Of a DNA stretch of 64,000 bases, positions 1 to 64,000 are shown one piece after another (position 1 is the first letter of the stretch; each line of letters starts with the position of its first letter). The DNA is from Acidaminococcus massiliensis. Lineage in GTDB: Bacteria; Bacillota; Negativicutes; Acidaminococcales; Acidaminococcaceae. The notes beneath the pieces are model-generated. The model worked only from the letters and a program-made list of their open reading frames with translations, did no database searches and had not been told where the DNA came from. The stretch lies in the NCBI RefSeq assembly GCF_900095825.1, contig NZ_LT608315.1, positions 983,873-1,047,872 of the forward strand, read 5' to 3'. A program made the translations under genes and the position numbers.

Positions 1-493
1 AAAGGACTTCCCGCATGAGCAGTTTGCTTTGGATGAAATGGGACTGCTTTTTGGGCGCACCCAAAATAATGATGTCCAGCTGGTTGTTCAGCAGCATTTC
101 CTTCAGCTGCGAGGAATTGGCACTGGCTACCCGCAGCTGTACTTTGGGAAAAAGCTGACTGTATTCTTCAATCAGATTGGGCATCAGGATCCGGAAGCGG
201 CCCTCCGTGGTTCCCAGACGGATGATTCCTGCATTTTCCTTTTTGCTTTCTGCAAAAGCTTGGGTAAGACTGTTTTCCAGGGCTTCCACCTGGCGTACGG
301 TATCAAGGAATTCCCGGCCTTCCGGAGTCAGGGAAAACTGCGGCTTCCGGTGGAAGAGGGCTACCCCGCATTCCTGTTCCAGTTTGGATAAATAACGGCT
401 CAGCGCCTGATGGGTGATATGGAGCTTTTCGGCTGCCCGGGTCACGTTGTTTTCTTCGGCCAGCAAGAGAAAGTAAGGATAATTTTCAAACAT
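1..493 (-). CDS. LysR-family transcriptional regulator, 3' part beyond window
   Basis: Reading leftwards from an ATG at 491-493, an open frame runs off the window start. The first 60 residues form a typical LysR winged helix-turn-helix (MFENYPYFLLLAEENNVTRA, then a recognition helix around HQALSRYLSKLE). After a linker helix the effector domain begins with IIRLGTTEGRFRILMPNLI. Only about 164 residues are visible; LysR proteins are usually near 300, so roughly half is missing. No target gene is visible: the next gene rightwards is the ATPase at 779, about 285 bases away and divergently arranged, so it is only a possible target. Family assignment is firm, specificity unknown. Confidence 0.85.
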   Translation of the reverse strand, partial: MFENYPYFLLLAEENNVTRAAEKLHITHQALSRYLSKLEQECGVALFHRKPQFSLTPEGREFLDTVRQVEALENSLTQAFAESKKENAGIIRLGTTEGRFRILMPNLIEEYSQLFPKVQLRVASANSSQLKEMLLNNQLDIIILGAPKKQSHFIQSKLLMREVL

Positions 494-668
494 AGAGATT
501 CTCCTTATAGGGAAAAATAAGGGGTTACTGCCATATTGCTGATTCCATTTTACCATCCACCAAGAAAATCTCAACCATCCCGGATGGAAGATTCCTTCCG
601 GCAGGCCTGGTAAGCCGGCTGCTCTACAGAGATTACCGGGACTTCTGAACGGAGAAGATTTCAGATTA

Positions 669-747
669 AAAGTTTTTAATATAGAAAATAATAAATAAGG
701 AGAATCGAAAGTTTTTATTTTTCATATTAAAAACTTTCGATTTTTTT
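669..747 (+). promoter_or_regulatory. two overlapping, mutually exclusive hairpins ahead of the ATPase gene
   Basis: Bases 705-716 and 729-740 are perfect 12-nt inverted arms followed by seven T (741-747), which looks like an intrinsic terminator. The right arm region 724-737 is also perfectly complementary to 669-682 (14 nt). The two pairings share 729-737, so they cannot form together. This is the layout of an attenuator or of an antisense-type switch; no known riboswitch class is recognised. Confidence 0.5.
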
Positions 748-778
748 ATGATAGAATTTAAGAAAGGAAGTGAGTCTT

Positions 779-1963
779 ATGATTTTGAGACAGCAATATC
801 TACAAAAATTGGCAAAACTCCAGGATAAACAACTTATCAAGGTTGTTACGGGAGTACGTCGGTGCGGAAAGTCCACTCTTTTACAGCAGTTCCAGGAACA
901 GCTCCAGCAGCAGGGAGTGGAAAGCAGTCAAATTATTTCCATCAACTTTGAAAAACTCGAATATGAACCGCTTCTGGAATATCATAAGCTCCATGACTTT
1001 ATTGTTGAACGGCTGCAGCCGGGAAAAACGAATTATGTTTTCCTGGATGAAATTCAGTTGGTAGATGACTTCCAGAAAGCTGTAGATTCTCTGTATGTCC
1101 GGCCTCAGGTTGACTTATACATTACGGGATCCAATGCTCGGCTGTTGTCCGGCGAACTGGCCACTTTGCTCAGCGGCCGTTTTGTAGAGATCCAGATGCT
1201 GCCCTTATCTTTTCGAGAATATCAGCAGTTGACCGGGAAAGAAACAGCTACAGCCTGGAGGGAATATTACAGCTGGGGCGGCTTTCCTTATCTGCCGTCC
1301 ATCGAAGCGGAAGAAATCCGATATGATTATCTCCAGGGAATCTATTCTACTATTCTCCTGAAAGACCTGGTCCAGCGGAAAAAAATCCAGGATGTCGAGT
1401 TGTTGGAAAATATCATCCGATTTCTGGTGGACAATGTGGGGAATCTTGTCTCCTTTTCCAAAATTGCGGGATATCTGGTTTCCCATGGACGAAAGACGTC
1501 CTCCCAGACCATTGAACGGTATGTGAGAGCCCTGGAAGACGCCTTTTTTCTGTACAAGGCGTCTCGGTATGATATCAGGGGAAAAGAACAGCTAAAATCT
1601 TTGGAAAAATACTATGTGGTGGATATGGGGTTCCGCCATCTGCTGATGGGAAACAGACGGTCAGATATTGGCCATATCCTGGAAAACATCGTATACTTGG
1701 AATTGCTTCGGCGGGGATTTCGGGTGTATGTAGGTAAAGTCAATGAACTGAAAGTGGATTTCATTGCCGAAAGAGACGGAGAACGGCAGTATTATCAGGT
1801 TTCAGCCAGTGTGATGGACCCGCGGACTTTTGCAAGAGAAATCGCGCCGCTCAAGCAGATCCGAGACAATTATCCAAAGACCTTGCTGACCTTGGATACG
1901 CTGCCTCAGGAAGAGGACGGGATTCCACAGAAAAATATCCTGGAGTTTTTGCTGGAATCATAA
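779..1963 (+). CDS. AAA ATPase with DUF4143 C-terminal domain
   Basis: The protein (394 aa from ATG 779) has a Walker A motif GVRRCGKSTLL near residue 30, a Walker B motif FLDEIQ near residue 95, and the sensor-like stretch ITGSNARLLSGE followed by LLSGRFVEI and PLSFREY, all characteristic of the AAA_14 ATPases that carry a DUF4143 domain. The C-terminal third (VDMGFRHLLMG, ENIVYLELLRRG, VDFIA) fits DUF4143, which resembles a nuclease-type fold. A GTG at 770 is also in frame, but the AAAGGAAG at 763-770 is well spaced only for ATG 779. Members of this family are common in anaerobes, often patchy and in many copies; their role is poorly known. It stands alone, behind the competing hairpins at 669-747. 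Confidence 0.85.
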   Translation: MILRQQYLQKLAKLQDKQLIKVVTGVRRCGKSTLLQQFQEQLQQQGVESSQIISINFEKLEYEPLLEYHKLHDFIVERLQPGKTNYVFLDEIQLVDDFQKAVDSLYVRPQVDLYITGSNARLLSGELATLLSGRFVEIQMLPLSFREYQQLTGKETATAWREYYSWGGFPYLPSIEAEEIRYDYLQGIYSTILLKDLVQRKKIQDVELLENIIRFLVDNVGNLVSFSKIAGYLVSHGRKTSSQTIERYVRALEDAFFLYKASRYDIRGKEQLKSLEKYYVVDMGFRHLLMGNRRSDIGHILENIVYLELLRRGFRVYVGKVNELKVDFIAERDGERQYYQVSASVMDPRTFAREIAPLKQIRDNYPKTLLTLDTLPQEEDGIPQKNILEFLLES

Positions 1964-2029
1964 TGTAAAAAGAAAGGATTCCAACGTTGCGGCAGGGATG
2001 AAAATCTGAAAAAGAAAATAAAAAAGTCC

Positions 2030-2058
2030 TTGCATTTTCCAGGGTTCCGCCGTATACT
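2030..2058 (+). promoter_or_regulatory. promoter of the left tRNA-Gln
   Basis: A -35 box TTGCAT (2030-2035) and a -10 box TATACT (2053-2058) are separated by 17 bases, about 36 bases ahead of the tRNA. Confidence 0.7.
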
Positions 2059-2093
2059 ATAAAAGTACTCTTTGAGAGAGCAAGAGTATTTAC

Positions 2094-2167
2094 TCCGGGA
2101 TGGTGTAATGGTAGCACAGGAGATTCTGGATCTTCTAGTCTGGGTTCGAGCCCTAGTCCCGGAGCCA
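2094..2167 (+). tRNA. tRNA-Gln (CTG), left copy
   Basis: A 74-nt cloverleaf with a perfect acceptor stem (TCCGGGA/TCCCGGA), D arm, anticodon loop TTCTGGA giving CTG, T arm CTGGG/CCTAG and an encoded CCA end. It is identical to the copy at 7431-7504. GatCAB encoded at 31-34 kb would be the amidation route to Gln-tRNA. Confidence 0.92.
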
Positions 2168-2191
2168 TTTTTTTATCTTGGCGCCATGGTC
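2094..2191 (+). repeat. left 98-bp direct repeat (att site) of the tRNA-integrated element
   Basis: These 98 bases recur without a difference at 7431-7528. The repeat holds the whole tRNA-Gln, the 12-base spacer and the first 12 bases of tRNA-Glu. Sequence identity stops abruptly on both sides, as expected for att sites made by site-specific integration. Confidence 0.85.
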
Positions 2192-2268
2192 GACAGCTTG
2201 CAAGCAAGCAGCAGCTAAGACGTCGCGAAACAAGGCGTGGCCACGAGTTTGCTTCTCTCACCGCTACA
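2180..2268 (+). pseudogene. decayed tRNA-Glu at the left end of the element
   Basis: After the first 12 bases of tRNA-Glu there is a 21-base insertion (from 2192), then blocks matching the intact tRNA-Glu at 7517-7591 in the same order: CTAAGACGTCGC, CAAGGCG, CACGAGTT, TTCTC and GCTA. The anticodon loop is destroyed. It reads as a degraded tRNA-Glu copy that was part of the element's attachment region. Confidence 0.65.
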
Positions 2269-2285
2269 AACCAATAGGAAACTTT

Positions 2286-2321
2286 AAGGCACTTAGGACA
2301 TATGTTCTAGGTGTCTTTTTT
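2286..2321 (+). terminator. intrinsic terminator after left tRNA region
   Basis: Bases 2286-2301 pair with 2302-2317, allowing three G-U pairs, and run into a T tract to 2321. It would stop tRNA transcription before the recombinase gene. Confidence 0.7.
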
Positions 2322-2506
2322 GCGTTGCTATCACACATAGAAGCACAAGAGACTAGATTCTTAACGTCTTTCTGTGTGACCAAAAGGGGGTATGTGTTAT
2401 CGAAAAGAGCCAAAAATACAGCCTTCAAGAGTCCCTGCAACTGTTCTATAGGCGCTGCATTGGCCTCAATTTAGCAGGTAGCACCCTAGAGAACTACAGG
2501 AAACAT

Positions 2507-3349
2507 TTGACCGACTATCTGTTATTCCTTTCTCAGACAAAGAATATAGAGACCATAGCAGAGACCACGAACAACACCATTCTACAATACCTTAAAAGCC
2601 TAAGAGGAAGGGGACTTTCACCTGTCACAGTGTCAGATAGGTTCATTGTATTGCGTGTCTTTTACAGCTTTTTGGTGGAATGGGGCTATCTGGAAAGCAA
2701 TCCCATGGAACACTTAAGGAAGCCTAAAGTTCCTAAGAGACACGCCAGGACGTTCACCACAAGCGAAATAATGGCAATCCTCAAGAGTTATGATAAGACC
2801 ACATTCTTAGGTTATAGGAATTACACGATTATGTGTATCCTATTCAGTACAGGTATGAGAAAGACAGAACTATTAAAGTTATCTGTCTTAGATATTCACC
2901 TGCAGGAATGCTTCTTAGTTGTGTTACATGGAAAGGGTGATAAGACAAGAGAAATACCTATTGGGCTATCATTGAGACGTATTCTAAAGAAGTACCTCAG
3001 AGACAGGGAAGAAGTGTTGCAGGAACATAGTTCTTTCACACCTCAATTCCTTGTGACTTTTACAGGGAAACCTTTGACAGCCTCAGGGCTTGACACAGTA
3101 TTCAAGCGTCTAAAAGAAAGTATGAGAGGCCTAGGGATACCTGCAAGTCGCCTATCAGCTCACACATGGCGCCATACGTTCGCTAAGACCTTTTTACTGA
3201 ATGGCGGTGACCTATTCACCCTACAGAAAATACTAGGTCATGAAGACGTGTCAACGACAAAGATTTATGTTGAATACACCAACAAAGAACTGAAAGTCCA
3301 GAACGACAAATACAATCCTTTGGATAATAACCAATGGCAATACCTGTGA
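2507..3349 (+). CDS. tyrosine recombinase (phage-type integrase)
   Basis: The C-terminal catalytic domain is clear: STGMRKTELLKLSV holds the first Arg, KGDKTREIPI the Lys strand, HTWRHTFAKTF the His-x-x-Arg pair, LGHEDVSTTKIYVEYT the second His and the nucleophilic Tyr. The SAM-like N-terminal core domain begins before the only standard in-frame start (TTG 2507): the same frame is open upstream from 2357 and encodes SLQESLQLFYRRC and GSTLENYRKHL, typical recombinase residues. No ATG, GTG or TTG lies there, so translation may begin at ATC 2399 or ATT 2357, or by a frameshift, or the gene may be 5'-damaged. It most probably catalyses integration and excision at the 98-bp repeats. Confidence 0.85.
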   Translation: MTDYLLFLSQTKNIETIAETTNNTILQYLKSLRGRGLSPVTVSDRFIVLRVFYSFLVEWGYLESNPMEHLRKPKVPKRHARTFTTSEIMAILKSYDKTTFLGYRNYTIMCILFSTGMRKTELLKLSVLDIHLQECFLVVLHGKGDKTREIPIGLSLRRILKKYLRDREEVLQEHSSFTPQFLVTFTGKPLTASGLDTVFKRLKESMRGLGIPASRLSAHTWRHTFAKTFLLNGGDLFTLQKILGHEDVSTTKIYVEYTNKELKVQNDKYNPLDNNQWQYL

Positions 3350-3371
3350 ATAAGAAGGGAGACCAAAGACT

Positions 3372-3896
3372 ATGGAAAGAACTACCGATAATGGCTTGCT
3401 TACATTCCATGAAATCACAGAGGAAGAGTACCTAAAACGGTATGTTATGGGTAAAGGTTCCTATATGACCTATAAGGAATTTGCTCAGAATATAGGGTGG
3501 GACCACAATAAAACAGACTTCCTTAAGACCTGTGTAAATCAGATGACCAATGAAACCATTAAGGAACTTATGGTCACTGGAAAGTTAACCTTTTACAGCC
3601 GTATGATATGGGATGAAGGTTTGTGGCTTATGTGGGATGGTGAATACAGAGACACTGTTACAATGAATCGTATGTATGACAAATTGTTGCCAGAGGTGGA
3701 ACTAATTGATATCACAGAGCCAGTAGAGGAGCTTTTAAGTGACTATATAGGAAGCAAGGTCAGCCTAAAGAAAGCCTTAAATCTTTCTCCTACTCACACA
3801 TGGAAAGCAGTTCAAGAAATGACAGCTACCACAGCAGAGAATCTTTCTTATGCTTTGTGGGGTTATAGTGGTGGTGTTTACATTCAGAACATTTAG
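3372..3896 (+). CDS. protein of unknown function in the integrated element (174 aa)
   Basis: It starts at ATG 3372, 22 bases after the recombinase stop, behind a GAAGGGAG ribosome-binding site, so it is probably co-transcribed with the recombinase. The sequence is rich in Trp, Tyr, Met and Thr, has no signal peptide or transmembrane segment, and shows a stretch resembling a small DNA-binding helix pair near residues 130-150 (SKVSLKKALNLSPTHTWKAV). I do not recognise the family. Position after an integrase would fit an excision or copy-control factor, but nothing in the sequence proves this. Confidence 0.6.
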   Translation: MERTTDNGLLTFHEITEEEYLKRYVMGKGSYMTYKEFAQNIGWDHNKTDFLKTCVNQMTNETIKELMVTGKLTFYSRMIWDEGLWLMWDGEYRDTVTMNRMYDKLLPEVELIDITEPVEELLSDYIGSKVSLKKALNLSPTHTWKAVQEMTATTAENLSYALWGYSGGVYIQNI

Positions 3897-4666
3897 AGGA
3901 TACTATATAAGATACCATGTGATACCTTATAGTTACTCTAAGTTGCCTCATGACACAGTGAAAGGATAAAAGACAGTAGGAAGTTAAGACAAAAGTTTAT
4001 AAAAACAGATAGAAGTAGATAGAAGTATAAATAGTAATTATTATTAAATTACTTTGTTTATTACCTCTGTCTACTTCCTTTTTATTTTATATGAGCTGTG
4101 TGAATACCTCTCCTATTAGTCGCCATGAGTTTACTATAGCTGCTATGAGACACTGAAGAATTCAGTAACTCATAGTTTCCTATAAGGTAACTCATGGAAA
4201 CTAATACATGACAAAAGTAGATGATACACAACTACCACCTTGTTCACCTTCTTTGTTGTCTATTACCTTTTTCCTTTTACAAAAACAACTACAACAACTA
4301 CCACCTTTGTCTTTTAAAAAAAGAGGTATAAAGTGTTAAAGGTTTTGAAGGTGGTATAAGTTTTTGAACATGGTAGAGGTAGTAGAGGACATATACTTTA
4401 GATACTGCATGGAATCCATTAGTTACCATATGGAATCTATGTATCTGTGTGATTCTCCCTATAGTGGGGGAAAAGTTTAGAAAAAAGCCCCCAAAAGTGA
4501 AAAAAGAAGTAGTATTTATGCGCTTCTACAGCCTTTTCCCTTAAAATATATAAAGAGAAAGTATAGGTAGTTGTGAATAAAAACTATAAGAAAACTGAAG
4601 CCCAAAAGTTACAATAATAAAAAATAAACAATAAAAGTGTAAACAAAGTATATTTTCCCTTTGCCT
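3897..4666. other. 770-base AT-rich non-coding stretch with repeats
   Basis: No credible gene is present. A 14-bp direct repeat (ACAACTACCACCTT) lies at 4228-4241 and 4294-4307, and part of it recurs inverted at 4348-4356. Near 4006-4025 the unit GATAGAAGTA is repeated. Long A and T runs flank these. Repeats of this kind beside a helicase gene could be a replication origin or a recombination control region; this is inference. Confidence 0.4.
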
Positions 4667-5998
4667 TTATTCTTCTAACCACTGTGTGAATAAGTTCCTC
4701 ATTCTCTCAGAGGGCAAGTATAAATGTATGGGGCTGTTGCTGTCATGAACACGGATATTTGAACGCCATACAAATTGTATAAGAAGTGACAAAGACCAAT
4801 TGTCAGCGTCTATAGGCTGTCCTAAAGTCTTCCAAAGGTTAGCAGTAAAGGGATTTAAGCATTTATTCACCCCGTACAGAATGGCTGTCTTGCTGTCATA
4901 TTCATTGGTCGCAAGTGCATTGTGTGCCAGGAAGTTATTTTTTGTGAGTCCCTTTTTACCATTGGTCAGCTTTCTTTCAGCCTCTTTGAAAGTTGTCCAT
5001 AAAATTTCATCACTTTTATACAATCTGGAAAAACTACTCATAGTATCTTTTAGCCTTTTTATATCCTTCTGTGTAGCTTTCTGGTGATACCATGAATAAG
5101 ATAATTCATAGCCTTTGTAACTTTTGGAATCTGGAATGGGCTCTACAATCATTCTTTCTAATCCTTTTGGCTTATCTCTTTTCAGACCTTCTATGAATGC
5201 TGTCATTTCCTCATTCACATGGTAGAAGGTAATAGGAAGGTGTGATAAGTTACAGTAGGCATTAAAGAAGCTGTATTCTGTTCTGTAACTCATGATGGTG
5301 ACAGTATCAAAGCAAGACCAAAAGTCTGCAGGTATAAAGTATTTGAGTTTAAGTTTATTGTCTTGCTTAATCCCATACACGTCATGCTGTTTGAAGAAGT
5401 CTCTAAAGCTGTCGTAAATTGTCCCTGTGTTGCCATAAGGGTTAGTATACAGTCTATGTGGGCTGTCTTCTGCCCCCTTCAATAACAGCCCTAAGGCTTC
5501 CATATTGTCTAAGTCTTTTTCACTCAGATTTTCCACAGGAACATAGAGTCCAGAAGATAACAGCCTATCAAGTTTTGAATCTGTGTCACTATCTCCTGTC
5601 TTTTCCTGCAACTCTTGTAATACTGTGGGTTCTTCATCGATGAACAAAGAGTACTTATAGGGAAAATTGGGGGCTGTTAAGGTGTCGTAAATGCGGGAAA
5701 AAGAACGTTGTAACAGTTCATGGGTGATAAAAACATTCTCACCATGGGGCAATAAGGTTCCTATAAGTTCTTTCCCCTTCCCCCTCTCTCTGGTGGGCTG
5801 TGTTACGTTTACCCCCATACCCTTCAGGCATTCCATGTTTGTTTCTATTTCTTTGATATAGGGTGATACACAGATAAATCTTTCCTTGTGGTCATCTTTG
5901 AATTGGCTGTACCTTTCCCCTAAGATATGCATTAGTGCAGTGGTTTTCCCTGCTCCTGTAGGGGCATCAACAATTCTAATTTCCTTCTTTTCTTTCAT
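4667..5998 (-). CDS. helicase-like P-loop ATPase of the integrated element
   Basis: The 443-aa product opens with a Walker A motif DAPTGAGKTTALMHIL (residues 10-25), followed by VSPYIKEIETN (like helicase motif Ia), a Walker B-like LFIDEEPTVL near residue 125, and near the C-terminus QFVWRSNIRV, which resembles the Gln/Arg motif VI of superfamily 2 helicases. The middle shows little similarity to anything I know. It is convergent with the recombinase operon and preceded on its own side by an imperfect tandem repeat at 6011-6112. A role in replication or mobilisation of the element is likely; a defence role cannot be excluded. Codon use is AT-rich, unlike the chromosomal genes. Confidence 0.65.
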   Translation of the reverse strand: MKEKKEIRIVDAPTGAGKTTALMHILGERYSQFKDDHKERFICVSPYIKEIETNMECLKGMGVNVTQPTRERGKGKELIGTLLPHGENVFITHELLQRSFSRIYDTLTAPNFPYKYSLFIDEEPTVLQELQEKTGDSDTDSKLDRLLSSGLYVPVENLSEKDLDNMEALGLLLKGAEDSPHRLYTNPYGNTGTIYDSFRDFFKQHDVYGIKQDNKLKLKYFIPADFWSCFDTVTIMSYRTEYSFFNAYCNLSHLPITFYHVNEEMTAFIEGLKRDKPKGLERMIVEPIPDSKSYKGYELSYSWYHQKATQKDIKRLKDTMSSFSRLYKSDEILWTTFKEAERKLTNGKKGLTKNNFLAHNALATNEYDSKTAILYGVNKCLNPFTANLWKTLGQPIDADNWSLSLLIQFVWRSNIRVHDSNSPIHLYLPSERMRNLFTQWLEE

Positions 5999-6010
5999 GG
6001 TTATTGCTCC

Positions 6011-6112
6011 TTTCTTTCTTCACTATGTGGGCCACTTAAAATTATCTGACAATTCCATGTGACTATCTTCTTTCTTCCCCTATGTGTGCCACCTTAAATT
6101 ATCTGATAATTC
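6011..6112. repeat. imperfect tandem repeat upstream of the helicase-like gene
   Basis: A unit of about 45 bases (6011-6055) recurs at 6067-6112. Both copies contain CTTTCTT, CTATGTG, GCCAC, TTAAA and ATTATCTGA in the same order. The first copy begins 13 bases upstream of the helicase start, so it may be an operator or iteron pair controlling that gene. Confidence 0.5.
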
Positions 6113-6564
6113 TGTTACAAATATTACACAATAACATTGAAAGAGTGAGAACCTATGCCACTGTTCCACTTAGAGAAAAGAAGAACTTCCTTCTTTGTGT
6201 GTGATACCTTTTGTTTACCCTTTAGCCAACTTCACACCTTGCGTTTAAATCGTTTATAAGCCTCTTTATTTTAATGTGAATGGAATTCACCTACAAAACT
6301 ATAAAACCTCTCAGAAACGAAATATGGAAGCGTGAGAGGCATTGTAGAGAGACCAAAAGTGTGGGGAGAAATCACGGGGGTTACTAAAGTGTTCCCATGT
6401 GTCAAAAGGCACACTTTTAGACAGAGAGAATTTAGAGTTATCTTTACGTGTCTAAAAGTTAAACAAAGGATATTGAAATACACCAAAAATAAGATTGACA
6501 TTTTGAAATACGCGAATTAGAATTAAATCATCACAAGAAATGAAAACAAAGGGAGTGAAAGACA
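6113..6564. other. non-coding stretch ahead of the serine recombinase
   Basis: No supported gene. The unit TTGAAATAC occurs twice (near 6474 and 6503) within 90 bases of the recombinase start, with further AT-rich inverted segments. A resolution site would be expected here, but I cannot define its boundaries. Confidence 0.3.
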
Positions 6565-7137
6565 ATGGCTAATGTGTGTTATATCAGAGTATCAACCAAA
6601 GACCAAAACACAGGGAGACAACACGCCTGCTTTACTGACAAAGGAATTAAGATTGATAAGACCTATGAAGAAAAGATAAGTGGGAAGGATAGACAAAGAC
6701 CACAGTTAAAGGCTATGATGGACTACGTGAGAGAGGGAGACACAGTATATATTGAAAGTATCAGCAGACTAGCAAGAAATACATTAGACTTCCTTAACAT
6801 TGTGGACGAACTCACAAAGAAGAAGGTAAACCTTATCAGCCTTAAGGAACAAATTGATACCACCACACCACAGGGAAGATTTATTCTTCACATATTTGCT
6901 TCTCTGTCTGAACTGGAAAGAGAGACCATAAGACAGAGACAAAGGGAAGGGATTGACCTGTGTCTTTCTGAACATAGGCCCTATGGTAGACCAAAGGTGA
7001 TTATTGATGACACATTCAAAGAAGCCTACAAAGAATGGAAAGCAGGAAAGGTAACAGCAGTGCAGGCAATGACCAAAGCAGGGATGAAGCCTAACACGTG
7101 GTATAGAAGAGTCAAAGAGTTTGAAGGGAGACAATGA
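6565..7137 (+). CDS. serine recombinase (resolvase/invertase family)
   Basis: A 190-aa protein with the resolvase catalytic domain: YIRVSTKDQNTGRQ holds the nucleophilic Ser10, ESISRLARNTLDFL carries the conserved Arg motif, TTTPQGRFILHIFASLSELERE is the hinge to the long E helix, and RQREGIDL precedes a short C-terminal helix-turn-helix (VTAVQAMTKAGMKPNTWYRRV). Length matches small resolvases rather than large serine integrases. ATG 6565 is preceded by GGGAGTGA. In an element that already has an integrase, it probably resolves multimers of a circular form; inversion is an alternative. A terminator follows directly. Confidence 0.9.
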   Translation: MANVCYIRVSTKDQNTGRQHACFTDKGIKIDKTYEEKISGKDRQRPQLKAMMDYVREGDTVYIESISRLARNTLDFLNIVDELTKKKVNLISLKEQIDTTTPQGRFILHIFASLSELERETIRQRQREGIDLCLSEHRPYGRPKVIIDDTFKEAYKEWKAGKVTAVQAMTKAGMKPNTWYRRVKEFEGRQ

Positions 7138-7141
7138 AATA

Positions 7142-7177
7142 AGGGTGACTGTCCTACATGTGATGGTCACTCTTTTT
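7142..7177 (+). terminator. intrinsic terminator after the serine recombinase
   Basis: Arms 7142-7149 and 7166-7173 (one G-U pair) are followed by T7173-7177. Confidence 0.6.
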
Positions 7178-7307
7178 CTGTGTGAATATACCTTTAGGCA
7201 TTTTTTGGCTGCCCCTGTGGTGTCTTGTGGGGGCTACGGGGGATTCACAGGAATGCGGGACGAATATATATGGGCTCACAGATTTTTTGTAAATTTTCAT
7301 TTTTAGG

Positions 7308-7337
7308 TTGACAGAGAGAAAAAGGGTGTAGTATACT
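7308..7337 (+). promoter_or_regulatory. outward promoter at the right end of the element
   Basis: TTGACA (7308-7313) and TATACT (7332-7337) with an 18-base gap point at the right tRNA-Gln/tRNA-Glu pair. The element thus appears to supply a strong promoter for the restored tRNAs. Confidence 0.65.
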
Positions 7338-7430
7338 ATTCAAGCAACACAAGAGATTCTTGAACTTTTACAAGTCCAAAAGTGCATTAGAGTTTCCCGA
7401 AAGGTAGTCGGGGCCTAATGTTTTGTTTCT

Positions 7431-7504
7431 TCCGGGATGGTGTAATGGTAGCACAGGAGATTCTGGATCTTCTAGTCTGGGTTCGAGCCCTAGTCCCGGA
7501 GCCA
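7431..7504 (+). tRNA. tRNA-Gln (CTG), right copy
   Basis: Identical in all 74 bases to the left copy, with anticodon CTG and encoded CCA. Confidence 0.92.
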
Positions 7505-7528
7505 TTTTTTTATCTTGGCGCCATGGTC
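7431..7528 (+). repeat. right 98-bp direct repeat (att site) of the element
   Basis: Identical to 2094-2191. It joins seamlessly to the rest of an intact tRNA-Glu, so this side represents the native junction. Confidence 0.85.
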
Positions 7529-7591
7529 AAGCGGCTAAGACGTCGCCCTCTCAAGGCGAAATCACGAGTTCGATTCTCGTTGGCGCTACCA
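7517..7591 (+). tRNA. tRNA-Glu (CTC)
   Basis: A 75-nt cloverleaf: acceptor GGCGCCA/TGGCGCT (one G-T pair), anticodon stem TCGCC/GGCGA around loop CTCTCAA, T arm ACGAG/CTCGT and CCA end. It follows tRNA-Gln by 12 bases, so both are probably one transcript. Confidence 0.92.
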
Positions 7592-7658
7592 GGTCAATAC
7601 GTAGGAATCCCCTATGGGCCATGCACTCGTGAGGATGGAACTGCATCATATAAAACGC

Positions 7659-7689
7659 AAAGACGCTCCCGGCGGGGAACGTCTTTTTT
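7659..7689 (+). terminator. terminator of the tRNA transcript
   Basis: AAGACG (7660-7665) pairs with CGTCTT (7680-7685) around a GC-rich inner stem and ends in a T run. Confidence 0.75.
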
Positions 7690-7718
7690 GTTTGTTTCTT
7701 TGCCAAAGGGGGTACTCC

Positions 7719-8690
7719 ATGAAGTTCAAGCGCTGTTGGATCGTGCTCTGGCTGCTGCTGGTGCCAGTCTGTTTCTTATCCCTGTTCAGCGGGCAGGTCC
7801 CAGTTTCTCCTTGGGGACCGTTCCATGGAGGGTGGAGCCTTTTGGAACAGAATGTCCTGTGGAATCTCCGCCTCCCCCGGCTGCTTTTGGGGTTGGGAAC
7901 GGGAGCGGCTCTGGGGGCTTCCGGCACAGCCCTCCAGGGGATTTTCGGGAATCCGCTGGCAGATCCCGGCATCCTGGGGGTTTCCGGCGGGGCTTCTTTG
8001 GGGGCGGTGATCCTGCTGCTGACCGGTCTTCCCCAAAAAGCCTATTGGTTCCTGCCTTTGGGTGCCTTTGCCGGGGCAGGACTGGCTTCTCTTGTGGTAG
8101 GCATCCTGGGCAGTGTCCGTGGCGGGACGGACCGAGTGAAGCTGCTTTTGGCCGGTGTGGCCGTCAGCCTGTTCTGCGGAGCCTTGACGGCAGGACTCCT
8201 GAGCTTTGCCCCGGATGCGGTGATGCGCCAGTACTTTTTTTGGACCTTGGGCAACCTAGGAGTAGGGACCTGGCTCCAGGTAAAAGGGATCCTGCCGCTG
8301 CTGGCCGGTGTGCTGGCCGTCCTGTGCCTTTGGGGGAGGCAGCTGAATGTCCTGAGCCTGGGAGAGGAACAGGCACTGTCCCTGGGGATGGATGCGCCTT
8401 TCTGGCGGAAATTGTTCCTGGGATGGATTTCTCTCTTGATGGGACTGGCTGTCTGTGCAGGAGGGAATATCGGCTTCGTGGGACTATTGGTGCCCCACAG
8501 CCTGCGGCTCCTGACCGGCCCGGATCATCGGACCCTGCTGCCGCTCAGTGCCTTGGGGGGCGCGGTGTTCCTGGTATTCTGCGATGCCCTGGGTAAAATG
8601 GTCCTGCCGGGAGGAGAAATCCGGGTGGGGATCATTACGGCTCTTTTCGGGGCTCCTTACTTCCTTTGGCTGCTGTGTCGAAAAAAGTGA
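7719..8690 (+). CDS. FecCD-type iron/cobalamin ABC transporter permease
   Basis: From ATG 7719 (preceded by AAAGGGGG) the product has 323 residues and about nine to ten hydrophobic segments. Family signatures are WNLRLPRLLLGLGTGAALGASGTALQ near residue 45, NPLADPGILGVSGGASLGA, and near the end GNIGFVGLLVPHSLRLLTGPDHR, the loop that contacts the ATPase. It forms the inner-membrane channel for ferric siderophore, haem or vitamin B12 import. No substrate-binding protein or ATPase gene is next to it, so partners must be elsewhere. The next gene, a flavin reductase, begins 38 bases after its stop; that could reflect reductive iron release but may be chance. Confidence 0.85.
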   Translation: MKFKRCWIVLWLLLVPVCFLSLFSGQVPVSPWGPFHGGWSLLEQNVLWNLRLPRLLLGLGTGAALGASGTALQGIFGNPLADPGILGVSGGASLGAVILLLTGLPQKAYWFLPLGAFAGAGLASLVVGILGSVRGGTDRVKLLLAGVAVSLFCGALTAGLLSFAPDAVMRQYFFWTLGNLGVGTWLQVKGILPLLAGVLAVLCLWGRQLNVLSLGEEQALSLGMDAPFWRKLFLGWISLLMGLAVCAGGNIGFVGLLVPHSLRLLTGPDHRTLLPLSALGGAVFLVFCDALGKMVLPGGEIRVGIITALFGAPYFLWLLCRKK

Positions 8691-8728
8691 CAGTTGTGGT
8701 ATAATGGAACCAAAGGAGTGTGATTTCC

Positions 8729-9295
8729 ATGCGGAAAGATTTTGGCGCAAAACCATTGACGTATCCTCAGCCGGTGTATATGATCGGGACCTATGACGAA
8801 AACGGGGTCCCGGATGTGATGAATGCGGCCTGGGGCGGCATCAGCAACGATACGGAGATTTCCTTCTGCCTGGCCCGGTCCCACAAAACTGTGGCCAACC
8901 TGAAGAAAACAGGAGCCTTTACCGTGAGTATGGCTACGACGGATCAGTTGGTGGCCTGTGATTACCTGGGGCTGGTTTCCGGGAACAAGGTGCCGGATAA
9001 AGTGGCCCGGGCTGGCTTCCATGTGGAAAAATCCAGCCGGATAAACGCACCGGTGATCGCCGAACTGCCCATGGTGCTGGAATGCCGGGTCAAGAGCTAC
9101 GATGAGGAAAGCGAACGGCTGGTAGGTGAGATCCTCAACGTCAGCGCCGACGAAAGCATCCTGACGGATGGGAAAATCGACCCGGCCAAGCTCCGTCCCC
9201 TGGTATTTGATCCAGTGAACCACACCTATCTGGTGGCGGAAAAAGCAGTGGGCAAGGCATTCGCCCACACGAAAGCGCCGGAAGAAATAAAATAA
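8729..9295 (+). CDS. flavin reductase-like FMN-binding protein
   Basis: The 188-aa product starts at ATG 8729; a GTG at 8720 overlaps the AAAGGAG site and is unlikely. It shows the flavin-reductase (DIM6/NTAB-like) split-barrel pattern: PQPVYMIGTYDENGVPDVMNAAWGG at the start, ISFCLARSHKTVANLKKTGAFTVSM in the middle, then LPMVLECRV and GEILNVSADESILTDGKID. Such proteins bind FMN and reduce flavins or small substrates with NAD(P)H in anaerobes. The physiological partner is unknown. Confidence 0.85.
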   Translation: MRKDFGAKPLTYPQPVYMIGTYDENGVPDVMNAAWGGISNDTEISFCLARSHKTVANLKKTGAFTVSMATTDQLVACDYLGLVSGNKVPDKVARAGFHVEKSSRINAPVIAELPMVLECRVKSYDEESERLVGEILNVSADESILTDGKIDPAKLRPLVFDPVNHTYLVAEKAVGKAFAHTKAPEEIK

Positions 9296-9300
9296 TTTTT

Positions 9301-9368
9301 TCGGTCACGGCTCGCGACCTGTGACTCGGACCCGCGACCGGGGGTGTGAATCTTTTCACACCCCCCAA
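9301..9368. repeat. GC-rich intergenic repeat plus terminator hairpin
   Basis: A segment with CTCGCGACC and CCCGCGACCGGGGG is followed by a perfect hairpin GGGGGTGTGAA/TTCACACCCCC. Related segments lie at 48150-48201 and 53943-53975, and the hairpin alone recurs at 61977-62006. Confidence 0.6.
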
Positions 9369-9376
9369 ATTTTCTC

Positions 9377-9405
9377 TTGATTATGCTACATCATAGTGAT
9401 ATAGT
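9377..9405 (+). promoter_or_regulatory. promoter of ppsA
   Basis: TTGATT (9377-9382) and TATAGT (9400-9405) are 17 bases apart; short ATAGT/ACTAT inverted units surround the -10 and could be operator DNA. Confidence 0.5.
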
Positions 9406-9460
9406 ATACACTATATTAAAGAAATATCCGCCAATAGCGTAGAGCAAAGGAGCGTATACC

Positions 9461-11851
9461 ATGGATAAGTCCAAAGCATATTTGTTGTGGTTCGAACAGC
9501 TGGAACGGAAAGACGTGGATATTGTGGGAGGGAAATCTTCTTCTTTGGGAGAAATGACTTCCAAGACCGATGTGCCGGTTCCCTATGGCTTTGCCACCAC
9601 GGCTTACGCGTACCGCTATTTCATCAAAGCCACCGGGCTGGAAGAAAAAATGCGCAGCCTTCTGGCCAGCCTTACCGATGTGGAGGACAATGAACAGCTG
9701 AGTACGGTGTGCGGCCAGCTGCGGGCTGCCATCATGGAACAGGAAATGCCCCAGGATCTCCAGGATGCCATCCGGAAAGCCTACGGGGAACTGGCTGCCA
9801 AGGTGGGTGAAGCTCAGCCTTATGTGGCCGTCCGTTCCAGCGCTACGGCGGAGGATCTGCCCGATGCCAGCTTTGCCGGACAGCAGGATACCTATCTGAA
9901 CGTCCAGGGAGCCGACAGCGTAATCGCCAAGGTGAAGGAATGCTACGCTTCCTGCTTTACGGACCGGGCCGTGTATTATCGGGAAAAGCAGGGCTATGAC
10001 CATCTGTCCCTGGCTCTTTCTGCCGTGGTCCAGATGATGGTGTTCTCCAAGGCCGCCGGGGTCATGTTCACTGTGAACGTGGCCAACGGGGACGATAAGA
10101 ACATCATGATCGAAGGGGCCTGGGGCTTGGGCGAATATGTAGTGGGCGGCATCGTCACCCCGGATACCTACATCGTTTCCAAAGAAGACATGAAGATCCT
10201 CTCCGCCACCGTCAATGAACAGGATGTGATGCTGGTCCGGAAGAAGGGTGGGGATACGGAAGAAGTGCCGGTGCCGGAAGCGGACCGGAAGCGTCAGACC
10301 CTGACCAACCAGCAGATCTTGGAACTGGCCGGATATGCCAAGAAAATCGAAGCCCATTACGGCTGCTATATGGATATGGAATGGGGCATCGATGAACGGG
10401 ACGGGAAGATCTGGATCCTCCAGGCTCGGCCGGAAACCGTATGGTCTCGGAGAAACAAGGAAAAGAAGGCGGAGGAAAAGATGGAAGAACAGGATGCAAA
10501 GAGTGCAAAGGTACTGGTCAAAGGACTGCCAGCCAGCCCGGGCATGGGCTATGGCAAAGTCCATGTGATCAAGGATCCTTCCGATATCGATGAATTCAAG
10601 GATGGGGAGATCCTGGTCACGGAAATGACCGCTCCGGATTGGGTGCCGGCCATGAAAAAAGCCCAGGCCATCGTTACGGACAGCGGCGGTATGACCTGCC
10701 ATGCCTCCATCGTTTCCCGGGAATTGGGCATCCCCTGCATCGTCGGGACCAAGAGCCGGGGTACGGCAGCTACCAGCCTGCTCCATACGGGAGATGAAAT
10801 CACCGTGGATGCTTCCAACGGAGTGGTGTTCGCCGGCAACTTGCAGGTGAAGAAAGCCGCTGCAGCTGCTGCACCTCAGACCCAAATCGTGGCCCAGGAA
10901 ACCTTCCCGGTCACCGGCACCAAGATCTACATGAACTTGGGCGATCCGGCCCTGGCGGAAAAATACAGCAGTCTGCCCTGCGATGGTATCGGCCTGATGC
11001 GGGAAGAATTCATCTGGACCACCTACATCCATGAACATCCGCTGTATCTGATCAAATCCGGCCATCCAGAAAAGGTGGTGGATGCCCTGGCAGACGGCTT
11101 CCGGAAAGTCTGTGCCGCCATGGCTCCCCGGCCGGTGACCCTCCGGTTCAGCGATTTCAAATCCAGTGAATACCGGGATCTGAAGGGTGGAGAAGAATTC
11201 GAACCCCATGAACCCAGTGCTCTCCTGGGCTGGAGAGGGGCTTCCCGGTATTATGATTCCAAGTACACCGCCGCTTTCCGGCTGGAAATCGCTGCGGTCC
11301 GGAAAGTACGGGAAGAATACGGGCTGAAGAACCTGAACGTGATGATCCCCTTCTGCCGCACGGTGGACGAAGCCCGGAAAGTGGTGGAGATCATGGCGGA
11401 GGAAGGACTCCACAGAGGACCGGATTTCAAGGTATGGCTCATGGCGGAGATCCCTGCCAACATCATCTTGGCGGACCAGTTCAACCAGTTCGTGGACGGC
11501 TATTCCATCGGATCCAATGATCTGACCATGCTGACCCTGGGCTGCGACCGGGACAATGACGTGATCTCCCATCTGTTCGATGAACGGAACCTGGCCGTGA
11601 AACGGGCCATCCGCCATCTGATCGAAGTGGCCCATAAAGATGGCAAGACGGTATCTCTCTGCGGACAGGCTGCCAGCGTGTATCCAGAGTTCGCCGCCTT
11701 CTTGGTCCAGAGCGGCATCGACAGCATGTCCGTGAACCCGGATGCCGTGAAGTTCACCCGGAAGATGGTGGCCCAGGTGGAACAGCGTCTGATCTTGGAC
11801 AAACTCACCGGACGGGGCCGGAACCTCCACGAGGAAGAATTGGCCTGGTAA
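9461..11851 (+). CDS. ppsA: phosphoenolpyruvate synthase (pyruvate, water dikinase)
   Basis: A 796-aa cytoplasmic enzyme that makes PEP, AMP and phosphate from pyruvate, ATP and water, the entry to gluconeogenesis. The N-terminal ATP-grasp domain has GGKSSSLGEM, VAVRSSATAEDLPDASFAGQQ and GAWGLGEYVVGG. The central swivel domain carries the phosphorylated His in GGMTCHASIVSRELGIPC (about residue 420). The C-terminal TIM barrel has LMREEF, MIPFCRTVDEA, GSNDLTMLTLG and SLCGQAAS. Length is normal for PpsA and shorter than pyruvate phosphate dikinase. The CcpN-like repressor and PpsR regulator encoded next downstream support this assignment. ATG 9461 follows CAAAGGAG. Confidence 0.95.
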   Translation: MDKSKAYLLWFEQLERKDVDIVGGKSSSLGEMTSKTDVPVPYGFATTAYAYRYFIKATGLEEKMRSLLASLTDVEDNEQLSTVCGQLRAAIMEQEMPQDLQDAIRKAYGELAAKVGEAQPYVAVRSSATAEDLPDASFAGQQDTYLNVQGADSVIAKVKECYASCFTDRAVYYREKQGYDHLSLALSAVVQMMVFSKAAGVMFTVNVANGDDKNIMIEGAWGLGEYVVGGIVTPDTYIVSKEDMKILSATVNEQDVMLVRKKGGDTEEVPVPEADRKRQTLTNQQILELAGYAKKIEAHYGCYMDMEWGIDERDGKIWILQARPETVWSRRNKEKKAEEKMEEQDAKSAKVLVKGLPASPGMGYGKVHVIKDPSDIDEFKDGEILVTEMTAPDWVPAMKKAQAIVTDSGGMTCHASIVSRELGIPCIVGTKSRGTAATSLLHTGDEITVDASNGVVFAGNLQVKKAAAAAAPQTQIVAQETFPVTGTKIYMNLGDPALAEKYSSLPCDGIGLMREEFIWTTYIHEHPLYLIKSGHPEKVVDALADGFRKVCAAMAPRPVTLRFSDFKSSEYRDLKGGEEFEPHEPSALLGWRGASRYYDSKYTAAFRLEIAAVRKVREEYGLKNLNVMIPFCRTVDEARKVVEIMAEEGLHRGPDFKVWLMAEIPANIILADQFNQFVDGYSIGSNDLTMLTLGCDRDNDVISHLFDERNLAVKRAIRHLIEVAHKDGKTVSLCGQAASVYPEFAAFLVQSGIDSMSVNPDAVKFTRKMVAQVEQRLILDKLTGRGRNLHEEELAW

Positions 11852-11880
11852 AAGGATCCTTTGCTCTATGGCTGATGACA

Positions 11881-11907
11881 GGGGTGCTGCATGTGCGGCA
11901 CCCCTTC
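11881..11907 (+). terminator. terminator of ppsA
   Basis: GGGGTGC (11881-11887) pairs with GCACCCC (11898-11904), followed by TTCTT. Confidence 0.55.
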
Positions 11908-11936
11908 TTGCACCCGAACGTTTTTTCTTCTATAAT
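11908..11936 (+). promoter_or_regulatory. promoter of the ccpN-like gene
   Basis: TTGCAC (11908-11913) and TATAAT (11931-11936) with a 17-base gap, 26 bases before the start codon. Confidence 0.7.
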
Positions 11937-11962
11937 GAAGCCATGAATCCATTGGAAGGGAG

Positions 11963-12628
11963 ATGAGTCCCATTCCTCTCAGCGAGAGACAAAAAAAGAT
12001 TGCGGAAATCGTCCGACAGGCGGGGCCTGTGGCAGGGGAAGCCATTGCCCGGGAACTGGGGCTCAGCCGGGCTGCCCTGCGTTCGGACCTGGCCATCCTG
12101 ACCATGAGCGGGATCCTGGATGCCCGTCCCCGGGTTGGGTATTATTACACGGGGAAAAATACCCTGGGGCTTTTGCAGGAAGAACTGTCCTCCATTACCG
12201 TGGAAGACATCAAGTCCGTGCCCATTGTGGTGGGCAGTGACAAAAGCGCTTATGATGCAGCCATCACCATGTTCCTGGAAGATGTGGGGACGGTATTTGT
12301 GGTGGAAGGGCCGGAAGGGCTGCTCCACGGGATCGTTTCCCGGAAGGACCTGCTGAAAGCGGCCCTTAATCCCGGGTCCGATCTCCACAAACTGCCCATT
12401 GCCATGGTGATGACGCCGCTGAGCAAAATCGTCACGGCCAGCCCGGAAGAACCGGCTGCGTCAGCTGCCCGGCGGCTGGTGGATCACGAAATCGACTGCC
12501 TGCCGGTGGTGCGGCCCCTGGATGAGGAACACAGGCGGCTCCAGCTGGTGGGCCGGGTGACCAAGACCAATTTTACCCGGCTCCTGGTAGAATTGGCGGA
12601 AGGAAAAGGAGGGAGTTATCATAGCTAA
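11963..12628 (+). CDS. ccpN: CcpN-like repressor: helix-turn-helix plus paired CBS domains
   Basis: The 221-aa protein begins with a winged helix-turn-helix (SERQKKIAEIVRQAGPVAGEAIARELGLSRAALRSDL) followed by two CBS modules (VGSDKSAYDAAITMFLEDVG ... GIVSRKDLL and IVTASPEEPAASAARRLVDHEIDCLPVV). This is the architecture of Bacillus CcpN/YqzB, a repressor of gluconeogenic genes that senses adenine nucleotides. Its stop overlaps the start region of ppsR, and ppsA lies just upstream, so control of ppsA is the natural hypothesis. GGAAGGGAG precedes ATG 11963. Confidence 0.88.
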   Translation: MSPIPLSERQKKIAEIVRQAGPVAGEAIARELGLSRAALRSDLAILTMSGILDARPRVGYYYTGKNTLGLLQEELSSITVEDIKSVPIVVGSDKSAYDAAITMFLEDVGTVFVVEGPEGLLHGIVSRKDLLKAALNPGSDLHKLPIAMVMTPLSKIVTASPEEPAASAARRLVDHEIDCLPVVRPLDEEHRRLQLVGRVTKTNFTRLLVELAEGKGGSYHS

Positions 12629-13442
12629 AGCACCGATCATCTATGCCATTTCAGATTCCATCGGAGAAACTTCGGAATCGGTGGTGAAAGCCACCACCAG
12701 CCAGTTTGTCCAGGAAAAATTCGATATCATCCGGGTTCCCTATGTGAAGAGTGTGGAACAGATCGACAAGATCCTTACCGAAGCCAAGGAACAGAATGCC
12801 ATTGTCTGCTACACCATCGTTTCTCCGGAAATGCGGGAAGCGGTGGCCCAGAAGGCCATAGAACTGGACGTGGAAGTGGTGGACATCCTGGGGCCCGTGC
12901 TGAAGGCCATCGAAAAGACTTCCGGCCTGCTGCCCAAGAACCAGCCCGGTCTGATCCATGCCCTGGACCATGAGTATTTCAAACGGGTGGCGGCAGTGGA
13001 ATTCGCCATCAAATATGATGACGGCAAGAATCCCTGGGGCCTGGCCAAAGCGGATCTGGTCATCATCGGCGTTTCCCGGACGTCCAAGACGCCGCTTTCC
13101 ATGTACCTGGCCAATAAACAGCTGAAAGTGGCCAATGTCCCCCTAGTGCCGGAGATCCCCCCGCCGGAGGAACTGTTCAAGGTGCCTTCCAGCCGGATCA
13201 TCGGCCTTCTGATCGATCCCTACAAGCTCAATGAGATCCGCTGTGCCCGCTTGAAGGCCATGGGGCTCACCGATGGAGCCAACTATGCGGACATCCACCG
13301 GATCCAGGAAGAACTGGAATACGCCCGGGCCATCATGCAGCAGCTCCACTGCATGATCATCAATGTGTCCAACCGGGCCATCGAAGAAACCGCCAGCCTG
13401 ATCCTGGAATATCTGCGGAAACGCTTTGACTATGAATCCTGA
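12621..13442 (+). CDS. ppsR: PEP synthase regulatory protein (bifunctional kinase/pyrophosphorylase)
   Basis: The product belongs to the DUF299 family that inactivates PEP synthase or pyruvate phosphate dikinase by ADP-dependent phosphorylation and reactivates it by phosphorolysis. The ATP site GVSRTSKTPLSMYLAN is present, as are IPPPEELF and the conserved start IIYAISDSIGETSESVV. That N-terminal block is encoded ahead of the first standard start (GTG 12678/12681); the frame there offers only ATA 12621 or ATC 12618, and the strong AAAGGAGGG at 12605-12613 is spaced for one of them. I therefore place the start at ATA 12621 (273 aa). It overlaps the ccpN-like stop by 8 bases, indicating coupled translation. 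Confidence 0.88.
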   Translation: MAKAPIIYAISDSIGETSESVVKATTSQFVQEKFDIIRVPYVKSVEQIDKILTEAKEQNAIVCYTIVSPEMREAVAQKAIELDVEVVDILGPVLKAIEKTSGLLPKNQPGLIHALDHEYFKRVAAVEFAIKYDDGKNPWGLAKADLVIIGVSRTSKTPLSMYLANKQLKVANVPLVPEIPPPEELFKVPSSRIIGLLIDPYKLNEIRCARLKAMGLTDGANYADIHRIQEELEYARAIMQQLHCMIINVSNRAIEETASLILEYLRKRFDYES

Positions 13443-13460
13443 AAATTGAATCTGTCAAGG

Positions 13461-13495
13461 GGAATTCCTGTAAAAGCAGGAATTCCTTCTTTTTT
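13461..13495 (+). terminator. terminator after ppsR
   Basis: A perfect 10-bp stem (13461-13470 with 13477-13486) is followed by a T-rich tail. Confidence 0.85.
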
Positions 13496-13530
13496 GTCGA
13501 ATAGATACAGTATTGCAGGAAAGAATAAGG

Positions 13531-15348
13531 ATGAGTTCCATGGATGATATGAAAGAGAAATTTGCCAATTTCAAAGAGCAGGTGCGCCAGGCGGCGGACA
13601 TCGTAAGCATCGTCTCGGAAACCGTGGACCTGAAGCGGAAGGGCAGCCGGTACTGGGGCTGCTGTCCCTTTCACGGAGAAAAGACACCTTCCTTTACGGT
13701 GGATCCGGCCCGAGGGCTGTACCACTGTTTCGGCTGCGGCGCAGGGGGAGATGTGTTTTCCTATGTGATGAAACGGGATAACCTGTCCTTTTTCGATGCC
13801 ATGAAACAATTGGCGGAAAAGTACGGGATCCCGGTCCCAGAACGGACTAAATCGGCCCAGGAAATCGCCCGGGAAAAGGAAACAAAGGAAGTCATGGCAG
13901 CCAACGATCTGGCTTCCCGTTTCTTCCATTCCTGCCTGGTGAATACCCGGTACGGGGAAAAAGGACTCAAGTATCTGGCCGGCCGGGGAATCGGAAGGGA
14001 CATCATCGATTCCTTTGATCTGGGGATGGCGCCTCCGGATTTCCATACCTTATCTCAGGCCCTGGAAAAAAGAGGTGTCTCGGAGGCCGTGCTGCTCAAG
14101 GCTGGGCTGGTGAGCCAGCGGCAGCGGGGAAATGGCATTTATGATAAATTCCGGGCTAGGGTGATGATCCCCATCCGGAATCCTCGGGGCAAGGTGGTGG
14201 GCTTCACTGGACGGATCCTGGATAAGGATGCATCTCCGGCCAAATACATGAATACGGGAGAAACAGCCTGGTTCCACAAGGGGAATCTGCTCTTTGGCCT
14301 GGACCGGGCTTCTGCCGCCATCCGGAAACGGCAGCAGGCCCTGATCGTAGAAGGCCATATGGATGCCATCAGCCTCCATGCTGCAGGAATCGACTGGGCG
14401 GTGGCTTCCATGGGGACGGCCTTTACGGAACACCAGGCGGCTCTTTTGAAACGGCTGGCACCGGAAGTGATCTTCTGCTTCGACAGTGACCGGGCCGGCC
14501 GGGCGGCTGCCATGCGGGCCATCCCCCTAGCCCTTCGGGCCGGGCTCAAATGCCGGGTGATGCATGTGACGGACGGGAAGGATCCAGATGAATTCATCCG
14601 GAAGGAAGGCCGGGAAGCTTTTGAAGAGCTGATGCGGAACGCCCGTCCGGGGATGGATTACCAGGTGGATACGGTGCTGGGGGAATGTGACACAGAAACC
14701 CTGGGAGGCAAAGTGGAGGCCGTGGACCGGGTGCTGCCCTTCTTCCTGGACTGCCAGAGCGATGTAGAAGTGGGGGAACGGATCCGGGATCTTTCCCGCC
14801 GCCTGTCCATCGAGGAGGGGCTGATCCAGAGTGAATACCGGAAACTGACCCATCAGGAAACAGGGAAAAAGTACAACCCAGAATGGCTGACCCAGCGGAC
14901 CGTGAAAGTGTCCAGTCCTACGGAACAGGCAGAACGGCTGGTGCTCCGTGCGTTCCTCCAGGGGATACCGCCCCAGCCAGGACAGGAGGGGATCGCCCAT
15001 GTGGATTCCTTTACCACGCCGGCCCGGCAGGAAATCTTCACGGTATTCCTGCAGATGGTCCAGAACGGGACTTTCCAGGATCCCCGGGATCTCTTTTCCC
15101 GCCTGGACGGACCGGGAGCGGCAGAATTGACAGGGATCCTGAGCCTGAATGTCCAGGAGAGCACGCTGCCTTCCATCCTGACGGACTGCCTCAACAGGCT
15201 GCAGATTGCGGCCCTGGACCGGGAATATGAAAAACACAGCCAACTGGCGGAAAAGTATGAAAAAGAGGGAAATGAAAAATTTTTGCAGGAATTAGAGGAA
15301 TGCCGGCGAATAAAATTGGAGATAGGAAAATTAACAGCTCCGGTATAA
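13531..15348 (+). CDS. dnaG: DNA primase
   Basis: A 605-aa primase that lays RNA primers at the replication fork. The CHC2 zinc finger is visible at about residues 40-65 (CCPFHGEKTPSF ... YHCFGCGAGGDVFSYV). The catalytic core includes VMIPIRNPRGKVVGFTGRIL, the TOPRIM Glu in ALIVEGHMDAISLHAAG and the Asp pair in FCFDSDRAGRAA with DGKDPDEFI. The C-terminal DnaB-interacting region is less conserved, as usual. ATG 13531 is preferred over the upstream TTG 13513 because CAGGAAAG lies at the right distance. Gene order ccpN-ppsR-dnaG-rpoD matches that around sigA in Bacillus. Confidence 0.96.
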   Translation: MSSMDDMKEKFANFKEQVRQAADIVSIVSETVDLKRKGSRYWGCCPFHGEKTPSFTVDPARGLYHCFGCGAGGDVFSYVMKRDNLSFFDAMKQLAEKYGIPVPERTKSAQEIAREKETKEVMAANDLASRFFHSCLVNTRYGEKGLKYLAGRGIGRDIIDSFDLGMAPPDFHTLSQALEKRGVSEAVLLKAGLVSQRQRGNGIYDKFRARVMIPIRNPRGKVVGFTGRILDKDASPAKYMNTGETAWFHKGNLLFGLDRASAAIRKRQQALIVEGHMDAISLHAAGIDWAVASMGTAFTEHQAALLKRLAPEVIFCFDSDRAGRAAAMRAIPLALRAGLKCRVMHVTDGKDPDEFIRKEGREAFEELMRNARPGMDYQVDTVLGECDTETLGGKVEAVDRVLPFFLDCQSDVEVGERIRDLSRRLSIEEGLIQSEYRKLTHQETGKKYNPEWLTQRTVKVSSPTEQAERLVLRAFLQGIPPQPGQEGIAHVDSFTTPARQEIFTVFLQMVQNGTFQDPRDLFSRLDGPGAAELTGILSLNVQESTLPSILTDCLNRLQIAALDREYEKHSQLAEKYEKEGNEKFLQELEECRRIKLEIGKLTAPV

Positions 15349-15399
15349 ATCCGGAACAGGAGGATTTTCCTCATTTGCAGGAAAGGAGGGAACGCCCCA

Positions 15400-17175
15400 A
15401 TGACTGAAAAAGAAAAGAAAGAATTGGAGCCGCAGCTGACTGCCACGGCAGCAGCAAAGAAAGGACAGAGTGAGGCCCAGCCCACGGCAGTGGAGAAAGC
15501 CAAGGCTGCTCCCAAAAAGAAGAAGGCGGCAAAAACCACGGGAAAGGCGGGTTCAGGAACGAAAAGCAAGAGTAAGGCAGGCAAGAAAGATAAGCCCAAA
15601 ACCGCGGCGGAATACTTAGCGGAATTCGAAGCGCTGGCCAAAAAGAATCATGGCGTTCTCACCTATAAGGAGATTCAGGACCGGCTGCAGAACGAAGATG
15701 CTGTCTCTGTGGATGAGATGGATGCTATCTATTCCAAACTGGCAGAGAAGAACATTGAAGTAATCGATGACGGGTCCGAAGATGAAGAACCGGCGACCAT
15801 CGATGAAGAAGAGCTGAAGGTGGATGAAACGGAACTGGCCAACCTGTCCGTTCCGGAAGGGGTCATCGTGGATGACCCGGTCCGCATGTATCTGAAGGAA
15901 ATCGGCCGGGTGCCTCTTTTGGCCGGGGACGATGAAATCAAGCTGGCCAAACGGGCTGACAAAGGCAACCAGGCCAAGGCCATCCTGAAGGGAGAAAAGC
16001 CGGAGGGAGAATTCGAGCCGGTGAACAAACGGCTTTCCATCGGGAAACTGCTGGAAGAGGCCAATGAACTGCTGACCAAGGAAAGCATCTGGGTGGACAA
16101 CCGGAGCGTCTCCCTGACCTACCGGAAGGCCCAGGAATTGGCTGGCGACGGCCATGTGCTGGAGTTTGACCAGTATCAGAAGCTGATCAGCGCCTTTACC
16201 ATGGATGAAAAGAAGCGGCTCCATCGGCTGCTGCAGGAAAACAAGTATAAGATCGCCCATGTGCAGAAGAATGCTCCGGATCCAACGGGAGAAGAAGCTG
16301 AAAACAGCTGCCTGGGGACGCTGCAGGAGCTCTTTGCGGTGGTCGACGAAAAAGCCAGCCACCAAAAAGTGGATGACGAGACCCGGCAGCAGATCGAAAC
16401 GGAGGAGAAACGGTTCAACCGGCTGCTCCACCGGATGGAATTCTGTGGGGACAATGCCAAGAAATGCCTGTCGGAAGCCAACCTCCGGCTGGTGGTCAGC
16501 ATTGCCAAACGGTATGTGGGCCGTGGGATGCTGTTCCTGGATTTGATCCAGGAAGGGAATCTGGGGCTGATCAAGGCTGTTGAAAAGTTCGATTACAACA
16601 AAGGATTCAAATTCAGTACGTATGCTACTTGGTGGATCCGGCAGGCCATTACCCGTGCCATCGCCGACCAGGCCCGGACCATCCGGATCCCGGTGCATAT
16701 GGTGGAAACCATCAATAAACTGGTGCGGGTATCCCGGCAGCTGCTCCAGGAGCTGGGACGGGAACCGACACCGGAAGAAATCGCCAAGGAAATGGATGTG
16801 CCTGTGGAACGGGTCCGGGAAATCCAGAAGATCGCCCAGGAACCGGTTTCTCTGGAAACTCCTATCGGGGAAGAGGAAGATTCCCATTTGGGAGACTTCA
16901 TCGAGGATCAGGAAGCCCCTTCACCGGCAGATGCTGCTTCCTACACCCTGCTCCAGGAACAGCTGGGCAAGGTGCTCCAGGAGCATCTCAGCGCTCGGGA
17001 ACGCCGGGTGCTGGAACTGCGGTTCGGCCTGCTGGACGGCCGTACCCGGACCTTGGAAGAAGTGGGCCAGTACTTCGGCGTGACCCGTGAACGGATCCGG
17101 CAGATCGAGGCCAAAGCCCTGCGGAAACTCCGGAGCCCCAAACGGAGCAAACCACTGAAGGAATTCTTGGAATAA
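15400..17175 (+). CDS. rpoD: primary RNA polymerase sigma factor (sigma-70)
   Basis: The 591-aa protein carries region 1.2 ([23 protein letters not shown]), region 2 ([56 protein letters not shown]), region 3 and region 4 with the -35 reading helix ([20 protein letters not shown]). Regions 2.4 and 4.2 are intact, so it should read standard -10/-35 promoters, which is what the window shows. The first 65 residues are a Lys/Ala-rich low-complexity extension, and about 150 residues are inserted between regions 1.2 and 2. AAAGGAGGG precedes ATG 15400; the gene follows dnaG by 51 bases. Confidence 0.97.
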
Positions 17176-17193
17176 AAGGATATTATCCAATAC

Positions 17194-17231
17194 AAAAAGG
17201 CTGCTGTATATCATGTACAGCAGCCTTTTTT
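17194..17231 (+). terminator. terminator after rpoD
   Basis: Strong 15-bp hairpin (AAAAAGGCTGCTGTA and its complement) with a T tail. Confidence 0.9.
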
Positions 17232-17385
17232 CATGTATTTACAAAAAACATTTTAATAATCAGATTTTCATAGAAAATGTTTCTGATCATATTTACAAAA
17301 TCTTATAAGAAGCCTATACTTTGCTTATATTCTATACTTTTCCCGCCACAATAGGTAGCAAGGTAGTTTATAGGAGGTGTTGATA

Positions 17386-18849
17386 TTGGATGGGAAAAAT
17401 AGCAAACGGGCAGGATTGATCCTCCTGTCACTGATCTTGATCTTTTTGGGACGTTTCTTTCCCCGACCGGCGGGCATGCCGGCTTCTGCCATGCAGGTAT
17501 TCCTGCTGTTCATCGGGACGCTGATCCTCTGGCTGAAAATCGGGGTCCACTGGCCCAGCGCCCTGTGCCTGGGAGCCCTGGCCTTCATCCCGGAGCTGAA
17601 TTTCAGCAAGATCTTGGCCGGTTCCGTAGGGTCCCAGATCGTTACGTTCCTGATCTTTACTTTCATGTGTTCTTACACTCTGGCTAGGACCCCTTTCATG
17701 AAGCGGGTGGCAGTCTGGTTCATCACCCGGAAACTGGCCCGGCGCAGCCCCTGGTGGTTCTGCACTTTTTATTTCATGTCCATGATGGTGGCGGCCTGGA
17801 TCATGTCTCCTACGGTCCTGTTCGTGACTTATATCGCCATCAGTGAAGAAATCTTTGCCATGCTCCATCTGGAAAAGGGCAGCCGGCTGGCCTCCATGAT
17901 CATGGTGGGACAGACCATGGCCTGCTGCCTGGGGTCCGGCATGACTCCCATTGCCCATGATGGCCCCATCCTGGGGCTGGGACTGTATGAAGCGGCCACC
18001 GGCCAGAATATCAGTTATACCAGTTATATGGGAGCCTGCATGCCGGTGGGGATCTTGGTATTCATCCTGATGCTGGTCCTGTTCCGGTTCCTGCTGAAAC
18101 CGGATATGAGCCCCTTGGCCGATCTGGATATCAATAAGCTGACCGCAGGCATGCCGCCGGTGGGCCGGAAGGAATCCATCGTCTGCGGCGTGTTCCTGTG
18201 CGTGGTGGCCCTGTGGGTGTTGCCCAGCCTGACCATGTCTTTCCTGCCAGGGATCTCCAAATGGATCAGCAGCTTTGGCATTACCATGCCGCCCCTTCTG
18301 GGGACCATCGTCCTGTGCATCCTCACTGATGAAGAAGGCAAGCCCCTGATGGATTATTCCGATGCCCTGGCCCATGGGGTATCCTGGGTCTGTGTCATCA
18401 TGTCGGCGGCGGTGCTGGCTCTGTCCAGCGCTCTTTCCAACAGCCAGATCGGTTTCACCACCTACATCGGGGCCGCGGTGAAGCCCCTCATCGCAGGAGT
18501 GTCGCCCCTGGTCTGCGTATTCTTCCTGATCCTCCTGTGTGCCTTGATGACCAATATCTGTTCGAACCTGGTTTCCATCACCCTGGTGCTGTCCATCGGG
18601 CTGCCTCTTTTTGTGGCCTCGGGAGGCACCATGAACGGTGCTGCGCTGGCGGCTCTTGTGAGCTATGCCGGGGCCTTTGCCGTTGCGACGCCTTCGGCCC
18701 AACCCTTGGTGGCCATTGGAATCGGACAAGGTTTTGTGCGGCAGGATATGCTCTTGAAATACGGCTATCTGGTGGTCGTCCTTTCGGCCATCCTGGCAGC
18801 AGCCATCGGGTATCCTCTGGCTTCCGCCTTTATGGCAGGCATGGTGTAA
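17386..18849 (+). CDS. SLC13/DASS-family sodium-coupled anion symporter
   Basis: A 487-aa membrane protein with about 12 hydrophobic segments. Family features are MVAAWIMSPTVLFVTYIAI (first Ser/Asn-type ion-binding loop), GSGMTPIAHDGPILGLGLY and, in the second half, SSALSNSQIGF and LMTNICSNLVSITLVLSI, the paired hairpins that bind carboxylate and sodium. Substrates of the family are C4-dicarboxylates, citrate or sulfate; which one applies here cannot be read off. AGGAGG at 17372-17377 is best spaced for TTG 17386; GTG 17377 overlaps it. The chorismate enzyme follows after 18 bases and is probably in the same transcript. Confidence 0.82.
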   Translation: MDGKNSKRAGLILLSLILIFLGRFFPRPAGMPASAMQVFLLFIGTLILWLKIGVHWPSALCLGALAFIPELNFSKILAGSVGSQIVTFLIFTFMCSYTLARTPFMKRVAVWFITRKLARRSPWWFCTFYFMSMMVAAWIMSPTVLFVTYIAISEEIFAMLHLEKGSRLASMIMVGQTMACCLGSGMTPIAHDGPILGLGLYEAATGQNISYTSYMGACMPVGILVFILMLVLFRFLLKPDMSPLADLDINKLTAGMPPVGRKESIVCGVFLCVVALWVLPSLTMSFLPGISKWISSFGITMPPLLGTIVLCILTDEEGKPLMDYSDALAHGVSWVCVIMSAAVLALSSALSNSQIGFTTYIGAAVKPLIAGVSPLVCVFFLILLCALMTNICSNLVSITLVLSIGLPLFVASGGTMNGAALAALVSYAGAFAVATPSAQPLVAIGIGQGFVRQDMLLKYGYLVVVLSAILAAAIGYPLASAFMAGMV

Positions 18850-18867
18850 GAAAGGAGAAGGAGAGAA

Positions 18868-20358
18868 ATGACGACTTCTTTGGAAGAATGCAGAAAGATG
18901 GCCTCTGGTTATGGTATGGTCCCGGTGGTGAAACGGGTACCGGCCGGGGGACATACGGTGGAAGATTTGGCTGAAATGGCCCGGAGCCTCAGCAAACAGG
19001 TCTATGTGATGGACCATACGGTGGACACCGGAAAAGAGATCCGCTGGGAACGGTATGCGGTGATCGGGTTCGCCCCGGCACTGGAATTTTCCTGTACCGA
19101 CGGCGTCATGACTGTGGCCCAGGGAGGGACACGGATTTCCTATCCCTGTAAAGATCCTTCCCGGGTACTGGCCGGGGTCCTTGCGGCCCACAAGGCTCCT
19201 TATGCAGCAGGGATGCCTCCTTTTACAGGCGGGCTGGCGGGCTATTTTGCCTATGAATACATCAAATACGCAGAGCCTGAAATCCAGTGGGAGGAAGCCA
19301 ATCCGGAACAGTTCAAGGATATGGATCTGTTCTTTTTTGACAGGCTCTTTGTCCTGGACCGGCAGCAGCAGGAGATTTTGCTCATCGTCAACATCGCCAC
19401 GGATCACCTGGAAGAGAATTACCGGAAGGCCCTCTTCACTTTGGGTGAAATGGAAAACATGCTGGAAGAGGCGCCCCGGGATGGGGTCCCGCCTTTTGCC
19501 ATCACCGGCAGCTTCCAGCCCATGTTCCAGCTCCAGGATTACATCCGGATGGTGGAGCAGGCCCGGAAGGACATCCGCAAAGGAGAGACCTGCCAGATCG
19601 TGCTGTCCAATGCAGTGACGGCTCCTGCCCAGGGCAGTCTCCTGAGTGCCTACCGGGTGCTGCGGAAAAAGGATCCCACCCGGTATATGTGCTATTTCAG
19701 CAGTGATGACGCAGAATGTGCCATCGCTTCTCCGGAAGCCACCATCACCCTGCAGCAGGGACAGCTTTATATGAATCCCCTGGCCGGGACGGCAGCCCGG
19801 GGCAAAACAAAGGAGGAAGACCTAAAGAATGAAAGGGAACTGCTGGCGGATCAGAAATCCCTGGATGAGCACAATATGCTGGTGGATGATGCCCGGAACG
19901 AATTCGGTGCCGTCTGTGATTTCGATTCCATCGGCATCCGGGATTATCTGAAAGTCGTCCGCTGTGCCCGGGTCATGCATATCGGCACCACTGTGACTGG
20001 CCGGCTGCGGAGTGACAAGACGGCCCTGGACGTGATCGATATGACGGTGCCTGCCGGTGTGGTGTCCGGTTCGCCCAAGATCCATGGCTGCGAACTGATC
20101 AATGCCATCGAAAAGAACCGGCGGGGGATCTACGGCAGCACCTTGGGGCAGATCAGCCTGACAGGGGATGCAGATTTCTGCGTATTCATCCATTCCGCCT
20201 TCCTGAAAAACGGAAAAGTCACTGTGCGTTCCGGAGGCGGCATTGTCATCGACAGTGTCCCGGAAGAGGAACACCAGGAATGTTTGAACAAGGCCATGGC
20301 CATGGAAGGGGCTCTGTATGAAGCCAGTGCCCTGGATAAAGGAGGGGCGGAGAAATGA
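18868..20358 (+). CDS. anthranilate synthase component I-like chorismate-binding enzyme
   Basis: The 496-aa protein has the N-terminal TrpE-like domain and a C-terminal chorismate-binding domain: GETCQIVLSNAV, NPLAGTAARGKTKEEDLKNERELLADQKSLDEHNMLVDDARNE, VVSGSPKIHGCELINAIEKNRRGIYG and the ending VRSGGGIVIDSVPEEEHQECLNKA. These are recognisable but depart from standard TrpE (for example TAARG where TRPRG or TRRRG is usual, SGGGIV for AGAGIV). It overlaps the amidotransferase gene by four bases. No other trp gene is nearby. Anthranilate or aminodeoxychorismate synthesis is the default; a different chorismate product is possible. Confidence 0.75.
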   Translation: MTTSLEECRKMASGYGMVPVVKRVPAGGHTVEDLAEMARSLSKQVYVMDHTVDTGKEIRWERYAVIGFAPALEFSCTDGVMTVAQGGTRISYPCKDPSRVLAGVLAAHKAPYAAGMPPFTGGLAGYFAYEYIKYAEPEIQWEEANPEQFKDMDLFFFDRLFVLDRQQQEILLIVNIATDHLEENYRKALFTLGEMENMLEEAPRDGVPPFAITGSFQPMFQLQDYIRMVEQARKDIRKGETCQIVLSNAVTAPAQGSLLSAYRVLRKKDPTRYMCYFSSDDAECAIASPEATITLQQGQLYMNPLAGTAARGKTKEEDLKNERELLADQKSLDEHNMLVDDARNEFGAVCDFDSIGIRDYLKVVRCARVMHIGTTVTGRLRSDKTALDVIDMTVPAGVVSGSPKIHGCELINAIEKNRRGIYGSTLGQISLTGDADFCVFIHSAFLKNGKVTVRSGGGIVIDSVPEEEHQECLNKAMAMEGALYEASALDKGGAEK

Positions 20359-20924
20359 TTGCATTGATCGACAATTACGATGGCTGTGTGTTCAACCTGT
20401 TCCAGCTCATCGGCCATTATCGCAGGGACATCCGGATCATCCGCAACGACCGGATGACGGTGGCAGAGCTCCAGGCCCTGCAGCCCGACCATATCGTGAT
20501 TTCTGGAGGGGGCAGCCAGCCGGAAGCCACGGGGATGGTCCGGGAGATGATCAGGACGCTTACGGGGCAGGTTCCGATCCTGGGAATCTGCCTGGGGTAT
20601 CGGGCGCTCCTCAGCGCCTATGGGGCTTCTATGAGTTATCTGGACGAAATCATGCAGGGACGGGCTTCCCAGATTTCCCTTGCCACGGACTGTCCTCTCT
20701 TCAAAGGACTGCCTGGAGAGATCCAGGGCATGCGCTACCATTCCATGACCGTTCCGGAAAAAGAGATCCCGGAAGGCTTCCGGATCATTGCCAGGGCGTC
20801 CGACGGAGAAGTGATGGGGGTCCAAGCCGGAAACAGCAGCACTTTCGGAATCCAGTTCCACCCGGAATCCTTCCTGACACCGGAAGGGAGCCGGATCATG
20901 AAAAATTTCCTGGATCTGGACTGA
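20355..20924 (+). CDS. glutamine amidotransferase subunit, TrpG/PabA-like
   Basis: The 189-aa class I amidotransferase has the nucleophilic Cys in LGICLGYRALL and the His-x-Glu of the triad in GIQFHPESFLTPEG. The usual oxyanion segment SPGPGxP is replaced by ISGGGSQPEATG, and GHQ after the nucleophile by GYR, so it is divergent. It supplies ammonia to the chorismate-binding partner whose stop overlaps its ATG, so the two form a complex. Whether the product is anthranilate or aminodeoxychorismate is not decided by the sequence. Confidence 0.8.
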   Translation: MIALIDNYDGCVFNLFQLIGHYRRDIRIIRNDRMTVAELQALQPDHIVISGGGSQPEATGMVREMIRTLTGQVPILGICLGYRALLSAYGASMSYLDEIMQGRASQISLATDCPLFKGLPGEIQGMRYHSMTVPEKEIPEGFRIIARASDGEVMGVQAGNSSTFGIQFHPESFLTPEGSRIMKNFLDLD

Positions 20925-21020
20925 GGCGGGCCGGCTTGTGGAGATATGCCCAGGAATGTTCGGCAGTCCGCTGGGAGAGAATTGACAGAAATCGGATTTT
21001 TGGTATATAATTTCTGCATT

Positions 21021-21095
21021 GGGCCTATAGCTCAGCGGTAGAGCCCCCGGCTCATAACCGGTTGGTCCAAGGTTCGAATCCTTGTGGGCCCACCA
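21021..21095 (+). tRNA. tRNA with CAT anticodon (Met elongator, or Ile2)
   Basis: A 75-nt cloverleaf with acceptor GGGCCTA/TGGGCCC, anticodon loop CTCATAA and encoded CCA. It lacks the initiator-specific features. Lysidine-modified tRNA-Ile cannot be excluded from sequence alone. A promoter-like TTGACA (20983) and TATAAT lie just upstream. Confidence 0.9.
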
Positions 21096-21111
21096 ACTGC
21101 AACACTGTGGG

Positions 21112-21156
21112 AACTCCCCCGGTCCTGACGCTGTGTCAGGGCAGGGGGAGTTTTTT
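21112..21156 (+). terminator. terminator after the CAT tRNA
   Basis: AACTCCCCC (21112-21120) pairs with 21144-21152, with an inner CCTGAC/GTCAGG stem, and ends in six T. Confidence 0.85.
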
Positions 21157-21184
21157 GATACGCCATGGAAAAGGACGGCAGAAT

Positions 21185-21658
21185 ATGGAGTATTATCTTC
21201 TTGGATTCAAATATCACCATATCATGAAATACTGCATTTGGATGACAGATCACAAGGATAGGATCTATTGTGATGGGAAGCAGGCTATCCTAACCTTTGA
21301 CAGCCAGTTTGAAGTACAGCAGTATGCACTTTCCAAAGGAATCAAGGTCGATACAAAAAATGGATATATATGTGACATGGACCACCTGCAGATCGGCAGC
21401 AGCAGACTGGCGGACATCTTGGACTTCTGGAATTTAACAAGTGATATGACCAAAACGGTCGGGGCCAATTTCATCGGCAACAGGAAGAGTCCTGTCATCG
21501 ACAAAATATATAACAAACTGTTCCACGGCTGCAATTTGTTGAAGAGGAAAGAGATGGCTCCTTATATTCCCAGATTCAACCAGGATGAGATCCGTATTTT
21601 GGAGAAAGTCCTGGAAGACGGCCAAAAAATCATCAAAAAATATATATTGAAGATCTGA
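21185..21658 (+). CDS. hypothetical protein (157 aa)
   Basis: It starts at ATG 21185 behind AAAAGGA. The sequence has no signal peptide or membrane segment. The first 75 residues look like a small mixed alpha/beta unit (EYYLLGFKYHHIMKYCIW, QAILTFDSQFEVQQYALSKG); the remainder is mostly helical and ends in a basic helix (EKVLEDGQKIIKKYILKI). The family is not recognised. It lies between a tRNA terminator and the glyQS promoter, so it is probably expressed with little help from neighbours. Base composition is slightly more AT-rich than the flanking housekeeping genes. Confidence 0.65.
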   Translation: MEYYLLGFKYHHIMKYCIWMTDHKDRIYCDGKQAILTFDSQFEVQQYALSKGIKVDTKNGYICDMDHLQIGSSRLADILDFWNLTSDMTKTVGANFIGNRKSPVIDKIYNKLFHGCNLLKRKEMAPYIPRFNQDEIRILEKVLEDGQKIIKKYILKI

Positions 21659-21684
21659 AAGAAAGGCGGATGGACGGAAGCACC

Positions 21685-21713
21685 TTGACAACTTCCCCCT
21701 GATTTGTTATAGT
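21685..21713 (+). promoter_or_regulatory. promoter of glyQS
   Basis: TTGACA (21685-21690) and TATAGT (21708-21713) with a 17-base spacer. Confidence 0.8.
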
Positions 21714-21716
21714 TCC

Positions 21717-21868
21717 TCTGTAATCACGCAATGAGGGGGTTGGCATCCCTGAGCGTTTGCTTCACAAGAGAGGCCGCTTTCGGGCGGCAAACAGGGTGGA
21801 ACCGCGGAACAACCTCCCGTCCCTGTAATGTAGAGTATCCTGTCTATATTACAGAGACGGGAGTTTTT
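21717..21868 (+). ncRNA. T-box leader of glyQS with very short Stem I
   Basis: The T-box sequence AGGGTGGAACCGCGG lies at 21793-21807. It is followed by a terminator hairpin (21814-21829 with 21849-21864, then T's); its 5' arm competes with the antiterminator. A Stem III-like hairpin GCCGC/GCGGC precedes the T-box. Upstream only about 40 bases remain for Stem I: arms GCAA/TTGC and GGG/CCC enclose GGTTGGCAT, where GGC (21742-21744) is a plausible glycine specifier. Uncharged tRNA-Gly would favour readthrough into glyQS. Confidence 0.88.
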
Positions 21869-21885
21869 GTATAGGAGGAGAGAAA

Positions 21886-22758
21886 ATGGATTTTCAGACC
21901 ATCATTTTGAACCTGCAGAAGTACTGGGCCAACCAGGGCTGCATCATGGCTCAGCCTTATGACGTGGAAAAGGGCGCCGGGACTATGAACCCGTCCACCT
22001 TCCTGCGGGTACTGGGGCCGGAACCCTGGAACGTATGCTATGTGGAACCGTCCCGCCGTCCTGCTGACGGCCGGTACGGAGACAACCCCAACCGTCTGTA
22101 CCAGCATCACCAGTTCCAGGTGATCATGCAGCCGTCCCCCAGCAATATCCAGGAACTGTACCTGGAAAGCCTGCGGGAACTGGGCATCCATCCGGAAGAA
22201 CATGATATCCGGTTCGTGGAAGACAACTGGGAATCTCCCACCCTGGGCGCCTGGGGCATGGGCTGGGAAGTCTGGCTGGACGGGATGGAAATCACCCAGT
22301 TCACCTATTTCCAGCAGGTGGGTTCCATCGACATCAAACCGGTGGCTGTGGAAATCACGTACGGCCTGGAACGGCTGGCCATGTACATCCAGGGGGTGGA
22401 AAACGTCTACGACCTCCAGTGGGTGGGGGATGTGACCTACGGGGATGTATTCCATACCAACGAAGTGGAGCAGTCCCGGTACAGCTTCGACATCGCCGAC
22501 ATCGACCTGTTGTTCGACCTGTTCGATAAATACGAAAAGGAAGCCAAACGGGTCATCCTCACCGGCAACATCCGGCCGGCCTATGACTATGTGCTGAAAT
22601 GTTCCCACACCTTCAACCTGCTGGATGCCCGGGGCGCCATCAGCGTCAGCGAACGGACCAACTACATCTCCCGGGTGCGGGCACTGGCTCGGCTGTGTGC
22701 GGCGGCCTATGTGGAACAACGGGAAAAACTGGGATTCCCCATGCTGAAGAGAGGGTAA
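21886..22758 (+). CDS. glyQ: glycyl-tRNA synthetase alpha chain
   Basis: The 290-aa class II synthetase subunit binds glycine and ATP. Characteristic segments are [83 protein letters not shown] and [13 protein letters not shown]. Length is usual. It is the first gene after the T-box, behind AGGAGGAG, and glyS follows by 5 bases. The bacterial alpha2beta2 enzyme charges tRNA-Gly in the cytoplasm. Confidence 0.97.
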
Positions 22759-22763
22759 TGGAT

Positions 22764-24824
22764 ATGGCAAATTTATTATATGAAATCGGAACGGAAGAAA
22801 TGCCGGCCCAATACATGCCCGGCATCCTGAAGGAATACAAGGAACTGGCCGGAAAGAAGCTGGCCGAAGCCCGGATCCCCTTCAGCACGGTGAAAGTATA
22901 CGGGACTCCCCGCCGGATGGCTTTCCTGGCGGAAGGGGTAGCGGAAAAACAGGAAGATTCCAATGTGGAAAGCAAGGGGCCTTCTCTAAAGATCGCCTTT
23001 GATAAGGACGGGAACCCCACCCGTGCCGCCCAGGGATTTGCCCGGGGCCAGGGGGTGGATGTAAAGGACCTGGTCCAGAAGGACGGCTATGTGTACGCCG
23101 TAAAACATCTGGAAGGCAAAAAGACCATCGACCTGCTGCCGGCCATCCTGGATGACATCCTCCATTCTCTGAACTTCCCCAAGACCATGCGGTGGGCGGA
23201 TTATGATTTCGGTTTCGTCCGTCCTTTCCGCTGGATGGTGGCTCTCCTGGATGACCAGGTGATCCCAGTGGAAGCCAACGATGTGAAGAGCGGCAGAGAG
23301 GCCCGGGGCCATCGGTTCCTGAGCAACCATCTGATCACCATCCCGGACGCTGCTGCCTACGAAAAGACCATGGAAGACAATTTCGTCATGGTGGATGTGG
23401 ACAAACGCCGGGAAACCATCCGGAAACAGATCGAAGATTTGGCTGTGGCCGAAGGAGGCAAAGCCGCCATTTCTCCGGACCTGCTGGAAGAAGTCACCTT
23501 CCTGGTGGAATATCCCACGGCTCTGTGCGGCCATATCGATGACAAGTACCTGCGTCTGCCGGATTGCGCCATCATCACCCCCATGCGGGATCATCAGCGG
23601 TACTTCCCCATGTTCGACAAGGATGGGAAACTGATGCCCAAGTTCATCACCGTCCGGAATGGCGGCAAGGAACATCTGGACATCGTGACCCACGGGAATG
23701 AACGGGTGCTCCGGGCCCGTCTGGACGATGCAGTGTTCTTCTTCGACAATGACCGGAAGAAATCCTTGGCCCAGCACCGGGAAGGACTCCACGAAGTGGC
23801 TTTCCAGCACGGATTGGGGAACATGTATGACAAGACGGAACGGCTCCAGAAGCTGTGCGATGAACTGGTGAAAGCCACCGGTCTGGAAGCGGATGCCAAG
23901 GCCGTGGAACGGGCCGCCCTCCTGTCCAAGGCAGATCTGGTCACCGGCATGGTGACGGAATTCACCGAACTCCAGGGCACCATGGGCAAGGAATATGCTC
24001 TCCTGGACAACGAAGGGGAGAAAGTGGCCCAGGCCATCGGGGAACAGTACATGCCCCGGTTTGCCGGCGATGAACTGCCCCAGAGCAACGAAGGCCGGAT
24101 CCTGGCTGTGGCGGACAAACTGGACAACATCGTGGCCACCTTCAGCCGGGGCATGGCGCCCACCGGGTCCCAGGATCCCTACGCCCTGCGCCGTCAGGCT
24201 CTGGGCATCCTGAACATCGTGGCCGACGGCGGGGTCCACTTCCCGCTCCGGGCCGTACTGGCAGAAACCCTGAAGAACCTGCCGGTGGACGTGGAAAACG
24301 AAGCCAAACTGCTGGATGAAGTGGCCGACTTCTTCGCCCAGCGGGCCAAGAACATGCTGCTGGACAAAGGGGTCCGGTATGACGTGGTAGATGCGGTGCT
24401 GGCCGCTCCGGGGCTGGACGACTTGGCGGATATCTTCGTTCGGGCCGATGCCCTGGCTGCCTATCTGGAAACGGATAAAGCCGCCGACAGCATCCAGGCC
24501 TTCACCCGGGTGGAAAACATCAGTAAGAACAATGTGGTGGAAGCCCCTGTGGATGCTACCCTGTTCCAGGATGCCGCAGAAAAAGCCCTCTCCGAAGCCG
24601 TGGAAAAAGTGGCTGCCGCTACCGCTCCTCTGGCTGCCGACCGGAAGTACGCCGACCTGCTGGCCGCCAACGATGAGCTGGCTGCTCCCGTCAATGCCTT
24701 TTTCGATGCGGTGATGGTCATGGACAAGGACGAAAAGGTGAAGAACAACCGTCTGGCCCTACTGAACCAGGTCAAGAAACAAGTGAACCAGGTGGCTGAT
24801 CTGAGCCAGCTGGTGATGAAATAA
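22764..24824 (+). CDS. glyS: glycyl-tRNA synthetase beta chain
   Basis: From ATG 22764 the protein has 686 residues, normal for GlyS. It begins NLLYEIGTEEMPAQYMPG and shows YGTPRRMAFLAEG, FPKTMRWADYDFGFVRPFRWMVALL, TPMRDHQRYFPM, VLRARLDDAVFFFDNDRKKSL and near the end an anticodon-binding-like region with FFDAVMVMDKDEKVKNNRLALLNQV. ATG 22758 is also in frame, but the AGAGAGGG site is better spaced for 22764. It forms the tetramer with GlyQ and is co-transcribed under T-box control. Confidence 0.97.
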   Translation: MANLLYEIGTEEMPAQYMPGILKEYKELAGKKLAEARIPFSTVKVYGTPRRMAFLAEGVAEKQEDSNVESKGPSLKIAFDKDGNPTRAAQGFARGQGVDVKDLVQKDGYVYAVKHLEGKKTIDLLPAILDDILHSLNFPKTMRWADYDFGFVRPFRWMVALLDDQVIPVEANDVKSGREARGHRFLSNHLITIPDAAAYEKTMEDNFVMVDVDKRRETIRKQIEDLAVAEGGKAAISPDLLEEVTFLVEYPTALCGHIDDKYLRLPDCAIITPMRDHQRYFPMFDKDGKLMPKFITVRNGGKEHLDIVTHGNERVLRARLDDAVFFFDNDRKKSLAQHREGLHEVAFQHGLGNMYDKTERLQKLCDELVKATGLEADAKAVERAALLSKADLVTGMVTEFTELQGTMGKEYALLDNEGEKVAQAIGEQYMPRFAGDELPQSNEGRILAVADKLDNIVATFSRGMAPTGSQDPYALRRQALGILNIVADGGVHFPLRAVLAETLKNLPVDVENEAKLLDEVADFFAQRAKNMLLDKGVRYDVVDAVLAAPGLDDLADIFVRADALAAYLETDKAADSIQAFTRVENISKNNVVEAPVDATLFQDAAEKALSEAVEKVAAATAPLAADRKYADLLAANDELAAPVNAFFDAVMVMDKDEKVKNNRLALLNQVKKQVNQVADLSQLVMK

Positions 24825-24835
24825 GACGAATAGGA

Positions 24836-24880
24836 AAGAAGGGGCTGTTGCACGTTCTGTGCAACAGCCCCTTCTTATTT
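24836..24880 (+). terminator. terminator of glyQS, dispersed hairpin family A
   Basis: Perfect 18-nt arms (24836-24853 and 24859-24876) around a 5-base loop. The same core (GGGGCTGTTGCAC) appears at 27473, 51996 and, split by an IS, at 57371/58919. Confidence 0.85.
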
Positions 24881-24939
24881 TTTGCAGACCTGTATGGATC
24901 AGTTTAGACAATATATTCATACATATTTAACCAAATAAC

Positions 24940-24968
24940 TTTACACATATCTATCTATATATTATAAT
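24940..24968 (+). promoter_or_regulatory. promoter of the trimeric autotransporter gene
   Basis: TTTACA (24940-24945) and TATAAT (24963-24968), 17 bases apart, in an AT-rich upstream region. Confidence 0.7.
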
Positions 24969-25046
24969 CGAGGAAGAATATGAAATCATATCCATCCGAT
25001 AAAATAGAAAAATCAGAAAATAAAATCTTTTACAAAGGAGAAACTT

Positions 25047-27455
25047 ATGGAAGCAGACTTTGCAAAGAAAATCCAGCAGAAAAGGATCCAACACAGGGTA
25101 TCTGTAGAAAGAGTCGTAAAAGGAGGGAATGTCTTCTTGGCGGCGGCTGTCCTGGCGACGGGTATGGCCGGTACGGCCATGGCGGCAGAAAAAGATATTG
25201 TGGAGAAAGGTGCCCAGCCCATTGCTTACGATATCAGCCCGGCCAACGACGGGACCAATATCGCCATCGGCAAGAACGCCAAAGTCTTTATCGGCGGCGG
25301 GACCCAGGAATCTATGCTTTCCTTCGGAGAAAAAGTCCATCAAGGTTTCCTTAGCATGCACATCCATGATAACGATCATGCAAAAAAGAATCTGCCGGAA
25401 GCCATTGCCATAGGGACGAATTCTTATGCCCGCACAGGAGCTATTGAAATCGGCGCCCATACCTTGGAAGTAAACAAGATTGCCATCGGTGATACCACGG
25501 CTGACCAATTGCGGCAGTTTGGAGTAGCGTCTACCACGCTGGGCAGCAATTCCTATGCGGGCGGTGGTTTTGCTACGACCATCGGCAGCTATAATGTGCA
25601 GAGCAGTCAGTATGAAGCAAAAAATAGCAGTGATACCTTGCGCAACGCAACGAAAAATGCGTTTGCCACGGTTATCGGTACCTTCAATTCCAATGAATCC
25701 ATGACAGGAAGCAGCAGCAGCGGTATCGCTAATATGATTGCAGGTACTGCCAATAAAGTGACGAACAGCAATGGTGCCATCGTCATGGGTGCAGGAAATA
25801 GTGTCAAAGGCTCCAACAGTTATTTTGATGCTTCTGCATACAGTAAGCATTTTGATTCCGTCACAGAAATGCAGAAAACTTTGATGGATGGGGTTGCTAA
25901 AAGCGCAGGCGGTGCCACCTTGGTCATCGGCGGTGCCAACCAGGCAGAAAATACGTCCCATTCGCAGATCATGGGCGTCGGCAACAAGATGAAATCTACG
26001 ACTTTCAAGAAAATAGAGTTTAACTACCTGGATGGGTTCAACAGTTCCATTACCGATGCCAGCCATGTAAAGGTACTGGGCCAAAACGTCACCATCAGCA
26101 AAGGGGCTGATTCCAATACGGTGATCGGCGATTATCGTACCGTGGCAGAAGACCAGACCAATAACGTAATCGTAGGCAATGGAGAGGAAAAAACGCCGCT
26201 GACGACTTCCCATAAAGAAACGGTCATCCTGGGTTTCAACGCCAATGCCTCTTTTGACGGCAGTGTGGCTCTTGGTGCCGGTTCCCTTGCCGACACGAAG
26301 GCAGGGATTTTTGGCTGGGACCCTGGGACGCAGCAGGCAAGCACCCTGGATTCTTCTGTCTGGAAATCTTCCTGGGCGGCCGTCTCCGTAGGGGACAGCA
26401 CCCATACCCGGCAGATCACCCGAGTGGCTGCAGGTTATGCGGATACGGATGCGGTGAACGTGGCACAGCTGAAAGCTGCCATGGAAAATGCGGCTCCCAA
26501 ATTGGAACTGCTGGCAGGGGACGGCATCAAAATCGAAAAAGATTCTGCAGGCAAGCGCTATACCATCAGTGCCAATCTGACTGGGGGAGAAACGGCGACC
26601 GACAGCACAAAAGTGGAACCCAAGACAGAAGGTACGGGCTCTGGATCCGGCGATTCCCAGGAAACAGTCCCGGGGAACGGGAAACCCTTGGAAATCTTGG
26701 CAGAAACCAAGGCCACCAATTTTGCCGCCGATGAGGGGTCTGCAGCGGTCAAACCTTCGGAAACCCTGCATGTCGCAGGAGATGGGAAGAACCTGTCAAC
26801 CAAAGTGGAAGGGAATACCCTTTCTGTAAATCTGAAAAAAGACCTTGCCGTGGACAGCGTAACCGCAGGGGGAACGAAACTTTCCTCTGATGGGGTAACC
26901 ATTGCCGGCGGTCCTTCTATGACAAAGGATGGGCTGGATGCCGGCAGTAAAAAAATCACCAATGTAGCAGCGGGAACGGAAGAGACGGATGGAGTGAACT
27001 ATGGGCAGCTGAAAGGCGTGGAAAACAGGGTGGAAGAAAATACCCGGAACATCAACCAGGTCAACGGCCGGATCTCCAACCTGGACAGCCGTCTGAACAA
27101 AGTGGGGGCCGGGGCCGCAGCTCTGGCAGCACTCCATCCCCAGGATTTCAATCCCGATGACAAATGGGACTTCGCCCTGGGCTTCGGCAACTACCGGGAT
27201 GCCAATGCCATGGCTGTAGGGGCCTTCTACCGCCCAGATGCCCGGACCATGTTCAGTGTGGCCGGGAACTTCGGCAATGGAGAAAATATGGTCAATGCAG
27301 GGATCAGCGTGAAACTGGGGAAAAACAGCCCCTATGCGGGTATGGACCGGCAGGCCATGATCCATCGTCTGGCCAGCCAGGACCGGGAACTGGAGGCACA
27401 GAACCAGCGGATCGCCAAGCTGGAACAATTGGTGGCACAGCTGATGGCGAAGTAA
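25047..27455 (+). CDS. trimeric autotransporter adhesin (YadA-like)
   Basis: An 802-aa surface protein. Residues 1-47 are a long signal peptide (basic start, then VFLAAAVLATGMAGTAMAA). The passenger shows YadA-head-type units such as IAIGTNSYARTGAIEIGAHT and GATLVIGGANQAENTSH, a first neck motif VAAGYADTDAVNVAQLKAAM (about 470), a stalk with Gly/Ser/Thr-rich linkers, a second neck ITNVAAGTEETDGVNYGQLKGVE (about 650), a coiled coil and a membrane anchor (WDFALGFGNYRDANAMAVGAFYRPD ... NAGISVKLGK). Unusually, about 45 residues follow the barrel, including a heptad-like helix. Three chains would form one outer-membrane barrel. Adhesion is inferred from family. Confidence 0.92.
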   Translation: MEADFAKKIQQKRIQHRVSVERVVKGGNVFLAAAVLATGMAGTAMAAEKDIVEKGAQPIAYDISPANDGTNIAIGKNAKVFIGGGTQESMLSFGEKVHQGFLSMHIHDNDHAKKNLPEAIAIGTNSYARTGAIEIGAHTLEVNKIAIGDTTADQLRQFGVASTTLGSNSYAGGGFATTIGSYNVQSSQYEAKNSSDTLRNATKNAFATVIGTFNSNESMTGSSSSGIANMIAGTANKVTNSNGAIVMGAGNSVKGSNSYFDASAYSKHFDSVTEMQKTLMDGVAKSAGGATLVIGGANQAENTSHSQIMGVGNKMKSTTFKKIEFNYLDGFNSSITDASHVKVLGQNVTISKGADSNTVIGDYRTVAEDQTNNVIVGNGEEKTPLTTSHKETVILGFNANASFDGSVALGAGSLADTKAGIFGWDPGTQQASTLDSSVWKSSWAAVSVGDSTHTRQITRVAAGYADTDAVNVAQLKAAMENAAPKLELLAGDGIKIEKDSAGKRYTISANLTGGETATDSTKVEPKTEGTGSGSGDSQETVPGNGKPLEILAETKATNFAADEGSAAVKPSETLHVAGDGKNLSTKVEGNTLSVNLKKDLAVDSVTAGGTKLSSDGVTIAGGPSMTKDGLDAGSKKITNVAAGTEETDGVNYGQLKGVENRVEENTRNINQVNGRISNLDSRLNKVGAGAAALAALHPQDFNPDDKWDFALGFGNYRDANAMAVGAFYRPDARTMFSVAGNFGNGENMVNAGISVKLGKNSPYAGMDRQAMIHRLASQDRELEAQNQRIAKLEQLVAQLMAK

Positions 27456-27472
27456 GAGAATACAGGACGAAA

Positions 27473-27514
27473 GAGAAGGGGCTGCTGCACGTTGCGTACA
27501 ACAGCCCCTCTTTT
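27473..27514. terminator. terminator, hairpin family A
   Basis: GAGAAGGGGCTGCTGCAC pairs imperfectly with the complement ending in CCCCTCTTTT. It serves the autotransporter and the convergent LysR gene. Confidence 0.75.
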
Positions 27515-27517
27515 GAG

Positions 27518-28444
27518 CTATAGAGCTTCCCGACTGGAGAGCAGTGACGGGTCCTGCTGCCCCTGCCGGGGCCACCTCTTTTCCACAAATGCCAAAAACT
27601 GCTTCAGCACCGGGAACTGCTCCGGATCCCGGTTCCAGACAAAATTCACGTGGCCGGTGGCAATCTGCTTCACGGGAATGGCCACCAAGTTCTTTTCGTC
27701 CTGGGCGAATTCTTCAGAAAGGAAGCCCACAGCCGCCTTGTGCCGGATGTATTCCAAGATGGTGAATACCTGGGTGGTCTGGTGGAGGATGCGGGGATGG
27801 ATCTGGCAGGCGGCAAAGAGGCGGCGCAGATAGCGGGTCTGGCCGAATTGGTCGGTAAACAGTACCAGAGGTTCGTCTTCCAGGTCTTCCAGGTCCACTT
27901 CAGAGCGGCGGGCCAAGGGATGGTCCTTATGGACAAAGAGCATGAGCCGGCTGTCTTTCAGTACGCAGCAGGAGTAGGGGGCTTCCGGCAGATGATTGGT
28001 GACACACAGGGCCAGATCGATTTCTTTCTGGTCCAGGAGAGAATAGAGGGTGGGACCTGTGGCTTCCGTAGTCAACAGGCGGAGCTGAGGCCAGGCTTCC
28101 TGGAGCTCCCGATGGAGGGCGGGGAAAATGGTATTCCCGCACATGGGGACCAGGCCGATCCGCAGCAGGGACTCTCCAGAACCCAAAGAGCGGGCTGTAT
28201 ATTCCAACTGTTCGTACTGGTCCTGGAATTTCAAGGCTTGTTCCAAGAAAACCCGTCCGGCAGAAGTGAGGGTCAGGGCGTTGTGTTTCCGCTCCCAGAG
28301 CGGTGCGCCGCATTGCCCCTCCAGCTCCCGGATGGCCTTGCTGAGACCGGGCTGGGTGAGATGCAGCTCTGCGGCAGCTTTGGTGAAATTCTGGTACCGG
28401 CAGGCGGTGATGAAATAACGGATCTGTTCCGGCGTAATGGACAT
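27518..28444 (-). CDS. LysR-family regulator, probably of the D-malate dehydrogenase gene
   Basis: A 308-aa LysR protein: helix-turn-helix YFITACRYQNFTKAAAELHLTQPGLSKAIRELE in the first 45 residues, a linker helix, then the effector domain (LRIGLVPMCGNTIFPALHRELQEAWPQLRLLTTEA ... IDLALCVTNHLP). Length is full. It is divergent from the dehydrogenase gene at 28604, and a 15-bp palindrome of LysR type lies between them, so it most probably senses the substrate of that enzyme and activates it, as DmlR does for DmlA. The effector itself cannot be read from sequence. Confidence 0.9.
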   Translation of the reverse strand: MSITPEQIRYFITACRYQNFTKAAAELHLTQPGLSKAIRELEGQCGAPLWERKHNALTLTSAGRVFLEQALKFQDQYEQLEYTARSLGSGESLLRIGLVPMCGNTIFPALHRELQEAWPQLRLLTTEATGPTLYSLLDQKEIDLALCVTNHLPEAPYSCCVLKDSRLMLFVHKDHPLARRSEVDLEDLEDEPLVLFTDQFGQTRYLRRLFAACQIHPRILHQTTQVFTILEYIRHKAAVGFLSEEFAQDEKNLVAIPVKQIATGHVNFVWNRDPEQFPVLKQFLAFVEKRWPRQGQQDPSLLSSREAL

Positions 28445-28475
28445 GGGAATCCCCTCCTGGGATTTTGAGATTTTC

Positions 28476-28539
28476 CAAACTTTAAGTTTGTCTTCCTGAA
28501 AGACAGAATGTTCACAAAAGATGATTTCTGTATTATAGT
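28476..28539 (+). promoter_or_regulatory. LysR operator and dehydrogenase promoter
   Basis: A perfect palindrome CAAACTT-T-AAGTTTG (28476-28490) precedes TTCACA (28511-28516) and TATAGT (28534-28539; 17-base spacer). This is a standard LysR activation layout. Confidence 0.65.
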
Positions 28540-28603
28540 AATATCATGAAAGAGGAATCACGTCCATACTTATTGGAAAGTCAGTGGAAAGAAGGGACAG
28601 TGT

Positions 28604-29674
28604 ATGGAAAAGAAAATCTACAAGATTGCGGTGATCGCTGGGGACGGGATCGGCCCAGAAGTACTGGCAGAAGGCATCAAGGTGCTGAACCGGACAGCGG
28701 AGCTGGATGGGTCTTTTGCCTTTGATTTCACCTATTTTCCCTGGGGCTGTGAATATTATCTGAAGAACGGGGAAATGATGCCGGAAGACGGCATTGAACA
28801 ATTGTCCCATTTTGATGCCATTTACCTGGGTGCAGTGGGCTATCCTGGGGTTCCTGACCATATTTCCCTCCGGGGACTTTTGATCAAGATCCGCAAGAGC
28901 TTCGATCAGTATGTGAACCTGCGGCCGGTGAAGCTGCTGAAAGGGGCTCCCTGCCCCCTGGCCGGTGTGAAGCGGGAAGACATCGACATGGTGTTCGTCC
29001 GGGAAAACAGTGAAGGGGAATATGCCGGCGCCGGTGCCTGGCTGTACAAGGACACCCCGCGGGAAGTGGTGATCCAGGACAGCGTGTTCTCTCGGTTCGG
29101 GACGGAACGGATCATCCGGTATGCCTATGACCTGGCCCGGAAGGAACACAGATCCCTCACCAGCATCTCCAAAGGGAATGCCTTGAACTATTCCATGGTG
29201 TTCTGGGATGAGATCTTCAAAGAAGTGGGGAAAGAATATTCCGATGTAGAAACCCATTCCTACTTGGTGGATGCGGCCAGCATGTTCATGGTGAAGGATC
29301 CCAAACGGTATGGGATCATCGTCTGCTCCAACTTGTTCGGGGATATCCTGACGGATCTGGGGGCGGCCATTTCCGGCGGCATGGGCCTGGCGGCTGGCGC
29401 CAACCTGAACCCGGAACGGAAGTATCCGTCCATGTTCGAACCCATCCATGGCAGTGCGCCGGATATTGCCGGCCAGGGCAAGGCCAATCCCCTGGCATCC
29501 ATCTGGTCCGCCAGCCAGATGCTGGATTTCTTCGGGCACAAGGACTGGGGCAAGAAACTCATCGACATCATCGAGACCATGATGGTGGAGAAAAAGGTCC
29601 TGACGCCGGATATGGGCGGCACCGCCACCACCAAAGAAGTGGGGGACGAAGCCGTACGGCTGTTGGAAAAATAA
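28604..29674 (+). CDS. dmlA: D-malate/tartrate dehydrogenase (decarboxylating)
   Basis: A 356-aa member of the isocitrate/isopropylmalate dehydrogenase family. Visible are IAVIAGDGIGPEV at the start, LRGLLIKIRKSFDQYVNLRPVKLL, FVRENSEGEYAG, the catalytic Lys in SISKGNALNYSMVFWDE, the metal-binding DAASMFMVKDP and SNLFGDILTDLGAAISGG, and NAD-binding FEPIHGSAPDIAGQGKANP. The RENSEGEYAG and SLRGL segments fit the TtuC/DmlA branch rather than LeuB. It would convert D-malate to pyruvate, CO2 and NADH; tartrate and isopropylmalate are alternatives. The divergent LysR gene supports an inducible catabolic role. Confidence 0.88.
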   Translation: MEKKIYKIAVIAGDGIGPEVLAEGIKVLNRTAELDGSFAFDFTYFPWGCEYYLKNGEMMPEDGIEQLSHFDAIYLGAVGYPGVPDHISLRGLLIKIRKSFDQYVNLRPVKLLKGAPCPLAGVKREDIDMVFVRENSEGEYAGAGAWLYKDTPREVVIQDSVFSRFGTERIIRYAYDLARKEHRSLTSISKGNALNYSMVFWDEIFKEVGKEYSDVETHSYLVDAASMFMVKDPKRYGIIVCSNLFGDILTDLGAAISGGMGLAAGANLNPERKYPSMFEPIHGSAPDIAGQGKANPLASIWSASQMLDFFGHKDWGKKLIDIIETMMVEKKVLTPDMGGTATTKEVGDEAVRLLEK

Positions 29675-29713
29675 CAAAAGAGCTGCCGCATCGCGGCAGC
29701 TCTTTTGTTATTT
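29669..29713. terminator. bidirectional terminator between dmlA and the PLP enzyme gene
   Basis: A perfect 21-bp stem with a 3-base loop that overlaps both stop codons and has A and T runs on both sides. Confidence 0.92.
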
Positions 29714-30847
29714 ACATTGATCGAAGGCCTGGGCCAGGTCGTCCCGCAAGTCTTCTTTGTCTTCCAGGCCTACGGAGAACCGGAGCAGGGTGTGGGTGAT
29801 GCCCTTTTCTTCCGCTTCTTCCGGGGTCAGGTCCGCATGGGTCTGGGTGATGGGATAGGTGAGCAGGCTTTCGGTGCCTCCCAGGCTTTCCGCGAATTGG
29901 ATCAGCTGGATCTTTCCCAGGATGGTCTTGGCGGCTTCCGGCGATTTCACATAGAAAGAAATCATCCCCCCGAAGCCGCTGGCCTGTTTCTTCTGGATGG
30001 CATAGCCCGGATGACCGGGCAGGCCGGGATAGAGGACCTTTTCCACCAGGGGCTGGGTTTCCAGCCACTGGGCCAGGTACAGGGCATTTTCCTGATGCTG
30101 TTTCATCCGCACCGGCAGGGTCTTCAGGCTCCGGAGCATGAGCCAGGAATCAAAGACGCTGAGCACGGCCCCTGTGGTCTTGTAGATGGTCCGCAGCCGG
30201 GCGGCCGTATCCTGTTCCCGGCTGATCACAAAACCGGCCAGCAAGTCATTGTGTCCGGCCAGGTACTTGGTGCCGCTGTGGAGCACGATGTCCGCCCCCA
30301 GCGTCAGGGGACGCTGGAAATAGGGGGAGAGGAAGGTGTTGTCCACGATCACCAGGAGCCCGTGTTTGTGGGCCAATTCACTGAGGGCTTCCAGGTCGGT
30401 GATTTCCATGGTGGGGTTGGTGGGCGTTTCCAAGTAGATGGCCTTGGTAGCCGGAGTGATGGCTTTTTCCACGGCTTCCAGATCGCTGGTGTGGACGGCG
30501 GTGAAGGAAAGCCCCAAAGGTTCGTAGGTGGTCCGGAACAGACGGAAGGAACCGCCGTACAGGTCGAAACCGGTGATCAGGTGGTCGCCGGGGGCAAAAA
30601 GCCGCATCACCGCATCGATGGCCGCCATGCCGGAGGAAAAGCACAGAGCATCGGTGCCCCCTTCCAGGGTGGAAAGGACTTTTTCCAGTCTGGCATGGGT
30701 GGGGTTGGATTCCCGGGTATAGGCCCAGCCGGTGGATTCTCCCAAGCCGGGATGGGCGAAGGTGGATGTGAGATACAGAGCAGGGGAAACGGCCCCCGTG
30801 GCATCGTTGGGGCCGCCTCCATGGATACAGGCAGTGGTGAATTTCAT
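29708..30847 (-). CDS. Cys/Met-metabolism PLP enzyme (cystathionine gamma-synthase/lyase type)
   Basis: From ATG 30847 (GGAGGAAAAAATC ahead) the enzyme has 379 residues. It shows the family pattern TACIHGGGPNDATGAVSPALYLTSTF, YTRESNPTHARLEKVLSTLEGG, CFSSGMAAIDAVMRLF, LETPTNPTMEITDL, VDNTFLSPYFQRPL and the PLP lysine in LHSGTKYLAGHNDLL. C-terminal GGTESLLTYPITQTHA and LLRFSVGLEDKEDL are typical. It acts in transsulfuration or sulfur amino-acid breakdown; synthase, gamma-lyase and beta-lyase cannot be separated by eye. It is monocistronic, behind a palindrome at 30866-30879. Confidence 0.9.
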   Translation of the reverse strand: MKFTTACIHGGGPNDATGAVSPALYLTSTFAHPGLGESTGWAYTRESNPTHARLEKVLSTLEGGTDALCFSSGMAAIDAVMRLFAPGDHLITGFDLYGGSFRLFRTTYEPLGLSFTAVHTSDLEAVEKAITPATKAIYLETPTNPTMEITDLEALSELAHKHGLLVIVDNTFLSPYFQRPLTLGADIVLHSGTKYLAGHNDLLAGFVISREQDTAARLRTIYKTTGAVLSVFDSWLMLRSLKTLPVRMKQHQENALYLAQWLETQPLVEKVLYPGLPGHPGYAIQKKQASGFGGMISFYVKSPEAAKTILGKIQLIQFAESLGGTESLLTYPITQTHADLTPEEAEEKGITHTLLRFSVGLEDKEDLRDDLAQAFDQCK

Positions 30848-30865
30848 GATTTTTTCCTCCTTGCA

Positions 30866-30879
30866 GGCACGATCGTGCC
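30866..30879 (-). promoter_or_regulatory. 14-bp perfect palindrome in the PLP enzyme leader
   Basis: GGCACGATCGTGCC lies 19 bases upstream of the start codon on the minus strand, downstream of a TTGACA-type promoter (30930-30935 reversed). It may be an operator or a short hairpin over the leader. Confidence 0.4.
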
Positions 30880-31002
30880 GCGAACACATAGTATTTTTAT
30901 AGGAATACATTACTTGTTCCAAGGGAATTTGTCAAGTGCCTGAAAACGGCCTGCAGACAGGGAAAGCGGGGTAAAATGGTTTTCTAAATGAAGGGACTGT
31001 GA

Positions 31003-31008
31003 TATAAT
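31003..31008 (+). promoter_or_regulatory. -10 box of the gatCAB operon
   Basis: TATAAT, 70 bases before gatC; the -35 is weak. Confidence 0.45.
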
Positions 31009-31078
31009 CATTTGGTAAAACTGGTTCCGGCGGGCCCTGATAGCCTGCTGGAATAGATTTTCGATAGGCGGTGAAAAA

Positions 31079-31366
31079 ATGAGCGTTACAGTCAATGATG
31101 TAAAGCATATCGCAAATCTGTGCCGGTTAAATGTTCCGGACGATGAAATGGACAAGTTTGTTGAGCAGTTCAACCAGATTTTGAATTATGCTGAAATCTT
31201 AAAGAAAGTGGATACCCAGGGAATCGAGCCTTCTCCCTATGTGCTTCCCATCAGCAATGTGCTGCGGGAAGATGTCCCTGTGGTGAGCCTGTCCCATGAG
31301 GACGCCATGAAGAATGCACCTGAGGAATATGAAGGCGGCTTCAAAGTTCCCCGGGTGATCGAATAA
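31079..31366 (+). CDS. gatC: Asp/Glu-tRNA amidotransferase subunit C
   Basis: A 95-aa protein with the GatC pattern VNDVKHIANLCRLNVPDDEMDKFVEQFNQILNYAEIL and the ending LSHEDAMKNAPEEYEGGFKVPRVIE. It is a belt that stabilises GatA on GatB. It is first in gatCAB; gatA begins 14 bases later. The ATG at 31079 follows a weak GGTG. Confidence 0.95.
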   Translation: MSVTVNDVKHIANLCRLNVPDDEMDKFVEQFNQILNYAEILKKVDTQGIEPSPYVLPISNVLREDVPVVSLSHEDAMKNAPEEYEGGFKVPRVIE

Positions 31367-31380
31367 GAGGAGGCAGAACA

Positions 31381-32847
31381 GTGGCTTTATACAGAGAAAC
31401 TGCACATGAGCTCCACGACAAGCTGGTCAAAAAGGAAATCAGCTCTGTGGAACTGACCAAAGCGGTCTATGACCGGATCGATGAAGTGGAAGACCAGGTC
31501 AAGGCCTATATCACCCTGGACAAGGAAAATGCTCTGGCCCAGGCAGCCAAGGTGGACAAGATGATCGCTGACGGGGAAACCATCAAACCCCTGGCTGGGA
31601 TCCCTGGTGCCATCAAAGACAACATCAGCGTCAAAGGGGTACGGATGACCTGTGCCTCTAAGATCCTGGAAAACTTCGTGCCGGTGTACGATGCCCATGT
31701 CATCGAAAACCTGCGGAAAGACGAGACCATTTTCCTGGGCAAGACCAACATGGATGAATTCGCCATGGGGTCCACCACGGAAACCTCTCATTTCCAGATT
31801 ACCCACAATCCCTGGGATCTGTCCCGGGTGCCCGGCGGTTCTTCCGGCGGCAGCGCAGCCAGCATTGCAGCCGGGGAAGCCATCTGGTCCCTGGGTTCTG
31901 ATACCGGCGGTTCCATCCGGCAGCCGGCTTTCTTCAACGGCTGCGTAGGGCTGAAACCCACCTACGGCCGGGTTTCTCGGTACGGCTGTGTGGCTTTTGC
32001 TTCTTCCCTGGATCAGATCGGGCCCATTGCCCGGGATGTGACGGATGCGGCCCTGGTGCTGAACACCATCAGCGGCCTGGATGCCCATGATTCCACCTCC
32101 TATGATGCACCGGTCCCTGATTACACCAAGGCCCTGCGCCAAGATGTGAAGGACCTGACCATCGGCCTGCCCAAGGAATACTTCGGGGAAGGCACGGATC
32201 CCAAAGTGGCAGCCCAGATCAAATTGGCCGCCAAGAAGTTCGAAGAACTGGGTGCCCATGTGATCGAGGTCTCCCTGCCCCACACGGAATATGCCGTGAT
32301 TACCTATTACATCATCGCTCCGGCAGAAGCTTCTGCCAACCTGGGCCGTTTCGACGGTGTCCGGTACGGCTTCCGGGAAATGGCTGCAGAAAGTGCTCCG
32401 GAAATGATGCGCAAGACCCGTACGGAAGGCTTCGGCAAGGAAGTCCGCCGCCGGATCATGCTGGGGACCTATGTGCTGAGCTCCGGCTACTATGATGCTT
32501 ATTATAACAAGGCCATGCAGGTCCGGACTCTGATCCGCCAGGACTTTGCGGAAGCTTTCAAGAAATGCGATCTCCTGCTGACTCCTACCTCCCCGGTGGT
32601 GGCCTATCCTCTGGATGCCAAGATGGATCCTCTGACCGTCTACATGCTGGACGTGACCACCATTCCTGTGAACATGGCCGGTCTGCCCGGTATCTCCATT
32701 CCCTGTGGCTTTGTAGACAACATGCCGGTGGGGGCACAGCTCATCGGCAAGCCCCTGGGCGAAGAAACCCTGCTGCGGGCAGCTTATACCTTTGAACAGG
32801 CTACGGATTTCCATAAAGCCGTGGCACCTCTGGGAGGTTTGAAATAA
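31381..32847 (+). CDS. gatA: Glu-tRNA(Gln) amidotransferase subunit A
   Basis: The 488-aa amidase subunit releases ammonia from glutamine. The Lys-Ser-Ser catalytic triad is visible: Lys in [12 protein letters not shown], then [16 protein letters not shown] and [30 protein letters not shown] with the cis-Ser and nucleophilic Ser. Translation starts at GTG 31381 behind AGAGGAGG. Its stop overlaps the ATG of gatB by one base, so translation is coupled. The complex turns Glu-tRNA(Gln), made by a relaxed GluRS, into Gln-tRNA. Confidence 0.97.
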
Positions 32848-34295
32848 TGACAGAATATACAACCGTAATTGGTCTGGAAGTCCATGCAGAACTGAAAACC
32901 AAGACCAAGGCTTTCTGCTCCTGCTCTACGGAATTCGGCGGTGCCCCCAACACCCATGTATGCCCGGTGTGCCTGGGCATGCCCGGGGCTCTGCCCGTCA
33001 TCAACAAGCAAATGGTGGAATTTGCCCTGCGGTTTGCCCTGGCCGTCAACTGCGAGATCCAGCGCTACAGCAAGTTCGACCGGAAGAACTACTATTATCC
33101 GGATCTGGCCAAAGCCTACCAGATTTCCCAGTTCTATCAGCCCATCGCCCTGAACGGGCATCTGGACGTGAACGTGGATGGGGAAACCAAACGAATCGGC
33201 ATCACCCGGATCCATATGGAAGAAGATGCCGGGAAATTGGTCCATTCCGGTGCTTCCATCAGCACCTCTGATTTCTCTGCAGTGGACTACAACCGGGCCG
33301 GTGTGCCGCTGATCGAAATCGTATCCGAACCGGATATGCGGTCTGCGGCGGAAGCCCGTGCCTATATGGAAAAACTCCGGGCGTACCTCCAGTACACTGG
33401 GGTCTGCGACGGCAAGATGCAGGAAGGCTCTATGCGCTGTGATGCCAACATTTCCATTATGCCTGTAGGGGCCAAGGAATTCGGCACCCGGGCAGAAATC
33501 AAGAACCTGAACTCCTTCAAGGCCCTGGAAAGAGCCATTGAATATGAAGTGGAACGGCAGAAGGAAATCTTGGAAGACGGGGGCCATGTGGTCCAGGAAA
33601 CCCGTACTTGGGATGATGCCCAGGGCATGACCTTCTCCATGCGTTCTAAGGAAGAAGCCCACGATTACCGGTATTTCCCGGAACCGGATCTGGCACCCAT
33701 CATCATCGAAAAAGAATGGGTGGAAAAGGCCAAGAGCGAACTGCCGGAACTGCCGGATGCCCGGAAGGCCCGTCTCATGGATGAGAAAGGGCTGGATGAC
33801 TATTCTGCAGAACTGATCGTGGCTGACAAGAAGATGGCGGAATACTTCGATGCAGCCGCCAAGGAAACTGACGACGCCAAAGGCGTGGCCAACTGGATCC
33901 TGGGAGATGTATCCGCTTACCTGAACAGCAACAACTGCGGCATCGGGGAATTCCCCGTGTCTCCGGCTCATCTGGGTCAGATGGTGGCCCTGATCAAGAA
34001 AGGTGTGCTGTCCAGCAAACTGGCCAAGAAAGTCTTTGCAGAAATGCTGAAGAAGGATGAAGCTCCGGCAGATCTGGTGAAGAAGCTGGGCCTGGAACAG
34101 GTCAGCGACGAAGGGGCCATCCAAGCTATGGTGGACGAAGCCATCGCCGCCAATCCCCAGTCCGTAGCCGACTACAAAGCCGGCAAGGACAAGGCCATCG
34201 GCTTCCTGGTAGGCCAGGTCATGAAGAAATCCCGGGGCAAAGCCAACCCGGGTATGGTGAACAAGCTGATCATCAAGACCATCAAGGGTGAATAA
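32847..34295 (+). CDS. gatB: Asp/Glu-tRNA amidotransferase subunit B
   Basis: The 482-aa kinase-like subunit phosphorylates the glutamyl group on tRNA and carries a C-terminal YqeY-type tRNA-binding tail. Typical segments are [88 protein letters not shown] and [11 protein letters not shown], followed by [16 protein letters not shown]. The end [24 protein letters not shown] is the tail helix. Length is normal. A terminator follows. Confidence 0.97.
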
Positions 34296-34301
34296 AAAAG
34301 A

Positions 34302-34329
34302 GCTGGTGCTCAGGCACCAGCCTTTTTTT
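34302..34329 (+). terminator. terminator of gatCAB
   Basis: GCTGGTGC/GCACCAGC hairpin with a TTTTTTT tail. Confidence 0.88.
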
Positions 34330-34410
34330 GTGCCAAAAACTTCACAGCTTTGTGCTTTCTTTTTCATAGGCGCCTGTTATGATGGGCGTACGAAAAAGGA
34401 GGGGAGCAGG

Positions 34411-35721
34411 ATGCTGCAGCAAAGTTTAAAAGGATATTGGCGCTGGCTGCTGATCGGAGCCATGCTGCCGGGAATCTTCTTGGGACAGATGGACAACCCT
34501 CTGCAGCATCGGGTTCCCCGCTATCTGGTACGGTACAATCAGGGCGGGCTCAGTCTGGGGCTGCTCCAGTGGCCGGAAAATCTCCAGGCGGTCCGGTATG
34601 AACTGGAAATCTTCTCCCAGGTCCCGGAGGAACTGGATCCGGAACAGCCGGTGGAAGGAGCGGTCTACCGGAATGGAGAGATCTATACCAACCGGATCCT
34701 GCTAGATGAAGGCAAACTGCCTTCCCTGGATGACGGCCTGCCTCTTTTCTGGCGGGTACGGGCTTATGATTTGGATGGAAATCCCATCAGCAGTTATTCC
34801 CAGCCGAAAGAACTGCAGGCGACCCTGGTACGGGAACTGCGGGACGCCCCTGTGCCCCGGAGCCGCACCGAAGGAGAAAATGGCATGGCATTATTGTATC
34901 CGGTCTATTCGTATACTGCCCTGCCCGGTGCCCAGCAGTATGAAGTGGAAGTCCTTGACCAGATGCCGGAACAGACGGAAGGAATCCTGCCTTCCCGGCA
35001 CCGGGTCTATGCGGAAACCACCACCCTGACGGATCTCTATGACAAAGCGCCCCGGATCGGGACGTATTACTGGCGGGTCCGGGGGATGGACGGCAGGGGC
35101 CGTCCGCTGGGAGAATGGAGCCTGCCGGAAAAGGTTTCTCTGGAACCTTCCGGACAGGTGGAAGTGGGGATCTACGGGGACAGCATTTCCCACGGGGGCG
35201 GGCACCTTTCCTTCAGCCCGACAGATGCTGCTTACAGCTATGCCCATTACCTTACGGTGCCCACGGTCAATCTCTCAGAAAGCGGAGATACCAGTGAAAT
35301 GATGGTGGAACGGTTCAGGCGGGATGTCCTGCCCTTCCGCCTGAAAACCCTCCTGATCATGGGCGGTTCCAACAGCCTGCGGGATGGAACGGATCCGGAC
35401 GAAGTCATTGCCGACTTGAAGACGCTGCAGGCCCTGTGCCGGGAAAACGGGATCACACCGGTGCTGCTGACTTTGGCTCCCATCAATCCAGAGAATATCC
35501 GAAAGGCCTTTGATGAACCGACGGACCGGGATTGGCAGGAGTCCTTCCGGAAAGTGAATGCCTACATCCGCACCCAGCCTCATATCGACGTGGCCGCACC
35601 TTTTGAAGCCATGGGGCCGGAGCTCCCCACGGAAATGGCCTTGGATGGACTCCATGGAGATGTGGCCATGAAACAGATCATGGGCCAGGTGATCAATGCA
35701 CATGTGAAGGAGTTTTTATAA
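34411..35721 (+). CDS. membrane-anchored or secreted SGNH/GDSL hydrolase with N-terminal beta domains
   Basis: A 436-aa protein starting at ATG 34411 after GGAGGGGAG. Residues 10-27 form a hydrophobic signal or anchor. Two repeat-like beta regions follow, each ending in FWRVRAYD or YYWRVRGMD, which resemble fibronectin type III-like modules. From about residue 255 the SGNH fold appears: block I GDSIS, then a Gly and Asn block GGSNSLRDG, and the catalytic Asp/His block LDGLHGDVAM. Expected activity is hydrolysis of an ester, for example acetyl groups on cell-surface polysaccharide, on the outer side of the inner membrane. The true substrate is unknown. Confidence 0.78.
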   Translation: MLQQSLKGYWRWLLIGAMLPGIFLGQMDNPLQHRVPRYLVRYNQGGLSLGLLQWPENLQAVRYELEIFSQVPEELDPEQPVEGAVYRNGEIYTNRILLDEGKLPSLDDGLPLFWRVRAYDLDGNPISSYSQPKELQATLVRELRDAPVPRSRTEGENGMALLYPVYSYTALPGAQQYEVEVLDQMPEQTEGILPSRHRVYAETTTLTDLYDKAPRIGTYYWRVRGMDGRGRPLGEWSLPEKVSLEPSGQVEVGIYGDSISHGGGHLSFSPTDAAYSYAHYLTVPTVNLSESGDTSEMMVERFRRDVLPFRLKTLLIMGGSNSLRDGTDPDEVIADLKTLQALCRENGITPVLLTLAPINPENIRKAFDEPTDRDWQESFRKVNAYIRTQPHIDVAAPFEAMGPELPTEMALDGLHGDVAMKQIMGQVINAHVKEFL

Positions 35722-35765
35722 GGGACTATGGTATAATGGCCCTATGCAGTAAGGGGGGAGATACC

Positions 35766-36638
35766 ATGGACAAAGAGAATTTGAAAGCTTTCTGCCGGGG
35801 GCTGGGATTGACGGAAGTGGGAATCGCCCCTGGCCGGCTGCCGGTGCCTGATCCCCTGCCGGAAGTGTGTCCCCTGGCAGCTGGCAAAGGCCCTGAACGG
35901 TACGATCTGGCCCGGCTCCTCCCTGGCTGCCGGGCAGCTGTAGTGGTGCTCTTTCCCTATTTCCTGGCGCCGGTGGAGGAAAGCAATCTTTCCCTCTACT
36001 GTCAGCTGACCGATTACCACAAAGTGGTCCCGCTGTATCTGGAGAAAATTGCCGGCTGGCTCCAGGCGCAGGCCCCGGCAAGCCAGCAGATGGCCATTGT
36101 GGATACTTCGCCTTTGGCGGAACGGGACTTGGCGGTCCAAGCCGGGATTGGATTCCTGGGGGATAATGGCTGCCTGATCAACGATACGTACGGTTCCTGG
36201 TGTTTTGTGGGGGCGGTCCTGACCACCCTGCCCTTGGTGCCGGATACGCCTCGGCACAGGGAATGCCTCCACTGCGGCGCCTGCAGCAGGAACTGTCCGG
36301 GGGATTGTTTCCAGTCCGGGCAGTATGAGTACCGCCGCTGCAAATCCTACCTGACCCAGAAAAAGGGGGAACTGACAGCGGAGGAAACTGCCATCATCCA
36401 GAAAACTCCGCTGGTTTTCGGCTGTGATGAATGCCAGAAATGCTGTCCCTACAATGCCCGGGCAAAGGAAACTCCGCTGCCGGAATTCCACCAAGACAGG
36501 ATCCCTCGCCTGGAAAAAGAGAAGCTGGAAACGATGACCAACCGGCAGTTCCGGGAAGCCTACGGAGACCGTTCCTTTGCCTGGCGGGGGAAAAGGATCC
36601 TGCTGCGGAATTTGGCACTGGCGGCTGGGAAGAAATAG
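35766..36638 (+). CDS. queG: epoxyqueuosine reductase, short form
   Basis: A 290-aa iron-sulfur, cobalamin-dependent reductase for the last step of queuosine synthesis in tRNA. Two [4Fe-4S] ferredoxin motifs are clear: CLHCGACSRNCPGDC and CDECQKCCPYN. The catalytic region holds DTSPLAERDLAVQAGIGFLGDNGCLIN. It lacks the C-terminal HEAT-repeat domain found in longer QueG proteins. ATG 35766 is behind GGGGGAG, 44 bases after the SGNH hydrolase stop. Other que genes are not in the window. Confidence 0.88.
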   Translation: MDKENLKAFCRGLGLTEVGIAPGRLPVPDPLPEVCPLAAGKGPERYDLARLLPGCRAAVVVLFPYFLAPVEESNLSLYCQLTDYHKVVPLYLEKIAGWLQAQAPASQQMAIVDTSPLAERDLAVQAGIGFLGDNGCLINDTYGSWCFVGAVLTTLPLVPDTPRHRECLHCGACSRNCPGDCFQSGQYEYRRCKSYLTQKKGELTAEETAIIQKTPLVFGCDECQKCCPYNARAKETPLPEFHQDRIPRLEKEKLETMTNRQFREAYGDRSFAWRGKRILLRNLALAAGKK

Positions 36639-36743
36639 CCTGCAGGGACTCCCTTGGCTGGAATGAAATAAATATGATACAATCAGGATATATTTCCCAT
36701 GGAATATGATGGATTGTGGCAACTTGTCCGAGGAGGTGCTTGC

Positions 36744-37952
36744 ATGGCTCAAGAGAAAAGGATCCCGCTGCCCCGGGATCTGATCCAGTTTATTTTTGAA
36801 GCGGCCTATATCCAGCGCTGGAACGATCATATCCGGCCCCAGGGGTTTACGGAACTGGATAAGCAGGCCCATAAGATGATGATCCTCTATGTCTTGGCCC
36901 GGTATGAGGAACAGGACCATGGGGCCAGCCTGGACTGGCAGGTGCTGGTGGAAGGGGGCATCTTCGAATTCCTCCATCGGGTGGTGCTGACGGATATCAA
37001 ACCGCCGGTATTCCACGAACTCATGAGGAAAAGCGGCCATCAGCTGAACCAATGGGTCTACAAGGAACTGGTCCGCCGGGTCCCGTCCTTAAAGGGCAGT
37101 GCTTTTATGGACAAAATGCAGCAGTACCTGGATGGAGACAGCCATCCTCTGGAAAAGCAGCTGATCCGGGCTGCCCATTATCTGGCTACAGAGTGGGAAT
37201 TCCGGATCATCTATCATATGAATCAGGGAATCTTCGGGGTGGAAGAGATCCGGGAGCGGATTGCCGATGAAATCGAAGACCATTACAATCTGGCCGGAGT
37301 CCAGAAAATCGCCATGAACGGGAAAACCCGGAAGTTCGTGGATCTAATCGGCAAATTGCGGTTCCAGAAGCGCTGGTCCCAGTCTCCTCGGGTGCCGGAG
37401 ACTTCTGTCATGGGCCATGTGCTGATCGTAGCCATCATGGGATATTTTTGCGGAGAAGCCATGGGGGCCTGTAAAGCCCGGCTGGTGAATGACTTTTTGG
37501 GAGGGCTGTGGCACGATCTGCCGGAAGTCCTGACCCGGGACATCATTTCTCCCATCAAGCGCTCCATCGAAGGACTGGAGGAACTGATCAAGGACATCGA
37601 ACAGCGGCAGATGGAAGAGATCCTGCTGCCTTTGCTTCCCGCCAGCTGGCATGAAGACATCCTGAATTTTACCGTCCATGAGTTCGAGAATCGGATCTGG
37701 GAAAACGGAAAGATCCGGCTGCTGGAGAGAGATATCCCGGAACAGTACAACAAGGATGAGTACAGCCCAGTGGATGGCCGGGTGCTGAAGGGATGCGACC
37801 ATCTGGCGGCTTTCCTGGAGGCCTGGCTCAGCATCCAGTGCGGGATCACTTCTTCCCATCTGGCCGGAGTGGTAGAGGCCCTGCCCAAGGCTTACCAAGG
37901 AAAGAGCATCGGTGGGATCGATTTCGGAAAGATTTATGAACAGTTTCGCTAA
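36744..37952 (+). CDS. HD-domain phosphohydrolase-like protein
   Basis: The 402-aa protein begins at ATG 36744 after GAGGAGG. The HD core is distributed as in YfbR-like enzymes: ELDKQAHKMM for an early His, ETSVMGHVLIVAIM, then GGLWHDLPEVLTRDIISPIK carrying the His-Asp metal ligands, and a late Asp in KGCDHLAAFLEAWLS. The N-terminal 150 residues include basic and helical stretches of unknown role. It probably hydrolyses a nucleotide or phosphate ester. It has its own terminator, shared with recQ on the other strand. Substrate not known. Confidence 0.75.
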   Translation: MAQEKRIPLPRDLIQFIFEAAYIQRWNDHIRPQGFTELDKQAHKMMILYVLARYEEQDHGASLDWQVLVEGGIFEFLHRVVLTDIKPPVFHELMRKSGHQLNQWVYKELVRRVPSLKGSAFMDKMQQYLDGDSHPLEKQLIRAAHYLATEWEFRIIYHMNQGIFGVEEIRERIADEIEDHYNLAGVQKIAMNGKTRKFVDLIGKLRFQKRWSQSPRVPETSVMGHVLIVAIMGYFCGEAMGACKARLVNDFLGGLWHDLPEVLTRDIISPIKRSIEGLEELIKDIEQRQMEEILLPLLPASWHEDILNFTVHEFENRIWENGKIRLLERDIPEQYNKDEYSPVDGRVLKGCDHLAAFLEAWLSIQCGITSSHLAGVVEALPKAYQGKSIGGIDFGKIYEQFR

Positions 37953-37997
37953 AAAAGAGGTGTGGAACAACCCATGGGTTGTCTCACACCTCTTTTT
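37952..37997. terminator. bidirectional terminator between HD gene and recQ
   Basis: AAAAAGAGGTGTG pairs with CACACCTCTTTTT around an inner AACAACCC/GGGTTGT stem. Confidence 0.9.
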
Positions 37998-39831
37998 CCC
38001 TGCAGAATGCGTTGATCGTTTCTAGAAAGGCATCACCGTATTTTTCATCCTTATGCTGTCCTACCCCGGTGACCTGGAGAAATTCTTCATGGGTCCGGGG
38101 AAGGCAGCGGCACATCTCATGGAGGGTCCGGTCCCCGAACACCACGAAGGGCGGCACCATGGCCTCTTCCGCCAGATGTTTCCGCAGGGCCTTGAGCCGG
38201 CCGAACAGTTCGGCACCCATTTCCTGGGTAAAGCCTTCCGGCAGTTCCAGTTCCGGAAGGTCTTTTTTCTTTTTCCGTCCGGATTTGCCATTGGACAGGG
38301 AGCCTGCTTCCTTCCGGAGCAGCACACGGATGGAAGTATCCTGGAGCTCCCAAATCTTTTTTGCGATCTTCAGAACCGGGTATTTGTCCCGGGTGATCAG
38401 CAGATAGCCCTGATCCAGCAGATTTTGGATCATTTCTTTGATTTCTTTCAGGGAATACTGGTGCAGGGCACCGAACATCCGCAGCCGGGCAAGGCCCGTT
38501 TCCTCCACCCGGGTGGAGCGGCTCCCTGCCAGGGTATTGGCAATCAGGGTGATCCCGTAAGGACGCCGGGCTTCGTGGATGCATTTCACGATTTTTTTGG
38601 TTTCTTCTGTCATGTCGATCTCTTCATATTCACCGTTGCAGGTGGAACAATGATTGCAGCGGGCAGGGGCGGCCTCACCAAAATAATGGAGAAGGGTCTG
38701 GCGCAGACAGCTGGTGGTCTGACAGTAATGTTCCATGGCATAGAGCTTCCGGAGATTGGCTTCTTCCACTTCTTCCAAGACTTCGCTGGATTCTTTGTGT
38801 TCCAGCAGGAAGCGCTGGATGACCACATCCTGGGGAGAAAACAGCAGGATGCATTGGGAAGGCTCTCCGTCACGGCCGGCTCGTCCGGCTTCCTGGTAGT
38901 AGTTTTCCAGGCAGGAAGGCATGTTGTAGTGGAGTACATAGCGGACGTTGGATTTGTCGATCCCCATGCCGAAGGCGTTGGTGGCAATGATCACCAAGGC
39001 CCGGTCGTACTGGAAATCCTCCTGGGCCTTCTGCCGTTCTTCCTGGCTCATGCCTGCATGATACCGGGCTGCCGGGATCCCTTTGCTGCGCAGGCTGTCA
39101 TACAGATTGTCCACATTCTTTCGGGTGGAACAGTAGATGATGCCGCTGTCATCTGGATGATCTTTCAGGAACCGGAGAACCCAGGCATCCTTGTCTTGGG
39201 GATGTTCCACCCCGAAATACAGATTGGACCGGTCGAACCCGGTGACCAGGATCCGGGGATGATGCAGTTCCAGGCTCTGGAGGATGTCTTCCCGCACCTG
39301 TTCCGTGGCGGTCGCTGTGAAGGCGCCCACCACCGGCCGCTCCGGAAGGAATTCCAGGAAATCCAGGATCCGGGTGTAACTGGGACGGAAGTCCTGTCCC
39401 CACTGAGAGATGCAATGGGCTTCGTCCACGGCCACCATGGAGATATCCGCCTCTTTGGCAAAATCCCGGAACAGCTCAGTTTCCAATCGCTCAGGTGCCA
39501 CATAGATCATCTTATAGGCTCCGGCACGGGCTTGTTCCAGGGTGGTATAGAATTCCCGGCCGGAAAGAGCGCTGTTGATGTAGGCCGCTTTGATCCCAGC
39601 CGTTTCCAGTGCCTGGACCTGATCCTGCATCAGAGAGATCAGCGGCGAGATGACCAGGGTGATCCCAGGAAAGAGCAGGGCTGGGACCTGGTAGCAGAGA
39701 GATTTGCCGGCCCCGGTGGGCATGATCCCCAGTACATCCCGGCCCTGGAGCAGGGCATCGATCAGGACCTCCTGTCCCGGACGGAAAGAAGTGTATCCAA
39801 AATACTTTTTTAGGACTGCAATCTTGTCCAT
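37984..39831 (-). CDS. recQ: ATP-dependent DNA helicase RecQ
   Basis: From ATG 39831 (AAAGGAGG ahead) the protein has 615 residues. Helicase motifs in order: FRPGQEVLIDAL, GIMPTGAGKSLCYQ (Walker A), VISPLISLMQDQV, VDEAHCISQWGQDFRPSY, GAFTATATEQVREDI, IIYCSTRKNVDNLY, ATNAFGMGIDKSNVRYVLHYNMP and YYQEAGRAGRDG. The RecQ zinc-binding site follows (C...CLRQTLLHYFGE ... CNHCSTC), then the winged helix and a C-terminal HRDC domain. It unwinds DNA 3' to 5' in recombination and fork repair. Length and architecture are normal for RecQ. Confidence 0.97.
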   Translation of the reverse strand: MDKIAVLKKYFGYTSFRPGQEVLIDALLQGRDVLGIMPTGAGKSLCYQVPALLFPGITLVISPLISLMQDQVQALETAGIKAAYINSALSGREFYTTLEQARAGAYKMIYVAPERLETELFRDFAKEADISMVAVDEAHCISQWGQDFRPSYTRILDFLEFLPERPVVGAFTATATEQVREDILQSLELHHPRILVTGFDRSNLYFGVEHPQDKDAWVLRFLKDHPDDSGIIYCSTRKNVDNLYDSLRSKGIPAARYHAGMSQEERQKAQEDFQYDRALVIIATNAFGMGIDKSNVRYVLHYNMPSCLENYYQEAGRAGRDGEPSQCILLFSPQDVVIQRFLLEHKESSEVLEEVEEANLRKLYAMEHYCQTTSCLRQTLLHYFGEAAPARCNHCSTCNGEYEEIDMTEETKKIVKCIHEARRPYGITLIANTLAGSRSTRVEETGLARLRMFGALHQYSLKEIKEMIQNLLDQGYLLITRDKYPVLKIAKKIWELQDTSIRVLLRKEAGSLSNGKSGRKKKKDLPELELPEGFTQEMGAELFGRLKALRKHLAEEAMVPPFVVFGDRTLHEMCRCLPRTHEEFLQVTGVGQHKDEKYGDAFLETINAFCREKEV

Positions 39832-39975
39832 ACAGGAAAATACCTCCTTTGGAAAGAAAATCAAACTGCTGTTTGTTCCAATCATAACGAAATTCCAAAA
39901 AAAATGCAAGGAAAGCCACACTTGATTAATTGTATACAAAATACAAAAAAATAAACAGTTATTTCTGAATCGTGC

Positions 39976-39981
39976 TATAAT
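39976..39981 (+). promoter_or_regulatory. -10 box of gdh
   Basis: TATAAT, 57 bases before the start codon. No good -35 hexamer is seen at 17 bases; AT-rich DNA upstream (39920-39965) could be an UP element. Confidence 0.5.
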
Positions 39982-40037
39982 GCAATCGTAAGGGTTTTGT
40001 AAGGGTTCAATAGATACAATTTTAGGAGGCGTTACAA

Positions 40038-41276
40038 ATGAGTCTGTTTGAAATGGCAAAAATCCCTATGGAAAAAGCAAGCAAACTGATTAATCTGGAT
40101 CCCAACGCTGAGGCTGTTATCTCCCAACCTGAACGTACTCTGGAAGTCAGCATCCCTGTAAAGATGGATGACGGCCATGTAGAAGTATTCACCGGCTACC
40201 GTTCCCAGAACAGCACGGTACTGGGGCCTGTGAAGGGCGGCGTGCGGTATCATCAGAACGTTTCCATGGACGAAGTAAAGACCCTGGGTTTCTGGATGAC
40301 CACGAAATGCGCCATCGCTGGACTGCCTTACGGTGGCGGCAAGGGCGGCATCATCGTAGATCCTCGGAAAGTCTCCAAGGGTGAACTGGAAAGAATCACT
40401 CGTGGTTACATCGACCGGATTGCTCCGATCATCGGGGAAAAGAAAGACATCCCTGCTCCGGACGTGAACACCAATGCCCAGATCATGGCTTGGATGCTGG
40501 ACGAATTCTCCAAGATCAACTGCCAGTACACTCCTGGCTTCATCACCGGGAAAGCCGTCAGCATGGGCGGGTCCCTGGGACGGACTTCTGCAACGGGCCG
40601 GGGCGTCGTAACGGCTGCTCTGGAACTGCTGAAGAGAGAAGGCATCAAACCGGAAGATGCCACCCTGGCTATCCAAGGCTTCGGCAACGTAGGTTCCTGG
40701 ACCGCTAAATGTGCGGCTGACAAAGGCCTGAAGATCGTAGCCCTGAGCGATATCAGCGGCGGTATCTATGATCCCAATGGCTTCGATCCGTATAAAGTGG
40801 AAGAATATGCCCAGAACAACGGCGGCGTGATCAAAGGCTATCCTGGCGCAAAAGCCATCAGCAACGAAGAAGTGCTGGAACAGGATGTCACCGTGCTGAT
40901 CCCTGCTGCTCTGGAACTGCAGATCACTGGCAAGAACGCCGACAAAATCAAAGCAAAGATGATCGTAGAAGCAGCCAACGGCCCGACGGACGCAGATGCA
41001 GATGCCATCCTGGAAAAGAGAGGCATCCCTGTGGTTCCCGATGTGCTGGCCAACGGCGGCGGCGTAACCGTATCCTACTTTGAATGGGTACAGAACCTGT
41101 ACAGATACTTCTGGACGGAAGAAGAAGTCATCGACAGACAGGAACAAATGATGGTCAAAGCCTTCGCGAATGTGTATGATGCAGCCAAGAAATACAACAC
41201 CACCATGCGGGTAGGTGCTTACATCGTAGCTCTGAATGCGCTGGCAGAACCCCTGAAACTGAGAGGCATTATCTAA
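40038..41276 (+). CDS. gdh: glutamate dehydrogenase, hexameric NAD-type
   Basis: The 412-aa enzyme deaminates glutamate to 2-oxoglutarate, the first step of glutamate fermentation in Acidaminococcus-like anaerobes. Visible are VKGGVRYHQNVSMDEVKTLGFWMTTKCAIAGLPYGGGKGGI with the catalytic Lys residues, the substrate region PAPDVNTNAQIMAWMLDEFS, the Rossmann motif AIQGFGNVGSWTAKC, and the later ANGGGVTVSYFEWVQNLY. Codons are markedly biased (GCT, GTA, CTG, few rare codons), a sign of very high expression. Strong RBS AGGAGGC precedes ATG 40038 and a strong terminator follows at 41318. Confidence 0.96.
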   Translation: MSLFEMAKIPMEKASKLINLDPNAEAVISQPERTLEVSIPVKMDDGHVEVFTGYRSQNSTVLGPVKGGVRYHQNVSMDEVKTLGFWMTTKCAIAGLPYGGGKGGIIVDPRKVSKGELERITRGYIDRIAPIIGEKKDIPAPDVNTNAQIMAWMLDEFSKINCQYTPGFITGKAVSMGGSLGRTSATGRGVVTAALELLKREGIKPEDATLAIQGFGNVGSWTAKCAADKGLKIVALSDISGGIYDPNGFDPYKVEEYAQNNGGVIKGYPGAKAISNEEVLEQDVTVLIPAALELQITGKNADKIKAKMIVEAANGPTDADADAILEKRGIPVVPDVLANGGGVTVSYFEWVQNLYRYFWTEEEVIDRQEQMMVKAFANVYDAAKKYNTTMRVGAYIVALNALAEPLKLRGII

Positions 41277-41317
41277 TAGAACCCTACAAACGGAACCTGT
41301 GCCCAGACGGCACAGCA

Positions 41318-41350
41318 GAAAACCCCGGACATGGACTGTCCGGGGTTTTC
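41318..41350 (+). terminator. terminator of gdh
   Basis: Perfect 14-bp stem (GAAAACCCCGGACA and complement) with a 5-base loop. Confidence 0.88.
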
Positions 41351-41393
41351 TGTATGGGGGATGGGATAAAGCGCAGCAGGAGATGGGGCAGGA

Positions 41394-42725
41394 TCAAATC
41401 AGGGCTTTCCGCCAGATCCCCTGATGCCAGCGCCAGAAGAACACCAGGCCGCGGCCGCATTCATCCATAGCCATGGCAATCCAGATGCCCACCAGGCCCC
41501 AGAGCAGATGGACGCCGAAATACCAGCTGCCCAGGACCGAAACGCACCACATGAAAATGATCCCGATGGTGATGGGCGCTTTCACATCTCCAGCTGCATT
41601 CAGGGCCATGACCATGCACATATTCACAGCCCGGCCGATTTCCAGGAAGATGTCCACGAAAAGGATCATCTTGCCCAGGGTATGGACTTCCGGATCCTCC
41701 GTAAAGAGAGAGAAGACAGCATCGCTGTGGGTGTAGACCAGGACGGCCAGGCTGCCGGAAAGGAGCATGGAAATCAGGATGGTAAATTTGACCCGTTTGT
41801 CCACTTCCCCGTTATTGTCCGCTCCTTTGAAATAGCTGACCAGGATCTGGGTGGCCATGGCCAGGGCCTGGGAATAGAGGTAGCTGATCATAGCAATGAT
41901 GTAGGCGTAGACCTTGGTGGTGATCACGGCAATGCCGAACAGGTTCACGAAGGTCATGATGGTGGTCTGGGACAGCTGGTAAGAAAAGGTTTCCCCAGCG
42001 GAAGGGATGCCCAGGTACAGCAGCTTGCCCAGGGTCTTGCGGGGGAAAGGGCGGAGATGGGCGAAAGAAAGTCGCAGGGGGGTCTTTTTGTGGAGAATGT
42101 GTACTACCAGCAGCAGTCCCAAGGTCTTAGCCGTATTGGTGGAAATGCATACCCCGGCTACCCCCAGGGAGGGGATGGGGCCCAGGCCGTGGATCAGGAT
42201 CATGTTTCCCCCGATGTTCAGCAGGTTCATGATGGTGGAGCAGAGCATGGTTTCCCGGAGCAGGCCGAAGCCGCGGAGAAAGGCGATAAAAGCCATATAC
42301 GCGCTTTGCACGATGACAAAAAGTCCGATCCAACGCAGGTACAGCTGGGCTTCTGTCCAAATCTCTCCCGGGACACCCAAGATCCCTAGGAAGAAGCCGG
42401 GAAAACAGAACAGTACCAGGCTGATCAAGGCTCCCAGACCAAGATTCAGGCCCAGGGAAACAGAACAGACCTGGCTGGCTTTTCCCATATCTCCTGCCCC
42501 CCGGTAATGGGCAATCAGGATGGTGGCCGCCTGGGAAAGGACGGACAGGGTCAGGATGATCATATTCACGATCATATTGTCGTTTCCCACAGCTGCCACC
42601 GCATCTTGGGAATAATGGCTGAGCATGAACTGGTCCATGTTGGGGACCATCATCTGGAGACCGATTTCGATGAAGATTGGAAGAGACATGGCGAAAACCG
42701 ACCATCTGCTTTTATATTCCTGCAT
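41394..42725 (-). CDS. MATE-family multidrug/cation antiporter
   Basis: A 443-aa inner-membrane protein with twelve hydrophobic segments in two halves. The start (ATG 42725) is placed after GGGGAGG. Family features include LPIFIEIGLQMMVPNMDQFMLSHYSQDAVAAVGNDNMI in the first helices, FLRGFGLLRETMLCSTIMNLLNIGGNMILIHG, and in the second half the repeat GIPSAGETFSYQLSQTTIMTFVNLFG. Such pumps export organic cations or drugs using a proton or sodium gradient. It stands alone and convergent to gdh; the specific substrate is unknown. Confidence 0.9.
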   Translation of the reverse strand: MQEYKSRWSVFAMSLPIFIEIGLQMMVPNMDQFMLSHYSQDAVAAVGNDNMIVNMIILTLSVLSQAATILIAHYRGAGDMGKASQVCSVSLGLNLGLGALISLVLFCFPGFFLGILGVPGEIWTEAQLYLRWIGLFVIVQSAYMAFIAFLRGFGLLRETMLCSTIMNLLNIGGNMILIHGLGPIPSLGVAGVCISTNTAKTLGLLLVVHILHKKTPLRLSFAHLRPFPRKTLGKLLYLGIPSAGETFSYQLSQTTIMTFVNLFGIAVITTKVYAYIIAMISYLYSQALAMATQILVSYFKGADNNGEVDKRVKFTILISMLLSGSLAVLVYTHSDAVFSLFTEDPEVHTLGKMILFVDIFLEIGRAVNMCMVMALNAAGDVKAPITIGIIFMWCVSVLGSWYFGVHLLWGLVGIWIAMAMDECGRGLVFFWRWHQGIWRKALI

Positions 42726-42899
42726 CACAAAACAGTACCTCCCCGTGAATGCCATAGGATTTTTTATTTCTTTATGCTAGCATAGGGGCAGGGTCATTAC
42801 AAGAGAGAAAGAAAAAGTCGGGGAATGTGGAATTTTTAGAAAAATTCATTTATAATGGATAGCAGTCAATAGAAGATGTATACGTCAGGGGGGTTGCAT

Positions 42900-43412
42900 A
42901 TGGAAAACAAAGAACGCAGAGATACAATCCTAAAAATGCTGCAGCAAGCGTCTAAACCGGTTACGGGAACAGAGATGGCCAGGGTCTGTCAGGTCAGCCG
43001 GCAGATCATCGTAGGAGATATCGCACTGCTGCGGGCCAGCGGGACACCGGTCATATCCACACCCCGGGGCTACCAGCTCCACGCTTTCCATAAACACGGA
43101 TGTCAGGAATCTTTCCTGTGCAAACATGGTCCAGAGCTGGTGGAAGCGGAGCTCGATGCCATTGTGGACAACGGGGGAATTGTCCACAATGTAGTGGTGG
43201 AACATGAGGTATATGGTTTCATGGAGGGAGAACTGAATCTGAAATCCCGGCGGGATGTGCAGCTCTATATCCAGCGGATGAAGAAGACGAAGGCGCCTCT
43301 TTTGTCCAGTATGTCCAATGGGGTCCACACCCATCTGGTGGAAACCGAAACAGAAGAAGAGATGGAAGCCATCCACAAGGCCCTGGAAAAGCTGGGGGTG
43401 CTGGTGGGATGA
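42900..43412 (+). CDS. niaR: NiaR-type nicotinate-responsive repressor
   Basis: A 170-aa regulator with an N-terminal HTH_11 (RDTILKMLQQASKPVTGTEMARVCQVSRQIIVGDIALLRASG) and a C-terminal 3H domain whose conserved histidines are seen in FLCKHGP, VHNVVVEHEVYG and NGVHTHLVE. This is the architecture of NiaR/YrxA, which represses NAD synthesis and niacin uptake genes when nicotinic acid is present. No nad or niacin transporter gene is adjacent, so its targets are elsewhere. A TATAAT at 42851 is the likely -10; GGGGGGTT precedes ATG 42900. Confidence 0.88.
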   Translation: MENKERRDTILKMLQQASKPVTGTEMARVCQVSRQIIVGDIALLRASGTPVISTPRGYQLHAFHKHGCQESFLCKHGPELVEAELDAIVDNGGIVHNVVVEHEVYGFMEGELNLKSRRDVQLYIQRMKKTKAPLLSSMSNGVHTHLVETETEEEMEAIHKALEKLGVLVG

Positions 43413-43414
43413 AA

Positions 43415-43460
43415 GAAGGGGCTGTGAAAAAATGATTTCTCATTTTTTCACAGCCCCTTT
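43415..43460. terminator. terminator, dispersed hairpin family B
   Basis: AAGGGGCTGTGAAAAAATGA pairs with its complement around TTTC. It serves niaR and the convergent EamA gene. A near copy lies at 52261-52307. Confidence 0.85.
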
Positions 43461-44285
43461 TGCATCCAGCACCATTCCTGCCAGGATGATGGCGAAGCCG
43501 GCAAGGACCATGGGGCCCGGGTACTGGTGGAGGAACAGGGCTACCCACAAAGGTCCCAGGATCATTTCCCACAGGGCTAGCACCGAAGCCTTCCGGGCGG
43601 GGATCTTCTGGACCCCCAGATTGAAGAATCCGTAGCCCCCGGCCACCTGGACCACCCCCAGGATCAGCATCAGCCCCCATTCCTGGCCGTCCATGGCCGG
43701 CAGGGCAGCCCGGGCGGTGGGGAACAGGACAAAGACCGCCAGGGCGGTGAACAGGTTCCCGATGGCGGTGATTCCCAGAGCATTGGTCCGGGTGGCTTTT
43801 TTGGAGGCCAGGCTCATGCCTGCAAAGAAAATCCCTTCCGTGAGGGCAATCAGGTTCCCCAGAGGATGGGAATCCCCACTGCCTCCGGAGAGCATAAAGC
43901 ACACGACCCCGGACATGATCACCGCCACCGGCAGGAAGGCCCGGCGGCTGAAATACCGGGTCTGGAACCAGTACAGCAGGAACAGCCAGATGGTGGCGGT
44001 GTACTGCATGCCGATGGCAATGGCGGCGGAAGTCAGGGACAGGGAAACGATCACACTGAGACACAGGGCACAGTAGGCCAGGACATAAGCCAAGAGGTAC
44101 CGGTTCCAGGCGATTTCCCGGGGCCGCACAAAAGGCAACAGCACCAGCCCGGCGATCAGGGACCGGAGTCCGCAGATCAGGAAGGGGTCCAGGGTCAGAT
44201 ACTTCACCAGAGGGGAATTCAGGCTCCAGCAGACAGCTCCCAGAAGGACTAGGGCGCTGCCGGACAGGGCAGGGAGACGGGGCAT
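43440..44285 (-). CDS. EamA/RhaT-type drug/metabolite exporter
   Basis: A 281-aa inner-membrane protein with ten hydrophobic segments arranged as two EamA units. The first begins GSALVLLGAVCWSLNSPLVKYL; the second begins NLIALTEGIFFAGMSLASKKAT. The segment VAGGYGFFNLGVQKIPARKASVLALWEMILGPLWV near the end is typical for the family. The start ATG 44285 follows AAAGGAGGG. Exported compound unknown; amino acids or metabolites are common for this family. It is divergent from the tetR operon and shares its promoter region, so co-regulation is possible. Confidence 0.85.
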   Translation of the reverse strand: MPRLPALSGSALVLLGAVCWSLNSPLVKYLTLDPFLICGLRSLIAGLVLLPFVRPREIAWNRYLLAYVLAYCALCLSVIVSLSLTSAAIAIGMQYTATIWLFLLYWFQTRYFSRRAFLPVAVIMSGVVCFMLSGGSGDSHPLGNLIALTEGIFFAGMSLASKKATRTNALGITAIGNLFTALAVFVLFPTARAALPAMDGQEWGLMLILGVVQVAGGYGFFNLGVQKIPARKASVLALWEMILGPLWVALFLHQYPGPMVLAGFAIILAGMVLDAKGAVKK

Positions 44286-44322
44286 GGGGATACCCTCCTT
44301 TCCAATGAGGAAAAATTCGTAC

Positions 44323-44359
44323 TTGACGTTTAATCACGATTAAAATATAATCATGATTA
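44323..44359 (+). promoter_or_regulatory. tetR operon promoter with paired palindromic operators
   Basis: TTGACG (44323-44328) and TATAAT (44346-44351) are 17 bases apart. TAATCACGATTA (44331-44342) lies in the spacer and the perfect palindrome TAATCATGATTA (44348-44359) overlaps the -10. Both fit a repressor site for the TetR-type product of the first gene. Confidence 0.75.
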
Positions 44360-44454
44360 GAAATTAGCTATATTATAAAAGCGGCCTGAAAAATTGTCAA
44401 CCATCTTCCCGGAACGGGAATCAGGACCAGCAGTCAGGAGGTGCCCTGCCCCAT

Positions 44455-45183
44455 ATGGAAAACCAGAATCAGGAAACCCAAAAACAACAGCGAAAGGAAC
44501 TGACTCTCCGGCAGAAGCGGAACATGATGTATTTTGTGGAAGCCACGGAGAAAATCCTCAAGGAAGAGGGAATCCCCGGAGTGACCATCCGGCGGATCGC
44601 CGCCGAGGCCGGGTACAACAGTGCCACCCTCTACAACTATTTCCAGGACCTGGACGAACTGATCCTGTTCGGATCGGTGTGCTTCCTCCGGGATTACCTG
44701 CTGAGCCTGGCCAGGCACCTGGAACCGGAGATGACTGCCCTGGAACGGTACCGGACCATCTACCGTTGCTTCAATGAAAGAGCCTTCCGGTTCCCTGAAA
44801 TCTTCTACAACATGTTCTTTGGACGGTACAGCGCCAAACTGGGCCATGTGATCCAGGTCTATTATCTGGACCTGTTCCCGGAAGAACTCCAGGGATTGCC
44901 TGCGGATGTCCGGGAAATGGTGGTCCGGGGCACCCTGGTGGAACGGGACCAGGTAATGATGAAGAGCCTAGTGGAAGAAGGGTATGTGGCCGGAGACCGG
45001 GCCTCGGAAACCCTGGAAATCATCGTGGCTCTCCATGGCAGCTACATCCACCGGGCCTGCCTTTTGGGCAGCAGCCTGGACCGGCCCCTTCTGGAAAAGC
45101 AGTTCCTGCACATTTTCGACTATGTCCTGGCAGCAGCCAGACCCGGGGAAACCACCCGGGGCAACCGTGATCAGACAGTCTGA
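44455..45183 (+). CDS. TetR-family regulator of the yfcC-pepD operon
   Basis: A 242-aa protein with a TetR helix-turn-helix (VEATEKILKEEGIPGVTIRRIAAEAGYNSATLYNYFQDLDELILFGSV) after a polar N-terminal tail. The C-terminal ligand domain is helical and unclassified. AGGAGGTG precedes ATG 44455. It is followed after 17 bases by the YfcC carrier and then pepD, and the two palindromes over its promoter argue for autorepression. The ligand is probably a peptide or amino-acid-related compound; this is inferred from the downstream genes only. Confidence 0.88.
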   Translation: MENQNQETQKQQRKELTLRQKRNMMYFVEATEKILKEEGIPGVTIRRIAAEAGYNSATLYNYFQDLDELILFGSVCFLRDYLLSLARHLEPEMTALERYRTIYRCFNERAFRFPEIFYNMFFGRYSAKLGHVIQVYYLDLFPEELQGLPADVREMVVRGTLVERDQVMMKSLVEEGYVAGDRASETLEIIVALHGSYIHRACLLGSSLDRPLLEKQFLHIFDYVLAAARPGETTRGNRDQTV

Positions 45184-45200
45184 AAAAGGAGTGGTACAAA

Positions 45201-46610
45201 ATGGCGGAAGAAAAGAAAAAAGGCTTCAAGCTCCATGCTCTGAACCCCATGGTCCTTCTGGGCATCATCATGTTCCTGGCCTTCCTGGCCTCTTACATCG
45301 TCCCGGCCGGGGAATACAGTCGGGTGATGAACCCCGTCCTCAACAAGGAAGTGGTGGATCCCGCCACCTTCCATTACATCCAGCAGCAGCCGGTGAGCCC
45401 CTTTTATCTGTTCCAGTCCCTGACCCTGGGACTCCAGAACGCAGCGGAAATCATTTCTTTCCTGTTCATCATCGGGGGCATGTTCGCCATTATGGACGCT
45501 ACCGGAGCCATTAATGCCGGACTGTCCAATGTGGTGGAAAAAATGAAGGGCAGGGAACTGATGATGATCCCGGTGTGCATGGTGCTTTTCAGCCTGCTGT
45601 CCGCCTTTGCCGGCTGCTTTGAAGAATTCCTGGCCTTCACCCCTCTGGTGATCGGGGTTTCCGTGGCCATGGGGTTTGATTCTCTGACCGCCATTGCCAT
45701 TGTGTTCTGTGCGGCGCCGGTGGGCTATGCGGGAGCCATGACCAACCCCTTCACCATCGGGGTGGCCCAGGGCATCTGCGGTCTGCCCATGTTTTCCGGT
45801 ATGGGACTCCGGGCTGTGCTGTTTGTGGTGATGAACATCGTAACCATTCCCTATGTGATGTGGTATGCCAACAAAGTCCGGAAGAATCCGGAACTGAGTA
45901 CGGTCCGGGAAGAAGACCTGCTGTACAACAGCCATCTGAAACTCCAGGAAACTCCGGTGATCACCCTCCGGCACAAACTGGTGCTGGTGCTCTTTGTGGC
46001 CACCATCGGCGCCGTGGTCCTGGGCGTACTGAAATTTGACTTCTACATCAACGAAATGGCCGGGCTGTTCCTGGTGTGCGGGATCCTGGCCGGGATCATC
46101 GGGGGTCTGTCCTCCGGGGAAATCGCCGATGCTTTCCTGGCCGGCTGCAGCAACATGCTGTTCGCCAACCTGGTCATCGGCATGTGCAACGCGGCGGTGC
46201 TGATCATGCAGAACGCCCACATTATGGATACGGTGATCCACTACATGGCCAGCCTGCTGAACGGGCTGCCACCCACCCTCAGTGCCTGCGGCATGTTCAT
46301 CGTCCAGGATCTGTTCAACGTGCTGGTGCCTTCCGGCAGCGGCAAGGCGGCCATTACCATGCCTCTGTTTGCCCCGCTGGCGGATCTCATCGGGGTCACC
46401 CGGCAGACGGCTGTGCTGGCCTTCCAGATGGGGGATGCCTTCACCAACGTGTTTGCGCCCACCAGCGGGGAAGTGGTGGCCGCCTGTGCCATGGCCCACA
46501 TCTCCTTCGGGAAATGGTTCCGCTGGCTGGCGCCTCTCTTTGCCATCTGGTGCGTGGTGGCCATGGTGTTCATGGTGATCGCCGTCCAGATCCACTATGG
46601 TCCGTTCTGA
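45201..46610 (+). CDS. yfcC: YfcC-family carboxylate/amino-acid carrier
   Basis: A 469-aa inner-membrane protein with about 12 hydrophobic segments. It has the YfcC/ArcD-like pattern: NPMVLLGIIMFLAFLASYIVPAGEYSR near the start, GGMFAIMDATGAINAGL, FAGCFEEFLAFTPLVI, AAPVGYAGAMTNPFTIGVAQG and, in the second half, NVLVPSGSGKAAITMPLFAPLADLIGVTRQTAVLAFQMGDAFTN. It probably imports or exchanges peptides or amino acids, which fits the dipeptidase gene that follows by 12 bases. C4-dicarboxylates are an alternative substrate class. Confidence 0.85.
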   Translation: MAEEKKKGFKLHALNPMVLLGIIMFLAFLASYIVPAGEYSRVMNPVLNKEVVDPATFHYIQQQPVSPFYLFQSLTLGLQNAAEIISFLFIIGGMFAIMDATGAINAGLSNVVEKMKGRELMMIPVCMVLFSLLSAFAGCFEEFLAFTPLVIGVSVAMGFDSLTAIAIVFCAAPVGYAGAMTNPFTIGVAQGICGLPMFSGMGLRAVLFVVMNIVTIPYVMWYANKVRKNPELSTVREEDLLYNSHLKLQETPVITLRHKLVLVLFVATIGAVVLGVLKFDFYINEMAGLFLVCGILAGIIGGLSSGEIADAFLAGCSNMLFANLVIGMCNAAVLIMQNAHIMDTVIHYMASLLNGLPPTLSACGMFIVQDLFNVLVPSGSGKAAITMPLFAPLADLIGVTRQTAVLAFQMGDAFTNVFAPTSGEVVAACAMAHISFGKWFRWLAPLFAIWCVVAMVFMVIAVQIHYGPF

Positions 46611-46622
46611 CAAGGAGGCAGT

Positions 46623-48107
46623 ATGATGGAAAAAGAAAATTTCGGCAGCCTGGAAGAACTGCTCCGGCATCCGGTGTTCCGGCACTTTGCCCGGATCTGC
46701 CAGATCCCTCACCCTTCCTTTAAGGAAACGGCCCTCAGCGATGCCCTGTTCCAGTGGGCCCGGGAAAAAGGCTATGCCGTCCGTCAGGATGAATGGAACA
46801 ATGTGCTGCTGCGGAAGCCGACTTCCCCCGGATACGAAAACCGGCCGGGGGTCATGCTCCAGGCCCATCTGGACATGGTCTGCCAGAAGGGAAAGGGGGT
46901 GGAACACGACTTCCTACAGGATCCCATCCATCTGGAACTGGAGGGGGATATCCTGTCCACCGGAGGGCGGACCACCCTGGGGGCCGATGACGGCATCGGG
47001 GTGGCGCTGGCTCTGGCCCTTTTGGAAGACGGGTCCTTTGCCCATCCGGAACTGGAAGTGCTGCTGACCACCGCCGAGGAAGAAGACCTTAGCGGGGCCC
47101 AGAATGTGGACGCCAGTGATTTCCGGTCCCATTACCTGGTGAACATCGACAATGCGGTGGAACGCCATTCGGTAACCGGCAGCTGCGGAGGCTTCGGGGT
47201 GAACTTCCACCTGCCGGTGACCTGGGAAGCGGTGCCGGAAGGGTCCCGGTTCTTCCATCTGAAGGTGGAAGGGCTCCAGGGAGGCCATTCAGGGGAAGAC
47301 ATCCACCGGGGCCGGGGAAACGCCAATATTTTCCTGATCCGGATGCTCCTGTCCGCCCGGAAAGAAATGCCCCTCCGGCTGTCTTCCCTTCATGGAGGCA
47401 CCTTCCGGCTGGCCATTCCCCGGGATGGGGAAGCGGTGGTGCTGGTGCCCCGGGGCAAGGAAGAAGCCTTCCTCCAGGCGGTGAACGCTGCAGCGGAAGA
47501 TCTGCGCCGGGAATACAAGGCCGTGGCTGCTAATCTGAAGATTTCCGTGGAAGAGACCCAGGGACCGGACAACGGACTGGTGGTGTCCCGGGAAGTGACG
47601 GACAAGTTCATCCAGGTGCTGGTGCTGTCTCCCAACGGGATCTCGGAAATGCACGCCGCCGTGCCCGGGGTGGTCCAAAGCTCCGACAATCTGGGAGAAA
47701 TCCGTCTGGAACGGGAACAGAACCGGCTGGTGGTGGTCTACGAGATCCGCACCTCCTTCCGGTCCAAGGCGGAATACATCTGGGACAAGATCCATCTCCT
47801 GGCCCAGATGGTGGGGGGGACCTGCGAGAAATTCGCCGCCTATCCCGGCTGGCCCCATGATCCGGATTCCCGGCTGACGCCCCTGGTCCAGCAGGTGTAT
47901 GAGGAAACCTTTGGAGAAAAAATGGACGCCACTCCCATCCATTCCGGCCTGGAGTGCGGATGCCTGATCGAGAAGAAACCGGACCTGGACGCCATCTCCC
48001 TGGGCCCCGACTGCTGGGACCTCCATTCTCCCCAGGAAAGGCTCAGTGTAAAGAGCACCATCAGGATGTATGAGTTTTTGAAGAAGCTTCTGGAACAAAT
48101 TGCATAA
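46623..48107 (+). CDS. pepD: aminoacyl-histidine dipeptidase (M20 family)
   Basis: A 494-aa cytoplasmic metallopeptidase of the PepD type. Metal ligands and catalytic residues are visible in MLQAHLDMVCQKG, TTLGADDGIGVALALALLEDG and LTTAEEEDLSGAQNVD; the dimerisation and late His segments are VEGLQGGHSGEDIHRGRGNAN and HSGLECGCL. The length and the short spacing in the N-terminal domain match E. coli PepD. It cleaves dipeptides such as Xaa-His to feed amino-acid fermentation. It ends the tetR-yfcC-pepD operon; AGGAGG precedes the paired ATGs at 46623/46626. Confidence 0.94.
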   Translation: MMEKENFGSLEELLRHPVFRHFARICQIPHPSFKETALSDALFQWAREKGYAVRQDEWNNVLLRKPTSPGYENRPGVMLQAHLDMVCQKGKGVEHDFLQDPIHLELEGDILSTGGRTTLGADDGIGVALALALLEDGSFAHPELEVLLTTAEEEDLSGAQNVDASDFRSHYLVNIDNAVERHSVTGSCGGFGVNFHLPVTWEAVPEGSRFFHLKVEGLQGGHSGEDIHRGRGNANIFLIRMLLSARKEMPLRLSSLHGGTFRLAIPRDGEAVVLVPRGKEEAFLQAVNAAAEDLRREYKAVAANLKISVEETQGPDNGLVVSREVTDKFIQVLVLSPNGISEMHAAVPGVVQSSDNLGEIRLEREQNRLVVVYEIRTSFRSKAEYIWDKIHLLAQMVGGTCEKFAAYPGWPHDPDSRLTPLVQQVYEETFGEKMDATPIHSGLECGCLIEKKPDLDAISLGPDCWDLHSPQERLSVKSTIRMYEFLKKLLEQIA

Positions 48108-48112
48108 AAAAT

Positions 48113-48201
48113 AAGGGGCAGTGAAGAAATAAAAGATTCACTTCTTCACAGCCTCTCTGGTCGCAACCCGCGACCGGGGGTGTGGATTTTCTACACCCCC
48201 T
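48113..48201. terminator. complex terminator region with GC-rich repeat
   Basis: A family-B-like hairpin (GGGGCAGTGAAGAA with TTCTTCAC) is followed by CCCGCGACCGGGGG and a hairpin GGGGGTGT/ACACCCCC. It ends pepD and the convergent LysR gene and resembles 9301-9368. Confidence 0.65.
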
Positions 48202-48205
48202 TCTT

Positions 48206-49138
48206 TTATTTCCCCAGCAGCTGGATAAAGGCCCGGACTGCGTATGGGGTAAATTCCCTGTCCGGCAGCAGGGCATGGAAGGTGCGGATGCATTCCCGAT
48301 CAGAAAGCCTGAAGAACAAAAGGGTTTCGCTGTCCCGAGAAACCATGGCATCACTGACAAAGGTGGCGGCCAGTCCATGCTCTGCCAGACGGTATGCGGT
48401 GGCCAGCTGGGAAAGCATCAGTTTGACATGGGGAGTGAAGCCGGCTTCCCTGAACAGGATCTGACAGCGCTGATGGAGGTTGTTTCCTGGGGCCAGAAGG
48501 ATGAAGGGCAGATCCTGGAATCGGGCCAAAGGGAGGGAGGGACAGTCCGGCTGACCGGCCCGGCCTTCCAGCACATCCTGGCAGGTCAGGGCACTGGGCA
48601 GCAGCGGATCAGGCAGTGGATAGGAACGGGGCACAGCCAGCAGGATCTGGTCCTGAAAAGCCCGGTAGTGATGGCTGTGGTGCCGGATGATGGTTGGATC
48701 GCAGCTGAAGGTCAGATCCAGGTCTTCTCTTTCCAGAAGGGATAGAAGGGCATCAGAACCTTCTTCAATGAGCTTCAGCTGGATCCTGGGGTATGTTTCT
48801 GCAAAGGCTGTCAGCAGGTCGGGGATTTTGTAAGAAAGGATATAATGGCTCCCTCCGATGGTGAGACTGCCTGTCTGGAGATCTTTCAGCTGCTGGACTT
48901 CCCGGTCCAGATCTTTTTCCAGGTGCTGCATTTTCCGGATGACTTTCAAATAAAGGACACCGGCTGGGGTCAGCTGTATCGGGCGCCGGTTCCGGATGAA
49001 CAGAGGCATGCCGATCCGGGCTTCGATCTTCCGCAGGGCGATGCTCAGGGCAGGCTGGGTGATAAATAGTTTTTCTGCGGCCCGGGTAAAACTGCCCTCC
49101 CGATAAATGGTGTAGATGTATTCATAGTCGGCCTTCAT
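48206..49138 (-). CDS. LysR-family regulator divergent from the UxaA-type operon
   Basis: A 310-aa LysR protein starting at ATG 49138 (AAAGGTGG ahead; an in-frame GTG at 49147 overlaps that site). Helix-turn-helix: YTIYREGSFTRAAEKLFITQPALSIALRKIEARIG. Effector domain: LTIGGSHYILSYKIPDLLTAFAETYPRIQLKLIEEG ... DLTFSCDP. It is divergent from the dehydratase/symporter genes at 49263-51988, separated by about 120 AT-rich bases, and therefore is their probable activator. The inducer should be the hydroxyacid handled by that operon. Confidence 0.9.
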   Translation of the reverse strand: MKADYEYIYTIYREGSFTRAAEKLFITQPALSIALRKIEARIGMPLFIRNRRPIQLTPAGVLYLKVIRKMQHLEKDLDREVQQLKDLQTGSLTIGGSHYILSYKIPDLLTAFAETYPRIQLKLIEEGSDALLSLLEREDLDLTFSCDPTIIRHHSHHYRAFQDQILLAVPRSYPLPDPLLPSALTCQDVLEGRAGQPDCPSLPLARFQDLPFILLAPGNNLHQRCQILFREAGFTPHVKLMLSQLATAYRLAEHGLAATFVSDAMVSRDSETLLFFRLSDRECIRTFHALLPDREFTPYAVRAFIQLLGK

Positions 49139-49262
49139 GGAATCCACCTTTTCTTATAAAACTAATTTATAGAATTATATATATGATAAATTGGATTATA
49201 TAGTAAAAGAATGATATTGTAAATATAAGAAAAATCAAGGAATTCCGAAGGGGAGGAAAAGC

Positions 49263-49565
49263 ATGAAAATCAATGGACTGCTGATGGACGACCAGGACAA
49301 TGTGGTCACCTGTGTGGCCGAAATCCGGAAAGGGGATCAGGTGGTGTATCTGAAAGACGGGAAAGAGGAAACCCTGGAAGCAAAAGAAGACATTCCCTTC
49401 TGCCACAAGATTGCCCTGGTGGATCTTCCTCAGGATGGGGAAGTGGTCAAATATGGAGAACTGCTGGGAAAGACCCGGGAGACCATCGAAAAAGGGCACT
49501 GGGTTTCTGACCGGAACATCTTCAGTGTACCCAGAGATTATGAACTGGAATTTGTGAAAGAATAA
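49263..49565 (+). CDS. UxaA-family dehydratase, small (SAF-domain) subunit
   Basis: A 100-aa protein with an N-terminal UxaA/SAF-type fold: VTCVAEIRKGDQVVYL and IPFCHKIALVDLPQDGEVVKYGELLGKTRETIEKGHWVSDRNIF. The His in the FCHKIA segment and the KYG turn are conserved in altronate/galactarate dehydratases and in sulfolactate sulfo-lyase SuyA. It is encoded separately from its large partner, as in SuyAB and split altronate dehydratases. The large subunit follows after 11 bases. Substrate probably a C3-C6 hydroxyacid; not decidable from sequence. Confidence 0.85.
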   Translation: MKINGLLMDDQDNVVTCVAEIRKGDQVVYLKDGKEETLEAKEDIPFCHKIALVDLPQDGEVVKYGELLGKTRETIEKGHWVSDRNIFSVPRDYELEFVKE

Positions 49566-49576
49566 GGAGGAAAATC

Positions 49577-50653
49577 ATGGAATTTTGGGGATACAAGAGA
49601 AAAGAAGGAAGAGCGGGCCTCCGCAACCATGTCCTGATCCTGCCCACCTGTGCCTGCGGCAGTGAAAGCGCCCGGATCGTGGCCAGCCAGGTGAGAGGGG
49701 CTGTGAACATTGTCTTCAATACAGGATGTTCTGATGTGGCGGCCAATACGGCCATGTCCCAGAAGGTCCTCACAGGATTTGCCTGCAACCCCAATGTGTA
49801 CGGGGTGGTGATCATCGGACTGGGATGTGAAACCGTGCCCCATCTGGAGCTGAAGGCCAAAATCCAAAAAATGACCTCCAAACCAGTTGTTTCCTTTGGT
49901 ATCCAGGATGAGGGAGGCACCCTGAAAACCATCGAAAAGGCTGTTCGGGCAGCCCGGGAGATGGCAGCGGAAGCGGCCCTCCAGCAGAAGGAACTGTGCG
50001 ATATTTCCAATCTGCTGCTGGGCATCGAATGCGGCGGATCCGATGCCACCAGCGGTATTGCCAGCAACCCGGCTGTGGGAGAACTGAGCGACCTGCTGGT
50101 GGATCTGGGAGCCTCCACCATTATGAGCGAATCCATCGAATGGATCGGTGCGGAACATGTACTGGCCAAACGGGCCGCTACTCCCCATATCCACAACCAG
50201 ATCATCCAGATCTGCAAAGACTACGAAGCCCATCTGCTGGCAGCCGGGCAGGACTGTCGGGCCGGACAGCCCACCCCGGGGAACAAGGCAGGCGGCCTGT
50301 CCACTCTGGACGAAAAGAGCCTGGGCTGTATCCGCAAGGGCGGTACCCGTCCCATTGTGGAAGTGCTGGAGCAGGCGGAACGGCCTTCCTGCCAGGGTGC
50401 CATCGTAATGGATACGGCCGGGTACGACATTTCTTCCGTAACCTCCATGGTGGCCGGGGGCTGCAATGCGGTGATCTTTACCACCGGCCGGGGAACACCC
50501 ACCGGGAATGCCATTGTTCCGGTCATCAAGGTGACGGGTAATGAACGGACCTATCAGAAAATGGAAGACAACATTGATGTGGATGTGAGCGCCATTGTCC
50601 GGGGCGAGAAGACCTTCAAGGAATGCGGCAAAGATATGCTCCAGGTGATCTAG
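49577..50653 (+). CDS. UxaA-family dehydratase, large subunit, ended by an in-frame amber codon
   Basis: The 358-aa product has the family's C-terminal domain: YKRKEGRAGLRNHVLILPTCACGSESA, FNTGCSD, IIGLGCETVPHLEL, LGIECGGSDATSGIASNPAVG, STIMSESIEWIGAEHVLAKRA, MDTAGYDISSVTSMVAGGCNAVIFTTGRGTPTGN. The conserved Cys residues probably hold an Fe-S cluster or metal. TAG at 50651-50653 stops the frame, but the same frame continues for 27 more codons (to TGA 50735-50737) encoding CNGKMTKAEAFGFSDIAVDHV, a tail typical of the family. So the gene is slightly truncated or read through. It should dehydrate or desulfonate a hydroxyacid with the small subunit. Confidence 0.85.
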   Translation: MEFWGYKRKEGRAGLRNHVLILPTCACGSESARIVASQVRGAVNIVFNTGCSDVAANTAMSQKVLTGFACNPNVYGVVIIGLGCETVPHLELKAKIQKMTSKPVVSFGIQDEGGTLKTIEKAVRAAREMAAEAALQQKELCDISNLLLGIECGGSDATSGIASNPAVGELSDLLVDLGASTIMSESIEWIGAEHVLAKRAATPHIHNQIIQICKDYEAHLLAAGQDCRAGQPTPGNKAGGLSTLDEKSLGCIRKGGTRPIVEVLEQAERPSCQGAIVMDTAGYDISSVTSMVAGGCNAVIFTTGRGTPTGNAIVPVIKVTGNERTYQKMEDNIDVDVSAIVRGEKTFKECGKDMLQVI

Positions 50654-50737
50654 GATGTGTGCAACGGCAAAATGACCAAAGCAGAAGCGTTCGGCTTCTC
50701 GGATATTGCCGTGGATCATGTGTGCCGGTTTGTCTGA
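50654..50737 (+). pseudogene. untranslated C-terminal tail of the UxaA-type gene
   Basis: 27 codons plus TGA, in frame with the upstream gene after TAG 50651-50653, encode the usual C-terminal family segment (GKMTKAEAFGF). It has no start codon of its own in a suitable position. Confidence 0.6.
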
Positions 50738-50767
50738 TGGAAAAAGGGAAAAGGAGAGCGATGAATA

Positions 50768-51988
50768 ATGGGATTTATTTGTAAACCGTGGAATCGGCTG
50801 AGCCTTTTCACCCGGATCATGATCGGCTTTGTCCTGGGTATCATCCTGGGAATTGTCCTGGGGCCCCGTGCTGAAATCCTGAAGCCCCTGGGGACCATCC
50901 TGACCAACCTGCTGACCATGGTGGTGGCACCTTTGGTATTCACTCTGCTGGTCTGCGCTGCGGCGGATGTGGGAGACGGCAAACGGCTGGGACGGATCGG
51001 CATCAAAACAGTCATCATCTTCCTGGTCAGCACGGCCCTGGCCATTGTCCTGGGGCTGGTAGTGAGCAACCTGATGAACATTGGTGCCGGGGTGGAGCTG
51101 AGCAACGTGGCGGCTCCCCAGCCCAAGGGACAGGCACCGGCTTCCATGCTGGATACGGTGATCAACATCATTCCGGTGAATATCTTTGCGGCCCTGGCCA
51201 AACAGAATCTGCTCCAGATCATCTTCTTCGCTCTGGTCATGGGTTTCGCCCTGCTGAAACTGGGTGACAAGGGCAAATCCCTTCTGGATTGCTGCCGGGC
51301 AGGACAGGAAGTGATGAAGGAAATCACCAATATGGCTCTGGAATTCACTCCTTACGGGGTGCTGGGACTGATGGCCTCCGTTGTGGGGAAAAACGGGACG
51401 GCCATCCTGATTCCCTACATCAAGACCATCGCGGCCATGTATCTGTGTGCTGTAGTGTACCTGCTGGTGGTCCAGGCTGTTTTGATGGTGGGCGTGTTCG
51501 GCCGGGTCAGCCCCCTGAAATTCCTGAAGAACATGAAGGAAGCCATGACCTTTGTGTTTGCCACCTGTTCCAGTGTGGCCACCATCCCCCTGAATCTGGC
51601 CTGTGTAAAGAAAGTGGGGGTGGATGAGGAAACCGCCAATTTCGTGATTCCCTTCGGTGCCGTCATGAACATGAACGGGACGGCCATCTATGAAGCGGTT
51701 GCAGTGGTGTTCACGGCCCAGATCTTCGGGGTGGAACTGACCTTTACCCAGCAGGTGATGATCATGCTGACCGCCACTCTGGCCTCCATCGGGACGGCGG
51801 GAATTCCCGGGTCCGGGCTGGTCATGCTGACCATTGTGCTCAGTTCGGTGAACCTGCCCATGGAAGCCATCGGCCTTTTGGCAGGAATCGACCGGATCCT
51901 GAACATGGCCCGCTGTGTACCCAACATCGTGGGAGATGCGGCTAGGGCGGTCATCGTGGCCCAGTCGGAAGGAACGCTGAAAAGATAA
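50768..51988 (+). CDS. DAACS-family dicarboxylate/amino acid:cation symporter
   Basis: A 406-aa inner-membrane symporter of the GltP/DctA type. Signatures: GIILGIVLGPRAEILKPLGTILTNLLTMVVAPLVF, the re-entrant loop Ser-rich FVFATCSSVATIPLNL, the sodium/substrate-binding PFGAVMNMNGTAIYEAVAVVF, GTAGIPGSGLVMLTIVL and the binding-site Asp/Arg helix ALLAGIDRILNMARCVPNIVGDAARAVIVA-like segment. It follows the dehydratase genes and probably imports their substrate, which points to a dicarboxylate or acidic hydroxyacid. AAGGAGAG precedes ATG 50768. Confidence 0.9.
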   Translation: MGFICKPWNRLSLFTRIMIGFVLGIILGIVLGPRAEILKPLGTILTNLLTMVVAPLVFTLLVCAAADVGDGKRLGRIGIKTVIIFLVSTALAIVLGLVVSNLMNIGAGVELSNVAAPQPKGQAPASMLDTVINIIPVNIFAALAKQNLLQIIFFALVMGFALLKLGDKGKSLLDCCRAGQEVMKEITNMALEFTPYGVLGLMASVVGKNGTAILIPYIKTIAAMYLCAVVYLLVVQAVLMVGVFGRVSPLKFLKNMKEAMTFVFATCSSVATIPLNLACVKKVGVDEETANFVIPFGAVMNMNGTAIYEAVAVVFTAQIFGVELTFTQQVMIMLTATLASIGTAGIPGSGLVMLTIVLSSVNLPMEAIGLLAGIDRILNMARCVPNIVGDAARAVIVAQSEGTLKR

Positions 51989-52306
51989 AAAAGAAGGGGT
52001 TGTTGCGTGTTGTGTGCAACAACCCTGTCACTGGCCTCTTGTCACTGGTCACTGGACGAAGGAAGGCAGCCGGGCTGCGGCTGCCTTTCATTGTATGATG
52101 CTGGCTCAGACGCGCCTTTGGCTTGTCCTTGCCTCTCCAGAAGAAACCAAGACAAGCAACGGATTAAAAAAAGGCACATTCCTGTTTTTATTCGAAAGAA
52201 CCCGTCAGCCACGGGTTCTTTCCATCGGCCAGTGACCAGTGACCGTTGACCAGTGACAAAAAGGGACTGTGAAGAATGATTTCTCATTTTTTCACAGTCC
52301 CTTTTT
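51989..52306. repeat. 318-base intergenic stretch built of nested inverted repeats
   Basis: No gene. A worn family-A hairpin lies at 51996-52025. A 29-bp inverted repeat (52027-52055 with 52229-52257, 24 of 29 matching, made of CACTGGTCACTGG units) encloses two perfect hairpins: AAGGCAGCC/GGCTGCCTT (near 52062-52087) and AAAGAACCCGT/ACGGGTTCTTT (near 52194-52221). The stretch ends with a family-B terminator (52261-52307). Confidence 0.65.
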
Positions 52307-53206
52307 TCATTCTGCCGTTTTGGCCGCCTTTTCCACCGCTGCCGGCAGGGTCACTTCTTTGCCTTGCTGGTAGTCGAACTGGAAGGCGAAGACCAGGGTG
52401 GAACTGCCCAGCAGACTGGTGAACATCTGCTGCTGTTCCGGCGTGATCTTCTTGGCCTTGGCAGCAGCATCCAGGAAGTAGCCGCCGGTGGTCTGGAGCA
52501 CTGGGGTCAGATCCATGCCCAGCCGTTTCACCCGGTAGGTCTTTTTATCCAACACCACCGTGTAGGGGACGTCCTTCACCTGGGCCACCAAGGACTGGAT
52601 CCGTTCTGCATCCTTCTGCTTTTTGAATTCCGGATCCTGGGCCATTTTGTTGGCCAGCTTCTGGCCGTCCAGGGTGATTTCCAGGGTCTTTTCCCGGCTG
52701 GTGTCCTTGGCCACCTTGGCAGAAGACAGGTACGTCAGCAGTTCCTTTTCAGCTTTTTTGCTGTCCGGGTTGGGCAGGAGAGGCAGGGTGTAGGGACGGA
52801 CTGCCTTGGCCCAGCCTTTGCCGCTGTTGACGTACTGGGTCAGCTGGCCCTTTTCTGCGAAGAAATAAGCATCGATGGGCTGGCTCATGGTCTGCTGGCC
52901 GGTGAGCAGGGTCAGTTCTCCGGACCCATGGAGATCGCCGCTGAGCTTTTCCATCCGGGTGGATTTTTTGTCCGTTTCTTCCACCGCATTTCCGGTGAGG
53001 ATCAGGTTCCCTACCCCGATGGGGCTGAACAGGGTGCCTTTCATCTCATATTGGACATATTTTTCTTTGGCCATGACGCTCTGAGAGCGGACCATATCCT
53101 TCACCACGGCTTTGTCCACCGGGGCAGCCGCCTGGGTCAGAGAACCGGCGGACAGGACCAGCAGCAGGGAGAGACCAGCCGCACGGATTTTTGCTAACAA
53201 TGCCAT
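52307..53206 (-). CDS. secreted/periplasmic protein of unknown function
   Basis: A 299-aa protein with a signal peptide (KIRAAGLSLLLVLSAGSLTQA, cleavage near AAAP). The mature part alternates beta-strand-like segments (VQYEMKGTLFSPIGVGNLILTGNAV, SGELTLLTGQQTMSQPIDAYFF) and resembles the concave beta-sheet of LolA/LppX-like or DUF6612-type lipoproteins, although no lipobox Cys is present. KTYRVKRLGMDLTPVLQ near the end fits that fold. A role in lipid or cell-envelope handling is only a guess. GGAGGCAATTTTT precedes the ATG. Monocistronic. Confidence 0.7.
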   Translation of the reverse strand: MALLAKIRAAGLSLLLVLSAGSLTQAAAPVDKAVVKDMVRSQSVMAKEKYVQYEMKGTLFSPIGVGNLILTGNAVEETDKKSTRMEKLSGDLHGSGELTLLTGQQTMSQPIDAYFFAEKGQLTQYVNSGKGWAKAVRPYTLPLLPNPDSKKAEKELLTYLSSAKVAKDTSREKTLEITLDGQKLANKMAQDPEFKKQKDAERIQSLVAQVKDVPYTVVLDKKTYRVKRLGMDLTPVLQTTGGYFLDAAAKAKKITPEQQQMFTSLLGSSTLVFAFQFDYQQGKEVTLPAAVEKAAKTAE

Positions 53207-53384
53207 AAAAATTGCCTCCTTTTCAGATCAACATCTGTTTGTTCCATATCCTATCTTCTTAGCATGTCACATTCAGAGAAGATTGTCAAAGGAAAAAGTT
53301 TTGAACTTTTCGAGAAGAACGGCGCCAAGGATCAGCAGGTATGGTATCATGACAGCAGAACAGATCAGTAAAGGAGAGGATATC

Positions 53385-53915
53385 ATGAACAATGAAGTAC
53401 TGGAAGCCATGCAGCTGCGCCGGAGCATCCGCAGCTTCAAACCGGATCCGGTGCCGGAAGCGGACTTGAAGGAAATCATCAAGGCCGGGCTTTATGCTCC
53501 CAGCGGAAAAGGCACTCAGGATACCATCATCTTGGCTATCACCAATCCGGCCATGGTGAAGCGGCTGAGCAAGCTGAACTGTGAAATCGGAGGCTGGGCT
53601 CCGGATTTCGATCCTTTCTATGGAGCACCGGCGGTGCTCATCGTCCTGGCGGATAAGACCAGACCTACAGCAGTGTACGATGGGTCTTTGGTCATGGGGA
53701 ACCTGATGTTGGCCGCCCATTCCCTGGGGCTGGGCAGCTGCTGGATCCACCGGGCCAAGGAAGAATTCGAACGGCCGGAAGGCAAGGCTCTGCTGAAGAC
53801 CTTGGGCGTCACTGGCGAGTACGAAGGCATCGGCCACTGCGTGGTGGGATATGTGGAAGGAGATATCCCCATCGCTCCCCTGCGGAAGGAACATCGGGTG
53901 TATTGGATGAAGTAA
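53385..53915 (+). CDS. nitroreductase-family FMN enzyme
   Basis: A 176-aa protein with the nitroreductase fold: EAMQLRRSIRSFKPDPVPEADLKEIIKAGLYAPSGKGTQ at the FMN-binding start, MLAAHSLGLGSCWIHRAKEEF in the middle and GHCVVGYVEG before the end. Such enzymes reduce nitroaromatics, quinones or related compounds with NAD(P)H. Length matches the small nitroreductases of anaerobes. The start ATG 53385 follows AAAGGAGAGG. It is convergent with the flavodoxin/ferredoxin gene, another redox protein, but no pathway link is evident. Confidence 0.9.
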   Translation: MNNEVLEAMQLRRSIRSFKPDPVPEADLKEIIKAGLYAPSGKGTQDTIILAITNPAMVKRLSKLNCEIGGWAPDFDPFYGAPAVLIVLADKTRPTAVYDGSLVMGNLMLAAHSLGLGSCWIHRAKEEFERPEGKALLKTLGVTGEYEGIGHCVVGYVEGDIPIAPLRKEHRVYWMK

Positions 53916-53917
53916 GG

Positions 53918-54005
53918 AGCATATTGCGGAGGCAATATGCTCCGGTCGCGGGTCGCGGCTCTCGGCCCGAGGCAAAAGGGGTGCTGCGTCAGCAGCACCC
54001 CTTTT
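53918..54005. terminator. two hairpins with GC-rich repeat between convergent genes
   Basis: A perfect 12-bp hairpin (GGAGCATATTGC and complement) is followed by GGTCGCGGGTCGCGG and a second hairpin AAAAGGGGTGCTGC/GCAGCACCCCTTTT that also ends the minus-strand gene. Confidence 0.8.
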
Positions 54006-54834
54006 AAAATATTTCCGATTCCGCCGTCCGCTGGTAATGCTTCTCCAGCATGGCTTTGTGGGACAGGAATCGGGGATCATCGAAATATTTGGCTCCCTTT
54101 GGACAATATTTGATGCAGGCCTGGCATTTGATGCAGATGCCGGGGACTTCATCGGTATTTTCCGGATCGATGGACCCCATGGGACATACGGCGGCGCATT
54201 TTCCGCAATGGTCGCATTTGTCCAGGTCCGTTTGAGGCTTGGCTTTCAGGAACTTGGCAGGCTGCCCGTCTTCCCCCAGGGGGATGTAGTAGGGAGCCAC
54301 GGGAGCATCCCCGTTGATACTCACTCTTTCCAGAGGCTCTCCGCTCCGGAGCCGTTCTTCCACCCGGTCCAGCAGCTGCCGGAATTTCTCTTTATCCGCT
54401 TGGGTGGGATGTTCCTTCCCGATGGCGGCAAAGGCATGGGGCGCGGCAAAGGCACCGGCGGCAAACACCCGGAAGTCCTTTTTTTCCAGTTCATCCCGGA
54501 GTTCAGTGAGAGAGCTGTCATAATTCCGGTTGCCAAAAGTGACCAGCGCTACGGCCGGGGTCCGCTCCTTGGAATCCCCGGAAAACAGCTTCTGTACGAA
54601 AGGCAGGGCCTTGTTGGGAATACGTCCTGCATAGGTGGGCATACCAAAAATCACCAGGGTGTTGGGCCCGAAAAACTGCAGGGCTTCCTGATCCTGGGGC
54701 AGCGTGAAAGAATGGAAAGACTGGGTCACGCCTTCTTGCTCAAAGCGTTGGGCCAGCTGTTGGCTGAAAGAACGGACCAGCGTTTCTGTCTGTCCGGTGG
54801 GACTGAATGAAATGGCAGCAATATGACTGATCAA
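54004..54834 (-). CDS. EFR1-type flavodoxin/ferredoxin fusion protein
   Basis: A 276-aa protein with a flavodoxin-like N-terminus (ISFSPTGQTETLVRSFS for the FMN phosphate loop, VIFGMPTYAGRIPNKALPF) and a C-terminal pair of [4Fe-4S] motifs, CDHCGKCAAVCPMGSID and CIKCQACIKYCPKGAKYF. This is the EFR1 arrangement common in anaerobes, where it shuttles electrons to unknown partners. It starts at TTG 54834, well spaced from GGGGAGG. Located opposite a nitroreductase gene. Confidence 0.9.
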   Translation of the reverse strand: MISHIAAISFSPTGQTETLVRSFSQQLAQRFEQEGVTQSFHSFTLPQDQEALQFFGPNTLVIFGMPTYAGRIPNKALPFVQKLFSGDSKERTPAVALVTFGNRNYDSSLTELRDELEKKDFRVFAAGAFAAPHAFAAIGKEHPTQADKEKFRQLLDRVEERLRSGEPLERVSINGDAPVAPYYIPLGEDGQPAKFLKAKPQTDLDKCDHCGKCAAVCPMGSIDPENTDEVPGICIKCQACIKYCPKGAKYFDDPRFLSHKAMLEKHYQRTAESEIF

Positions 54835-55015
54835 TACAAAGACCTCCCCTTAGAAACCTGAACTTTCCGCATTCTTCCTTCCATCATAACCTATTTTCCG
54901 CAAGAAAGCCAGTCCAAGACATTGGATGGATGGTCTCAGAATGGGAAAAATTTGCGCCCTGTCCGGGAAATGGCCTATAATAAAACCATCAACTATAGAA
55001 ACAGGGGGAATACCC

Positions 55016-55591
55016 ATGCATGATATGATCATCCGAGAAGCTGCCTGCAGCGATGCTGCTGCCATCCGTTCCATCTATGCGCCCTATGTGGAATCCACGG
55101 TGATTACCTTTGAATACCAGGTGCCCAGCGTAGAAGAATTTTGTCGGCGCATTGCCCATACAAAGGAAAGGTATCCTTATTTTGTGGCGGAACAGGAGGG
55201 CCGTATCCTTGGCTATGCGTATGCTGGCCCTTTTGTGGGGCGGCCGGCGTATGACTGGTCGGCAGAACTGAGCATCTATGTGGACCGTACCCTCCGGAAA
55301 AAGGGTGTGGGGAAACAGCTTTATCATGCACTGCTGGAAGCGCTCCGGAAAATGGGCATCTTGGATGTGTATGCCTGCATCGGCTATCCGGAACAGCCGG
55401 ACGAATACCTGGATTTCAACAGCGCCCAGTTCCACGCCCATCTGGGATTCGAACCCGTGGGCATCTTCAAGGACTGCGGGTATAAATTCAACCGCTGGTA
55501 CCATATGATTTGGATGGGAAAGAACCTGGCCCCTCACGGAAAGGACCAGCCGGCCATCCGGCCGTATCCGGAAGTCCGGGGAGAAAAGTAG
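55016..55591 (+). CDS. GNAT acetyltransferase, phosphinothricin-acetyltransferase-like
   Basis: A 191-aa GNAT enzyme: MIIREAACSDAAAIRSIYAPYVESTVITFEYQVPS at the start, AELSIYVDRTLRKKGVGKQLYHALLEALRKMGI with the acetyl-CoA pyrophosphate loop, and FHAHLGFEPVGIFKDCGYKFNRWYHMIWM near the end, which is typical of the phosphinothricin/methionine sulfoximine acetyltransferases. It would acetylate an amino group of a small amino-acid-like toxin. It heads an operon with an SDR and an AEC carrier, 13 and 11 bases apart. Confidence 0.88.
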   Translation: MHDMIIREAACSDAAAIRSIYAPYVESTVITFEYQVPSVEEFCRRIAHTKERYPYFVAEQEGRILGYAYAGPFVGRPAYDWSAELSIYVDRTLRKKGVGKQLYHALLEALRKMGILDVYACIGYPEQPDEYLDFNSAQFHAHLGFEPVGIFKDCGYKFNRWYHMIWMGKNLAPHGKDQPAIRPYPEVRGEK

Positions 55592-55604
55592 AGGAGGGGA
55601 AGGT

Positions 55605-56435
55605 ATGGAACAGCAAGTGGTGCTGGTAACGGGAGCCAGCAGCGGGATCGGCAGAGAAACGGCCATCCTTCTGGCTAAAACCGGCCACGTGGTCTATGGG
55701 GCTGCCCGGCGGTTGGAAAAGCTCCAGGAGTTATCTAAATATGGAGTGATCCCTCTCGTGCTGGATGTAACCAAGGAATATTCCTGCCAGAATGCCCTGC
55801 AGCAGATCCTGAACCAGCAGGGGACGCTGGATATCCTGATCAACAATGCGGGGTACGGATCCTATGGAGCTGTGGAAGATGTCCCTCTTACAGAAGCCCA
55901 GCGGCAGCTGGATGTGAATGTATTTGGAGCCATCCGGCTGACCCAGATGGTGCTCCCTCTTTTCCGCAGGCAGCACCGGGGCCGGGTGATCATGATTTCT
56001 TCCATTGCAGGCAGGCTGACCGGACCTTTCGGAGGTTGGTACCATGCCAGCAAGTATGCGCTGGAAGCCTTGAGCGACTCTCTGCGGATGGAAACGGCCG
56101 GCCAAGGCATCTGGGTGAGCATCGTGGAACCGGGTCTGGTCCGGACACCCTGGGGCCATATCGCAGCGGACCATCTGGCGGCTTCTGCCCGGCGGGGTCC
56201 CTATGCCAGACTGGCGGAACAGGCCGCCCGGGGAATCCACCGGCTCTATGACAAAAAATGGCTTACCAGTCCGGCAGAAGTGGCCAGGACCATCTTCCTG
56301 GCGGTAAATGCAGCTCAGCCCCAGGCCCGCTATCTGTGCGGCAAGGATGCCTACCTGCTGTTGGCACTCCATACCCTTCTGCCCACCGGGCTCTATGATC
56401 TGGCAGCCCGGTGGGTGATGAAAAAATTGGCTTAG
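55605..56435 (+). CDS. short-chain dehydrogenase/reductase
   Basis: A 276-aa classical SDR. The NAD(P)-binding motif VTGASSGIGRETAILLAKTGH is near the start, then LDILINNAGYGSYG, the catalytic Ser in MISSIAGRLTGPFGGWYHASKYALEALSDSLRME with the Tyr-x-x-x-Lys pair YHASK, and VSIVEPGLVRTPWG. The Arg after the first strand (AARRLEKL) suggests NADP. The substrate is unknown. It sits between an acetyltransferase and a transporter in one apparent operon. Confidence 0.93.
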   Translation: MEQQVVLVTGASSGIGRETAILLAKTGHVVYGAARRLEKLQELSKYGVIPLVLDVTKEYSCQNALQQILNQQGTLDILINNAGYGSYGAVEDVPLTEAQRQLDVNVFGAIRLTQMVLPLFRRQHRGRVIMISSIAGRLTGPFGGWYHASKYALEALSDSLRMETAGQGIWVSIVEPGLVRTPWGHIAADHLAASARRGPYARLAEQAARGIHRLYDKKWLTSPAEVARTIFLAVNAAQPQARYLCGKDAYLLLALHTLLPTGLYDLAARWVMKKLA

Positions 56436-56446
56436 GAGGCGGTGAC

Positions 56447-57367
56447 ATGGATATCCTGCGCTTGGGAAATCTGCAGCTTTCCCTGCTCCTGCTACTCCTG
56501 ACAGGGCTTTTCCTGCGGAAAAAGAATATCGTGGATGAACCGGGGAAACGCTGTCTCACAGACGTCTGCGTCAATGTGATCATTCCCTGCAACATCCTCA
56601 AATCTTGTTTGATGCCTTTTGAAGGGAATATCTTCCTGACCTGCGGACGGATCCTGGCGGCGGGGGCCATGCTCCAGGTAATCTTTATGGGCCTGAACCA
56701 TTTTCTCTTCAACCGGTATCCGGATACCCAGAAAAAAGTGCTCCAGTATGGAACGCTGGTATCCAACAGCGGATTTTTGGGGTATCCAGTGGCAGAGGGC
56801 GTCTATGGCGATCTGGGACTCTTTTATGCTTCTGTGTTCCTGATCCCGCTGCGGATGGTCATGTGGTCGGTGGGGACCAGCTATTTCATGGCCCGGCAGG
56901 AAAGCCGGAAGGAAGTGCTGAAAAAGGTCCTGACCCACCCCTGCCTGATTGCCGTGTACATCGGGATCTTGCTGATCCTGACCCAGTGGCGTCCCCCGGC
57001 CTTCATCGACATGACCATCCGGTACATCGGCAGCTGCAATGCAGCCATTACCATGTTCATCGTAGGGACCATCCTGGCAGATGTGCCGCTTTGGACCATT
57101 TTCAACCGGGACAGCATCCTGTACAGTATCCTGCGTCTGCTCCTGCTGCCGGCGCTGGCCTGGGGAGTCAGTGCAGTCTTGGGGCTGGATGCGGTGGCCA
57201 CCGGGATCGCTGTATTGATGACAGGGATGCCGGCAGGAGCCACCACGGCCATCTTTGCCGCCCGGTACGGCAGTGACGCTCCTTTTGCCACCAAGCTGAC
57301 GGTCCTGTCCACCCTGCTCAGCATGTTCACCATCCTGTTCTGGTGCGCCGTGCTGCCAGAACCGTGA
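56447..57367 (+). CDS. AEC-family transporter (auxin-efflux-carrier type)
   Basis: A 306-aa inner-membrane protein with about ten hydrophobic segments. The family pattern is RKKNIVDEPGKRCLTDVCVNVIIPCNILKS, YGTLVSNSGFLGYPVAEGVYGDLGLFYASVFLIPLRM and, in the second half, CNAAITMFIVGTILADVP and GMPAGATTAIFAARYGSD. Bacterial AEC proteins carry malonate, malate or other weak organic acids. ATG 56447 follows AGGAGGCGG. It ends the GNAT-SDR operon; its transcription terminator was split by the IS that begins 13 bases downstream. Confidence 0.9.
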   Translation: MDILRLGNLQLSLLLLLLTGLFLRKKNIVDEPGKRCLTDVCVNVIIPCNILKSCLMPFEGNIFLTCGRILAAGAMLQVIFMGLNHFLFNRYPDTQKKVLQYGTLVSNSGFLGYPVAEGVYGDLGLFYASVFLIPLRMVMWSVGTSYFMARQESRKEVLKKVLTHPCLIAVYIGILLILTQWRPPAFIDMTIRYIGSCNAAITMFIVGTILADVPLWTIFNRDSILYSILRLLLLPALAWGVSAVLGLDAVATGIAVLMTGMPAGATTAIFAARYGSDAPFATKLTVLSTLLSMFTILFWCAVLPEP

Positions 57368-57380
57368 AAGGGGGCTGTTG
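57368..57380. repeat. left half of a family-A terminator hairpin, cut by the IS
   Basis: GGGGGCTGTTG at 57370-57380 is complementary to CAACAGCCCCC at about 58931-58941. Removing the IS and one TTG copy restores the hairpin seen at 24836 and 27473. Confidence 0.8.
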
Positions 57381-57384
57381 TGAG

Positions 57385-57435
57385 CTGACCCCCAATTGTT
57401 AGACCAAAAATCTAACAATTGAGGGTCAGTTTTTT
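57385..57435 (+). terminator. hairpin at the IS left end blocking read-through into orfA
   Basis: Bases 57385-57404 pair with 57411-57429 (CTGACCC...AATTGTTAGA with its complement), followed by six T ending right before the ATG at 57436. Such hairpins protect transposase genes from outside transcription and translation. Confidence 0.7.
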
Positions 57436-58014
57436 ATGGCAAAACACAGCTATGAATTTAAGAAAAAAATAGTACTGGAATATTTGAACAGTGACGAAGG
57501 GTGTATTTCTATTTCACGTAAATATGGGATGGCAAGTAGCAGCCAGCTGCTAAAGTGGGTTGCTGCTTACAAGGCATTTGGTGATGATGGACTGAAAAGA
57601 TCCCGCTCTCAAAAAATATACTCTTTCAAAGAAAAACTTTCTGTGGTAGAGTCTTACTTAACAAATGAAATCTCATATCAGGAACTAGCAATTCAAGTAG
57701 GGATCAACAACCCATCAATGATTGCCAGATGGGTCAATGAATTTAGAATTGCGGGACCAGATGCTTTACGGTCACATAAAAAAGGCAGGAAGAGAACTTT
57801 GAACAAATCTCAAACCAAAAAAACAGATACCCAGGTTCAGCAGCCGATGGTCGACATCAGTGTGGAACATGTCAAGGAGTTAGAGGATGAAAATCTTAAA
57901 CTCCGTATAGAGAATGTTTTTTTAAAAGAACTGAGGAGACTGCGTTTAGAGGACGAAGCAAAAATGAGAGAGTTGCGAAAATCATCTCCAGTCTCCGAAG
58001 ATCATTCAAATTGA
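57436..58014 (+). CDS. IS150-type transposase OrfA
   Basis: A 192-aa protein with two helix-turn-helix units (KKKIVLEYLNSDEGCISISRKYGMASSSQLLKWVAAYKAFG and KLSVVESYLTNEISYQELAIQVGINNPSMIARWVNEF) and a C-terminal leucine-zipper-like helix (ELEDENLKLRIENVFLKELRRLRLEDEAKM). It binds the IS ends. The heptamer T-TTT-TTA at 57918-57924, inside the zipper, is a canonical -1 slippery site; the -1 frame is open from before this point through orfB, so an OrfAB fusion is expected. Confidence 0.93.
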   Translation: MAKHSYEFKKKIVLEYLNSDEGCISISRKYGMASSSQLLKWVAAYKAFGDDGLKRSRSQKIYSFKEKLSVVESYLTNEISYQELAIQVGINNPSMIARWVNEFRIAGPDALRSHKKGRKRTLNKSQTKKTDTQVQQPMVDISVEHVKELEDENLKLRIENVFLKELRRLRLEDEAKMRELRKSSPVSEDHSN

Positions 58015-58856
58015 AAGACCTTCTCTCCTATACTCAAATGCCCAAAGCGACCTATATGTACTGGCAGAAACGGTTTGACCGCGTGAATCCAGACCAGGAA
58101 GTAGAGGACAAAATACAGGAAATCCGCAGCCAGCATAAAGATTATGGATATCGGCGCATGACCGGTGAGCTGAAGAATCAAGGGATTTGCGTGAACAAGA
58201 AGAAAGTTCAACGTATCATGCAGAAACTGAGCCTTCAGGTAACATCCTTTACCCGGAAAAGCCGTAAATACAGTTCCTATAAGGGTAAGGTAGGGACCAT
58301 TGCTCCGAATAGAATACATCGTCGTTTTGAGACGAATATCCCACATCAGAAGATTACGACCGATACTTCAGAATTCAAATATTATGAAGTAGATACACAG
58401 GGACATCTGACCCTGCACAAGCTTTATCTGGATCCTTTCCTGGACATGTTCGATGATGAAATCATCAGCTATGGAATAGCCAAACGTCCTTCGGCTGAAA
58501 GCATACTGGAAGCTCAAGCTGAAGCAATCGAAATTACTGCTGATTGTCCATATCGAAGAACGTTTCACTCCGATCAGGGCTGGGCATACCAAATGAAGGC
58601 CTATACCAGGAAACTAAAAAAAGAACGAATTTTTCAGAGCATGTCTCGAAAGGGTAACTGTCATGATAACGCTGTAATGGAAAACTTTTTCGGCTTAATG
58701 AAACAGGAAATGTATTATGGAGTGATCTACTACAGCTACGAAGAACTAAGAGCCGCTATCGAACGATACATCAAATACTATAACGAACAAAGGATCAAGG
58801 AAAAACTGGGCTGGAAAAGTCCTGTTCAATACAGGCTTTCTTTGCTGGCAGCATAA
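58011..58856 (+). CDS. IS150-type transposase OrfB (DDE integrase domain)
   Basis: The 281-aa catalytic part has HTH_21 (YGYRRMTGELKNQGICVNKKKVQRIMQ) and an rve domain. The DDE triad is in ITTDTSEFKYY, FHSDQGWAYQM and ENFFGLMKQEMYYG, followed by IKYYNEQRIKEKLGWKSPVQYR. Coding similarity reaches upstream of TTG 58011: the same frame encodes VAKIISSLRRSFKLKDLLSY, part of the usual OrfAB junction, so it is probably made mainly as an OrfAB fusion by -1 frameshifting at 57918-57924. Confidence 0.93.
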   Translation: MKDLLSYTQMPKATYMYWQKRFDRVNPDQEVEDKIQEIRSQHKDYGYRRMTGELKNQGICVNKKKVQRIMQKLSLQVTSFTRKSRKYSSYKGKVGTIAPNRIHRRFETNIPHQKITTDTSEFKYYEVDTQGHLTLHKLYLDPFLDMFDDEIISYGIAKRPSAESILEAQAEAIEITADCPYRRTFHSDQGWAYQMKAYTRKLKKERIFQSMSRKGNCHDNAVMENFFGLMKQEMYYGVIYYSYEELRAAIERYIKYYNEQRIKEKLGWKSPVQYRLSLLAA

Positions 58857-58918
58857 AAAAGTAACGAGACAGTAAAAACCATCTCGTTACTAAGGTCTAA
58901 CTTTTTGGGGTCACATCA

Positions 58919-58945
58919 TTGCACGTTGTGTACAACAGCCCCCTT
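58919..58945. repeat. right half of the family-A terminator hairpin
   Basis: TTGCACGTTGTGTACAACAGCCCCC with a T run is the other arm of the hairpin interrupted at 57380. The IS separates the two arms by 1538 bp. Confidence 0.8.
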
Positions 58946-58946
58946 T

Positions 58947-59888
58947 TTATAGGCTTTCCAAAAATTCTCCTACCGCTCGGGCATATCCTCTGGGATTGTC
59001 CATGATTTCATTGGCGTGGCCGGAGCCTTCGAAATAGATCAGTTTCTTGTTGGCACTGGTGCAGCGGTTCAGGAGGTTTTCTGCAATGTGGGGCGGGATC
59101 AGCCGGTCCACATCTCCATGGAGGAACAGGACCGGTGTGGTCATCCGCTGGACACAGGAAGCCGGATCCACATCCCGGAGGGTCTTCCGGGTATGATAGT
59201 ACAAAGAAGCTTGGAAGAAGGGATCCAGGACTTCCATCCCCAGCAGCAGCCGCTGGTCATCCGTATAATTCATGAGTTTTTCCTGGCCCAGTTCCAGCAC
59301 ATTGCCATAGGAACTGTCTGCCACATAGAATTTCATTTCCCGGCCTTGGGGACTCCCCGCGTAGATCAAGCTCATGGCGGCGCCTAAAGAGATCCCGTGG
59401 AAACCGATGGACGCCTTGGGGTCTTTCTGACGGAGCAGGGCTGCCCAGCTGTCCATATCTTCCACATCGTGGATGCCCCAGTCATTGGTGCTGCCACTGC
59501 TTTCCCCGTGGCCCCGGATATCTGGCATCAGTACATTATAACCTTTCTCCAGATAGACCCGGGCATAAGGGACGCACATGGTCCGGTTCTGATACAGCCC
59601 ATGGAGTAGGATGACGGTATCGTGGCCTCCTGCTGGATTTTCGATATACGTGCCCTGGAGCCGGGTCCCGTCTTTGGAATGGACCTGTACCCGCTCCCAG
59701 CCGTATTTCCGTTCCAGGCCATGGATGGTATCCAGATCGTTCCGATGATTTTCGATGGCCAGCAGTTTGTCCCAGGGTTGGGTGAACAATTGCTGGTAAG
59801 CCGTATTCCCAGCATAGACACCTGCTCCAAGAAGCAGCAGCAGGGTCAGGAGAACCAGGTATTTGATGAAGTTCCAAAGGAATCGCAT
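58947..59888 (-). CDS. alpha/beta hydrolase with N-terminal membrane anchor
   Basis: A 313-aa protein. Residues 8-28 (IKYLVLLTLLLLLGAGVYAGN) are an uncleaved anchor or signal. The hydrolase fold shows the oxyanion segment VILLHGLYQNRTMCVPYARVYLEKGYNVLMPDIRGHGES, the nucleophile elbow FHGISLGAAMSLIYAG, an acid in FLHGDVDRLIPPHIAENL and the His in YFEGSGHANEIMDN. Similar proteins are annotated as DUF1749/BAAT-like or esterases of the cell envelope. The active site should face the periplasm. Its own terminator on the minus strand was the family-A hairpin now split by the IS. Confidence 0.88.
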   Translation of the reverse strand: MRFLWNFIKYLVLLTLLLLLGAGVYAGNTAYQQLFTQPWDKLLAIENHRNDLDTIHGLERKYGWERVQVHSKDGTRLQGTYIENPAGGHDTVILLHGLYQNRTMCVPYARVYLEKGYNVLMPDIRGHGESSGSTNDWGIHDVEDMDSWAALLRQKDPKASIGFHGISLGAAMSLIYAGSPQGREMKFYVADSSYGNVLELGQEKLMNYTDDQRLLLGMEVLDPFFQASLYYHTRKTLRDVDPASCVQRMTTPVLFLHGDVDRLIPPHIAENLLNRCTSANKKLIYFEGSGHANEIMDNPRGYARAVGEFLESL

Positions 59889-60101
59889 TCCTTTTTCCTG
59901 CCTTTCTTTGATGCATACAATACTGAGTATACATCATAAGACGAAGTTGAAGAAAAAGTGGGGCAGAAAAGAGAAAAAAAGATGAACAAAAAGTAGATAG
60001 ATACTGGGTCCCGGCAGATGCAGCAACAGAATACAGCTTTTTTCGTTTCAAGATTTTATGGTATACTAATCAAAAGTTTCAATAGGGAAGGGAGAATAGA
60101 G

Positions 60102-61784
60102 ATGGAGGTGATTTTCGATATTGCACTTCTTTTGAGTGAAAGTGGATTTGTACGACAAGTAGAGTTTGGAAGTAAATTGGGGGAAAATTCGGAGATCCGA
60201 ACCGCTTGCAAGGGTTTGATTGGGCAGAAACTTTCTGAAGTGAGCAGTATGGTCTTCCAGGAAGGGACGGGAGAAGTCCAGTGGCTTGAAAGACGATTTA
60301 CATATACCTCTTTTCGAGTGTTTTATGGAATTTGTTTATTGTTTCGGCAAGAATCCATCCGGGAAAAACTCATGGAAGCAGTTCTTGACCGATCTCCCAA
60401 TGTCATTCAGCTATATGCCAAAGATGGAACCATTCAATTTTTCAATAAAGCAAGTAAGTGTCTTCTGGGAATCCCTCTCAAGGAATCTGTTGAAGGACAA
60501 AATTTGTTGGATATTTTTCATGTTGACCCAAATTATAGTGCGATTTTAACAGTCCTTAGGAATCTGAACAATGTCCATCATCGATATGACCGGTACAAAT
60601 CGACAACGGGCAAAGATTTGATGACAGTAACAGAAGGCTATCCTGTATTTCGGAAAGATGGATCTATTTTGGGAGCTGTTTCTGTTGAACAGGACATGAA
60701 TTCCGTTAAATCTCAGATTGCTGAATTGAAGCAAATAGAAGGAATCTTGACCCGGCATATGACGGAACGGTTTGCTGCAAGTAAAGATGTCCGCTATACG
60801 TTTGATGACTTGATCGGATCTTCGGAAGCTTTGCAAAATTCTATTCAGCTGGCAAAACGGATGGCCGAACGGGAAATCAATATTTTAATACAGGGAGAAA
60901 CCGGCAGCGGGAAGGAAATATTTGCTCAAAGCATCCATCAATATAGTTCCCGACGCCGAGAAAAATTTATTGCTGTCAACTGTGCAGCTTTTCCAGAATC
61001 CTTGATTGAGAGTATGCTTTTTGGAACTGTAAAGGGTGCTTTTACAGGCAGTTCCGATCAGATGGGACTTATTGAAGCGGCCAATCATGGAACACTTTTC
61101 TTGGATGAAGTCAATTCAATGAGCCCTGCTATGCAGGCGAAATTGCTCAGAGTGCTGCAGGAACATACCCTGCAGCGCATTGGTAGTACAAAGTATATTC
61201 CTGTTGATGTCCGAGTCATTTCTTCAACAAATGAAGATGCCTATGTAATGAGCCAGAATGGAAAGATGCGTCAGGATTTGTTCTTTCGCTTGGCTTCTGT
61301 GATTATTGAAATCCCACCTTTGCGGAATCGACTGGAGGATCTGCCCGAGCTTGTCCATTTCTTTATTGCTAATTATCCACAGTATGCTGGAATGCCTATT
61401 CGGAAAATTACGCCTGGATTTTGGCAACGGCTTCGAGAACACCAGTGGCCAGGGAATGTACGGGAACTTTTCCACATCCTAGGCTACGCAATGAGTGTTT
61501 CTAAAGATGGGGTTCTTGATGAGAGTGATTTTCCTTATTACTTCCTTCGTCATGCTAAAAAAGATTCTGTGTCTCAACAACATTCCCAATCTCTCGTTAT
61601 GGAAGTTTCCAATAAAGATGAAAAGGGATTGACAGAGCTTGTCAATGACTATGAAAAAAGTATCCTCTTGGCGACATACCAGGTTTGTGGGAAAAATGTA
61701 ACAAAAGCAGCAGCAAGATTGCATTTGACACGGCAGAACTTTCAATATCATTTAAGAAAGTTTGGTATTAAAGAGAAAGAATAA
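60102..61784 (+). CDS. sigma-54-dependent transcriptional activator with PAS domain
   Basis: A 560-aa bacterial enhancer-binding protein. Residues 1-105 are an unassigned input region, about 110-220 a PAS domain (LDRSPNVIQLYAKDGTIQFFNKASKCLLGI ... EGYPVFRKDGSILGAVSVEQD). The AAA+ domain has Walker A GETGSGKEIFAQSIH, the sigma-54 loop GAFTGS (Ser instead of the usual final Ala), Walker B GTLFLDEVNSM and the Arg finger region LFFRLASVIIEIPPLR. A C-terminal Fis-type helix-turn-helix (GKNVTKAAARLHLTRQNFQYHLRKFG) binds DNA. It lies just before a -24/-12 promoter and probably activates the lyase-symporter genes. GAAGGGAG precedes ATG 60102. Confidence 0.93.
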   Translation: MEVIFDIALLLSESGFVRQVEFGSKLGENSEIRTACKGLIGQKLSEVSSMVFQEGTGEVQWLERRFTYTSFRVFYGICLLFRQESIREKLMEAVLDRSPNVIQLYAKDGTIQFFNKASKCLLGIPLKESVEGQNLLDIFHVDPNYSAILTVLRNLNNVHHRYDRYKSTTGKDLMTVTEGYPVFRKDGSILGAVSVEQDMNSVKSQIAELKQIEGILTRHMTERFAASKDVRYTFDDLIGSSEALQNSIQLAKRMAEREINILIQGETGSGKEIFAQSIHQYSSRRREKFIAVNCAAFPESLIESMLFGTVKGAFTGSSDQMGLIEAANHGTLFLDEVNSMSPAMQAKLLRVLQEHTLQRIGSTKYIPVDVRVISSTNEDAYVMSQNGKMRQDLFFRLASVIIEIPPLRNRLEDLPELVHFFIANYPQYAGMPIRKITPGFWQRLREHQWPGNVRELFHILGYAMSVSKDGVLDESDFPYYFLRHAKKDSVSQQHSQSLVMEVSNKDEKGLTELVNDYEKSILLATYQVCGKNVTKAAARLHLTRQNFQYHLRKFGIKEKE

Positions 61785-62059
61785 TAAAAAATTGGCGCCA
61801 AAAAATCTTGCAGCCAGATTTTCTTGCAAGTATTTTCTAACGTTGACCCACTATAAAGTCATTTTTTTCGGAAATTATATATTTTTGACCGATCCATTTG
61901 CAGCGATGCATTTTCAATTTCATATTTTACTTACAAACCGGTATGACAGGGAATTTCAGGCGTGCCGGTACTTGATGGGGGTGTGAAAAAATTCACACCC
62001 CCTCCCTTTCGTTTTCATGGAGCTATTATTTCACAGCCCCTATTTTTTATTTACAATTT
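61785..62059. other. intergenic region between the activator and the lyase gene
   Basis: Holds a perfect 10-bp palindrome TTGGCGCCAA at 61792-61801 (possible activator site), two near copies of TCTTGCA, and a hairpin GGGGGTGTGAA/TTCACACCCCC (61977-62000) followed by a partial family-B repeat near 62028. No gene seen. Confidence 0.45.
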
Positions 62060-62075
62060 TGGCAAGATATTTGCA
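62060..62075 (+). promoter_or_regulatory. sigma-54 (-24/-12) promoter of the lyase-symporter genes
   Basis: TGGCAA (62060-62065), five bases, TTGCA (62071-62075): the GG and GC dinucleotides are exactly 10 bases apart, as in the sigma-54 consensus. It lies 62 bases before the start codon, directly downstream of a sigma-54 activator gene. Confidence 0.8.
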
Positions 62076-62137
62076 ATGGATATAGATAAAAATGTAGAAG
62101 TGTATAAATGGTTGAATTTTACTGGAAAGGAAAAGAA

Positions 62138-63664
62138 ATGGATAGGATTCTTTTAAACGGGAAGAATACATTGGAAGATTTGGTTTCTGTGGCGAGAAAT
62201 CACAGTCAAGTTGCATTTTCAGACGCATATGTTCAACGAGTCCAAAAATGCCGGAATTTTGTGGATGATTTTAGTAAAGGTGGAATCCCAATTTATGGTG
62301 TGACAACAGGATTAGGCGATAACTGGAGAAAATTCATACCTGAAGAGGAACGTATCCATATCCAGAGAAATCATATCCTTGCTCATACCTGTGCTGTAGG
62401 GGACACAATCAATGAAGAGTGTACCAGAGCCATGATGTTTGTAATGCTGTTGCATTTTGGATCTGGATATACGGGAATCAGATTGGAAACACTGGAACTT
62501 TTAAAAGAAATGTTAAATCGGAACGTTGTTCCAAGGGTTCCAGGACATGGCTCCGTTGGATATATTTCTCTTGAAGCCCACATTGGTATGGTCCTTATTG
62601 GGGAAGGAAAAGCTTGGTACAAGGGGAAACTGTTAAGTGGGAAAGAAGCCTTGCTTGAGGCTGGACTTGAGCCAACTGTTCTTTCGTCCAAAGAAGGATT
62701 GACCATTGTTTCCGGAACGACTTCTGTAACCACTTTTTCTGCACTTGCACTATATGATGCAGCAACTTTGGCGTTGACTGCAGATGTTAGTGGTGCATTT
62801 AGCTTGGAAGTGCTCAAAGGTACTTTAATGGCTATGGATGACCGTATTATGGAAGTAAGACCACACGTGGACCAAGGCATGACAGCTTATAATCTGCGAG
62901 CTATTCTACAGGACAGCGAGATTGTAGACAAATATCGTGGATATCGTGTACAGGATGCGCTGTCTATTCGCTGTATTCCTCAGCTGCATGGAGCTGTCAA
63001 AAAAGCAATTAAAGATGGATTACAGTCTCTGGAGGTTGAATTAAATTCTTCTGTAGATAATCCTTTGATCTTTGAAGAAAATGATGGCAAAGCTGTTGCA
63101 CTCATGGGCTGTAATGCAGACGGTTCTTATCTGGGAATGGCTTCTGATTTCCTTGCCATTGCTATTACTGATTTGTGTAAAATGTCTGCTAGCCGGATTG
63201 ATAGATTATTAAATCGTCTTGTCAGTGAACTTCCTGCTTTTTTAAATAAGAATGCGGAATATAATGATGGCCTTATGATGATCCAATATACTGCTGCAGG
63301 TCTGTTGGGAGAAATGAGGATCCTTTCTCATCCAGCTGTAGTGGATAATTTAACCACATGTGCGAACCAAGAAGATTACATCAGTATGGGATATAATGCG
63401 GTAAAAAAAGCATATGATTTAATGCAAATGGGCAGATATATCATTGCCATTGAACTTATCTGTGACGGGCAGGCTCTTGACTGTTATGACATGCTTGCTC
63501 CATCTTCTGCTACAGGGAAGGTGTACCAGCTTTTACGACAAGCTGTTCCTGTATTGGAAACAGATGCCCCGCTTACCCCCTTAATTGAAAGTGTGTCCAC
63601 TCAAATCAAAGAGAGAAAATATATAGATGTGGTGGAAACCGTCACAGGTAAACTACAATTTTAA
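62138..63664 (+). CDS. histidine/aromatic ammonia-lyase family protein lacking the MIO triad
   Basis: A 508-aa member of the HutH/PAL superfamily. Conserved parts: YGVTTGLGD (Tyr loop), QRNHILAHTCAVGD, GHGSVG, KEGLTIVSGTTSVT, QDALSIRCIPQLHGAVKKAI, NSSVDNPLIF, ASDFLAIAITDLCKMSASRIDRLLN, GLMMIQYTAAGLLGEM and ANQEDYISMGYNA. The stretch GSVG-ASG-DLAPLAH that forms the MIO cofactor is here GSVG followed directly by YISLEAH: three residues are missing at the position of Ala-Ser-Gly. The usual amino-acid elimination chemistry is therefore doubtful. ATG 62138 is chosen because GGAAAGGA is well spaced. Codons are AT-rich. A symporter gene follows after 17 bases. Confidence 0.88.
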   Translation: MDRILLNGKNTLEDLVSVARNHSQVAFSDAYVQRVQKCRNFVDDFSKGGIPIYGVTTGLGDNWRKFIPEEERIHIQRNHILAHTCAVGDTINEECTRAMMFVMLLHFGSGYTGIRLETLELLKEMLNRNVVPRVPGHGSVGYISLEAHIGMVLIGEGKAWYKGKLLSGKEALLEAGLEPTVLSSKEGLTIVSGTTSVTTFSALALYDAATLALTADVSGAFSLEVLKGTLMAMDDRIMEVRPHVDQGMTAYNLRAILQDSEIVDKYRGYRVQDALSIRCIPQLHGAVKKAIKDGLQSLEVELNSSVDNPLIFEENDGKAVALMGCNADGSYLGMASDFLAIAITDLCKMSASRIDRLLNRLVSELPAFLNKNAEYNDGLMMIQYTAAGLLGEMRILSHPAVVDNLTTCANQEDYISMGYNAVKKAYDLMQMGRYIIAIELICDGQALDCYDMLAPSSATGKVYQLLRQAVPVLETDAPLTPLIESVSTQIKERKYIDVVETVTGKLQF

Positions 63665-63681
63665 AAAAGGAAGTGAAGGGT

Positions 63682-64000
63682 ATGTTAACTTTTATTGACA
63701 ATCTTACCGTCCTGTTATGTGTCATTGGCATATTTCTTGTGGGAAAACATTTTAGCAAAACTTCTCGAAATATGGATAGCTTCTATCAAGCAAACAAATC
63801 GATTCCCTGGTCTTTGGCAGTCGGGACGCTTGTAGCATCCTGGTATGGCGGGGCTGGCGTCATTGGAACCATTGGCTACGCAACGACAATGGGTGTCTCA
63901 GCATTTTTTATTTGGTCCATTTGTGCTCATCTAGTCCGTTTTCCTCTAGCTCTTTGGGTAGCACCTCGTATTTCCGTAAAAGTAAATACGACTATGACGG
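63682..64000 (+). CDS. sodium:solute symporter (SSS family), 3' part beyond window
   Basis: The first 106 residues are visible: a short periplasmic start, a first membrane helix (LTVLLCVIGIFLVGKHF), then MDSFYQANKSIPWSLAVGTLVASWYGGAGVIGTIGYATTMGVSAFFIWS, a hallmark of the SSS family's second and third helices. It should import an organic solute with sodium; being co-transcribed with the lyase homologue from the sigma-54 promoter, it probably brings in that enzyme's substrate. AGTGAAGGG precedes ATG 63682. Confidence 0.85.
   Translation, partial: MLTFIDNLTVLLCVIGIFLVGKHFSKTSRNMDSFYQANKSIPWSLAVGTLVASWYGGAGVIGTIGYATTMGVSAFFIWSICAHLVRFPLALWVAPRISVKVNTTMT

Follow-up and report, generated by a model that had tools for sequence, protein, structure and literature searches.

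A small integrative element in a tRNA-Gln/tRNA-Glu operon of Acidaminococcus massiliensis that probably restores its target with its own promoter

Genomic islands of the kind catalogued by Islander carry a tyrosine integrase beside their attachment site, which lies in a tRNA gene, and use attP to restore the target. A 3' fragment of the gene is displaced in 3760 of 3919 islands and a 5' fragment in 159 (PMC4383910). Matches inside a full-length tRNA gene are rejected by the published filter (PMC4383910), so elements that duplicate a whole tRNA may be under-counted. In the archaeal pTN3-like elements, attB lies in the 5' half of the tRNA gene, and the restored tRNA is driven by the promoter of the integrase itself; the same review describes a similar situation as seldom met in bacteria, where tRNA targets of integrases retain their own promoter with very few exceptions (PMC8371274). 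Among small elements, the minimal phage satellite PICMI measures about 6 kb (eight copies amount to about 49 kb) and has few genes, including an integrase beside a small gene without known function (PMC10803314), and the integrative plasmid pHS87b of Pseudomonas aeruginosa resides at a tRNA gene with no known replication gene (PMC4739549).

Here we describe a 5.3-kb, low-GC segment of the chromosome of the gut bacterium A. massiliensis, situated in a 64-kb stretch of contig NZ_LT608315.1 that was analyzed as a whole and is referred to as the window. We interpret this segment, with a probability of roughly three in four, as a site-specific integrative element that entered a tRNA-Gln/tRNA-Glu operon and restores its target with its own promoter and tRNA-Gln rather than with the customary 3' end. 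It is bounded by an exact 98-bp direct repeat (2094–2191 and 7431–7528, plus strand), which a second comparison gave as 103 nt at 98% identity. Its GC content is 0.386, whereas 103 overlapping 5.2-kb windows from the remainder of the 64 kb average 0.543 (sd 0.029, minimum 0.427).

Each repeat holds one entire tRNA, as an initial annotation of this DNA had claimed: tRNA-Gln(CTG) occupies 2094–2167 on the integrase side, followed by a spacer and 12 nt of the start of tRNA-Glu, and 7431–7504 at the distal end, followed by the first 12 nt of the intact host tRNA-Glu(CTC) (7517–7591, plus strand). The annotation was also right that 12 nt of the second tRNA lie in the repeat, but it missed that the left copy does not end there. 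A decayed tRNA-Glu (2192–2280, plus strand), which is the 3' arm of the element's attachment site, continues from it and was recognized by alignment to 7529–7600; its aligned part, at about 2210–2276, scores 54.5, while the best of 1000 shuffles reached 34, and a repeat of the shuffle test gave 0 of 1000 as good. The terminator-like hairpin between this remnant and the integrase gene (2286–2317, plus strand) is weak, since three such hairpins were found in the region and 4.0 are expected from shuffles. The tRNA-Gln is whole at both ends, which departs from the Islander rule that one end holds an intact tDNA and the other only a fragment.

The segment is missing at this locus in all eight Acidaminococcus congeners, which are other species of the genus. 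Four have one plain Gln-Glu pair, two have other DNA between Gln and Glu, and two (G006 and G007) have an extra lone tRNA-Gln in the order Gln, about 110 bp, Gln-Glu. Joining the window's flanks without the element yields a single pair, as in G004. Direct repeats of the target gene at both ends, with an empty site in relatives, are what a genomic island leaves. The initial annotation had proposed an integrated mobile element with the tRNA pair as attachment site, and this reading is well supported because the segment is absent from all eight congeners and six relatives, alike in their integrase and helicase, lie at other RNA genes. An exact search for the attachment pattern gave one match among genomes, in Acidaminococcus fermentans, and none among viral sequences.

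Two tandem pairs without the element, the arrangement named beforehand as evidence that the repeats predate it, were found in none of the eight congeners. The extra tRNA-Gln of G006 and G007 bears on a related explanation, in which the duplication of tRNA-Gln is older than the element, the foreign DNA arrived otherwise and the repeats are not attachment sites. These two genomes are the closest relatives (91.1% and 91.4% identity over 2476 bp of the right flank), and their two tRNA-Gln copies are identical with no element at the locus, so the duplicated Gln could predate the insertion. The window's left copy, however, continues into TTGGCGCCATGGTC and the decayed tRNA-Glu, unlike the first Gln of G006 and G007, its right copy lacks the promoter seen in those genomes, and the repeats of the relatives elsewhere consist of whichever RNA gene hosts them. 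We consider this explanation improbable.

The element encodes both a tyrosine and a serine recombinase, in agreement with the initial annotation. The tyrosine integrase (2399–3349, plus strand, 316 codons; Pfam PF00589, E=6e-31) starts 208 bp from the attachment repeat. The conserved R..HxxR..H..Y columns of its alignment, which we take to be the catalytic motif of tyrosine integrases, are all present, giving the catalytically complete integrase beside an attachment site that characterizes islands in tRNA genes. Its start codon is doubtful. No ATG, GTG or TTG occurs in frame from the upstream stop up to 2507, and a start at 2507 would cut off the N-terminal domain; the apparent start is best placed at an ATC at 2399, 8 nt downstream of the end of a G-rich run. 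Lacking an ordinary start codon, the window's copy may be weak, and the ATC suggests weak expression or decay. The element could accordingly be a dead relic that arrived as proposed but has lost the integrase start and no longer moves, the tRNA duplication being its scar. The missing start and the decayed 3' arm favor such an outcome, against which the G-rich run before the ATC and the integrase, ATPase and resolvase frames, open across the full length of their relatives, both count; we regard it as unlikely. Arm-type integrase repeats were sought in 14 comparisons over the elements, with 300 shuffles each. None was significant in the window; a 15-bp inverted repeat was clear in L087 (0 of 300 shuffles as good), and those of G006, L076 and L077 were suggestive (3, 9 and 13 of 300).

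Elements combining this integrase with the helicase number seven, the window's included, and occur in 6 of 59 Acidaminococcaceae genomes. All seven lie in structured RNA genes: tRNA-Gln/Glu, tRNA-Leu, tRNA-Ser, RNase P RNA (two) and FMN riboswitches (two). In five of the six relatives, both ends share an exact repeat of at least 31 bp that includes RNA-gene sequence. L076, the remaining one, shows an imperfect 35-nt repeat only, and the riboswitch piece on its integrase side is a weak match (15.5 bits, E=0.43). One relative, L087, comes from another genus and has the same order of integrase, protein without family, ATPase and resolvase between two tRNA-Leu(gag) copies that lie in an exact repeat of 124 bp. 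The two elements in rnpB have exact repeats of 107 and 99 bp composed of upstream DNA and the 5' end of the gene. The G006 element, whose integrase is 68% identical to the window's, lies at tRNA-Ser, its far end bearing a 31-bp 3' fragment. In L077, a large part of the interior of the distal rnpB is missing, and no second rnpB match turned up in that MAG, implying either that target restoration fails there or that the assembly is wrong.

The integrases form a single branch with support of 100/100, comprising 10 matches in 9 of 380 genomes of the class; all ten adjoin a complete or partial RNA gene in the same orientation, versus none of the five next-best matches. In a sample of the phylum at E<=1e-55, one of 398 genomes matched, the source genome itself. 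Three further members (L111–L113) show no second end or YonV match within the available stretch, so the clade is not tied to the helicase described below. A viral contig, L143, carries an integrase and a YonV-type gene beside tRNA-Leu, but it also has head and tail genes, was not counted as a family member and looks like a prophage or a capsid-bearing satellite. The literature matches listed, from outside subscription journals, name neither rnpB, RNase P RNA nor the FMN riboswitch as an integrase target. The term RNase P appears in them once, in a Haloferax paper, and PMC12884075 mentions neither rnpB, riboswitch nor RNase P.

A predicted sigma-70-like promoter lies inside the element (7308–7337, plus strand; TTGACA-18-TATACT, 11 of 12 matches), directed into the distal tRNA-Gln/tRNA-Glu; when the 150-bp stretch was shuffled 300 times, no shuffle was as good. 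A strong promoter-like site lies 123 bp 5' of the distal repeat in both the window and L087 (0 of 300 shuffles each). The site in L048 is suggestive only (27 of 300), and in L076, L049 and L077 the 150 bp 5' of the distal RNA gene contain nothing strong (209, 71 and 68 of 300 shuffles as good), as is also true of G006 before its 3' fragment. The rnpB repeats of the relatives hold about 50 bp of native upstream DNA. From these sequence features, the element appears to have taken over transcription of the host tRNA-Glu with a promoter of its own, and a comparable arrangement appears to exist in the relatives at rnpB and the FMN riboswitch.

Under the favored reading of an element that restores its target, the 5337-bp element would have entered the operon when its own tyrosine integrase recombined attB with attP, a copy of the operon sequence on the circular form. 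One arm of attP would carry the promoter and the whole tRNA-Gln, and the integrase arm would carry a 3' side ending in a copy of tRNA-Glu, since decayed; the crossover presumably fell inside the 98 bp. After integration, the left tRNA-Gln would be driven by the host promoter, and the element promoter would serve the host tRNA-Glu together with the right tRNA-Gln; both tRNAs would thereby survive. The element would presumably also be able to excise. The same integrase clade would have moved among other structured RNA genes. In its widest form the proposal is that one clade repeatedly switched among unrelated structured RNA genes (tRNA loci of six kinds, RNase P RNA and the FMN riboswitch), its elements keeping the target alive through the 3' end (tRNA-Ser) or through a promoter and the 5' part (rnpB, FMN riboswitch, tRNA-Gln/Glu), and transcription of an essential RNA coming to depend on the element as a result; we give this even odds. 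If the takeover is real, loss of the host arrangement could put a cost on shedding the element, a simple form of addiction without a toxin.

Profile searches bear out the cargo described in the initial annotation, a helicase-like ATPase and one protein without family. The ATPase (4667–5998, minus strand, 443 aa) belongs to the YonV family of SPbeta (phrog_2467 in PHROGs), which it matches end to end (residues 2–441 on profile positions 5–421 of 502, E=5e-45); its best Pfam match, a DEAD-like ATPase at E=7e-4, falls short of the family cut-off. The SPbeta literature available on YonV concerns its transcript and gives no function, and a review of the phage describes its replication as not investigated. 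An AlphaFold2 model (pLDDT 80, pTM 0.82) was used for fold searches, in which DinG/XPD chains top both lists (best Z 18.0, rmsd 4.6, 344 residues aligned) and other SF2 helicases rank below them, at Z of about 15–16. In this model the protein has a two-domain SF2 fold and resembles DinG/XPD helicases over its whole length. XPD/DinG helicases carry iron-sulphur cluster cysteines. No cysteine is invariant or nearly so in 7- and 30-row alignments of the YonV-type protein. Searching the PDB with the helicase profile gave nothing at E<0.01; matches to herpes origin-binding proteins, at E of about 0.27, are weak and concern Walker A. For the YonV family this yields a testable prediction, that of a DinG/XPD-like helicase, made on an element much smaller than SPbeta.

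The remaining components are a 174-aa protein without family just 3' of the integrase gene (3372–3896, plus strand; Pfam, PHROGs and NCBIfam), a serine resolvase/invertase (6565–7137, plus strand, 190 aa; E=2e-39) and noncoding DNA. Four of the six relatives (G006, L048, L076, L087) encode a protein without family in the position of the 174-aa protein, with no significant sequence match to it; a single-protein search of viral contigs found no relative, and its fold model (pLDDT 33.7) was discarded. It is a candidate excision or replication partner. The AT-rich noncoding region at 3897–4666 (GC about 0.31–0.38) is a candidate replication origin with weak repeats, at which the YonV-type helicase may support replication. 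Two 46-nt direct repeats, 78% alike, lie at 6010–6112; all tandem or direct repeats found are short and low-scoring, and the description of the cargo as repeat-rich DNA is weak. Conserved DNA 5' of the resolvase gene (6405–6564), with an 11-bp inverted pair read by eye (6413–6423/6449–6459), lies within a 735-bp stretch sharing 89.5% identity with the G006 element and is a candidate res site, at which the serine recombinase may resolve multimers. The resolvase is not a core gene, since only three of the seven elements carry one (94% identity in G006 and 58% in L087); the remaining four gave no match.

None of the four proteins was recognized as structural, nor was any as a packaging, relaxase, transfer or conjugation protein, which rejects prophage and ICE or IME assignments, as anticipated. 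A defense island was also rejected: the helicase gave only weak Cas3-type matches and the 174-aa protein one stray weak match. The integration part of the earlier proposal of a plasmid-like element that can integrate is well supported; its plasmid-like character is possible, a small phage satellite being an about equally good fit. Both lifestyles are compatible with integration, and we hold each tentatively, at somewhat less than even odds. A satellite would be excised and replicated on helper infection and packaged by the helper, with the YonV-type and 174-aa proteins serving replication or excision and the resolvase settling concatemers. This would suit an element with no recognized structural, relaxase or known Rep gene and with a size and gene economy resembling PICMIs (PMC10803314). 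YonV relatives occur in 47 phage records (87–134 kb for the 40 listed) and at 45 viral loci (18 on contigs of at least 98 kb); the viral loci emerged from an alignment query, whereas single-protein searches of genome and viral contigs with the helicase found no relative. Among the related elements, that of G006 encodes a gp2.5-like ssDNA-binding protein and L087 an anti-repressor. Against this, no AlpA, primase or packaging gene was recognized with Pfam, PHROGs or NCBIfam, no helper was identified, and resolvases are equally usual on plasmids. By blastn, no match of the element was found among 50,697 phage records, and its integrase matched 37 phage records, all below 60% identity (top match 34.5%).

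An integrative plasmid would alternate between a circular and a chromosomal state, replicating from a YonV-dependent origin and kept monomeric by the resolvase. Small plasmids of Macrococcoides (10.5 and 11.9 kb), typed as non-mobilizable, carry YonV relatives. This finding, a 42-bp tandem array in the G006 region that matches 3897–4666, and the precedent of pHS87b (PMC4739549) are consistent with this lifestyle. The window's own region, however, has no clear iteron array, no DNA match to the element was found among 72,556 plasmid records (blastn), and all 73 plasmid records matched by the integrase are below 60% identity (32.7% for the top-ranked match).

The element shares features with the systems outlined at the outset and differs from each. 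Its YonV-type helicase sits on 5.3 kb, unlike SPbeta YonV, which sits in large phages. PICMI is similar in gene content and size but carries AlpA and a primase, neither recognized here, and uses a site next to fis (PMC10803314). pHS87b is likewise small but measures 11.2 kb, has a 45-bp repeat from a tRNA 3' end and other genes, and has been seen by PCR in circular and integrated forms (PMC4739549). With Islander islands it shares the integrase beside a tRNA-gene site, differing in that a whole tRNA is duplicated instead of a fragment being displaced (PMC4383910). A parallel to the proposed restoration, a tRNA driven by an element-borne promoter, is that of the pTN3-like elements, which differ in being archaeal and in using the promoter of the integrase (PMC8371274).

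The 5337-bp element at tRNA-Gln/tRNA-Glu, on the 2.63-Mb contig C4 of a four-contig genome, is bounded by an exact 98-bp direct repeat (2094-2191 and 7431-7528) comprising tRNA-Gln(CTG) and 12 nt of tRNA-Glu(CTC), as the initial annotation had claimed. The genes that it placed in the interior also held: between the repeats lie both a tyrosine integrase (Int) and a serine resolvase, together with a 443-aa YonV-family ATPase encoded on the minus strand and one 174-aa protein without a family. A decayed tRNA-Glu that continues directly beyond the left repeat had been overlooked; it scores 54.5 against the real gene, whereas the best of 1000 shuffles reached 34, and when wider stretches were compared none of 1000 shuffles was as good. 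The full element is present as a single copy in the genome, and its GC content is 0.386 versus a mean of 0.543 across 103 overlapping windows of equal size. The int gene lacks an ordinary start codon, so the copy in the window may, judging from its sequence, excise only rarely.

The tRNA-Gln and tRNA-Glu sequence occurs at this locus in all eight congener genomes (nine of nine with the window's genome), and the element is present at the locus in none of the eight. Two tandem tRNA pairs in strains without the element would, according to the initial annotation, mean that the repeats predate it; this arrangement was found in 0/8 congeners. One plain Gln-Glu pair is present in G001, G002, G004, and G008, and joining the window flanks in silico yields a single pair, as in G004. 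In G006 and G007, tRNA-Gln is followed by ~110 bp and then by Gln-Glu; as read by eye, this spacer includes a promoter of its own as well as a terminator-like stretch. The left promoter region of the window matches that of the first tRNA-Gln in these two genomes at 91% and 88%, and the window's right flank is alignable to theirs at 84-90%; their extra tRNA-Gln may represent an older duplication or the scar of an earlier element. Gln and Glu are separated by other DNA in G003 (~2.9 kb) and G005 (~2.6 kb); the tRNA-Gln/Glu operon seems to be a hot spot for insertions. By-eye naming assigns another integrase and a CI-like repressor to the 2.6 kb in G005 (L045, 5454-8069), and a MarR-like gene and an oxidoreductase to the 2.9 kb in G003 (L046, 5678-8556). 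Directly left of the tRNA in the window, a DUF4143-type ATPase gene region (745-2014), unmatched at the G006 and G007 loci, represents another insertion, or else a loss, adjacent to this operon.

Across 59 Acidaminococcaceae genomes, the ATPase was found in 17 and Int, at E<=1e-40, in 10. At E<=1.4e-69, Int gave seven hits in six genomes, accompanied by the ATPase in every case (7/7) and on the same contig in six; the G006 element, spanning the ends of contigs C3 and C30, was taken as one element. The gene set flanked by tRNA repeats, for which a search in other genomes had been suggested, was found in L087 at tRNA-Leu(gag), with a 124-bp exact repeat that also takes in the end of the tRNA-Leu(cag) before it (6357 bp by repeat spacing), and in G006 at tRNA-Ser, with a 31-bp 3' fragment. 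Elements L049 and L077 (10843 and 11420 bp) lie at rnpB, with exact repeats of 107 and 99 bp that include ~50 bp upstream and ~52 nt of the gene, and elements L048 and L076 (5743 and 5024 bp) lie at FMN riboswitches, where L048 has a second aptamer, whole but decayed, and L076 has an imperfect repeat of 35 nt.

The gene order of the window (RNA gene, int, unknown, noncoding, ATPase, resolvase) is kept in G006 and L087, with an additional gene for an ssDNA-binding protein in the former, and extra genes and an inverted resolvase in the latter. No resolvase match was found in the other four elements, and the resolvase is dispensable within the family. Between the window and G006, the resolvase is 94% identical in protein and its module 89.5% identical in DNA over 735 bp, versus 68% for Int and 34-39% for the ATPase; on these sequence comparisons, modules have been exchanged among elements. 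In the G006 element, a 42-bp tandem repeat of 2.3 copies in the noncoding region (L102, 410-507) is a possible iteron array, and what look, by eye, like insertion-sequence ends break the element across its two contigs near the end of the YonV gene (L102, 1-120; L047, 14670-14801). A 15-bp inverted repeat common to both arms of L087 (6875-6889 and 12889-12903; 0/300 shuffles) provides candidate integrase arm sites. YonV relatives are also common in the Acidaminococcaceae genus g13 (L050, L051, L053, L079-L086, L088-L090), where the stretches fetched contained no match to the RNA-targeting integrase.

A class-wide search of 380 genomes recovered 10 integrases in nine genomes at E<=1e-55, which form one branch (support 100/100) relative to seven other tyrosine recombinases. 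Each of the 10 is co-oriented with an adjoining RNA gene, complete or partial, with int starting ~120-330 bp downstream; the piece at L076 is the weakest. Beyond the seven elements, the targets are tRNA-Ala (L111), tRNA-Arg (L112), and, at L113, a 40-nt 5' half assigned by eye to tRNA-Gly and uncalled by ARAGORN or Rfam; neither the other end nor a YonV match was found within the stretches examined at these three loci. The two FMN integrases pair together in the tree, as do the two rnpB integrases, the pattern predicted if target choice lies with the integrase. The next five hits of the family, whose fetched stretches contain no RNA gene, group with another recombinase of the window's own genome and thus serve as an expected-negative control. 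A sample of 398 phylum genomes gave no hit except the window's own genome.

The target RNA is apparently restored in more than one way. In the window and L087, a whole tRNA is present at both ends, and a strong promoter-like site lies 123 bp before the far repeat (0/300 shuffles each). In the window, this site (TTGACA-18-TATACT, 7308-7337) lies inside the element, upstream of the right repeat, and was equalled in 0/300 shuffles of its 150-bp stretch; the whole scanned 5.7-kb region contains 15 promoter-like sites versus 14.8 expected in shuffles, so that position and strength, not regional frequency, argue for a promoter here. G006 has the ordinary arrangement, with a whole tRNA-Ser on the int side and a 3' fragment at the far end, before which no strong promoter-like site was found. 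L048, L076, and L049 have the whole RNA at the far end; what remains on the int side is a decayed copy or a 5' part, so the element has supplied the 5' part that serves the far copy. A moderate promoter-like site precedes the far RNA gene in L048 (27/300 shuffles as good); no notable site was found in that stretch of L076, L049, or L077 (209/300, 71/300, and 68/300). L077 is exceptional in that its far rnpB (12907-13052) lacks its middle through a large internal deletion, and no second rnpB was found in this incomplete metagenome-assembled genome; the truncation reflects misassembly or something odd.

Over its full length the ATPase matches phrog_2467 (E=5e-45), and it is 25% identical to SPbeta YonV; its relatives comprise 47 phage records, 28 plasmid records, and 45 viral loci. 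An AlphaFold2 model based on the window protein plus 29 viral relatives (pLDDT 80, pTM 0.82) placed DinG and XPD chains on top in structural comparison, the best match having Z 18.0 and rmsd 4.6 over 344 aligned residues (model residues 4-442); other SF2 helicases followed at Z ~15-16, and the best Foldseek match was an XPD (E=7e-7). The segment QFVWRSNIR resembles motif VI of the DinG/XPD group, and alignments of the relatives contain no invariant cysteine. The ATPase is taken as a compact SF2 helicase. We infer a role in element replication, an assignment aided by the gp2.5-like ssDNA-binding protein gene beside it in G006. In a viral contig (L143, 1-10918), a tRNA cluster is followed by int, a replication-like gene, a relative of YonV, a head protease fused to the major head protein, and a tail protein, apparently placing int and YonV within a capsid-bearing element.

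In the proposed mechanism, Int would recombine attP with the tRNA operon, leaving the left tRNA-Gln under the host promoter and passing the right tRNA-Gln and tRNA-Glu to the element's promoter; in the excised circle, the two arms would flank a single tRNA-Gln. Multimer resolution is the probable task of the resolvase, whose conserved upstream DNA includes an 11-bp inverted pair. Since genes for transfer or packaging were not recognised in the element, cell-to-cell transfer must need outside help, and a satellite and an integrative plasmid are about equally likely lifestyles.

Site-specific integration into tRNA genes is itself old knowledge. Among the open-licence literature matches listed, none described rnpB and the FMN riboswitch as integrase targets, two-way restoration of the target, or this integrase clade with YonV-type helicases on 5-11 kb elements. 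According to a review (PMC8371274), very few bacterial tRNA targets fail to retain their original promoter, and bacteria seldom provide cases in which the 5' half is targeted and expression comes from the element. Islander (PMC4383910) discards hits inside full-length tRNA genes and lists 3760 islands with a 3' fragment versus 159 with a 5' fragment.
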